From: Candidatus Methylomirabilis oxygeniifera
GTDB taxonomy: Bacteria > Methylomirabilota > Methylomirabilia > Methylomirabilales > Methylomirabilaceae
Reading direction: 5' to 3'
Length of the DNA stretch: 34,514 nucleotides
Assembly (NCBI GenBank): GCA_016190255.1
Contig: JACPQX010000030.1
Span: forward strand, 1-34,514
Positions 1 through 34,514 of the stretch are shown here, piece by piece. A model generated the notes under the pieces. The model was not told where the DNA came from. It made no database searches and saw nothing but the letters and a program-made list of their open reading frames with translations. A program made the translations under genes and the position numbers. The first letter of the stretch is position 1, and each line of letters begins with the position of its first letter.

Positions 1-1
1 G

Positions 2-421
2 CTCGCCGAGGACCCGAGGACGCTCCACCGCGAGCTCGACTGGGTCATCAAGCGCGAGCTCATCGACTCCTACATCAGCCGCAAGGGCTGCTCCTTCGAT
101 GACCAACGCGTCTTCATGATGGATTTGCAGTACCATGACGTCAAGCGAACCCGAGGGCTCTATTACCTCATGCTGCGGGACGGCCTGATCGATCGGGTGA
201 TCACAGACGCGGAAATCGAGGGCGCGATGACGACCCCGCCCCAGACGACCCGGGCCAAAGTTCGCAGCGACTTCATCAAATTCGCCAATGAGAAGAACAA
301 GTCGTACGACGTGGGATGGAGCTACCTGAAGCTGAACGACCGGTACCAGCGCACCATCCTCTGTAAGGATCCGTTCAAGCCTTGGGATCCTCGTGTGGAA
401 GAGTTGATCAGCTCGTCGTGA
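2..421 (+). CDS. pafA: Pup-protein ligase PafA, C-terminal part (5' truncated by window edge)
   Basis: The open frame runs in from the window edge and ends at TGA, so only the last ~139 residues are present; the ORF-track ATG at 116 is internal. The family ligates the prokaryotic ubiquitin-like protein Pup to lysines of proteins destined for the bacterial proteasome, using ATP. Visible family features are the LDWVIKRELI segment, DLQYHDV, the PPQTTRAKVR stretch and the terminal LKLND...RTILCKDPF block, which in my memory fits PafA better than the depupylase Dop. The ATP-site residues lie upstream and cannot be checked. pup, prcBA and the Mpa/ARC ATPase would be expected upstream, outside the window. 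pepA follows on the same strand after 161 nt containing a repeat array. Confidence 0.88.
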   Translation, partial: LAEDPRTLHRELDWVIKRELIDSYISRKGCSFDDQRVFMMDLQYHDVKRTRGLYYLMLRDGLIDRVITDAEIEGAMTTPPQTTRAKVRSDFIKFANEKNKSYDVGWSYLKLNDRYQRTILCKDPFKPWDPRVEELISSS

Positions 422-424
422 GAA

Positions 425-493
425 GCGTTCAGCGTTCAGCAATCAGCGCTCAGGTTTCATTGTCTCTGGCTGACCGCTGACGGCTGAATGCTG
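425..493. repeat. Inverted heptamer array A (NNTCAGC type)
   Basis: The left arm has four tandem heptamers, GCGTTCA GCGTTCA GCAATCA GCGCTCA. After a short spacer the right arm carries GCTGACC GCTGACG GCTGAAT, whose reverse complement is again NNTCAGC. Five positions are kept and two vary. The array begins 4 nt after the pafA stop and could fold into an imperfect hairpin in the mRNA. It is one of five heptamer arrays in this window. Confidence 0.85.
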
Positions 494-582
494 GTGCTCA
501 GGTGTTGACCCGAGGGGTGGCAGCGGCCATCCCTCTTGTGTTTCCGCCCGTGGCGGGTGGAACCTGAGAAAGGAGCGGTCGG

Positions 583-2103
583 GTGGACGTGAAGGTTAAG
601 GCGCAGGATCTGCTCTCCTATGAAGGAGATTCCCTCGTCGTGAATCTCTTCGAAGGAGTGAAACAGCCTGGCGGCGCGACTGGGGCCGTAGATAAGGCAC
701 TCTCAGGTGCGATCGTCGCGGCGATCCGCAGGCAGGAGTTCAGCGGAAAACTTCATGAGCGACTCCTCCTCCACACCTTTAGTCGGCTTCCTGTATTGCA
801 GGTGCTCGTGATCGGGCTCGGCAAGCAGGGGGAGTTCGGGGTCGATCGGATCCGCTCGGCCTCTGCAGAGGCCCTACGCCGTTTACGTCAAGCGGGAGCC
901 AGGCGAGTGGGCTCTGTCGTCCACGGGGCCGGTGCCGGGGGGATAGATGCAACGCAAGCAAGCGCGGCCGTGACGGAGGGGGCGCTGCTCGGTCTCTACC
1001 GTTTCGGGAAATACAGGAGGGCGACTGAGGATGGAGAAAGGGGGCTCCAGCAACTCACTCTGCTGGAGCGCGACAGAAACAAGATCGGTTCGCTGGAGGA
1101 GGGGGTTCGCCTGGGCAGAATCTTAGCCGAGGCGACCATCTTTGCCCGGGACATGGTGAACGAGCCGGCTAACGCATTGACACCCTCGGAACTGGCGGGT
1201 CGGGCCAAGAAGATGGCGGGCGGACTTGGTGTGGCCTTCAAGACGCTGGAGCGTGCCGAGATGAAACGGCTCGGCATGGGAGCGCTTCTGGGGGTCGCCC
1301 AGGGGAGCGAGCATCCGCCCAAGCTGATCGTGGTAACCTACCGGGGTGCCAGGGGGAAAGGCAGGGGGCTGCGTCTCGGCCTTGTCGGCAAGGGGATCAC
1401 CTTTGATTCCGGAGGGATCTCGATCAAGCCCAGCGAGGGGATGGAGGCAATGAAAGGCGACATGGCCGGCGGGGCGGCGGTCCTCGCGGCGATCAAAGGG
1501 ATCGCGGAGCTGAGGCTGCCTGTGAACGTGACGGCCGTCGTGCCGGCCACGGAGAACCTGCCGAGCGGAACGGCCCAGCGCCCTGGAGACATCGTCAAGA
1601 CGATGAACGGGAAGACGATCGAGGTGATCAATACCGACGCCGAAGGGCGCCTGATCCTGGCCGATGCCCTGTGCTATGCGTGCGACGCGGGCGTGACTCA
1701 TCTCGTGGATGTCGCCACGCTGACTGGTGCCTGCGTCGTTGCCCTGGGGTCGGTTCGCACTGGCGCCTTCACGAACAATCGGGACCTGATGCGGCGGGTC
1801 CGGGAGGCCAGCGAGATCTCCGGTGAGAAGCTGTGGGAACTACCCTTGGATGATGAGTACAGCGAGCAGATCAAGAGCGACTACGCGGACATGAAGAACG
1901 TCGGCGGGCGGAAGGCGGGCGCCATTACAGCCGCCAAGTTCCTGGCGAACTTCGTCGGCAAGACGCCATGGGTTCACCTGGACATCGCCGGGACCTCGCA
2001 GGCCGAGAAGGAGCAGGGGTATCAGCCAAAAGGGGCCACAGGAGCGATGGTCCGAACGCTGATCACTCTGGCGATGGGCTTCGCCGGGTCGAAGCAGGCG
2101 TGA
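583..2103 (+). CDS. pepA: Leucyl aminopeptidase (M17 family, PepA)
   Basis: Cytosolic, two-metal aminopeptidase that removes N-terminal residues from peptides. The 506-residue length is normal for the family. The N-terminal macrodomain-like half is followed by the catalytic half with GKGITFDSGG at about residue 268, the SIKP lysine just after it, and the M17 signature NTDAEGRL at about residue 350, which supply metal ligands and the active site. The start is GTG, preceded by GAAAGGAG about 8 nt upstream. It lies directly behind pafA on the same strand. Because the proteasome releases short peptides, a peptidase next to the Pup system makes functional sense, though co-transcription across the intervening repeat array is not proven. 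Confidence 0.95.
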   Translation: MDVKVKAQDLLSYEGDSLVVNLFEGVKQPGGATGAVDKALSGAIVAAIRRQEFSGKLHERLLLHTFSRLPVLQVLVIGLGKQGEFGVDRIRSASAEALRRLRQAGARRVGSVVHGAGAGGIDATQASAAVTEGALLGLYRFGKYRRATEDGERGLQQLTLLERDRNKIGSLEEGVRLGRILAEATIFARDMVNEPANALTPSELAGRAKKMAGGLGVAFKTLERAEMKRLGMGALLGVAQGSEHPPKLIVVTYRGARGKGRGLRLGLVGKGITFDSGGISIKPSEGMEAMKGDMAGGAAVLAAIKGIAELRLPVNVTAVVPATENLPSGTAQRPGDIVKTMNGKTIEVINTDAEGRLILADALCYACDAGVTHLVDVATLTGACVVALGSVRTGAFTNNRDLMRRVREASEISGEKLWELPLDDEYSEQIKSDYADMKNVGGRKAGAITAAKFLANFVGKTPWVHLDIAGTSQAEKEQGYQPKGATGAMVRTLITLAMGFAGSKQA

Positions 2104-2143
2104 CCACATTGGAGATCGGAGAGCGCCGTTCGACCTTAGCTGT

Positions 2144-2374
2144 TCATACGGCCACGCACGTGACAGTTCTGGTGACCCCCTTGAGGGTGCGGATTCTCGA
2201 AAGCACGATCGCGCCGACCGCGCCGATATCACTTGCCTCGACGCATGCGATCACGTCGTAGGGCCCCGTCACGGCGTGAGCGGACTTTACCCCTTTGATC
2301 TTTTGTAGCGCCTTCACGATCTTGGCCGTCTGATCCGATGCACCCTCGATCAGGACGTATGCAGTCGTCGTCAT
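2144..2374 (-). CDS. Stand-alone Lrp/AsnC ligand-binding (RAM) domain protein
   Basis: A 76-residue protein starting MTTTAYVLIEG and containing the alpha/beta RAM fold pattern (KIVKALQKIKGVKSAHAVTGPYDVIA) found at the C-terminus of Lrp/AsnC regulators, with no helix-turn-helix. Such stand-alone domains oligomerise and bind small molecules, often amino acids; the ligand here is unknown. I moved the start inward from the ORF-track position 2401 because the ATG at 2374 has a strong GAGGAGG Shine-Dalgarno 7-9 nt upstream. It is convergent with pepA, with only 40 nt between the two stops and no clear terminator hairpin there. Confidence 0.8.
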   Translation of the reverse strand: MTTTAYVLIEGASDQTAKIVKALQKIKGVKSAHAVTGPYDVIACVEASDIGAVGAIVLSRIRTLKGVTRTVTCVAV

Positions 2375-2657
2375 CACCGGTCCCTCCTCTAGAGGGGTCA
2401 AGGAAATACTGTAGAGGGGCCAGGGTGTCGGGAAGCCCCAAGCCTCTCCTACCTTCCGGGCCCCGTCTTTACTCTCTTAGTCAGTGAACGTACGTGTTCC
2501 CAATCGTAGAGCATGGCGTCGCAATCATCTATACGATACATTCCTGATCGACGCAAGGGGAAAAGATGAGGCAGACCCATTGACGGGCGGGGGATGGCGT
2601 GCTGCCGTCTACTCCCGGGCCGGCCTCGTCTAACTGTCTGGAGCCTGGTCGGGCTTC

Positions 2658-3872
2658 ATGCTCATGAGTCCACCCGACGTAGACAGATCGTCACGAGAGC
2701 CGAGCCAGAACCGTCGGCGGAAGGTCACGTCTTCCGGTGAAGCAATCTACACTTCAAGCTTCTTGATTGCCTCTCTCTCGAACTTTTTTTTCTTCTCCAG
2801 CGTCAATGCGTTTAGTCTTCTGCCCCTGTACATTAAGGCCCTCGGGGGGACCGTGTCCCAGATCGGCGGGATCATGGGGACCTATAGCCTCACGGCCATC
2901 CTGGCCCAACCGCTGGCCGGAGCCCTGGCTGACCGATTCGGGCGCAAACGGTTCCTCCTGCTGGGATCGGCGTTAGGGGTACTGGCAGCGATCGGCTTCG
3001 CCTTCTCCTCTCGATTAGACTTCAGATTCTTCCTGCTCCGCCTGATCCAGGGTGTTGGCTACTCTGCGTTCTACATCTCCAACCTGACCATTGTTGCCGA
3101 TATGGTTCCGGAGAGCCGTCGGGGTGAAGCCGTGGGACTGTTCGGAATCTCCGGACTCATCACGATCGCCCTTTCTCCGGCCCTGGGTGAGCGGCTCGTG
3201 CAGGTGTCGGGATTCCCCGCCTTCTTCCTTGCGGCGGCCGCCGTCGCGGCCGCAGCGCTTCTGGTCAGCCTTGCCTACGACGGTCCACGGGGGTCCGATA
3301 AGGCTTCCGTCGAGCCGAGCCTCTCATCTCTGATCCCGTCGGCGCGGATCATGCCCCCGATAGTTCTCTCGTTTGTCTTCGGCGTGGCCTCAGGGACTGT
3401 CTTTGTGTTTCTGCCCACGCATGCCATGCAGGTCGGACTCTCCCGAATAGGCGCCTTCTACATAGCGTACAGCACGGCAGCCATCGGCATCCGCCTGACC
3501 TGCGGGCGACTCTCCGATCGATGGGGGCGGCTGCATGTGATCCTGCCTGCCCTGTTGCTGATGGCGTCGGGCTCTCTCGGACTTGTCTGGCTTGCGACTC
3601 CGGTCGGGCTGCTGGTGGTTGGGGCGCTCACCGGAATGGCGCACGGCCTCCTCTTTCCGGCCCTGAGCGCGTACGTGATCGACCTCTCGGGGTCGGAGGA
3701 ACGGGGGCAGGCCCTTGGTGCCTTTAGCACCGCGATCCTTTTGGGGAGCGGCCTGGCGTCGTTCGTCTTCGGAGTGGTGGCGGAGCACCTCGGCTACCCT
3801 CCGATATTCCTGGCCGCCTCGGGGATCGCTATCGCAGCATTTGTGGGTTTTCAGCGTCTTGGCCAGCGTTGA
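2658..3872 (+). CDS. Major facilitator superfamily (MFS) transporter
   Basis: A 404-residue inner-membrane protein with about 12 hydrophobic segments. After a polar ~35-residue N-terminus come the first helices and the MFS motif A, GALADRFGRKR, at about residue 88 between helices 2 and 3. A second, related basic loop (CGRLSDRWGRLH) lies in the second half, reflecting the internal 6+6 duplication. The overall look is that of a drug or metabolite efflux permease, but the substrate cannot be read from the sequence. ATGs at 2658 and 2664 are both possible starts. It stands alone: the 256-nt upstream gap holds no recognisable gene or repeat. Confidence 0.88.
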   Translation: MLMSPPDVDRSSREPSQNRRRKVTSSGEAIYTSSFLIASLSNFFFFSSVNAFSLLPLYIKALGGTVSQIGGIMGTYSLTAILAQPLAGALADRFGRKRFLLLGSALGVLAAIGFAFSSRLDFRFFLLRLIQGVGYSAFYISNLTIVADMVPESRRGEAVGLFGISGLITIALSPALGERLVQVSGFPAFFLAAAAVAAAALLVSLAYDGPRGSDKASVEPSLSSLIPSARIMPPIVLSFVFGVASGTVFVFLPTHAMQVGLSRIGAFYIAYSTAAIGIRLTCGRLSDRWGRLHVILPALLLMASGSLGLVWLATPVGLLVVGALTGMAHGLLFPALSAYVIDLSGSEERGQALGAFSTAILLGSGLASFVFGVVAEHLGYPPIFLAASGIAIAAFVGFQRLGQR

Positions 3873-4096
3873 ACCGCGCTGTGTCTGGCGACGGTGATAG
3901 TAATCTCTCTCCTCCGAGGGCCCACTCCCTCCCTCAAAACGCTTGCAGGTTCTTCATCCCTCTGGTAGCCTCCCAACAGATCGGCTTGGCCGTGCACGTC
4001 ATGGCGCGATTCAACAGATGACGCCGCACAACCGGATACGACCGAAGCGTGGTTCCGGGATGGGAGTGTTCGTGTCTGAGACAAAGGAGGCAACCG

Positions 4097-4684
4097 ATGG
4101 CGGCAAAGAAGATTCTCATGATTGTGGGGGATTATGTCGAGGACTATGAGGCGATGGTCCCATTTCAGATGCTGACCATGGTCGGCCACACGGTTCATGC
4201 GGTCTGCCCGGGCAAGAAGACCGGCGAGACCGTGCGGACAGCCGTGCACGATTTCGAGGGAGACCAGACCTACAGCGAAAAGCGGGGTCATAACTTCGCC
4301 ATCAACGCCTCCTTCGAGGGTGTCAGGCCCAGCAATTATGATGCGTTGGTGATTCCAGGGGGGCGCGCACCCGAATACCTCCGCCTCAACGAGAAGGTGT
4401 TGGATATCGTTCGGCAATTCGCGAAAGCCAACAAACCGATTGCCTCCATCTGTCATGGACTGCAGGTATTGGCTGCGGCTGGGGTGCTCAAGGGTAAACT
4501 CTGCACGGCCTACCCGGCCGTCAAGCCTGAGCTGATGCTGGCCGGCGCTAGGTGGGGGGAGGTCAACCAGACCTTCTCCAATGCATATGTGGATGGGAAC
4601 CTCGTCACGGCCGCCGCCTGGCCCGCCCATCCCGAATGGATGCGAAAGTTCTTGGACGTGCTGGGCAGCAAGATCGAGCCGTAG
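4097..4684 (+). CDS. DJ-1/PfpI family protein
   Basis: A 195-residue single-domain glutamine-amidotransferase-like protein. The nucleophile elbow [15 protein letters not shown] carries the family's reactive Cys followed by His, and PGGRAPEYL provides the glycine-rich loop. [14 protein letters not shown] downstream of the elbow resembles plant DJ-1D and bacterial PfpI/YhbO proteins. Family members are reported as proteases, chaperones or glyoxalase III/deglycases acting on methylglyoxal; the exact activity cannot be decided here. I chose ATG 4097 over the track start 4049 because AAAGGAGG lies 7 nt before it and the encoded [18 protein letters not shown] is where the domain begins. The next gene is methylglyoxal synthase, which favours a role in methylglyoxal handling. 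Confidence 0.88.
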
Positions 4685-4830
4685 AGACGTACAATCCGTT
4701 TCTATCATGGGCCTCGTCTTGGCACACCTTGAAGATGAGGTCTCGGATGACTTCGCGCCTTTCAGCGGCTTGCAATGACAAAGCAAGTGTATCAGGTGCC
4801 CGGTTGTCCTTGGGAAGGAGGAAAGGAGTT

Positions 4831-5301
4831 GTGGAGGATCAAGTGTTAGCAACAAACCAAACAAAGAGGATCGCGCTCATCGCTCACGACAATAAGAAGC
4901 AAGATCTGCTGGCATGGGCGAGCTTCAACAGAGATCTCTTGGCGCAACACGAGTTGTATGCGACAGGAACAACCGGCAGACTCCTAGAGGAGGAACTCGA
5001 TCTCAAGATTATCAAGTTCCAGAGCGGAGCGATGGGCGGTGACCAGCAAATCGGGGCCAAAATCTCACAGGGCGAGATCGACTTTTTGATCTTTTTCTGG
5101 GACCCTCTGAAACCGATGCCCCATGATCCAGATGTGAAAGCTCTCTTACGGATCGCTGTGGTCTGGAACATTCCCGTTGCCTGCAATCGAGCGTCCGCTG
5201 ATTTCATAATTTCATCGCCACTGATGTCTGGAGAATACCAGCGTCTCCTTCCTAGTCATCAGGATCGAGACGAACGGTTGGAAAGACACTCCATAAGCTG
5301 A
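4831..5301 (+). CDS. mgsA: Methylglyoxal synthase
   Basis: Converts dihydroxyacetone phosphate to methylglyoxal and phosphate, a bypass of lower glycolysis that relieves phosphate limitation. With the GTG at 4831 the protein has 156 residues and the key positions fall on E. coli numbering: His19 in IALIAHD, Asp71 in MGGDQQIG, and His98 and Asp101 in [11 protein letters not shown]. The substrate-binding ATGTTG segment is also present. This agreement supports start 4831 (GGAAGGAGGAAAGGAG upstream), although GTG 4843, preceded by GGAGG, is also possible. The upstream extension in the ORF track overlaps the DJ-1 gene out of frame and is spurious. About 146 nt separate it from that gene. Confidence 0.95.
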
Positions 5302-5438
5302 CAGTGGAGATTGTGCACTCGCCCCGCGTCGTTCGGATTGGCGGATGTTGTGTACTGGCTTCGTAATCCGATACCGCGCTTAGCCGGACGCGTTGTCTCA
5401 CTGCGTCCAGTGTTTCGGCCCTCAGTCGGTTCGGCGTT

Positions 5439-6458
5439 ATGGAGTGGAGGGAACTATTCCCCTTGTCCAGGTTACGGTTCGCCTCCCTGTTTATTGCTGC
5501 GGTGATGGTCTCGGGGGTGATGGGATATCACGTTCTCGAGGAGTACACGTGGCTTGAGTCTTTGTACATGACTGTCATTACCCTTTCCACTGTAGGTTAT
5601 CGTGAAGTCAGGCCCCTCAGCCCTACCGGGCAGATCTTTACGATCCTGCTCCTGGTGGGAGGCGTGGGGGTGGTCTTTTACACGGCGATAGCAGTTGCCG
5701 AAAAAGTCGTACAAGGAGAGTTTCAGCAATTCTTTGGGAGGAGACGAATGGAGAAGAAGATCGGCTCCCTGACGGACCATTACCTCGTGTGTGGGTTTGG
5801 GCGGATCGGGGAGGTAGTCTGCCGCGAGCTGGCTTCCAAGCCGGTCCCGTTCGTGGTCGTTGAGCAGCAGGAGGAGCGGGCCCAAAAGGCGGAAGAGGCA
5901 CACCACTGCGTGTTACAGGGAGACGCCTCTGACGAGAAGGTCCTTGCTGCGGCCGGCGTGATGCGGGCGAAGGGTCTCTTTGCCGCTCTGCCGACCGATG
6001 CGGACAATGTCTTTGTGACCCTTACCGCAAAGGAGCTCAATCCCTCCCTGTTCGTCGTCGCGCGGGCGGACAGCGAACGTAGTGAAAGAACGCTCACACA
6101 CGCCGGGGCCGATAAGGTCATCTCTCCCTACGCCATGGGGGGACACCGCATGGCCCATGCGGCGCTGCGCCCTGCTGTAGTTGACATCATCGAGCTGGCC
6201 ACGCATTACCAAAGCCTGGAGTTGCAACTCGAGGAGATCGGCGTGCCTCCGCATTCTCCCTGTGATGGGGTCACTCTCCGCGATTCGGGGTTGCGCGAGC
6301 AGCTCGGGGTCATCGTGGTAGCGATCAAGCGGGCCTCTGGCAAGATGATCTTTAACCCTCCCGCCGATGAAAGGATCGAGGCCGGGGATCGTCTGGTTGC
6401 CTTGGGAGAGGCCATGCGGCTGAAGGAATTGGAACGGAAAGTGGGGCTGGCTCAGTGA
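5439..6458 (+). CDS. Two-TM potassium channel with RCK (TrkA-N/TrkA-C) domains
   Basis: A 339-residue MthK/Kch-like ion channel. The N-terminus has a first membrane helix (FASLFIAAVMVSGVMGYHVL), a re-entrant pore helix and selectivity filter TLSTVGYREV, and a second helix (FTILLLVGGVGVVFYTAI). The cytosolic part begins with a Rossmann RCK/TrkA-N domain (LVCGFGRIGEVVCREL, about residues 113-128) and ends with a TrkA-C domain (about 255-335). Known relatives gate K+ flux by ligand binding to the RCK ring. ATG 5439 lacks a good Shine-Dalgarno, but it places the start immediately before the first helix. It stands alone, 137 nt after mgsA. Confidence 0.9.
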   Translation: MEWRELFPLSRLRFASLFIAAVMVSGVMGYHVLEEYTWLESLYMTVITLSTVGYREVRPLSPTGQIFTILLLVGGVGVVFYTAIAVAEKVVQGEFQQFFGRRRMEKKIGSLTDHYLVCGFGRIGEVVCRELASKPVPFVVVEQQEERAQKAEEAHHCVLQGDASDEKVLAAAGVMRAKGLFAALPTDADNVFVTLTAKELNPSLFVVARADSERSERTLTHAGADKVISPYAMGGHRMAHAALRPAVVDIIELATHYQSLELQLEEIGVPPHSPCDGVTLRDSGLREQLGVIVVAIKRASGKMIFNPPADERIEAGDRLVALGEAMRLKELERKVGLAQ

Positions 6459-6517
6459 CTCGGTTTACAATGAGAACGGCCCCTTGGGCTGGAGGCTTCA
6501 TCGTCCCCTCATCCCTG

Positions 6518-6540
6518 CCTTCTCCCCTTAGGGGAGAAGG
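6518..6540. repeat. Perfect hairpin within a CCCCTCATCCCT...CTCCCC-type dispersed repeat
   Basis: CCTTCTCCCC-TTA-GGGGAGAAGG is a perfect 10-bp stem with a 3-nt loop, flanked by CCCTCATCCCTG and GGGAGGTTGGGGGAGGG. This resembles a repeat seen between genes in many bacteria. It lies 60 nt after the channel gene and could end its transcript, but there is no T-tract, so I do not call it an intrinsic terminator. A related hairpin sits at 32367-32388. Confidence 0.7.
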
Positions 6541-6601
6541 GGACGCTGAGAGGGAGGTTGGGGGAGGGCCTTTAAGGGAAGGTGATTGAGGAGCACGGGT
6601 C

Positions 6602-6862
6602 ATGGTGATGCGATGGGATGAGATGATGACGGGCCCCTGGTTCTGGGGGTGGGGGATTCTCTGGATGGCCATGTTCACGGCCTTCTGGGTCTTGGTGCTG
6701 CTGGGGATGGCCCTTCTGGTTCGTCGGCTCTGGCGGGCCGGTTTGGGGGTCTGGAGCGTGCAGCCGCCGGAGGACTCGGCCATGGAGATCCTCAAGAAAC
6801 GGTACGCCAGGGGCGAGATAGGCAAGGAGGAGTTCGAGGCTAAGAAGCGCGACCTAGCCTGA
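6602..6862 (+). CDS. Small membrane protein with C-terminal SHOCT domain
   Basis: An 86-residue protein with one strong membrane helix (WGILWMAMFTAFWVLVLLGMALLV, about residues 17-40) followed by a basic linker and a C-terminal SHOCT motif (AMEILKKRYARGEIGKEEFEAKKRDL). SHOCT is a short helical motif of unknown function, often at the ends of small membrane proteins and thought to aid oligomerisation. The start at 6602 has GAGGAG upstream; ATG 6608 is an alternative. It lies 24 nt before the DUF302 gene on the same strand and is probably co-transcribed with it. Confidence 0.85.
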   Translation: MVMRWDEMMTGPWFWGWGILWMAMFTAFWVLVLLGMALLVRRLWRAGLGVWSVQPPEDSAMEILKKRYARGEIGKEEFEAKKRDLA

Positions 6863-6886
6863 GGCAGGTCGGGGGAGGAGGGTGAG

Positions 6887-7269
6887 ATGATGTATGTGGT
6901 CGAGACCGAGAAGCCGTTCGATGTCGCAGTGAAAGACCTCGAGGAAGCGGTGAAGCGGAACAGGTTCGGCGTGCTCCACATCCATGACCTCAAAAACACG
7001 CTGAAGGAGAAGGGGATCGACTTTCCCAACGCCTGCAAAATCCTTGAGGTCTGCAATCCGCAACGGGCGACCGAGGTGCTGACCCATGATATGACCATGA
7101 ACCTTGCCCTGCCGTGCCGAATCTCCGTGTACCAGGAGAGAGGGAAAACCAAGATCGGGATGGTTCGGCCCACGGCGCTTTTTGCTTTTTCCCAAGCGCC
7201 GACAGGTTGCGATCCGTCGCCGAGGAGGTCGAGCGGGAAACGATCAAAATGATCGACGAGGCGAAGTAG
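6887..7269 (+). CDS. DUF302 domain protein, frameshifted near its C-terminus
   Basis: The first ~100 residues match the DUF302 pattern, including VLHIHDLKNTLKEKG and LPCRISVYQERGKTKIGMVRPTAL. The continuous frame then runs into an atypical tail and stops at 7252. One frame over, DRLRSVAEEVERETIKMIDEAK, the expected family ending, is intact and stops at 7269. Restoring one T in the T-runs near 7178-7190 (CTTTTTGCTTTTTCCC) joins the two parts as RPTALFAFFPSADRLRSVAEE. This is either a recent homopolymer slip in the genome or a sequencing/assembly error; I give the coordinates of the repaired gene. The function of DUF302 is unknown. A GGAGGAGGGTGAG Shine-Dalgarno precedes the ATG. Confidence 0.82.
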
Positions 7270-7363
7270 CCGGCGGCCAGTGGCATGGAGAGATTGGATG
7301 TACTTCGCTGATCTAACCAGAAAGAGCGATTGGCTTTCTGAGGTTGGAGCGAAGGCGAGAATC

Positions 7364-8401
7364 ATGGCGCAAGACCATCTCCGAGATGGCATGAGGAGGG
7401 GTCGCCTGCTCGACATCCGGCGGGCCATTGGCGCGGTGGCGATCCTGCTGGCAACACTTTTCTGTCGCGCGCCCGCGTCGGCCTACGAAGTCTGGGTCAC
7501 GAATCAGGGCTTGGACAAGATTCAGGTCATCGACGGCGCGACACTCCGGGAGGTTGCCAGCCTCTCGACCGACAGCAAGCCGCACAACATTGAGTTCAGC
7601 CCTGACTTCACGAGGGCGTACGTGTCGAACGTCGGCGCCGGGACACTTGCGGTGATCGATGTCGTCCTGCGCAAGACGATCGCCACGATCCCGACAGGCA
7701 AGGGGGCGCACGGCGCCAACCGATCGCCGACCGGGCGCCTCCTGTACGTGACCAACACCGCTGACGAGACGATATCGGTCATCGACACCTCAACGCTGAA
7801 GGTCGTGAGGACTGTTGCCGCTGGCCGTATCCCATCGGTCGCGGCCTTTACGCCGGATGAAAAGAAGGCCTATGTCGCCAATGTGAGCGGAAGTCTGTCG
7901 GTCATCGATGTGCAGAAGGCGGAAGTGGTTGGTGAGGTGTCCGGCCTCAAGGGGGCCATCGTCCTTGCGATCTCAAACGATGGCAAGAAAGTCTATGTCG
8001 CCAGAGGGTTTGAGAATGCGGTGAGCGTGGTTGACACGACGGTCGATCGCGTCCGATCGACCGTTCCTGCAGGGGAGGACGCCCACTCGGTCTGGATCAC
8101 CCCTGATGGGAAGTTTGTCTGGGTGGTGAATCGGTTGTCCAACACGATTTCGGTTGTTTCGACCGATCGGGATCGGGTGGTCCGAACCCTCAGGAAGGTG
8201 GGTGTTAGACCGGATATTCTTGCCTTTTCCCCAGATGGCAGGAGGGCGTTCGTCACGCTTCGGGGCAAGGCGGCAACGGGTGATCCGAAACTGCTTTCGG
8301 GCAGCGAGCCCGGCCTTTCGGTCATCGACGTTGCATCCGGCAAGGTGGTGGCGAAGGTGAGACTCGGCGGTGATCCGCACGGCGTAGCCGTAAGACCCTA
8401 A
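7364..8401 (+). CDS. Secreted YVTN-family beta-propeller protein
   Basis: After a basic N-terminus and a hydrophobic signal segment (IGAVAILLATLFCRAPASA, predicted cleavage before YEVWVTN) the protein consists of about seven ~42-residue repeats. They have the pattern YVTN/YVAN...ISVIDTSTLKVVRTV followed by a P(D)GK/R turn, typical of YVTN/cytochrome d1-like seven-bladed propellers. I see no heme or metal motif. Such proteins are exported and often act in binding or periplasmic scaffolding; no ligand can be named. I chose ATG 7364 (or possibly 7391) over 7280 because the upstream 28 residues are not signal-like. A membrane glycosyltransferase gene follows. Confidence 0.85.
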   Translation: MAQDHLRDGMRRGRLLDIRRAIGAVAILLATLFCRAPASAYEVWVTNQGLDKIQVIDGATLREVASLSTDSKPHNIEFSPDFTRAYVSNVGAGTLAVIDVVLRKTIATIPTGKGAHGANRSPTGRLLYVTNTADETISVIDTSTLKVVRTVAAGRIPSVAAFTPDEKKAYVANVSGSLSVIDVQKAEVVGEVSGLKGAIVLAISNDGKKVYVARGFENAVSVVDTTVDRVRSTVPAGEDAHSVWITPDGKFVWVVNRLSNTISVVSTDRDRVVRTLRKVGVRPDILAFSPDGRRAFVTLRGKAATGDPKLLSGSEPGLSVIDVASGKVVAKVRLGGDPHGVAVRP

Positions 8402-8497
8402 GGCCCGCTCGCGACAACCGAGATCCTCCCATGCAGATGCTCTCGATTGGTGGCCATTGTCGCTCATCCAGTCGGCCCAGGTGCCGCTGAGACTGTC

Positions 8498-9898
8498 ATG
8501 GAACTCCTTCGAACGAGGCTGTTCCGAAACCCCAGAGCGGCGCTGGGAGCGATTATTCTCTTCACCGTCGTCGTGAGGTTGGGATTTTGTCTGGTGGTGT
8601 ACCCCGCGCTCTCTGACGTGCCATCCGTGCAAGGTCATGACCGCTACGACAACATCGCGAGAAATCTTCTTCACGGGTCCGGGTATGCCCTTGATCCGGC
8701 AGGGCCACCGACGATCAAACGGCTTCCACTCTATCCCATCCTCCTCTACGTGATATACGCCGCTGTCGGAGAACACTTCTGGGCAGTGCAGCTCGCTCAG
8801 GTGTGCCTTGCCGCGGTGACGGCTTGGCTGATCTTCCTGATCGGCAGGACGCTGTTCTCTGACATCGTCGGGCTGCTGGCCGCCGCGGTCTTCTCCGTGC
8901 ATCCTCATCTCGTCCACTATACGGCGCGCCCGTACACCGAAACCCTCTACGTGTTCCTGATCTGTCTGCTCGCATACCTGCTGCTCGACATCCCCGGACC
9001 GGCTCCTCGAAAGAGCGGCCTCATTGCGGGAGCCGTCTTCGGCCTGACGCTTTTGACGAAAGGAGTGGCAATCGGCCTCCCGGCCTTCTTTTTCCTTGGA
9101 TGCCTCCTCGATCCCTCTCATCGAAGATCACTCTCTCCGCTAGCGAGATATCTTTTCTTTTTCTTGATAGGGACCGCCATCATCGTCTCGCCCTGGGCCT
9201 ACCGAAACTATCTCCTCACCGGCAGGGCGATCCTGACCTCAACCTGGGAAGGCGCCCCGTTGTACCACGGCCTGTACGTCTCCTCCCATCTCGGCGACGG
9301 ACGGACACCAGGTGCGCTGGACAGGGCGGCCTCTCTCGAGCGTCAGCAGTTCGTTGGAGAACAGCTCGGTCGCAATCAGAATCCCGTCGATGAATATCGC
9401 GCCGATCGTCTGGCCTATACCGTGGCGTTCAAGAAAATCCTTGGCAGCCCGTCTAAGGCGGCGATGCTTTTCCTGCGGAACCTCTTTCTTGTCTGGTTCC
9501 TGACCCGAACGACATTCTTCTTGTACCTCGGCCTTATCGTCCATCTTTCACTCCTGGGGCTTTCTCTGTATGGGCTCGCGTGGATGGTCCGCCACGATCG
9601 GGGGGGGCTCGGAAAGGTCTGGGCGATTGGCAGTCTGATCATCTACTTCAATGTGATCTACGCGATCGCGTACCCGTTTGTCCGCTACATCCTGCCCGTG
9701 GTGCCCCTCGTGACGGTTCTGGCGGCCTTTGGCCTGGCGAAAATCCTGGGGCTTGAAGGCCCTTCACGCTCTATCCAACCTGAATCGGGCACGAACGCGC
9801 CCTCTGCAGGGCTGATTCCCCGTCTCAGAGGCAAGTGGTTGGCGTCAGGTTCCGGTCAACCTGGAGCGACCAAGACCAGTCATATGTGTCCTTCTTGA
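8498..9898 (+). CDS. GT39/ArnT-like integral-membrane glycosyltransferase
   Basis: A protein of about 466 residues with some 9-11 membrane helices. The large loop after the first helix carries the conserved acidic position in QGHDRYDNIARNLLHGSGYA. A downstream P-rich segment (IKRLPLYPILLYVIYAAVGEH) matches the PMT/ArnT (GT-C fold) architecture. These enzymes use polyprenyl-phosphate sugars to modify lipid A or proteins at the outer face of the inner membrane; the acceptor here is unknown. The track start is TTG 8447; ATG 8498 (MELLRTRLF) seems more likely because it lies just before the first helix. The C-terminal ~50 residues are polar and low in complexity. The gene ends 10 nt before the acyl-CoA synthetase gene. 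Confidence 0.82.
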   Translation: MELLRTRLFRNPRAALGAIILFTVVVRLGFCLVVYPALSDVPSVQGHDRYDNIARNLLHGSGYALDPAGPPTIKRLPLYPILLYVIYAAVGEHFWAVQLAQVCLAAVTAWLIFLIGRTLFSDIVGLLAAAVFSVHPHLVHYTARPYTETLYVFLICLLAYLLLDIPGPAPRKSGLIAGAVFGLTLLTKGVAIGLPAFFFLGCLLDPSHRRSLSPLARYLFFFLIGTAIIVSPWAYRNYLLTGRAILTSTWEGAPLYHGLYVSSHLGDGRTPGALDRAASLERQQFVGEQLGRNQNPVDEYRADRLAYTVAFKKILGSPSKAAMLFLRNLFLVWFLTRTTFFLYLGLIVHLSLLGLSLYGLAWMVRHDRGGLGKVWAIGSLIIYFNVIYAIAYPFVRYILPVVPLVTVLAAFGLAKILGLEGPSRSIQPESGTNAPSAGLIPRLRGKWLASGSGQPGATKTSHMCPS

Positions 9899-9908
9899 TA
9901 AGGACAAG

Positions 9909-11717
9909 ATGAGTATGGTGTGGGCCAACACAGTTCCCCTTCTGTTTCAGAATCAGGTGGCGAGGTACGGGAATCGGGTCGCCTTGCGGAAGAAGGGGTT
10001 AGGCCGCTGGAAGGAGATCTCATGGCGCGAGTACGGCCAGCGGGTGCGGGAGGTCGCCGCGGGGCTGGTCGCCCTCGGGCTGCGGCGCGGCGAGTGCGTC
10101 TCGATCATCGCCGAGAACCGCCCAGAGTGGCTGTACAGCGATCTGGGGATCATGGCGGCCGGCGGGGTCACCGTGGGCATCTACACGACGAGCTCGCCGG
10201 AGCAGTGCGCGTATATCCTGAGCCACTCCGAGGCGCGATTCCACATCGTCGAGGATGAGGAGCAGCTTGACAAGGTCCTCCGGGTCAGGGACCGGCTCCC
10301 GTTGCTGGAAAGGATCATCGTCATTGACCTGAAGGGGCTCCGGAAGTTTCAGGATCCGATGGTGATCAGCTTCGAGCAGCTCCTCTCCGGAGGCCGGGAG
10401 TACGACGCTGCCCGGCCAAGCTGGTTCCGGCAGAGCTTAGAGGAGGGGAAACCGGAAGACGTTGCGATCTTCGTTTATACGTCGGGGACGACAGGCCCGC
10501 CGAAAGGCGCCATGCTCTCTCACGAGACCATTCTCTTCAGCACGACGCTCTTGGAGCGGATCGGCTCCATACGAGAGACTGACGAGACGATCTCCTACCT
10601 GCCCCTTGCCCATATCGCTCAAAGGCTGCTGAGCACCTTCGGGCAGATCCGTTATGGCTACATCGTGAACTTCGCCGAGAGCCTGGACACGTTTCCATAT
10701 GACCTGCGCGAGGTCTCTCCGCAGATCTTCTTTGGTCCGCCACGGATCTGGGAGAAATTCTACTCCGCGATAACCCTCCGGATGGAGAAGGCGACATGGC
10801 TCAAGCGCCGAGTCTATCGGGCAGCCGTGGCAATCGGCAATCGCGCGGCGAAGCGCCGGCTCCGCGGAGAGGCAGTGCCGTCGTCGCTCCGCCTGGCCGA
10901 TCTCCTCGCGCGTCTGGCGATCTTTTGGAAACTCAAACAGCACCTTGGACTGGACCGGGCCCGGTACGTCCTTTCCGGCGCTGCCCCGATCTCTCCCGGT
11001 CTGCTGGAGTTCTTCCAGAGCATCGGCATCCCGATCAAGGAGAGCTATGGCCAGACGGAGAATTGCGGGCCGGCCACCGCCCACCTGGGAGACCGGATCA
11101 AGCTGGGGACCGTGGGGCAGGCAATCCCGGGCTGCGAGGTGAAGATCGCTGAGGATGGGGAGATCCTTCTGCGAGGACGGAACGTCTTCCAGGGCTACTT
11201 CAAAGATCCCCAGGCGACAATAGAGGCGCTGCGAGACGGCTGGCTCTACACCGGTGACGTAGGCGAATTGGACTCGGAACAGTTCCTTACGCTCACCGAT
11301 CGCAAGAAGGATCTCATCATCACCGCGGGCGGAAAGAATATCGCGCCGCAACCGATTGAGAACCAACTCAAGGCGAGTCCGTACGTCGCTGACGCCGTGG
11401 TGATCGGTGACCGACGGAAGTACCTGACAGCCCTGATCGTCATCGATGAGGAGACCGTCGCCAACTTTGCCCAGGAGCAGCGGATTCCCTTCACGACCTT
11501 CAGTGATCTATCGAGGAAACGGGAGGTGTACACGCTGATCAGCGACGAGGTGGATCTGGTGAACAACACCCTCTCGCAGGCGGAGAAGATCAAGAAGTTC
11601 TCAGTCCTGGACAAGAAGCTCGATCCGGAAGACGGAGACGTCACACCCACTATGAAGGTCAAGCGAAAAGCGATCAGCGAGCGCCATCGGGACTTGATCG
11701 AGTCGATGTACGAGTAG
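9909..11717 (+). CDS. fadD: Long-chain fatty acid-CoA ligase (AMP-forming)
   Basis: Activates fatty acids to acyl-CoA with ATP via an acyl-adenylate. The 602-residue length and the N-terminal TVPLLFQNQVARYGNRVALR segment fit the FadD15/long-chain synthetase group. The AMP-binding P-loop YTSGTTGPPKGAMLSH lies at about residues 189-204. SYGQTENCGPAT supplies the A5-type motif, YTGDVGELD the adenine/ribose-binding Asp, and DRKKDLIITAGGKNIAP the hinge and C-terminal motifs. It begins 10 nt after the glycosyltransferase gene and converges with livF. The fad and thiolase genes further along suggest the product feeds beta-oxidation. The substrate chain length is not deducible. Confidence 0.92.
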   Translation: MSMVWANTVPLLFQNQVARYGNRVALRKKGLGRWKEISWREYGQRVREVAAGLVALGLRRGECVSIIAENRPEWLYSDLGIMAAGGVTVGIYTTSSPEQCAYILSHSEARFHIVEDEEQLDKVLRVRDRLPLLERIIVIDLKGLRKFQDPMVISFEQLLSGGREYDAARPSWFRQSLEEGKPEDVAIFVYTSGTTGPPKGAMLSHETILFSTTLLERIGSIRETDETISYLPLAHIAQRLLSTFGQIRYGYIVNFAESLDTFPYDLREVSPQIFFGPPRIWEKFYSAITLRMEKATWLKRRVYRAAVAIGNRAAKRRLRGEAVPSSLRLADLLARLAIFWKLKQHLGLDRARYVLSGAAPISPGLLEFFQSIGIPIKESYGQTENCGPATAHLGDRIKLGTVGQAIPGCEVKIAEDGEILLRGRNVFQGYFKDPQATIEALRDGWLYTGDVGELDSEQFLTLTDRKKDLIITAGGKNIAPQPIENQLKASPYVADAVVIGDRRKYLTALIVIDEETVANFAQEQRIPFTTFSDLSRKREVYTLISDEVDLVNNTLSQAEKIKKFSVLDKKLDPEDGDVTPTMKVKRKAISERHRDLIESMYE

Positions 11718-11796
11718 GGATGTCCTGCCCGAAGATGCGGGGCACCGCGCGTGACGGTGCGTGGGAAGCGATCGCCCTTCGGTGACGTGACCGGAA

Positions 11797-12564
11797 TCAT
11801 CGCCAGCGCTTTTTCTTTTTGTGGCGCGTAACCCCCTTCGGAGCGACCTCGGTCGCGATGCCGAGGTAGTGGTTCCGCACATCCTGGTTGTCGAGAAGGC
11901 TCTCGGCCTCGTCCGACAGGACGATTCGGCCAGCCTCCAATAGATAGCCGTAGTGAGCGATTTGAAGCGCCATCTTGGCGTTCTGTTCCACCAGCAGGAT
12001 GGTCGTCCCCTCCTCGTTGATCGTCTTGATGATCTGAAAGACCTCTTTGACCATGGCCGGGGCCAAGCCCAGGGATGGTTCGTCGAGGAGCATCAGCCTC
12101 GGATTCGCCATCAGGCCCCGGCCGATGACCAGCATCTGCTGCTCTCCGCCGGAGAGGGTACCGGCCAGTTGATACAGCCGCTGCCCAAGGACAGGGAAAT
12201 AGTTCAAGACTCTGGCGCGATCGCGCCGCAGGTCATGCACGTCCCGACGGACGTACGCACCCATGAGCAGATTCTCATCGACCGTCAGCTCTTCAAAGAT
12301 CGCGCGGCCCTCCTGGATATACGTGATCCCACGTCGAACGATCTGCTCGGGGTTCAGGCCGTTCAACCGCTTCCCCATGAATTCGATGACTCCCGTGTCC
12401 GGCTGGTCTTCCAAGAGGCCGCAGATCGTCTTCAGAATCGTCGTTTTGCCTGCGCCATTGCCGCCAAGCAGCGTGACAATGCGCCCTTCCGGCACCTCCA
12501 ACGAGACCCCATTGATCGCGCGGACCGGGCCGTAGTAGATCTCGATGTTGCTGATCCTCAGCAC
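11797..12564 (-). CDS. livF: Branched-chain amino acid-type ABC transporter ATP-binding protein LivF
   Basis: A 255-residue cytosolic ATPase subunit of a Liv-type importer. The Walker A motif is GGNGAGKTT, the ABC signature is TLSGGEQQML, and Walker B is LMLLDEPSLGLAP followed by the H-loop region LLVEQNAKMAL; all look functional. LivF family features include the IRRGITYIQEGRAIFEEL-like block (here VRRGITYIQEGRAIF). The start is GTG. The C-terminus ends in a very basic tail (RHKKKKRWR) beyond the usual family end. It is the last gene of the liv cluster, separated from livG by 163 nt in which I see no gene or repeat. Confidence 0.92.
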   Translation of the reverse strand: MLRISNIEIYYGPVRAINGVSLEVPEGRIVTLLGGNGAGKTTILKTICGLLEDQPDTGVIEFMGKRLNGLNPEQIVRRGITYIQEGRAIFEELTVDENLLMGAYVRRDVHDLRRDRARVLNYFPVLGQRLYQLAGTLSGGEQQMLVIGRGLMANPRLMLLDEPSLGLAPAMVKEVFQIIKTINEEGTTILLVEQNAKMALQIAHYGYLLEAGRIVLSDEAESLLDNQDVRNHYLGIATEVAPKGVTRHKKKKRWR

Positions 12565-12727
12565 CTAACCCGCCTCCGACAGTTGCTCTTTCGACTTGGA
12601 GGGGAGTGTGGCGGTCCAGGAAACGAGCATAGCAAGGCGCTGGCCCAGGGGCCGCACCCGCTTCGCGGGTACCCGTCGTACATTATCGAGTACGTCGCAG
12701 GGAGTGTCCCTGAGGCCAGCAACGCTG

Positions 12728-13597
12728 CTAGGCGAAGTTAACTGGACCGGCAGCGTCCTCCGCGCCCAGATAGGCCCTCTGCACCTCGGGGTGCTCCAGG
12801 ATCATCTCCGGCGAGCCCTCGGCGATCTTTTCCCCGTAGTTCAGGGCAATCACCGTCTCCGAGATCCGCATGACCAGGCCCATGTCGTGTTCCACCAGTA
12901 AGATGGTGACCCCAAGCTCATCGCGGATATCCTCGATCCAGACCTTCAGGTCCCCCTTCTCCTCCGCGCTCATCCCTGAGGATGGCTCGTCCAGTAGGAG
13001 CAGTTCCGGCTCCATCGCCAACGCCCGGCCCAACTCGACGAGCTTGCGGGTGCCGTAGGGCAGGTTGGCGACGACTTGGTCGCGGGCCGATTGCAGCTCC
13101 AGAAACTCGATGATGCGCTCTACCTGCTCCCGGTGACGCAACTCTTCACGGACAGTCCAAGGGGAAAAGACGGCTGCTCCTAACAGGTCGACTTTCATGC
13201 GACAGTGCCGGCCCAGCAGCAGGTTTTCCAGGGTGGTCATACGGGAGAACAGTTCAGGGTTCTGAAACGTTCTGGCGATCCCGAGCGTAGCCACCTGATG
13301 CGGGCGGAGCGTGAGAAGGTCCACTCCGTTGAAGAAGATGCGACCACGATCGGGTCGGCAGATCCGACTGATGCAATTGATGAGAGTGGTCTTGCCCGCC
13401 CCGTTCGGGCCGATGATCGACGAGATGGTCCCCCGCATGATCGTGAAGCTGACGTCCTTCAGGGCGACCACGCCGCCGAACTGTAGGGAGAGATCTTCTA
13501 CCCGAAGAAAGGTCGAAGGGTCACCGGTCAAGGCATTCAAGGGTGAGGGAGGGGCGTCCGGATCGAACCCGCTTTCTCGTTCCAAGGTGTCGGGCAA
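12728..13597 (-). CDS. livG: Branched-chain amino acid-type ABC transporter ATP-binding protein LivG
   Basis: The second ATPase of the Liv-type importer, 289 residues. Walker A is GPNGAGKTTLINC. The signature region reads NLPYGTRKLVELGRAL, the usual degenerate LivG version rather than LSGGQ. Walker B is LLLLDEPSSGMS and the H-loop is VEHDMGLVM. The ORF starts at a TTG that directly abuts the stop codon of the substrate-binding protein gene (TGA-TTG), suggesting translational coupling. The first ~30 residues (to about LRVEDLSLQFGG) are not part of the ABC domain, so a start slightly downstream is also possible. Confidence 0.9.
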   Translation of the reverse strand: MPDTLERESGFDPDAPPSPLNALTGDPSTFLRVEDLSLQFGGVVALKDVSFTIMRGTISSIIGPNGAGKTTLINCISRICRPDRGRIFFNGVDLLTLRPHQVATLGIARTFQNPELFSRMTTLENLLLGRHCRMKVDLLGAAVFSPWTVREELRHREQVERIIEFLELQSARDQVVANLPYGTRKLVELGRALAMEPELLLLDEPSSGMSAEEKGDLKVWIEDIRDELGVTILLVEHDMGLVMRISETVIALNYGEKIAEGSPEMILEHPEVQRAYLGAEDAAGPVNFA

Positions 13598-14788
13598 TCA
13601 CTCGTCCAACGTGATCCAGTCACTGATCCTGACGAACTCGCCCTTCTCGGCCTTTGTGAAGAAGATGGAGTTTTGCCCTTGCCGCTTATCAGGCCCCCAG
13701 GTGATGTTATGGGTCATGACCCCGCTCCAATTCTTGAACGTCTCCAGAGCCTTGACCAGCTTCTCTCTGGTCAGGTCGCGACCTGCCCGCCTGAGAGCTT
13801 CAGCCATGATTTCAGCCATGGCGTACCCTCCAACGGAGAAACCTCCGATCCGTTCGTTCGGCAGATACTTTTTCATAAACTCCCGATACGGTTCGGCCTC
13901 TGGGGAGTTGTAGAGCGTATAGGAGGAGGCAACAATGGCGCCTTCCCAGGTTTCGCCCGCCAACTTGAACATCACCGGATCCAGGTTCACCAAGCTGCTC
14001 ACCCACTTCGGCTTATAGCCGATCTTGGCGGCCTCTTTCAGGAGGGCGGCCGTCGGCTTGGAACTCGACCAGAGGAGGACCGTGTCGGCCTCGGATCGCA
14101 AGAGCTTTATCGCGTGGGAGGCATAGTCGGTGTCGGTTCGTTCGTACGAGACGGTGGCGATCGGGGCGGAGCCCATCCTTTTGACCATGTCGGTGACGCC
14201 GTCCAGCCCCTCCTTCCCGAACGGGTCGTTCTGATAAAAGACAGCGATCTTCTTCGCTTTGAGCTGCTCAGCCGCATACTTTGTCAGCAGCCTGGATTCG
14301 ACGGCATAGTTGGTTGACTGCGCGAAGAGGTATCTCTTTGGGGGGGTTGCCCACCCGCTGTAGCCGCTCGCGGGTGAGACGTGTGGAACCTTGTGTTCGT
14401 TCAAATAATCCATGACCGCCAGGCCTGTCGGCGTTCCAAGGCCGCCCACAAATGCGAACACCTTGTCGCGCTCAACCAGCTCCTTCACCACGACACGAGT
14501 GTTGGCCGGGTTGTAACCATCGTCCCGGATCAACAGTTCAATCTTCCTCCTGTGGATGCCACCCCGGTCGTTGACCATCTTGAAATACGCCTCTATCGTT
14601 CGCCCCAGGGCGGCATATGGCGCAAGCGGACCGGACAGCGGCTGGTAGGTGCCAAGCTTGATCGTGGTGTTTGTCACGCCCACCTCAGCGGCGAAAAGGG
14701 GGGTCGAGCCACCGAGTCCAACGAACAGGCAACAGATCAGCAATCCAACAGTTCGAGTTGGCCAGCCGGTCCGATCTGCTCGCTTCAC
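13598..14788 (-). CDS. livK: Periplasmic substrate-binding protein of Liv-type ABC transporter
   Basis: A 396-residue type I periplasmic binding protein. An N-terminal signal peptide (VGLLICCLFVGLGGSTPLFAA) is followed by TIKLGTYQPLSGPLAPYAALG, the typical start of the leucine-binding-protein fold, and YFKMVNDRGGIHRRKIELLIRDDGYNP. The family binds branched-chain amino acids, amides, aromatic acids or other small carboxylates; the substrate cannot be assigned from the sequence alone. The GTG start has AAGGAGG about 5 nt upstream. It is located between the permease and ATPase genes of the same transporter, 25 nt from livH. Confidence 0.9.
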   Translation of the reverse strand: MKRADRTGWPTRTVGLLICCLFVGLGGSTPLFAAEVGVTNTTIKLGTYQPLSGPLAPYAALGRTIEAYFKMVNDRGGIHRRKIELLIRDDGYNPANTRVVVKELVERDKVFAFVGGLGTPTGLAVMDYLNEHKVPHVSPASGYSGWATPPKRYLFAQSTNYAVESRLLTKYAAEQLKAKKIAVFYQNDPFGKEGLDGVTDMVKRMGSAPIATVSYERTDTDYASHAIKLLRSEADTVLLWSSSKPTAALLKEAAKIGYKPKWVSSLVNLDPVMFKLAGETWEGAIVASSYTLYNSPEAEPYREFMKKYLPNERIGGFSVGGYAMAEIMAEALRRAGRDLTREKLVKALETFKNWSGVMTHNITWGPDKRQGQNSIFFTKAEKGEFVRISDWITLDE

Positions 14789-14813
14789 GCGTCCTCCTTG
14801 GTTGGATGGAGAG

Positions 14814-15686
14814 TTACACTCGACGTCTATAGTGCCGACCCATCAGGCCGCTCGGCCTGAGGCAGAGCACAAGGACGATGACAAAGAATGCCACGCTGTC
14901 TTTGAGTTCTGGGGTGAGGTAGCCGCCGACCAGATTCTCCAAAATGCCCAGGCTCCCGCCCCCCACGACGGCCCCGGCGAGGCTGTTCATTCCCCCGAGA
15001 GTCGCCGCCGCAAAGGCCTTTAGGAGCGGGTTCAACATCATGTTGGGATCGAGAAAGGTAACGGGCGCAATGAGTATTCCAGCTACTGCACCCAATACCG
15101 ACGCGATCGCCCAGGTCAGCGACACGATCCAGGGCGTTCGTGCCCCCATTAGTCGGGCCGTGGTCGGATTCTGAGAAATGGCCCGCATGGCGACCCCCAA
15201 TCTTGTGTACCGGAAAAATACGAGAAAGGCGACCATCAGGATAATACTGGCGGTCAGGATCCACAGATTCACCTCACTGAGAACCACGCTGCCGAGGCGG
15301 TGGATCTTGGTGTCGGAGAGAGGAGAGGGGAAGACCTTGGTGTCGTAGCCCCAGACCCATCCCGCCGCCCCGTAGAGAATCTGTTGTACACCCAGCGTGA
15401 TGATGATGAGGCCGAGCGGGGTGGGGTGCCTTGCGGGCCGGAGCAAGGCGATCTCGATTGCTGCGCCGAGTAGAAACGACGTCACGATGGCCAGCAGGAA
15501 CGCTCCGAGGTACGGGATGTGGAGCGTTTCCAGAAAGGTGAAGGCGACGAAGGTGCTGACCATCGCTATCTCACCCTGGGCGAAGTTCAAAACGTTGGAG
15601 GTCCTGTAAATGATGACGAGGCCAAGCGCCAGGAGGGCGTACAGGCTTCCAGTCGCCAATCCGCTCACGATCAGTTGGACAAACAT
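14814..15686 (-). CDS. livH: Liv-type ABC transporter permease LivH
   Basis: A 290-residue inner-membrane permease with about eight hydrophobic helices. Family signatures are the N-terminal LIVSGLATGSLYALLALGLVIIYRTSNVLNFAQGE and the EAA-like cytoplasmic loop RYTRLGVAMRAISQNPTTARLMG, which contacts the ATPases. It forms a heterodimeric channel with LivM. A 138-nt gap filled almost entirely by heptamer array B separates it from livM upstream. Confidence 0.93.
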   Translation of the reverse strand: MFVQLIVSGLATGSLYALLALGLVIIYRTSNVLNFAQGEIAMVSTFVAFTFLETLHIPYLGAFLLAIVTSFLLGAAIEIALLRPARHPTPLGLIIITLGVQQILYGAAGWVWGYDTKVFPSPLSDTKIHRLGSVVLSEVNLWILTASIILMVAFLVFFRYTRLGVAMRAISQNPTTARLMGARTPWIVSLTWAIASVLGAVAGILIAPVTFLDPNMMLNPLLKAFAAATLGGMNSLAGAVVGGGSLGILENLVGGYLTPELKDSVAFFVIVLVLCLRPSGLMGRHYRRRV

Positions 15687-15700
15687 CGCTTCACACAGAC

Positions 15701-15824
15701 GTTCCGGGTTCCAGGTTCCAGGTTAGATGCAAGTTCCAGGTGCCAGGTTCCAGGTGCCAGGTTCTTTGAACTCGGAATTCTGTTTCCCAACTTGGAACTC
15801 GGAACTCGGAACATGGAACTGTTC
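15701..15824. repeat. Inverted heptamer array B (CNNGTTC type)
   Basis: The left arm consists of GTTCCAG/GTGCCAG units (register CAGGTTC) and the right arm of GGAACTC/GGAACAT units, whose reverse complement is CGAGTTC/CATGTTC. Both arms therefore read CNNGTTC, inverted around GTTCTTTGAAC. The right end stops exactly at the livM stop codon (TTA at 15825 on this strand). The array fills nearly the whole gap between livM and livH, and could fold into a long imperfect hairpin in the transcript. Confidence 0.88.
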
Positions 15825-16832
15825 TTAAAATGGCCACAGCCGCCAATAGAGCCGGATTTTCGTCCACCGACCTCTTAGTCCGTGCGGTTCGAACATCACG
15901 ACAAGGATGAGGCAAGCGCCGTAGATCACCATGGGCAGGTTTTTGATCCCCGACAGAAGATACGGAAGGGCGGTCAAGAGGATCGCCCCAAGAATTGAGC
16001 CAAGGATCGAGGCCAGGCCCCCTATGACGATCATGCTCAGGAGTTGGATCGAAACCAGCAGGTTGAAGCTCTCGGGGCTAATAAAGCCGACGAGGTGGGC
16101 CATAAGGCTCCCGCCGATCCCGGCGTAAAAGGCGCTTATGGCAAACGCCAGGGTCTTGTACAGCGTGAGGTCGACTCCCATCGCCGTTGCTGCGATGTCA
16201 CTGTCCCTGACGGCGATGAAGGCCCGGCCGATCTTGGATCGCATCAGGTTGGCCGCGCCGGTGGTCATGAGCAGCATCATCATGATCGTCAAGTAATAGA
16301 GGTGGGTTTCCCCGCTCAGGACGAGCCGTCCGAACGAGGGTTTCGGAGGGTGGATCCCCATGGAACCTCCCGAGAGGGACTCCCACTTGACCAGAATCTG
16401 GGCGACCGCGATCCCGAATCCCAGGGTGGCGATGGCGAGGTAGGGGCCTGTCAGTCTGAGGGCCGGGAAGCCGAGGAGGAAACCGAAGAGCGCTGCGATG
16501 AGGCCGGCGACCGGAAAGGCGAGTGCGAAGGGAAAATGAAGCTTTAGCATCAAGAGCGAGGAGGCGTAGGCACCGATGGCCATGAAGCCGGCATGGCCCA
16601 GGGAAATCTGCCCCGTGTAGCCGATCAAGAGGTTCAGGCCGATGGCGGTGATAATATACACGGCCGCGAGAGCCAGCAGGTAAACCAGATAGCTATCGAC
16701 CACCGCTGGAATGACCACGAGGACCACCAAGAGCAGGGCAAACCAGCGCCTCGCAGCGGTGCTTCTGAAAAGCCGGATTTCCTGGAGGTAATCAGTCCTT
16801 ACATCCATACCGCCCGTTGAAGGGGCGTTCAA
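15825..16832 (-). CDS. livM: Liv-type ABC transporter permease LivM
   Basis: The second permease of the importer, 335 residues by the TTG start or 327 by the in-frame ATG at 16808. It has about eight to ten membrane helices and the LivM signatures NLLIGYTGQISLGHAGFMAIGAYASSLL and the EAA-like loop SKIGRAFIAVRDSDIAATAMGVDL. It is the first gene of the liv cluster (livM-livH-livK-livG-livF), an order different from the E. coli livKHMGF arrangement. The coding frame ends directly at heptamer array B. No operator was recognised in the 118-nt gap to pal. Confidence 0.92.
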   Translation of the reverse strand: MNAPSTGGMDVRTDYLQEIRLFRSTAARRWFALLLVVLVVIPAVVDSYLVYLLALAAVYIITAIGLNLLIGYTGQISLGHAGFMAIGAYASSLLMLKLHFPFALAFPVAGLIAALFGFLLGFPALRLTGPYLAIATLGFGIAVAQILVKWESLSGGSMGIHPPKPSFGRLVLSGETHLYYLTIMMMLLMTTGAANLMRSKIGRAFIAVRDSDIAATAMGVDLTLYKTLAFAISAFYAGIGGSLMAHLVGFISPESFNLLVSIQLLSMIVIGGLASILGSILGAILLTALPYLLSGIKNLPMVIYGACLILVVMFEPHGLRGRWTKIRLYWRLWPF

Positions 16833-16950
16833 TCACGCTCCCGGTCTCCCGTCCTCATAGGCGGACCTTTGCACCCGAACTAGGGATCATGATGAAAAGG
16901 TAGAAAAGGATCTCGCTTGGGTCGTCGACCTGGAACCTCGACCTTGCTTT

Positions 16951-17727
16951 CTACTCCTTCGTCACAACGAAATGGGCCCTCCGGTTCCATTTCCAGGCTG
17001 ACTCGTCGTGCCCCAGCACGAAGGGTCGCTCCTTCCCGTAGCTGACGGTAGCTACCCGTTTGCCGTCGATCCCCGACGCCACCAGATAGTCTTTCGTCGC
17101 CTTGGCGCGTCGCTCTCCCAGACCCAGGTTATACTCGCTCGTGCCGCGCTCGTCGCAGTGACCTTCGATCGTGACCGAGCCTTGAGGATGTGCCTTCAGC
17201 CAGGTGACATCGTCGGCCAGAAGAGCCTTTGCATCCGGGCGGATCTGCGCATTATCGAAGTCAAAGAAAATGTCCTTAAGCGGCGACTCTTTGGCGTCTC
17301 GTTGCGCCACCTGCGCGACTGGTTCCTCGCGGGGGGGGGATGGCAGGGGCACGATCGCCTCGGTCCCCGGCGGGAGCGGGATAGAGGGCCCCGCCCCAAC
17401 CCCTGCTGTGGCACCTTCCTCCACAGGTGCTCCCGTCGTCGGACCACCTTTTGGTCTGTCCGGAGGAACGCTTGCTGGCCCTGCCGCGGTTCCGGGTCCG
17501 CCTGCAGTGGACCCGAGACCCGGTTGGGCGAGCGATTGCTCACCGGGCTGCTGGGCGAGCGGCCCGGCGGCCGTCGGCGGCGGAGAGGTGGCGACGACCT
17601 CCGGTCTTTTCGCGCAGGCCGATAAGAGCAGCAGAAAGCCGATCCCCGAATAGAGAATCGCCCGGGTTCCTGCTGCCGTGCAAGGGCATCTCCTGTGGGA
17701 AACCCCACTGGGTCGTTTGCTGTTCAT
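16951..17727 (-). CDS. pal: Peptidoglycan-associated lipoprotein (OmpA C-terminal domain)
   Basis: A 258-residue outer-membrane lipoprotein. The N-terminal hydrophobic segment ends in lipobox LLLSAC, giving a mature protein beginning at Cys38. A ~110-residue Pro/Gly/Ala-rich linker, unusually long for Pal, precedes the OmpA-like domain: IFFDFDNAQIRPDAKALL, VTIEGHCDERGTSEYNLGLGERRA and the C-terminal KWNRRAHFVVTK. NLGLGERRA and the GHCDERGT loop are the Pal peptidoglycan-binding motifs. Pal tethers the outer membrane to peptidoglycan with the Tol proteins, but no tol genes are in view. The ATG is preceded by AAAGGAGG. Confidence 0.9.
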   Translation of the reverse strand: MNSKRPSGVSHRRCPCTAAGTRAILYSGIGFLLLLSACAKRPEVVATSPPPTAAGPLAQQPGEQSLAQPGLGSTAGGPGTAAGPASVPPDRPKGGPTTGAPVEEGATAGVGAGPSIPLPPGTEAIVPLPSPPREEPVAQVAQRDAKESPLKDIFFDFDNAQIRPDAKALLADDVTWLKAHPQGSVTIEGHCDERGTSEYNLGLGERRAKATKDYLVASGIDGKRVATVSYGKERPFVLGHDESAWKWNRRAHFVVTKE

Positions 17728-17810
17728 AACAGCCTCCTTTGTGATCCGGTGACATCATCGTCACCCGCATCCCGGTTCTGCCGCCAGAGCGTGGGATGCG
17801 CACGTAATAG

Positions 17811-18287
17811 TCAGCTCCTTTCGTAGATTTGCTCCGCCAGGTAGTTTTCATACCCCAGCTCGCCGATCTTGTGGAGTTGCGTCTCGATCCAGTCAACATG
17901 GTGTTCCTCTTCCACGATGATATGCTCCAGCAGCTCCCGGCTTCCGGTGTCGCCGAGATCGGTGCAAAGTTTCACGCCGGGATTCAACACTTGCAGTGCG
18001 GCCATCTCCAACGCGAGGTCGTTCTCCAACTGCTGCTTGACGTTGTTGCCGATCACGATCCGATCATAGCTGGACATATTCGGGGTCCCGTCGAGGAACA
18101 GGATGCGATCGATGATCTTATCGGCGTGTTTCATCTCATCCATCGCCTCATCCCGGTTCGCCTTCGCCAGGACCTGATACCCCCAATTCTCACACATCTT
18201 GGCGTGCACGAAATACTGGTTGATCCCGGTTAATTCCTTTCGAAGCACCGCGTTCAACAGTTCTATCACTTGCGGATGTCCTTGCAT
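17811..18287 (-). CDS. bfr: Bacterioferritin
   Basis: A 158-residue iron-storage subunit that assembles as a 24-mer cage, oxidises Fe(II) and stores Fe(III) mineral. All dinuclear ferroxidase ligands fall at E. coli numbering: Glu18, Glu51, His54, Glu94, Glu127 and His130. Tyr25 is present, and the heme-ligating Met52 is conserved in DEMKHADK, so the protein should bind heme at subunit interfaces. The ATG has a perfect AAGGAGG 4-5 nt upstream. No bacterioferritin-associated ferredoxin gene is adjacent. It is probably transcribed on its own; the 83 nt between it and pal show no terminator I can recognise. Confidence 0.96.
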   Translation of the reverse strand: MQGHPQVIELLNAVLRKELTGINQYFVHAKMCENWGYQVLAKANRDEAMDEMKHADKIIDRILFLDGTPNMSSYDRIVIGNNVKQQLENDLALEMAALQVLNPGVKLCTDLGDTGSRELLEHIIVEEEHHVDWIETQLHKIGELGYENYLAEQIYERS

Positions 18288-18503
18288 ATGACCTCCTTAT
18301 CACTGAAAGAGAACACAGAACCATTGGGGCAATCTTGCGCGATGATGATCGAGCCATTCCGGGATTTCCCGTCGGTATCCTGCACTGTGTGAACGGGCGA
18401 CCCGAGGCGGGCAGGAACGGTTCGGCCAGCTCCCTCTCTGCTGTGTTCTCTATCACTTCATGGGCCGGACACGCAAGAGAATTGCAAGACGGACAAGTCG
18501 CCA

Positions 18504-19685
18504 TTAGCTGCCCAGCACGATGACGCTCGTCACAGCGCCGAGGCCACCCAGGTTGTGGACGAGGCCACGCGTGGCGCCCTTGACCTGCCGCTTGCCGGCG
18601 CGTCCGCGAAGCTGGTCTGTGATTTCCCCAATCATCCGCAGGCCGGTGGCGCCGATCGGGTGGCCGCACGACTTGAGGCCGCCACTGGTGTTGACGGGCA
18701 GTTCCCCTTCCAGCGACGAGACGCCTTTCTCAATGAACTGCCGCCCTTCACCCGTGGGGCAGAATCCAAGATCTTCGTAGGTCACCAACTCGGTGATGGT
18801 AAAGCAATCGTGAAGCTCGGCGACGTCGATCTCCTTGAGCGGATCCCTGATCCCGGCCTGCTCGTAGGCTTGCCGCGCGGCGTCTTTCGTGGCGCGGAAG
18901 GAGATGAAATCTGACTCGGGATCAAAGGCGAGTTCGTCACCCACCGGGTTCGCCAGACCTAGCCCCTTGACCAGGATCGGCTCCGTGTTGAACGTCGAGG
19001 CAAGATCGGGCCGGCAGATGACTGCCGCGGCCGCCCCGTCGGTTTGGGGGCAACAATCGTAGAGCCCTAGTGGGTCAGCGACCATCGGCGCCTTGAAGTA
19101 CTGCTCCAGCGTGATCTCTTTCTGGAAGTGAGCCTTGGGGTTCAGGCTGCCATGGCGGTGGTTCTTCATCGCCACCTTTGCCAGGGTCTCGCGACCGATC
19201 CCAAAGAGTTCGAAATAGCGCGTGGCGAACAGGGCGAACATCCCGGGCGCGGTGACCCCTTTGCCGTGGACCGGATGGCCGGTCTCGGCCAACTGACCCA
19301 CCAGGCTCTCGCGCGCCGTGACGTCTCGCATCTTCTCCGCGCCCACCACGAGCACGATATCATAGATGCCGGAGGCGACGGCGAAGCACGCGTTTCGGAA
19401 GGCGTCGGTTCCTGTGGCGCAGTAGTTGGCCACGCGGCTGATCGGGACATGATAGAGGCTCAGCGCGTCGGCCAATGAGGCGCCGGCGTTTCCCTGGTAG
19501 CCGCCGGAGTCGGGAAAGCACGTCCCGAGCCAGGCGGCCTGGATCTGGGATGGGGAGACGTTGGCATCCTCAAACGCCTCGTATGCAGCCTCCACGATCA
19601 AGTCCGGGTATCCCCGCTCGAAGTGCTCGCCGAACGGTGTCGCGCCGACACCGATAATTGCAACCTTGTCCCGGATGGTCATCAC
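18504..19685 (-). CDS. Thiolase family protein (SCP2-type acetyl-CoA acetyltransferase)
   Basis: A 393-residue thiolase of the SCP2/archaeal type. The acylated Cys is in NYCATGTDAFRNA, the HDCFTITE segment carries the His found in this subgroup, and CGHPIGATG supplies the second His. The GLVHNLGGLGAV ending is characteristic. These enzymes form or cleave beta-ketoacyl-CoA. In archaea and some bacteria they work in a complex with a DUF35 zinc-ribbon/OB protein and HMG-CoA synthase. The gene just upstream encodes such an HMGS-like/DUF35 fusion, so the two probably act together. The start is GTG 19685 or ATG 19682. Confidence 0.9.
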   Translation of the reverse strand: MMTIRDKVAIIGVGATPFGEHFERGYPDLIVEAAYEAFEDANVSPSQIQAAWLGTCFPDSGGYQGNAGASLADALSLYHVPISRVANYCATGTDAFRNACFAVASGIYDIVLVVGAEKMRDVTARESLVGQLAETGHPVHGKGVTAPGMFALFATRYFELFGIGRETLAKVAMKNHRHGSLNPKAHFQKEITLEQYFKAPMVADPLGLYDCCPQTDGAAAAVICRPDLASTFNTEPILVKGLGLANPVGDELAFDPESDFISFRATKDAARQAYEQAGIRDPLKEIDVAELHDCFTITELVTYEDLGFCPTGEGRQFIEKGVSSLEGELPVNTSGGLKSCGHPIGATGLRMIGEITDQLRGRAGKRQVKGATRGLVHNLGGLGAVTSVIVLGS

Positions 19686-19698
19686 TGGCCTCTTAAGC

Positions 19699-19779
19699 TG
19701 TCAGCCATCAGCGTTTAGCGTCAGCGTAGGGGCGCTGCTTGCTGCGCCCTTCTCGGGCAGGGCAAGCCCTGCCCCTACG
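19699..19779. repeat. Half heptamer array E (NNTCAGC type) joined to a GTAGGGGC hairpin repeat
   Basis: TGTCAGC CATCAGC GTTTAGC GTCAGCG (19699-19726) uses the same NNTCAGC heptamer as array A but has no inverted right arm. It runs directly into a second repeat, CGTAGGGGC...GCCCCTACG (19725-19779). Inside this are GGGCAGGGC-AA-GCCCTGCCC, a perfect 9-bp stem, and a smaller GGGCGC/GCGCCC hairpin. The pair fills the gap between the thiolase and HMGS-like genes. Confidence 0.8.
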
Positions 19780-19798
19780 ATGGCGGAACGCTTCCCAT

Positions 19799-21223
19799 TC
19801 ATAGATGACTCGGTTTGGCTTTCCAGAAGTAGTGCGCGTAGCCCTTCGACTCATGAAATATTCGGAGGGTGAGTTCCACTTCCATTCCGACCCGGAGCGT
19901 CTCCGGGTCGGAATCCGCCATCTGCGTGAACAGCCGACCCCCCCCGTCCAGATCGACCACCGCCATCGCTGTCAGCGGCTCCGGCCCCGGGTAGAGTCGG
20001 TCTTTGCTGAACGTGACAAGTCGGCCCCTGCGGCTGAGCTTGTGCGGCTCGAAGGCATCTTTAGTTTCACACCTCGGGCAGACTCGCCGCGCCGGGAAAA
20101 AGACCGCCCCGCACTTCGTGCACTTGACCCCGTACAGCCCCAGATTCTGCTTGCGCTCCCGCCACATCATGGTAAGAGAGCTGAACGGTTCAACCTCCCA
20201 TACGCTGTGCTGGCTCTTCACGAGACCCCGATACTTGAGATAGGTCTGATAGCTCGGAAGGGGTCGCCCGTGACCGATAAGGCTTCGCCGCGCCCGTAAA
20301 CGGTGCGCCTCGATGTTGTCGGTCACCGAGAGAAGAAGGGCGTCAGCCCCGCAGCCGTAACTCAAGACCATGATCAATTGACCAGGCTCAGCCTTCTCAA
20401 GACAGGTTGCCAACAGCAGCAGGGGCGCGGCGACTCCGGTGAAGCCGACGGAGAACAGGAGCGGGTCCTGGAGAAACAGAAGCGGAATGCCCGAGGCCTT
20501 GGCCAGGGCGGTGTAGCTGGGGAGGTCTGGCGCGGGGCACACCACCTTCGAGACCTGTTCGGGGCTGACCTTCGCCTTATCGAGCACGCCTCGCATCGCC
20601 TCCAGGCTGATCCGTTGATATCCGTAGGTGGAGGCAAACTTCTCGTCGTCGCTCTGGATGTAGAGGTTCCGGCTTTGCCGCCAGGTGCCTGGGAACTCTT
20701 CGGCGATGGAGTAGGCTGCTTCGACTGTGGCGAGCGCCTCGCCCTCTCCGACGAGAAAGGCGGCAGCCCCATCACCCATGAGCGCCTCGGCCATCTGTCC
20801 CGGCTCGGCCAACCGGCAGTCCGCAGCGGCCACGAGGATCGACCACGCAGGGCCGCCCTTGACCGCATCGAGAGCCGCTAGGAGCGCCGACGTCCCGGCC
20901 CGGAGCGACCCGGCAAAGTCCGCCGTCCGGATCTCGCGCGGCAGATCGGCGGCGGCGGCGATGACGGTCGCCGCCTGACGCTCGTGGTCCGGCGCGGTGG
21001 TAGAGGCGAAATAGAGACCGTCCGGGCGCTGTCCTTCGGGCTGGCCAAGGCAACGGAGGGACGCTTCGGCCGCCAGGGTCAAACTGTCCTCGTCGAAATT
21101 CGCGACGGCTCGCTGCCCGTCACCGTGAGGCGGGCCTGACGGCCGACCCCAGGCCCTGCCGATCTCGGCTCGGGTAAGGCGGTGGATCGGAACGTAGGCC
21201 GCGTAGTCCAGGATGCCGATCAC
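19799..21223 (-). CDS. HMG-CoA synthase-like protein fused to DUF35 (zinc ribbon + OB-fold), catalytic Cys missing
   Basis: A 474-residue fusion. Residues ~1-330 have the thiolase-fold pattern of HMG-CoA synthase/KAS III. Residues ~350-470 are a rubredoxin-like zinc ribbon (CTKCGAVFFPARRVCPRC) followed by a DUF35 OB-fold. In relatives the nucleophilic Cys sits in a motif like ACKAGT or ACYGGT; here the aligned segment reads SLRAGTSALL with CTC (Leu), so normal acyl transfer by this domain looks impossible. DUF35 proteins partner SCP2-type thiolases by shaping a shared CoA tunnel. The neighbouring thiolase gene suggests this fusion is an accessory or scaffold subunit. The GTG start has GGAG 8 nt upstream. 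Confidence 0.8.
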   Translation of the reverse strand: MIGILDYAAYVPIHRLTRAEIGRAWGRPSGPPHGDGQRAVANFDEDSLTLAAEASLRCLGQPEGQRPDGLYFASTTAPDHERQAATVIAAAADLPREIRTADFAGSLRAGTSALLAALDAVKGGPAWSILVAAADCRLAEPGQMAEALMGDGAAAFLVGEGEALATVEAAYSIAEEFPGTWRQSRNLYIQSDDEKFASTYGYQRISLEAMRGVLDKAKVSPEQVSKVVCPAPDLPSYTALAKASGIPLLFLQDPLLFSVGFTGVAAPLLLLATCLEKAEPGQLIMVLSYGCGADALLLSVTDNIEAHRLRARRSLIGHGRPLPSYQTYLKYRGLVKSQHSVWEVEPFSSLTMMWRERKQNLGLYGVKCTKCGAVFFPARRVCPRCETKDAFEPHKLSRRGRLVTFSKDRLYPGPEPLTAMAVVDLDGGGRLFTQMADSDPETLRVGMEVELTLRIFHESKGYAHYFWKAKPSHL

Positions 21224-21240
21224 GGTTCACTCCGCGGCCT

Positions 21241-23013
21241 TCAGATGCTGCGCAAAAAGTCTCGCGCCTCATCGTAGGCGGGATCGATCTCCAGGGCCCG
21301 CTTGGCGCAGCGAATGGCTCCGTTGCTATCTCCCAGCTCCTTCAGGCAGGCAGCCTTGTACAGCCAGGCCTCTTTGTAAATGCCGTCGTAGCGGAGGGCC
21401 TCATTAAAGCAAGAGATCGCGGCGGAATGCCGCTTCTGATGTAGCAAGCAGGTTCCCTTGCTATGCCATGCCTCCAGGAGTTTCTTTGGGTCTTTCATGT
21501 CTTTAATCGCCCGATCGAACAACTCGACGGCATAATCGAACTCCTGCATATGCATCAGGGCCTTGCCGTTGCTCAGGGCGATGTCGCCGTTGGAAGCGGC
21601 TGCGGGTCCGGGGACCTTCGGGGCGAGGGTGCCGGCGGCGGCGAGCCCGGTGAGCGTGAGGTATGAATCACCCTTCATAGAAAAGAACAGGTCCTCAGCG
21701 CTCGCCGCCTTCGCTGTGACCCTATACAGGTGACCTCTCACGCCCTTGTGGCGAAGCATTTCCTCGAAACGGCCGTCTTGCAGGTCGCTTGCATAGCGCA
21801 GCAGCAGGTCGGAGTAAAGCTTACCCAAATGCAGACTCCGGAGCCGCTCCTTCTCCTGGCTGGGCAGCAGGCGGCTCTCCAGCTCCTGCCACGCGGAGAG
21901 GAAATAGTCTGTCGGCGCAAATAAGGCGTGGGAGAGGGCAGAAGGAGAGACGGCCAGAAACTTTGGAAGCCAGGATCGATCTTCTTCTGAGAACTTTACG
22001 CGGAATCGTCCCTCGAGATGCTGGACCAGGCCGGCGACCAGCATTTGTACCGCAAAGTTCGACCGGAGGAACTTGAACCGTTGCGGGCCGTCAAGGAACT
22101 GGCGGGCCAGGCTCAGGAAGACAGTGAACTCAGGCTTGATGGAGTATCGGTCAAATCGCCAGCGAGGTTGACCGCCGGGCTCTGTGACGAGGAAGCCTTC
22201 GTACAGAAGCCCCTGCATGACCTCCCGGAGATCATTGAGGGGCTCTTTCGTCTCTCGCCAGAGGGACTCGAGGTTCTTCTGTCCGGACTCGGCAAGGGCG
22301 AGGAGGATCTTCTCCCTCGCCTGCAGGTCAAGAAAGCGCTTTCCCTTCAGAGAACTGTCCACACGCTTGATCGCCTGGGCAACGCGCCTGGAGACCGGCG
22401 ATCCGTAGGCGTCAAACACGGCGTACGCAGTACCTTTCTTGGCGGGGGCCAGGAAGACCCAATAGAACCTTCCTGCCACGAAGACCAGGCTTTGCGCGCC
22501 CAGGTCCGCCATGATCCGCGCCTCAATCGCATGGACGATCTGCTCCGGCGAGGAGACTAATTTGGCCCGCCGGAGCAGGGCGGATATCTTGTCAAAACCG
22601 AATAGATGATAGTCGCCACGGATAGCAGGATCGAGGCGGGAAAACCAGGACTTGGCGGTCTGCTGGAAGCCGGATGGGGCGAAGAAGACACCGGCGAGTT
22701 TTTTATCCCGCCGTCGTTCCTGGACGTAACGCCGGTGAACCCTCCGCAGTTCGTCCACGCGAATCTCGTGGGGGGCGGTTCGTCCGTGGCAATGCAGACG
22801 ATGAGACCCGGAACGATGGCGAGCTTTCAGGTCAATGGCGAGGGCGGTGGTGGAAAGCCTGGCACGGAAGTCGAAATAGCCGAGTTCGTCGAGCAGGTCT
22901 TCTGTCAACTGCCCGAGGGCAATCACCTTCTCTTTGTTGGAGCCAGCCAGGATCCTCATGCCCATCGCCTCAAGGGGCGATTTTGCCTTTGTCCTCGGCT
23001 GCTTCGGTGCCAC
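21241..23013 (-). CDS. Large TPR protein with an N-terminal nuclease-like domain (function unknown)
   Basis: A 590-residue protein that I do not recognise as a named family. The C-terminal ~120 residues contain three or four TPR helices pairs (ALMHMQEFDYAVELFDRAIK, LLHQKRHSAAISCFNEALRY, AACLKELGDSNGAIRCAKRALEIDP). The N-terminal ~130 residues have the helix-strand order of restriction-endonuclease-like folds (LTEDLLDELGYFDFR...AIDLKARH...VFFAPSGF). The expected ExK strand reads RLHCHGR, so if homologous it is probably not a nuclease. The middle is helical without a recognisable domain. A GTG start with AAGGAGG about 10 nt upstream is used. It ends 17 nt before the HMGS-like gene. Confidence 0.7.
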   Translation of the reverse strand: MAPKQPRTKAKSPLEAMGMRILAGSNKEKVIALGQLTEDLLDELGYFDFRARLSTTALAIDLKARHRSGSHRLHCHGRTAPHEIRVDELRRVHRRYVQERRRDKKLAGVFFAPSGFQQTAKSWFSRLDPAIRGDYHLFGFDKISALLRRAKLVSSPEQIVHAIEARIMADLGAQSLVFVAGRFYWVFLAPAKKGTAYAVFDAYGSPVSRRVAQAIKRVDSSLKGKRFLDLQAREKILLALAESGQKNLESLWRETKEPLNDLREVMQGLLYEGFLVTEPGGQPRWRFDRYSIKPEFTVFLSLARQFLDGPQRFKFLRSNFAVQMLVAGLVQHLEGRFRVKFSEEDRSWLPKFLAVSPSALSHALFAPTDYFLSAWQELESRLLPSQEKERLRSLHLGKLYSDLLLRYASDLQDGRFEEMLRHKGVRGHLYRVTAKAASAEDLFFSMKGDSYLTLTGLAAAGTLAPKVPGPAAASNGDIALSNGKALMHMQEFDYAVELFDRAIKDMKDPKKLLEAWHSKGTCLLHQKRHSAAISCFNEALRYDGIYKEAWLYKAACLKELGDSNGAIRCAKRALEIDPAYDEARDFLRSI

Positions 23014-23242
23014 CCGCTATAGTCCTCCTTACTGGATCGCGCCCAATGACAGGCGATTTCAAAGCCTTCCTAACATAGATAGGCGAAAAGGTCAAGCGCG
23101 AAGTTCGTTGCCCATGGCCTCTGGAGCAGCCACTTTGGTTGACAATTTCGGGGAAGTTATGGTACCGTCAGACGATCCTCAGCCCGAAAAGACATCAACA
23201 AAGTACATGAAGGACACGTTGTAAGTCATTATATTTACTGAT

Positions 23243-23638
23243 ATGAACGAGAAACCTCCTCCCCTTGCTCCTACAGATAGTTTAGGCGCTCTACTGAAGC
23301 GCCCAGACAGTTTACGGGCGATCGAGGCCGAAATTCGGCGGGAGAAGGCCGAGGCGCTGGGTCGGGCAGGCGAGCGGCTGGACGATGCCTTGGAAGCTCT
23401 CGAGGGCGCGCGGGTGGCGATCGCCGAAATCGAGTCGCGCCTTCGAGGTGGGACCGGCTCTGCTGAAGAGACAGCCTCGCTTTGGAAAGCATACGAGAGT
23501 TTGGCCGCCCGTCTGGCGGTTCTTCGTGGGCGAGCCGATCTCGCCTACCAGTATTTGATTATCCAAAGGGAAGCGGTCGGAGTGCGGTGTCACCTTGACG
23601 TGGAGCGATGTTATAAGATCCTGGACAGACTGGCATGA
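23243..23638 (+). CDS. Hypothetical helical protein upstream of moaD
   Basis: A 131-residue, charged, mostly helical protein. Residues ~20-75 have heptad-like spacing (IEAEIRREKAEALGRAGERLDDALEAL) suggesting a coiled coil, followed by a second helix pair. No signal peptide or membrane segment is visible and I do not recognise the family. Its TGA overlaps the moaD start as ATGA, so it is likely co-translated with moaDE, which argues that it is a real gene. The ATG has no clear Shine-Dalgarno. The 229-nt divergent gap upstream is comparatively AT-rich and includes TTGACA at 23139-23144, but I cannot identify a convincing -10 partner. Confidence 0.6.
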   Translation: MNEKPPPLAPTDSLGALLKRPDSLRAIEAEIRREKAEALGRAGERLDDALEALEGARVAIAEIESRLRGGTGSAEETASLWKAYESLAARLAVLRGRADLAYQYLIIQREAVGVRCHLDVERCYKILDRLA

Positions 23639-23889
23639 AGGTTAGAGTGAGGTGTTTCGCGACTGCTCGCGAGATTGTCGGCACCGGGGAGCTCGTCATT
23701 GACCTGCCGGAGGGCAGTACGCTGACCCAGCTATTCGATCAAATCCAGGGTCAATTCCCGCGGTTGCAGGGCCTGGCTGGTTCGCTCCTTTTCTCGGTGA
23801 ATCGAGAGTATGCCCCTTCTGACAGGAGGCTGGTGGCCGAGGACGAGGTGGCACTGATCCCGCCTGTTAGCGGAGGCACCCATGTTTGA
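23635..23889 (+). CDS. moaD: Molybdopterin synthase sulfur-carrier subunit MoaD
   Basis: An 84-residue ubiquitin-fold protein that carries sulfur as a C-terminal thiocarboxylate for conversion of cPMP to molybdopterin. The family end PPVSGG is present, but here the frame continues for three residues (GGTHV) before the stop, so the Gly-Gly carboxyl is not free. Family members normally end at GG. The GGA GGC codons also form the Shine-Dalgarno of moaE, and the two genes overlap by 8 nt. Start ATG overlaps the previous stop. No moaA, moaB or moaC is in the window. Confidence 0.92.
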   Translation: MKVRVRCFATAREIVGTGELVIDLPEGSTLTQLFDQIQGQFPRLQGLAGSLLFSVNREYAPSDRRLVAEDEVALIPPVSGGTHV

Positions 23890-24304
23890 CATCACCCACC
23901 AGCCGCTGTCGATCGAGCCTCTTGTGAGGGCGGTCACGCGGCCGAGCTCGGGCGCCGTGGCAAGCTTCCTTGGGGTGGTCAGGGAGCAGACGCGCGGGAG
24001 GCGGGTGCTGTACCTTGAGTACGAAGCCTACCGGGAGATGGCGATTCCGAAGATGCGAGAGATCGCCGACGAGATTCGCGGGAAGTGGAAGGTGGACGAG
24101 ATCGCCATGATCCACCGGATCGGACACCTGGAGATCGGCGAGGCGAGCGTGGCCATCGCCGTGTCTGCCCCGCATCGCCACCAGGCCCTTGCGGCCTGTG
24201 CCTACGCCATCGACCGCCTCAAGGAGATCGTCCCGATCTGGAAGAAGGAGGTGTGGATCGATGGCGAGGAGTGGGTCGGCCCGGGTACCTGCGAACACCA
24301 TTGA
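23882..24304 (+). CDS. moaE: Molybdopterin synthase catalytic subunit MoaE
   Basis: The large subunit of molybdopterin synthase, 140 residues. It contains the early SGAVASFLGVVREQTRG segment, the LEYEAYREMA strand, and the active-site region HRIGHLEIGE...APHRHQALAACAYAIDRLKEIVPIWKKE, with the Arg and the two catalytic-site lysines in place. It pairs with the MoaD encoded just before it (8-nt overlap, ATG placed 5 nt after GGAGG). Its stop codon TGA is contributed by the first unit (TTGACGG) of heptamer array C. Confidence 0.94.
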   Translation: MFDITHQPLSIEPLVRAVTRPSSGAVASFLGVVREQTRGRRVLYLEYEAYREMAIPKMREIADEIRGKWKVDEIAMIHRIGHLEIGEASVAIAVSAPHRHQALAACAYAIDRLKEIVPIWKKEVWIDGEEWVGPGTCEHH

Positions 24305-24386
24305 CGGTTGACGGTTTACTGTTGACGGTTGACAGCTATGTTCAGGAATTCATCTTCCGTGAACCGTGAACTGTCAACCGTGAACG
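24301..24386. repeat. Inverted heptamer array C (NGTTNAC type)
   Basis: The left arm is TTGACGG TTGACGG TTTACTG TTGACGG TTGACAG. The right arm is GTGAACC GTGAACT GTCAACC GTGAACG, whose reverse complement reads CGTTCAC GGTTGAC AGTTCAC GGTTCAC. The array sits between two convergent genes. It begins inside the moaE stop codon and ends 3 nt from the fadE stop codon, occupying the whole gap. It could act as a two-way hairpin terminator, although no T-tract is seen. Confidence 0.88.
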
Positions 24387-24389
24387 CCT

Positions 24390-26180
24390 TTAAGCGCGGT
24401 ACCCTTCTGCCTCGATGATCCTTGCGGCGATGGCGCGCCTGAGGCGGGTGGTGTTCATAGGGGTCGAACGGGTGAGCTTCTTTAGGGCGCTGAGCTGTGT
24501 CCGCAGGGTATCCCCTTCTTCCATCGAGGCGAAGGCTTCCCTGGCCAGCAGCTCGATCCGGCCGAACGCGTCGCTGAAGTAGACCTTGACCATGTCGGAC
24601 TTTGCTTCGGCGGCCTTCTCCCCCACGGCGGCCGCTGACTTGAGCGCCCGGAGCAGCGCGCTCTCCATGGCGAACAGCTCGATCGTCAGGTCGCTCAGGA
24701 TTCCCAGCATTTCCTGTTCCTCCTGCAGGTTCTCGCGGTACTTCTGCACGGCGGCGCCGGACACCATGAGCGCGACTTTCTTGCTCAACTGAAGCAACCT
24801 GATCTGCTCCCCGAGCGGGCCCTTCGGCGCCTCCTCCTGAGCCGGGCTGTACGAGAGCAGGTCGGCCATCAACTTCTGCGCCGCGATCAAGAGTGGAAGG
24901 CGTCCCTGCATGGCCCGCCGGAATAGCGTGGCGGGGATCAGCAGCCGGTTGATCTCGTTGGTCCCCTCGAAGATACGGTTGATCCGGGCATCCCGGTAGA
25001 TCCGCTCGGCAGGAAACCCCGAGACGTAGCCGTAGCCGCCGAAGATCTGGACGGTCTCGTCGGCCACGTAATCGAGCGCCTCGGAGACGTAGACCTTGTT
25101 GATCGAGCACTCGACCGCGTATTCCTCGACACCCTTCGCGGCCTCCAGCCCTGCCGCGTCGCTGGCCTGATCGATCCCCGACAGGATCGTCTCGATCAAG
25201 CCACCGGTTCTGTAAACGATGGACTCCGCGACGTAGGTGCGGATCGCCATCTCCGCCAGCTTCTTCTGAATGAGCCCGAACGAAGCGATCGGTTGCCCGA
25301 ATTGCGTCCGCTGCTTCGCGTACTTGACCGACTCGCGCAGAGCCGCCTTGCAGGTGCCCAGACAGCCGGCGCCCAGCTTGAACCGGCCGATGTTCAGGAT
25401 GTCGAACGCGACCTTGTGCCCCTTGCCGACCTCATAGAGGAGGTTTCCTGCGGGGACTTCGGCATTGTCCAGAATGATGCTCCGGGTGGAGGTTCCCTTG
25501 ATCCCCATCTTTTGTTCTTCCGCTCCCAACGTGACGCCGGGGGTGCCCCTGTCAATGATAAAGGCGCTGAACTTATCACCGTCCACCTTGGCGTAGGTGA
25601 TGTACAGATCGGCGAACGCCGCATTGGTGATGAACTGTTTCGTCCCGTTCAAGAGATAGAACTTCCCGTCGGGCGACAGGACGGCCTTTGTCTTGGCGGC
25701 AAGGGCGTCGGAGCCGGAGCCGGGCTCGGTGAGCGCGTAGGAGCCGATCTTCGCCCCGGTGGCCAGGAATGGGAGGTAGCGCGCCTTCTGTTCGGCATTG
25801 CCGAACCAGGCGATCGGCAGCGACCCGATGCCGACGTGATCGAATACGGAGATGGCGAAGGAGCCGCCTTCGATCAGCCGTTCGGCGATCACCACCGACG
25901 TGATCAGGTCCAGCCCAAGGCCGCCGTACTTGGTCGGAAGGTCTACCGAGAGGAGCCCCAGCTCTCCCGCCTTCCTGAAGAGTTTCACGGTCAGCTCCCA
26001 GTCTTGATGCTCGATCTCCCCGGCCTTCGGCTTGACCTCAGCCTCCACGAACTCCTGAGTCACCTTCCCCATCATCTTCTGCTCGTCGTTGAGGTCTTCA
26101 GGGGTGAAAACATCCTGGGGAGGTGTCTCGTGAATCAGAAAGCTGCCCCCCGGAACGAATTCCTTCGCTGTTGCCATCAT
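24390..26180 (-). CDS. fadE: Acyl-CoA dehydrogenase (long/very-long-chain type)
   Basis: An FAD enzyme introducing the trans-2 double bond in acyl-CoA, the first step of beta-oxidation. About 596 residues, longer than the ~380-residue classical family because of a C-terminal extension of ~170 residues, as in VLCAD and Bacillus FadE. Motifs are LTEPGSGSDA (flavin region), QIFGGYGYVSGFPAERIYRDARI and FEGTNEINRLLI, where the catalytic Glu is expected. ATG 26180 is preferred over TTG 26195 because TTGGAG lies about 9 nt before it. It is the third gene in a fadN-fadA-fadE series and would pass electrons to ETF, which is not encoded here. Confidence 0.92.
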   Translation of the reverse strand: MMATAKEFVPGGSFLIHETPPQDVFTPEDLNDEQKMMGKVTQEFVEAEVKPKAGEIEHQDWELTVKLFRKAGELGLLSVDLPTKYGGLGLDLITSVVIAERLIEGGSFAISVFDHVGIGSLPIAWFGNAEQKARYLPFLATGAKIGSYALTEPGSGSDALAAKTKAVLSPDGKFYLLNGTKQFITNAAFADLYITYAKVDGDKFSAFIIDRGTPGVTLGAEEQKMGIKGTSTRSIILDNAEVPAGNLLYEVGKGHKVAFDILNIGRFKLGAGCLGTCKAALRESVKYAKQRTQFGQPIASFGLIQKKLAEMAIRTYVAESIVYRTGGLIETILSGIDQASDAAGLEAAKGVEEYAVECSINKVYVSEALDYVADETVQIFGGYGYVSGFPAERIYRDARINRIFEGTNEINRLLIPATLFRRAMQGRLPLLIAAQKLMADLLSYSPAQEEAPKGPLGEQIRLLQLSKKVALMVSGAAVQKYRENLQEEQEMLGILSDLTIELFAMESALLRALKSAAAVGEKAAEAKSDMVKVYFSDAFGRIELLAREAFASMEEGDTLRTQLSALKKLTRSTPMNTTRLRRAIAARIIEAEGYRA

Positions 26181-26202
26181 CTGATCATTCTCCAAGAGCC
26201 AA

Positions 26203-26303
26203 GGTACAGGGTAAAGGGTTTAGGGTATAGGGTTTGGCATGAGAGTGAGGTCATTGAGCCTGTAGAGCTTTTCCTCTACCCTCTACCCTATTCCCTATAC
26301 CCT
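26203..26303. repeat. Inverted heptamer array D (AGGGTNN type)
   Basis: The left arm is GGTACAG GGTAAAG GGTTTAG GGTATAG GGTTTGG. The right arm is CTACCCT CTACCCT ATTCCCT ATACCCT, whose reverse complement reads AGGGTAT AGGGAAT AGGGTAG AGGGTAG. The right arm overlaps the 3' end of fadA: it encodes the last codons (GYRE) and the TAG stop. A ~38-nt unique spacer separates the arms. Confidence 0.88.
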
Positions 26304-27478
26304 TCAAAGATGGCGGCTGCCCCCATCCCTCCTCCGATGCACATCGTGACCATTCCGTAGCGCGCTTTTCGCCGCTGCATCTCGTGGAGCAGCGTCGCCG
26401 TGAGTTTTGCACCGGTGCATCCCAACGGATGGCCCAGAGCGATTGCGCCACCGTTGACGTTCACTCGTTCGCGCGACAACTGTAACTCGTGAATGACGGC
26501 GAGGGCTTGGGCGGCGAACGCTTCGTTCAGCTCGATCAGGTCGAGCTGGTCCAAGGAGATGCCTGCCAGCCTCAGGGCCTTTGGGATCGCCTCGACAGGG
26601 CCGATCCCCATCAGGTCCGGCTTGACGCCCGCGACGGCAAACCCCCTGAACAGCCCGAGCGGCTTCAGGCTCAACTGCTGCGCTTTCTCCCTTGACATCA
26701 CCACTGCTGCGGCCGCGCCGTCGCTCGTCTGAGACGAATTGCCGGCGGTGACAGTGCCGCTCACGTGAAAGGCCGGCCTGAGCTTGGCGAGGGCGTCGGC
26801 GGAGGAATCGAAACGCACACCTTCGTCGGTGTCGAAGATCAACTCCTTGGTGACGACGTGCGGTTTCCCCTCGCCGCGAAACTCCTTTCTCACGACGGTC
26901 AGCGGCACGATCTCGTCCCTGAACCGCCCCTCCCGAATTGCGGCGGCGGCCTTCACGTGGCTTTCCAGGGCGAAGGCGTCCTGCTCCTCCCTCCCGACCC
27001 CGTACGTTCGGGCTAGGTTCTCGGCGGTGATCCCCTTCGACGCGTAGGCGGCGGGATTCTGTTCGGCAAGGTAGGGGTCGGGGGCGTATCGGTTGCCGGT
27101 CATCGGAACCAGGCTCATGCTTTCCGCCCCGCCCGCGATAATGACGTCGGCGAACCCTGCCATGATCCGCTCGGCGGCCGTGGCGATCGTCTGGAGGCCG
27201 GAGGAGCAGAACCGATTCACGGTCTGCCCCGGAACGCTGTCGGGAAGCCCGGCTCGCAGCGTGGCGACCCTCGCCATGTTCAGCCCCTGCTCGGCTTCGG
27301 GGAAGGCACAGCCGATGATCACATCCTCGATCTCCTGGGGCTTGAGGCCGGGCAGACGCCTTGTAAGCTCTCCAATGACGGCGGCCGCCATCTCATCGGG
27401 GCGCGTGTCCTTGAGTGTACCGTGTGGCGCCTTCCCGACCGCCGTCCGCGCCACGGCCACAATCACCGCCTCACGCAT
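26288..27478 (-). CDS. fadA: Acetyl-CoA acyltransferase (3-ketoacyl-CoA thiolase)
   Basis: A 396-residue degradative thiolase that cleaves 3-ketoacyl-CoA to acetyl-CoA and a shortened acyl-CoA. The acyl-carrying Cys is in [12 protein letters not shown] (about residue 91). [19 protein letters not shown] supplies the His, and [13 protein letters not shown] holds the second catalytic Cys. [11 protein letters not shown] is also family-typical. It lies between fadN and fadE as in the Bacillus subtilis fadNAE operon. The C-terminal GYRE and stop are encoded by heptamer array D, so the repeat has become part of the coding sequence. The ATG is preceded by GAGAGAAGAG. Confidence 0.94.
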
Positions 27479-27508
27479 CTCTTCTCTCTCGCGATCATCC
27501 CATCAGGT

Positions 27509-27601
27509 GTCATTGCGAGGGCCCTCCTCACTCGTCATTGCGAGCACCCGAAGGGTGCGCGACAATCTCGACGGGATCGCTTCGCCTCGCTCGCAATGAC
27601 A
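27509..27601. repeat. TGTCATTGCGAG / CTCGCAATGACA dispersed repeat, copy 1
   Basis: The 93-nt stretch is bounded by TGTCATTGCGAG at 27509 and CTCGCAATGACA ending at 27601, perfect inverted ends. A second GTCATTGCGAG starts inside it at 27534, making a nested copy that shares the right end and contains a CACCCGAAGGGTG hairpin. It fills most of the gap between fadN and fadA. Confidence 0.88.
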
Positions 27602-27622
27602 GAACGCTTTAGCAGCGTTCAG

Positions 27623-30031
27623 TCAGTTTCTCAACGGTTTTCCGGTAGCGAGCATATACTGCATCCGCTCTTGCGACTTCCGCTCGCCACAGAGGCTCAG
27701 AAAAGCCTCGCGCTCGAGATCCAGCAGGTACTGCTCGGTGACGACGGTCTCCGGCGTGACGTGTCCGCCAGCAAGGATGGCGGCCAACTTCTTGGCGATC
27801 AGCTCGTCGTGATCGCTGATGTATCCCCCAGATTTCATATTATACAGTTGCGTCTCAGCCGCGGCGATGGCCCGCTCACCCAAGACCTTGATGTCATCCT
27901 TCGGGCTCGCTGGCACATACCCTTCGGCGACCATCGCCAGGGCTGCCCGCTTTGCCTCGTAGAGCAAGCGGTCCTGGTTCATCGTGAATTTGTCCGTCGG
28001 ACGAAGGTAGCCGAGGCGCTGCGCATCCTTGGCGCTGGTGGAGACCTTAGCGAACGCAATGGTTTCAAAGGCATGGCGGAAGAATGGCAGCAGGTCAACC
28101 TCCACCCCCGCTGGGATCCCCTCCATGCTCCTGAGCAGCATCTCCTTGCAGCCACCCCCGGCCGGGATCAATCCCACGCCCACCTCGGGGAGCCCGATGT
28201 AGGCCTCAGCAGCGGCGCGGATCTTGGCCGCATGCAGACAGATCTCGCACCCGCCACCGAGCGTCATGGCAAATGGCGCTGCGACGATAGGCTTCTCAAA
28301 CGTCTTGATCGCCATGCTGGTGCGCTGAAAGGCTCGCACGATGAAGTCGATCTCGTCCCAGTTCTCATCCTGTGCCTCGAATAACAGAGCCATCAGATTG
28401 GCGCCGACGCAGAAGTGTTTGCCCTGATTTCCGATGACCAGAGCGTCGAATCGCTCAGCACACAGCTCCAGGCTCGTCCGCGTCAACTGGAGGATATCGG
28501 GCCCGATGGCGTTGCTCTTGGAGTGGAATTCAAGACAGGCGACGCCGTCTCCGAGATCGATGAGCGAGGCGCCGGCGTTGCCGGCGACCACGCGCTCACG
28601 TTCGCGAAGCACCGGAAGAGAGATGATCTCGGGTCGTTCCCGGATCTCGACCTTCTTGGTGGCGGCAACGTCGAAAACGTACGGCCGCCCCGCCTCCCGT
28701 CGGTAAAAGGTTGCATCACCGCTTCCGAGGAGCTTCGTCACCAAAGGGGGAGGTGCCTTACCATCCTGCTCCATCCTCTTGCTGGCCCGCTCGACGCCGA
28801 GCGCGTCCCAGATCTCGAACGGGCCAAGCTCCCAGCCGAAACCCCACCTCATCGCCCGGTCCACGTTCACGATCTCATCTGCGATCTCGGGGACGCGGTG
28901 CGCGGCGTAGAGCAGCGTGTCTCGCAGGGCCCGCCAGACGAAGCGGCCCGCTCGATCATCGGCATAGGCCAGCGCTCGAAGCCGCTCCGCAGCGTCCTCG
29001 ATCCCCTGGGTTGCGTCGAGCGACGGGATGGAGACCTTCCGCTGTGGCCGGTACTCCATGGTCTTATAATCGAGGGCCAGGATCTCACCCCCCTCCGAGC
29101 CCCTGATCCGCTTGTAGAACCCCTGTCCGGCTTTCTCGCCCAACCAGCCGCGTTTCACCAACTCCTGGAGGAAGGGCGGGACAGCATAGGCGAGCCGCTC
29201 TTCGTCATTCGAGAGGGCCTGGGCGATGTTTGAGGCGATGTGGGCGACGGTGTCCAAGCCGACCAGGTCGGCCGTCCTCAAGGTGGCGGTCTTGGGGCGA
29301 CCGATGGCCGGTCCGGTGAGTCGATCGACCTCCTCGACCGTGTAGTCACCCTCGATCATCACCCGCATTGCCGTAAACAGGCCAAAGGTTCCGATCCGGT
29401 TCGCGATGAAATTAGGGGTATCCTTGGCGAAGACAATCCCCTTGCCCAAGGTCCGCTCCCCGAACTCCGCCATCGCCTGCATTACCTCGGGCAATGTCCC
29501 GGGCCCGGGGATCAGTTCCAATAGCTTCATGTAGCGCGGAGGGTTGAAGAAGTGCGTGCCCAGAAAATGCTGTCGGAAATCCTGGGAGCGCCCCTCGGCC
29601 AATGTCCGGATCGGAATTCCGGACGTATTGCTGCTGACAAGGGTCCCGGATTTGCGATGCGCCTCGATCTTGGCGAGGAGCGCCTGCTTGACGTCGAGCC
29701 GCTCGGCTACCGCCTCGATGATCCAATCGGCCTGGGCAATCCATCCGAAGTGATCTTCGATATTGCCGATCGTGATGAGGCGGGCATCCTTGGGGGAGAA
29801 GAAGGCGGCTGGACTGGCCTTCAGAACAGTGTCCAGACCTCTGGCGGCCAGCCGGTTGCGGAACGATGGGTTTTCTCTTGTGAGTCCCTTACGCCGGTCT
29901 TCCTCGGAAAGCTCGGGCGTGACGATGTCGAGGAGAAACGACGGGACCCCGGCGTTGGCGAGGTGCGCGGCGATCGCGCTCCCCATCACCCCGGCTCCCA
30001 AAACCCCCACGCGCTCGATACGAACGACCAC
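27623..30031 (-). CDS. fadN: Bifunctional 3-hydroxyacyl-CoA dehydrogenase / enoyl-CoA hydratase (FadN type)
   Basis: An 802-residue two-domain enzyme for steps two and three of beta-oxidation. The dehydrogenase is N-terminal: the NAD-binding GxGxxG in VGVLGAGVMGSAIAAHLANAG (residues ~8-28), then DTPNFIANRIGTF and a C-terminal dehydrogenase region. The crotonase/hydratase domain follows from about residue 490, with AAPFAMTLGGGCEICLHAAKIRA (oxyanion loop) and GLPEVGVGLIPAGGG containing the catalytic Glu. This dehydrogenase-first order matches B. subtilis FadN and is the reverse of E. coli FadB. The GTG start has CGGAGAC upstream. It heads the fadN-fadA-fadE series. Confidence 0.93.
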   Translation of the reverse strand: MVVRIERVGVLGAGVMGSAIAAHLANAGVPSFLLDIVTPELSEEDRRKGLTRENPSFRNRLAARGLDTVLKASPAAFFSPKDARLITIGNIEDHFGWIAQADWIIEAVAERLDVKQALLAKIEAHRKSGTLVSSNTSGIPIRTLAEGRSQDFRQHFLGTHFFNPPRYMKLLELIPGPGTLPEVMQAMAEFGERTLGKGIVFAKDTPNFIANRIGTFGLFTAMRVMIEGDYTVEEVDRLTGPAIGRPKTATLRTADLVGLDTVAHIASNIAQALSNDEERLAYAVPPFLQELVKRGWLGEKAGQGFYKRIRGSEGGEILALDYKTMEYRPQRKVSIPSLDATQGIEDAAERLRALAYADDRAGRFVWRALRDTLLYAAHRVPEIADEIVNVDRAMRWGFGWELGPFEIWDALGVERASKRMEQDGKAPPPLVTKLLGSGDATFYRREAGRPYVFDVAATKKVEIRERPEIISLPVLRERERVVAGNAGASLIDLGDGVACLEFHSKSNAIGPDILQLTRTSLELCAERFDALVIGNQGKHFCVGANLMALLFEAQDENWDEIDFIVRAFQRTSMAIKTFEKPIVAAPFAMTLGGGCEICLHAAKIRAAAEAYIGLPEVGVGLIPAGGGCKEMLLRSMEGIPAGVEVDLLPFFRHAFETIAFAKVSTSAKDAQRLGYLRPTDKFTMNQDRLLYEAKRAALAMVAEGYVPASPKDDIKVLGERAIAAAETQLYNMKSGGYISDHDELIAKKLAAILAGGHVTPETVVTEQYLLDLEREAFLSLCGERKSQERMQYMLATGKPLRN

Positions 30032-30051
30032 CGTGTCTCCGATTCTAGCGC

Positions 30052-30182
30052 TGTCATTGCGAGCTGAAGGCCCTTCGCCCCTTCGACTAGCTCAGGCCTC
30101 AGGGGGCTCAGGGCAGGCTCCGCAATCTCGCAGTGCAAGGATGGTGAGATTGCCGCGCTCCCGTTGGTCGCTCGCAATGACA
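30052..30182. repeat. TGTCATTGCGAG repeat, copy 2, with an inserted CCTTCG...CTCAGGGCAGGC repeat
   Basis: Starts TGTCATTGCGAG and ends CTCGCAATGACA. The interior includes GCAATCTCGCAGTGC and, near 30081-30120, CCCCTTCGACTAGCTCAGGCCTCAGGGGGCTCAGGGCAGGC, a member of the second small repeat family also seen at 32256-32280 and 32472-32502. It lies upstream of fadN within the 485-nt gap to the exosortase partner gene. Confidence 0.85.
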
Positions 30183-30244
30183 AGGCGTTGGGGCTTGTGT
30201 TCCCCGCAGACTCTCATGGCCACGGGCGCGCCGCCGGCGCATAG

Positions 30245-30286
30245 GTCATTGCGAGGCTGACACAATCAGCCGAAGCAATCTCGCGC
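30245..30286. repeat. GTCATTGCGAG...GAAGCAATCTC repeat, copy 3 (short form)
   Basis: GTCATTGCGAG, a small GGCTGA...TCAGCC stem, then GAAGCAATCTCGCGC. This is the compact 42-nt form of the family, where the two ends are GTCATTGCGAG and GAAGCAATCTC. Confidence 0.8.
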
Positions 30287-30516
30287 TTGTGAAGGCGCTT
30301 TGTTCCTGGTTTCAGGATAGTGGACGGGCTACAGGTTGTAAAGACGAATTACACTGACTGCGGAGAAGCCGCAGGGTCATGTTGAGATGAGGCAAATGGG
30401 AAGGAGATCCGTTGTTAGGCGGGTCGGCTGGGCACGGCGCGCTCGATGCGCCGGAAGGCGGGGAGGCCGGACTTCGTCCTCGCTGCCAAGCGAATTTCAC
30501 GCGCCCACCGCGGATG
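30287..30516. other. Non-coding gap without recognised gene
   Basis: I see no credible ORF. A short stem CTGCGG-AGAAG-CCGCAG lies at 30358-30374, downstream of the exosortase partner gene on the minus strand. It might help end that transcript, but it lacks a T-tract. Confidence 0.4.
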
Positions 30517-31251
30517 TCACGCGGCGCAGCAGCGCTTGGCCTTCAGGCCGCTGCCGCAGGGGCAGGGGGCGTTGCGGCCGACCGCGTGCGCCGGAGGGGG
30601 CTCGGAGGGCCGTCCCCACAGGAAGGCGAGGGCACCCAGGTAGATGATGAGCGCGAAGAACCCGCGCCCCATGAACTCGAAGAAGGCGTAGAGCCAGTCG
30701 AACAGAACGAGCTTTGCCCGGGAGTAATCGGTCGAGAGGACAATGCCGGCCTGGGTCTTGGTCGGCCAGAGCTTCGTGTACTCGATCGTGACGAGGAACG
30801 CGAGAAGCTGTGTCACGACAAGCAGGCTGAGGCTCCAGGCAAGGGTTCGGCCAAGCTGGCGCCAGGACCACCCCGGTGTGGCGAGGAGGAGGGCGGCCAG
30901 CAGCGCCACGTTATAATCGCCGGAGGTATCGCGGAGCGGCTGCCGGTTGACCGTCACCTCCTCCGGAGGTCGCATCAGGATCGGCCGTTCCGCAACGATC
31001 TTTGTCCCCTCGACCAGATACTGCGTGCCCTTCGCCGACTCGATCCAGGGGATCAAGGGATGGGCCATCGAGGTGAATAGGTGCGCATAGGCGGGGGCGA
31101 AGGCGATCCAAAGGATGGTGAGGGACGCAAACGCAACGGCGAACCGCAACAGGCAGGCTCGCCAGGTCGCCTTAAGCGACGCGACGAACCCGGGCAACCC
31201 AGCCGAGCCAGAGAGCGGCAACGACCGCGAGGAAGATAGCTTGCCAGACAT
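30517..31251 (-). CDS. Exosortase-associated membrane protein with C-terminal SEC-C motif
   Basis: A 244-residue protein with four to five predicted membrane helices (LLRFAVAFASLTILWIAFAPAYAHL, VALLAALLLATPGWSW, LAWSLSLLVVTQLLAFLVTI, GFFALIIYLGALAFLWG). Its position immediately after the exosortase gene and its size fit the membrane partner that accompanies XrtH-type exosortases. The C-terminus is a SEC-C zinc-binding motif, GRNAPCPCGSGLKAKRCC, which is normally found at the end of SecA and various cytosolic proteins. The annotated ATG overlaps the exosortase gene by 80 nt; a later TTG near the exosortase stop is possible. Biochemical role unknown. Confidence 0.75.
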   Translation of the reverse strand: MSGKLSSSRSLPLSGSAGLPGFVASLKATWRACLLRFAVAFASLTILWIAFAPAYAHLFTSMAHPLIPWIESAKGTQYLVEGTKIVAERPILMRPPEEVTVNRQPLRDTSGDYNVALLAALLLATPGWSWRQLGRTLAWSLSLLVVTQLLAFLVTIEYTKLWPTKTQAGIVLSTDYSRAKLVLFDWLYAFFEFMGRGFFALIIYLGALAFLWGRPSEPPPAHAVGRNAPCPCGSGLKAKRCCAA

Positions 31252-31699
31252 ACAGGTGGGCAGCCTGGAAACCGCCGGGCCAGTAGCGCCCGAGCGCGAG
31301 GAGACTGAGAACTCGAATCAGGTTGACGAGGTACAACACAGCCGCCCCGAGCAGGAAGCCGGTCAGTCGCTGCTGAGCAGGGGCGGGAAAGGCAAACACG
31401 GCGGCCGCGAACAGGCCGATCTCATAGACGGCGTTACAGTTATTCTTGATCTCGACGGCAAAGCCGGGGATGCCGACAGATGCCCCGGCCACCCAGACCT
31501 GGACGCCCGCGGCCCGCAGGGTTTCGTAGGTCGCACGAGCGATGAGCTGGGTGAAGGGGACGACGAATGGCCGATGCAACGCGTACAACAGGAGGAACGC
31601 GAGGAGGGTGAAGATCGAGAAGAGAAGGCAGAAACGCACTCCATCGCGGTGCTGGTGGAGCCGCTTCGATAACCGCCTTGTCGCTTCGGTTCTGGGCAT
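31172..31699 (-). CDS. xrtH: Exosortase/archaeosortase family protein (XrtH-like)
   Basis: A ~175-residue multi-helix membrane transpeptidase that would cut C-terminal sorting signals (PEP-CTERM-like) and transfer proteins to a surface acceptor. The three catalytic residues of the family are visible: Cys in KNNCNAVYEIGLFAAAVFAFPA, Arg in VNLIRVLSLLALG, and His in AAHLYVWQAIFL. The short length and AHLYVWQ motif resemble exosortase H, which pairs with IPTL-CTERM targets. I chose ATG 31699 rather than TTG 31735; neither has a strong Shine-Dalgarno. It is followed by its membrane partner. No CTERM target protein is found in this window. Confidence 0.82.
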   Translation of the reverse strand: MPRTEATRRLSKRLHQHRDGVRFCLLFSIFTLLAFLLLYALHRPFVVPFTQLIARATYETLRAAGVQVWVAGASVGIPGFAVEIKNNCNAVYEIGLFAAAVFAFPAPAQQRLTGFLLGAAVLYLVNLIRVLSLLALGRYWPGGFQAAHLYVWQAIFLAVVAALWLGWVARVRRVA

Positions 31700-31777
31700 G
31701 GAGGAACGTATAGCGGAAAGTCGATGGCCCGTCAACAGGAAACAGCGCGGGGTCCTTGCGACTCGTAGCCCCCTCGC

Positions 31778-32144
31778 CTGTCATTGCGAGCCGGAGGAGA
31801 AGCAATCTCATAACTCTTCGTACAGATCCCTCCATTCTTTGTTCACGCTGCGGATCAGCTCTATCTTCTTCTGTCTCGATCCCGCCTTGATCTGCTTTTC
31901 CCGAAGGATGGCGTTCTCGACATCATCGAAAACCTCGTAGTAGACGATCTTCGTAATATTGTACCGCCTCGTGAATCCTTCGACGAGTTTCGCCTTGTGT
32001 TCGTAGACTCTCTTCCTGAGGTCCGTTGTTACCCCTGTATAGAGCACGGTATTCCTCTGATTGGTCATGATGTACACATAAGCCTGTTTCCTCAGATTCA
32101 TGGCTGGGGATTGCCACGCACCCTTCGGGTGCTCGCAATGACAG
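31778..32144. mobile_element. TGTCATTGCGAG repeat element enclosing a GIY-YIG nuclease gene
   Basis: CTGTCATTGCGAG (31778-31790) and CTCGCAATGACAG (32132-32144) are perfect 13-bp inverted ends of a 367-nt segment whose only gene is the GIY-YIG nuclease. Inside, the left end has AAGCAATCTC and the right end GGGATTGCC, the inner halves of the dispersed repeat. The gene therefore appears to sit in the middle of one repeat unit. Calling it a mobile element is inference; no target duplication was demonstrated. Confidence 0.55.
31808..32101 (-). CDS. GIY-YIG superfamily endonuclease
   Basis: A 97-residue single-domain protein beginning MNLRKQAYVYIMTN. The GIY-YIG signature is YVYIMTN...VLYTGVTTDLRKRVYEHK, with the conserved Arg at RKRV. 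FTRRYNITKIVYYEVFDDVENAILREKQIK carries the downstream Glu of the active site, and the protein ends with the KIELIRSVNKEWRDL segment common to the YhbQ/UPF0213-like group. Such proteins are common in bacteria and generally uncharacterised. ATG 32101 is chosen because the upstream part of the track ORF is translated repeat. There is no Shine-Dalgarno. The stop codon lies in the left repeat end. Confidence 0.9.
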   Translation of the reverse strand: MNLRKQAYVYIMTNQRNTVLYTGVTTDLRKRVYEHKAKLVEGFTRRYNITKIVYYEVFDDVENAILREKQIKAGSRQKKIELIRSVNKEWRDLYEEL

Positions 32145-32151
32145 ACAGGGG

Positions 32152-32226
32152 GTCGTTGCGAGCACATTCGCGGAGTTTACACTGAGCGAAGCGAATGTGC
32201 TCAGTGTGGACTCCACGAAGCAACCC
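32152..32226. repeat. GTCGTTGCGAG...CGAAGCAACC repeat with long hairpin, copy 6
   Basis: A member of the same dispersed family whose interior is a 16-bp stem, GGAGTTTACACTGAGC (32172-32187) against GCTCAGTGTGGACTCC (32199-32214), around the loop GAAGCGAATGT. The two differences from perfect pairing are G-T wobbles. A sister copy lies at 32527-32601. Confidence 0.85.
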
Positions 32227-32255
32227 CGCTCCTTCCTGGTGCACCCGGGATTGCA

Positions 32256-32280
32256 CAGCCTGCCCTGAGGATAACCGAAG
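32256..32280. repeat. Copy of the small CTCAGGGCAGG / CCCTTCG repeat (reverse orientation)
   Basis: AGCCTGCCCTGAGGATAACCGAAGGG is the reverse complement of CCCTTCGGTTATCCTCAGGGCAGGCT, matching the pattern CCCTTCG-N-CTCAGGRCAGG seen at 32472-32502 and inside copy 2 near 30081-30120. Confidence 0.65.
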
Positions 32281-32366
32281 GGGTCGCTCCGTTCCCTCGC
32301 AATACCTCATGCGCCGTCGGCGCGCCCATGGGCATGAAAGTCCGCAGTATCGCCCAGTTATGCTCC

Positions 32367-32388
32367 CCTCCCCCCATTGTGGGGGAGG
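32367..32388. repeat. CCTCCCCC...GGGGGAGG hairpin repeat
   Basis: CCTCCCCC and GGGGGAGG form an 8-bp stem around CATTGT, followed by GCGGGGGTGGGGAG. It belongs to the same broad class as the hairpin at 6518-6540. It sits in the 517-nt gene-free gap between the GIY-YIG and UPF0182 genes, which otherwise contains only CATTGCGAG-type and CTCAGG-type repeats. Confidence 0.65.
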
Positions 32389-32436
32389 GCGGGGGTGGGG
32401 AGACTTTCGAACCAATGACGGATGGGGCTTCGCCCC

Positions 32437-32519
32437 TCGCAATGGCAAGCGGAGCGACAGATTGCCACGCACCCTTCGGCCACGCTCAGGACAGGCCCTT
32501 CGGGTGCTCGCAATGACAA
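32437..32519. repeat. CATTGCGAG-family repeat, copy 8, interrupted by a 17-bp insertion
   Basis: GATTGCCACGCACCCTTCG and GGTGCTCGCAATGACA are identical to the right end of the GIY-YIG element (32108-32143) but are separated here by GCCACGCTCAGGACAGG plus a second copy of CCCTTCG. The left half begins CTCGCAATGGCAAGCGGAGCGACAG. Confidence 0.8.
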
Positions 32520-32526
32520 CCATGGA

Positions 32527-32601
32527 GTCATTGCGAGCACTTTCACGGAGCCTACACTGAGTGAAGCGAATGTGTTCAGTGTAAACTCCGAGAAGCAATC
32601 C
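32527..32601. repeat. GTCATTGCGAG...GAGAAGCAATCCC repeat with long hairpin, copy 7
   Basis: Sister of the copy at 32152-32226. The stem is GGAGCCTACACTGAGT against GTTCAGTGTAAACTCC around the identical loop GAAGCGAATGT. It ends 17 nt from the UPF0182 stop codon. Confidence 0.85.
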
Positions 32602-32618
32602 CGCCGTTCTCTGTGGAA

Positions 32619-34514
32619 TTACCTGCTGGCGCGGGCGCGCAGCTCCTTGAGGGCAGATTCCAGGCGCTTGACCTCTTCGCCGTAGCCGGCGAAGTTGCCT
32701 TGTCGCAGCAGCTCCTGCGCCCGGGCGTAATGGTCGTAGGCCCGGCTCGCCAGCGCCTTCAGGGAGCCATCGGCCGCTGCGGCGCGGGCGGTGCCTGCCT
32801 CTGTCGTCGATGCGATCGCCGCCCGGGCCGTCCCGCCGAAGACCTGGGTCAGGGCGCGTTCCAGCGTCTCTTCCATGGCGATGTCGTTGCCGTGCGCAAC
32901 GATGATCCGCTTCAACTCCGGCAGCGACCCCTTCTCGGCCGCCAGGTAGAGCGGCTGGACGTAGAGCAGCGACCGCTCGATCGGGATCGCCAGGAGGCTG
33001 CCACGGATAACACTGGAGCCGCGCTGGCTCCAGAGAGAGAGTTGTTGGGAGATGAAGGAATCCTGATCGATGCGCGCATCGATCTGTCTCGGCCCGTACA
33101 CCAGCTTGGCCTTGGGAAAGTTGTAGGCGATCAGCTTGCCGTAGTGCGGCGGATCCGAGCGGGCCGCCAGCCAGGCGATCATGTTGTCTTTCTTATTGGG
33201 CGTAAACGGCAGGAGCAGGATGAACTCCTCTTTCTTCTCGCCGGGCAGCCGCATGATGGTGTAATACGGCTCCATCTCGGCCTCTCGACCTTCGACGGCT
33301 TTCCTCGGGATGCTCCACAGGTCTTCTTTGTTATAAAAGACCTGAGGATCGCGCATGTGGTAGGTGCTGAAGAGCTTGGCCTGGATCGTGAACATCCCCT
33401 GAGGGTAGCGAAGGTGGTCTTTCAGGTCGGCCGGCATGGCATCCAGAGGCCTGAAGAGGCCCGGGAAGGCCCGGGCGTAGGCGTTGATGACCGGATCTGT
33501 TGGATCGGCCATGTAGAAGGCCAGACTGCCGTCATAGGCGTCCACCACCGCCTTGACCGAGTTGCGGATATAGTTGCCCATCCCGCGGATCGGCTCGGAG
33601 TAGGGGTACCTGTCTGAAAGGGTGTAGGCGTCAATAATCCACGAGAGCCGGCCGTCTCTGGAGATGACCAGGTACGGGTCCCGGTCAAATCTCAGGAAGG
33701 GCACCGCCTTCCTGACCCGCTCCGAAATTTCCCGATGATACATGACTCGGCTCTCGGCAGTGAGATCGGTGGAGAGGAGAATCTTGAGGGTCCCGAACCG
33801 AGCGGCGAACAGCAGCTTTCGCGCGTATGAATTGAGTGGCACGCCCCCCTTTCCGGCATACGTGGAATAGACGTTCTTATCGCCCGAAGGGTAGTCCAGC
33901 TCCTGGGCACGCGTCTTCACGATGACGTAGTCGTTGGCCACCTCGCCGTAATAGATCTCGGGGCGGGTGACCTTGATCGGACCCGTCGAGACGGGAGGGA
34001 TGTCTTTGATCAGGAATTCCGGCAGCCCCTCCGGGGTGATCCGGTTCACCGGCCCGAGGACGGCGCCGTAGCCGTGGGTGAAGATCAGGTGCTCGTTGAT
34101 CCAGCTCCGGCTTGGAAGATGCTGATACGACATCTCTCTGGCCGAGAGCATCACCTGTCGGTACTCGCCGTCGATCTGATACCGGTCGTTGTCCACATCT
34201 ACGAACTTGTAATAGGTGCGGATCTCCTGGAGCTGTCCGTACGTGGTGAGCAGGGGGCGATGGTCCCAGAGCCGGATGTTCTTGATGGTCAGGTCGTTCC
34301 GTCGCAAATCCTCTCGCGTCAGCTTTTCCTCGGCAGGAAACTCCGACTCGTCGATCCGGTCGAGCCCGTAGGCCTGGCGGGTGAACCGGATACTGTGGGT
34401 GATGTATGGACTTTCGGCGACAATCTCATTCGGGAGGACCCGGAACCGCTGGATGAAGCCGGGATACAGCGCCAGCCCGATGATGCTGGCGGCGACCAGC
34501 AGGCCGAGGCCGCC
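32619..34514 (-). CDS. UPF0182 family membrane protein, C-terminal part (5' end beyond window)
   Basis: The frame stays open past the track start (TTG 34307) to the window end, so 631 residues of a ~900-residue protein are visible. The first visible residues (GLGLLVAASIIGLALYPGFIQ) are the last membrane helix. They are followed by the family block NEIVAESPYITHSIRFTRQAYGL and a large soluble domain with IRLWDHRPLLTTYGQLQEIRTYY, THGYGAVLGPVNRITPEGLPEFLIKDIPP, EIYYGE and the closing SIPIERSLLYVQPLYL. UPF0182 (COG1615) proteins are found widely in bacteria and have no established function. The C-terminal Ala/Arg-rich helices are family-typical. Confidence 0.93.
   Translation of the reverse strand, partial: GGLGLLVAASIIGLALYPGFIQRFRVLPNEIVAESPYITHSIRFTRQAYGLDRIDESEFPAEEKLTREDLRRNDLTIKNIRLWDHRPLLTTYGQLQEIRTYYKFVDVDNDRYQIDGEYRQVMLSAREMSYQHLPSRSWINEHLIFTHGYGAVLGPVNRITPEGLPEFLIKDIPPVSTGPIKVTRPEIYYGEVANDYVIVKTRAQELDYPSGDKNVYSTYAGKGGVPLNSYARKLLFAARFGTLKILLSTDLTAESRVMYHREISERVRKAVPFLRFDRDPYLVISRDGRLSWIIDAYTLSDRYPYSEPIRGMGNYIRNSVKAVVDAYDGSLAFYMADPTDPVINAYARAFPGLFRPLDAMPADLKDHLRYPQGMFTIQAKLFSTYHMRDPQVFYNKEDLWSIPRKAVEGREAEMEPYYTIMRLPGEKKEEFILLLPFTPNKKDNMIAWLAARSDPPHYGKLIAYNFPKAKLVYGPRQIDARIDQDSFISQQLSLWSQRGSSVIRGSLLAIPIERSLLYVQPLYLAAEKGSLPELKRIIVAHGNDIAMEETLERALTQVFGGTARAAIASTTEAGTARAAAADGSLKALASRAYDHYARAQELLRQGNFAGYGEEVKRLESALKELRARASR

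Follow-up and report, generated by a model that had tools for sequence, protein, structure and literature searches.

Paired heptamer arrays in the window

Do short repeat arrays that share one layout, each spelling it with a different heptamer, belong to one kind of element? The question is raised by positions 15,701 to 15,824 of a contig of Candidatus Methylomirabilis oxygeniifera (JACPQX010000030.1; G000:C7). We analysed the whole contig of 34,514 nt, hereafter the window; its assembly (G000) comprises 1.66 Mb in 159 contigs and is 80% complete, and 14 congeners were compared with it. An earlier note on this DNA had described four loci, each with a left arm of tandem degenerate heptamers and a right arm of the same heptamer inverted, and all four are present. 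A detector that looks for a period-p self-similar arm, followed within 120 nt by an arm of the reverse-complement unit, returned exactly these four loci at p = 7 and zero pairs at p = 5, 6, and 8-12. The same held after shuffling: no pair turned up when the window was dinucleotide-shuffled 30 times or when its intergenic DNA was shuffled 500 times, the control that the note had proposed as a possible refutation. With no pairs in shuffles or at other periods, a chance origin is ruled out.

The four elements span 424-493 (TCAGCNN/NNGCTGA), 15701-15819 (GTTCCNN/NNGGAAC), 24301-24385 (GTTSACG/CGTSAAC), and 26203-26303 (AGGGTNN/NNACCCT), with the following arms:

424..453, + strand: element 1 left arm, four TCAGCNN units, starting 2 nt past the Pup-ligase stop codon
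469..493, - strand: element 1 right arm, four GCTGANN units (the left arm inverted); RNA fold of 420-500, z -4.0
15701..15764, + strand: element 2 left arm(s), GTTCCNN / GTGCCNN units in two blocks
15789..15819, - strand: element 2 right arm, AAC(NNGGAAC)4, 31 nt
24301..24333, + strand: element 3 left arm, GTTSACG units, including the moaE stop codon (24302-24304)
24357..24385, - strand: element 3 right arm (CGTSAAC), ending 4 nt away from the acyl-CoA dehydrogenase stop
26203..26233, + strand: element 4 left arm, AGGGTNN units
26273..26303, - strand: element 4 right arm (NNACCCT), with the thiolase stop codon (26288-26290, - strand) inside the arm

Element 2 is flanked by the livH start (15686) and the livM stop (15825), and element 4 by an acyl-CoA dehydrogenase start and the thiolase stop; all four of these genes lie on the - strand. 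The moaE stop codon falls within the first heptamer of element 3. All four elements are predicted to fold well as RNA (z -2.9 to -4.5), and an Rfam search of the window gave zero matches above the gathering score. Two further features of the window are the C-terminal part of a Pup ligase (2-421, + strand; PF03136), that is, a pupylation gene in this organism, and a GTCATTGCGAG...CTCGCAATGAC repeat in the gap at 27479-27622, with kindred repeats in the same gap of three congeners (G001, G006, and G011).

Recurrent heptamer families in the genome and genus

Across 678 kb of G000, in stretches partly selected for holding arrays, we found 54 period-7 pairs and none at periods 5, 6, 8, 9, 10, or 11. 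The unselected contigs, which include the window, hold nine pairs in 312 kb, or ~29 per Mb. A congener assembled as a single contig of 2,752,854 bases (G006) has ~17 pairs per Mb and uses other heptamers (AGGGTNN and TCAGCNN). The heptamer is not specific to its locus, as the earlier note had supposed; instead, about eight families recur genome-wide (GTTCCNN, GTGCGNN, GTTTCGN, GTTCANN, GTTSACG, AGGGTNN, TCAGCNN, and a few others), some of them shared across phyla. Nor are the arrays copies of one ordinary repeat family, the other outcome that would have undone the note's proposal.

The proportions of the families are lineage-specific. The GTTCC family of the 15701 locus occupies dozens of sites in G000, and matches to GTTCC/GTGCG-type patterns number 172 in G000, 230 in G007, and 50 in G002, which form a trio of sister species, compared with 0-10 in the 12 other congeners. 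AGGGT arrays are present in all 15 genomes of the genus. G005 is an array-poor congener, with 3 AGGGT and 4 GTTCC/GTGCG-type pattern matches.

Anatomy of the elements

The elements measure ~60-120 bp and consist of two inverted arms around a loop, each arm with about four 7-nt units. A unit comprises a kept 5-nt core and two free nucleotides, the linker, where the variation sits. Arms of the GTTCC family most often contain four cores, whether in G000 or in other phyla, and the AGGGT and TCAGC families mostly show this peak too; the canonical GTTCC arm is 31 nt long, (GTTCCNN)4GTT. In G000, the third unit of both arms frequently reads GTGCC, a feature not shared by other phyla. Polarity is fixed: among 24 genomes, 21 of them selected for containing the forward form, GTTCC-loop-GGAAC has 135 matches (overlapping registers counted) and the opposite order has zero. 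The recurrence of period 7, about four units, inverted arms, and one polarity bears out the note's view that a pattern rather than one sequence is kept.

Units assort independently across the arms. Linkers of partner arms in G000 match less often than those of arms from different elements (0.09 vs 0.17), and in other phyla they match no better than unit-shuffled arms; hairpin-templated copying between arms is rejected, as facing linkers do not match above controls. Replication slippage is likewise rejected, since units next to each other show no greater similarity than order-shuffled ones, and so is the copying of arms from one template, since near-identical arm pairs are as frequent as in column-shuffled arms.

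Most loops have no counterpart at other elements, and the flanks show no evident target-site duplication. The element at L029:14243 and one non-orthologous element in G007 have a common loop, and a loop of ~45-53 nt is common to three GTTTCG loci in G007. Because these few non-orthologous loci have common loops, some copying of whole elements does occur.

Two other sequence features accompany the arrays. A separate short palindrome, GTAGGGGCGACCCGSCGGGTCGCCCCTAC, is found at many loci either next to the loop of a heptamer element or within it (L022:4035-4186, L212:6350-6487, and L214:6131-6269, and L228, L233, and L250 in G007). Multi-arm GTTCC elements are connected by a recurring linker type, GCTTCGCAG / CTGCGAAGC (L025:16509-16621, L226:264-432, L031, and L049).

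Placement at gene ends

Of 53 elements in G000, 29 have a stop codon no more than 10 nt away, compared with 6.7% expected from non-coding positions (P = 1.5e-20; genes called by a simple codon-usage caller). Elements in other phyla likewise tend to lie right against stop codons. The usual setting is an intergenic gap within an operon or one that separates convergent genes.

Kept positions and switched heptamers in orthologous gaps

Orthologous gaps between relatives, the comparison that the earlier note had recommended, reveal heptamer switching at kept positions. Among 86 gaps compared between G000 and G007, with flanks ~88% identical, arrays occur in both genomes in 18, in G000 only in one, in G007 only in five, and in neither in 62 (Fisher P = 3.9e-13). 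The G000 contigs were partly selected for arrays, so the share of occupied gaps is inflated in absolute terms, and the association is not. The sole G000-only gap is that of 26203, where G007 has GTGCG units below the threshold, and we therefore count 19 shared gaps. Two of the five G007-only gaps (L221:827 and L223:3906) also hold, by eye, subthreshold arrays of different families in G000.

The heptamer family is the same in eight of the 19 shared gaps and different in 11, and every G000 GTTCC array of the compared set has a counterpart of another family in G007. In the livH/livM gap, the outer flanks are alike (...ACAG and TTCTTAAAATGG), and the arms are GTTCC in G000 and GTGCG (GTGCGNN) in G007. 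The gap at L029:14243 holds three families in three species: GTTCC in G000, GTGCG in G007, and GTTTCG in G002. The gap of element 3 has GTTTCGN arms in G007, G002, and G013. In the acyl-CoA dehydrogenase/thiolase gap (26203), most congeners have AGGGT arms around unalignable loops and G007 has GTGCGNN; some congeners have no array there, with short AGGGT-like remnants or nothing. The same design spelled differently in the gaps of sister species suggests that the design, rather than the word, is kept. Retention of the loop while the arms switch is rejected, as loops resemble their orthologues no more than they resemble permuted partners (P = 0.9).

Two TCAGC-family elements of G000 (L041:716-790 and L032:719-846) are nearly identical in G007 across arms, linkers, and loop, with flanks 82-88% identical, and seem far more conserved than the GTTCC/GTGCG elements. 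In the G007 gap orthologous to L223:10019-10258 (L250), there is a MITE-like insert of ~105 bp with inverted ends (AGTGCCGTTCCAAC...GTTGGAACGGCACT) that is absent from G000.

Occurrence in other phyla

The exact inverted GTTCC pattern was found in 95 stretches among GTDB contigs, with many copies in few genomes. Record names include Chloroflexi, Acidobacteria, Planctomycetes, Myxococcota, Deltaproteobacteria/Deferrisomatales, Elusimicrobia, Verrucomicrobia, Acidimicrobiia, Saprospiraceae, and Methylomirabilota. One heptamer family reaches about nine phyla beyond that of the host. The flanks of these stretches carry additional heptamers at period 7 (96 pairs, seeds included), compared with 0-4 pairs at the other tested periods. 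A single viral contig in IMG/VR has a match, and viral spread is rejected on that account. In three genomes (G041, G042, and G043; L072, L073, and L074), linker dinucleotides at different loci and in both arms come from a small genome-specific palette, for example GG/GC/GA in G042 and GA/TG/TA in G043.

Origin and maintenance

What is observed comprises the architecture, unit number, polarity, placement, lineage-specific repertoires, and shared gap positions with a switch of family. The reading that we prefer, at a probability of roughly 0.45, is that the elements are REP/BIME-like palindromes spread by a trans-acting factor, with newer families overwriting older ones at post-stop sites. A transposase- or recombinase-like factor would recognise the inverted 4+4 core array. 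Each lineage would have one or a few active families, which would spread into post-stop gaps, preferentially into those already holding an older element, which the newcomer would replace; in older copies the cores would be kept under selection and the linkers and loops would drift. The displacement step, the factor, and the function for the host are what we infer here. In mRNA, the element can form a strong predicted hairpin at the gene end, so a putative REP-like effect on the host (mRNA stability, partial termination, or separation of operon genes) is likely. Against such spreading, the search for a responsible protein gave none: Y1/RAYT transposases and RVT_1 reverse transcriptases are absent from the three richest genomes, two of which are only ~80% complete. 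The mostly unshared loops are odd for recent spread by copying, the flanks lack an evident target-site duplication, and the shared positions could reflect independently attractive gaps as an alternative to replacement in place.

The arrays might instead be binding sites for chromosomal DNA-binding proteins (e.g., HU/IHF-like paralogues), with one core per protein at 7-bp spacing; selection would maintain these sites, and a change of partner protein would make them switch. The same interpretation has been offered for the Geobacter sites discussed below. This is possible, if on the unlikely side. In its favour are the kept cores with free linkers and the units that assort independently across arms, as well as the linkers that are unpaired across the hairpin and lack a sense-strand G.U preference, and the AGGGT cores at 26203 that last through most of the genus around unalignable loops. 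However, protein binding gives no account of eight cores arising together in dozens of gaps or of both arms switching heptamer within one species split. The several families per genome would need several proteins of one geometry, and some elements were copied whole, loop included.

Selection for pairing in RNA hairpins (terminators, RNase III sites, or 3' stabilisers), with period 7 as a by-product of slippage, is quite unlikely, although the predicted RNA hairpins are strong and the sites follow stop codons, within operons or between convergent genes. Pairing alone requires neither a single polarity nor period 7, facing linkers match no better than they do after shuffling, and neighbouring units resemble each other no more closely than expected by chance. 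On the sense strand, G.U pairs are fewer than A.C pairs in G000 (33 vs 56) and equal to them elsewhere (31 vs 31), and without a bias of G.U over A.C, RNA base-pair selection at the linkers is rejected. Given linkers that are unpaired across the hairpin and show no sense-strand preference for G.U, the property conserved at these positions is not RNA pairing.

Templated end addition would have a telomerase-like or other terminal enzyme extend the two 3' ends at a double-strand break by about four heptamers each, after which end joining would leave inverted arms of one heptamer around a filler loop; such fragile palindromes would rebreak and be rewritten with the heptamer made at the time. The observed polarity, the single heptamer in both arms, the unique loops, the fixed unit number, and the in-place switching are all predicted by this scheme, and bacterial RNA-templated makers of tandem-repeat DNA exist, as in DRT10, an enzyme that produces such DNA on an RNA template (PMC12632851). 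We nonetheless hold it to be very unlikely: the reverse transcriptase domain RVT_1 was not found in G000, G007, or G002 (two of them only ~80% complete), linkers vary from unit to unit, unlike copies of one template, and loops common to several elements point to whole copies. Ordinary REP/REPIN elements moved by RAYTs are highly improbable, and for the sister trio this reading is largely refuted. The elements do resemble REP/BIME in placement, size, and inverted pairing, and Y1 transposases (PF01797) are present in 10 of the 15 genus genomes, but none was found in the three richest in GTTCC/GTGCG arrays (G000, G007, and G002; 80, 94, and 81% complete), and the arms are heptamer arrays with free linkers that differ between families.

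We also consider unlikely a system, present in several bacterial phyla and dedicated to this task, that would write inverted array pairs, about four heptamers to an arm, at gene ends and now and then overwrite them where they stand; position and architecture would then be inherited, with a new word taking over both arms in one lineage after another.

Sequence is the usual basis for recognising repeat families. Here the shared properties are format and location, not sequence: the format (period 7, four units, inverted, one polarity, post-stop) is conserved and the sequence is exchangeable, so that sequence-based repeat finders split or miss the elements. Sister species that differ in state at the same gap provide a testable system for the spread and mutual replacement of short intergenic palindromes, and the annotation of operon ends, gene C-termini, and terminators is affected in many uncultured phyla.

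Comparison with known systems

REP, BIME, and REPIN elements are short palindromic intergenic inverted pairs that lie at gene ends in many copies per genome; within a REP family one sequence is kept, and REPs are associated with Y1 (RAYT) transposases. The elements described here are likewise extragenic inverted pairs at gene ends and operon junctions. In place of one conserved palindrome of 20-40 nt per family, they have 5-nt cores at period 7 with free linkers and mostly unshared loops, and the Y1 (TnpA_REP) gene that accompanies REPs was not found in G000, G007, or G002. Unlike REPs, the heptamer families here switch at one site.

Cyanobacterial STRRs are intergenic, direct tandem repeats of heptanucleotides with degenerate positions. 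Other heptanucleotide repeats include TAACTGA of Beggiatoaceae, with 169 direct sets and one indirect (PMC4679880), and GGGNATC of Xanthomonas and Nostoc, with a preference for four units (PMC4692102). All three resemble the elements here in their intergenic location, 7-nt unit, and degenerate positions, but they are direct repeats of one heptamer, and inverted paired arms are not in their descriptions. Whereas STRRs are direct arrays of variable copy number, the arms here are inverted, have one polarity, and peak at four copies. A search of paper text for the array strings gave no bacterial genome paper among the matches listed.

The closest published precedent that we found is in Geobacter metallireducens, where eight pairs of sites share the architecture: 15 of the 16 sites consist of the heptanucleotide MTYCTGA (TCAGRAK when read on the opposite strand) repeated five times in tandem, the layout of the alignment passes from one strand to the other, and one pair lies between proB and proA (PMC2700814). 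These sites were described as one species' set, hypothesised to bind a protein, with IHF/HU suggested (PMC2700814). The earlier note knew of no described family with inverted arms and locus-specific heptamers, and this precedent (PMC2700814) tempers that claim as regards paired arrays on opposite strands. The class 3 sites of Geobacter, like the elements here, are pairs of tandem heptanucleotides on opposite strands at variable spacing (five units there, about four here); the other Geobacter classes have octamers, TCTCCGTS[Y] units, or pentamers, whereas the period here is always 7. The consensus MTYCTGA is not matched by the families found here (GTTCC, GTGCG, GTTTCG, GTTCA, GTTSAC, AGGGT, and TCAGC), of which TCAGCNN is nearest. 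Other heptamers, other phyla, a fixed polarity, and heptamer switching, to which the Geobacter account draws no link, are all seen here.
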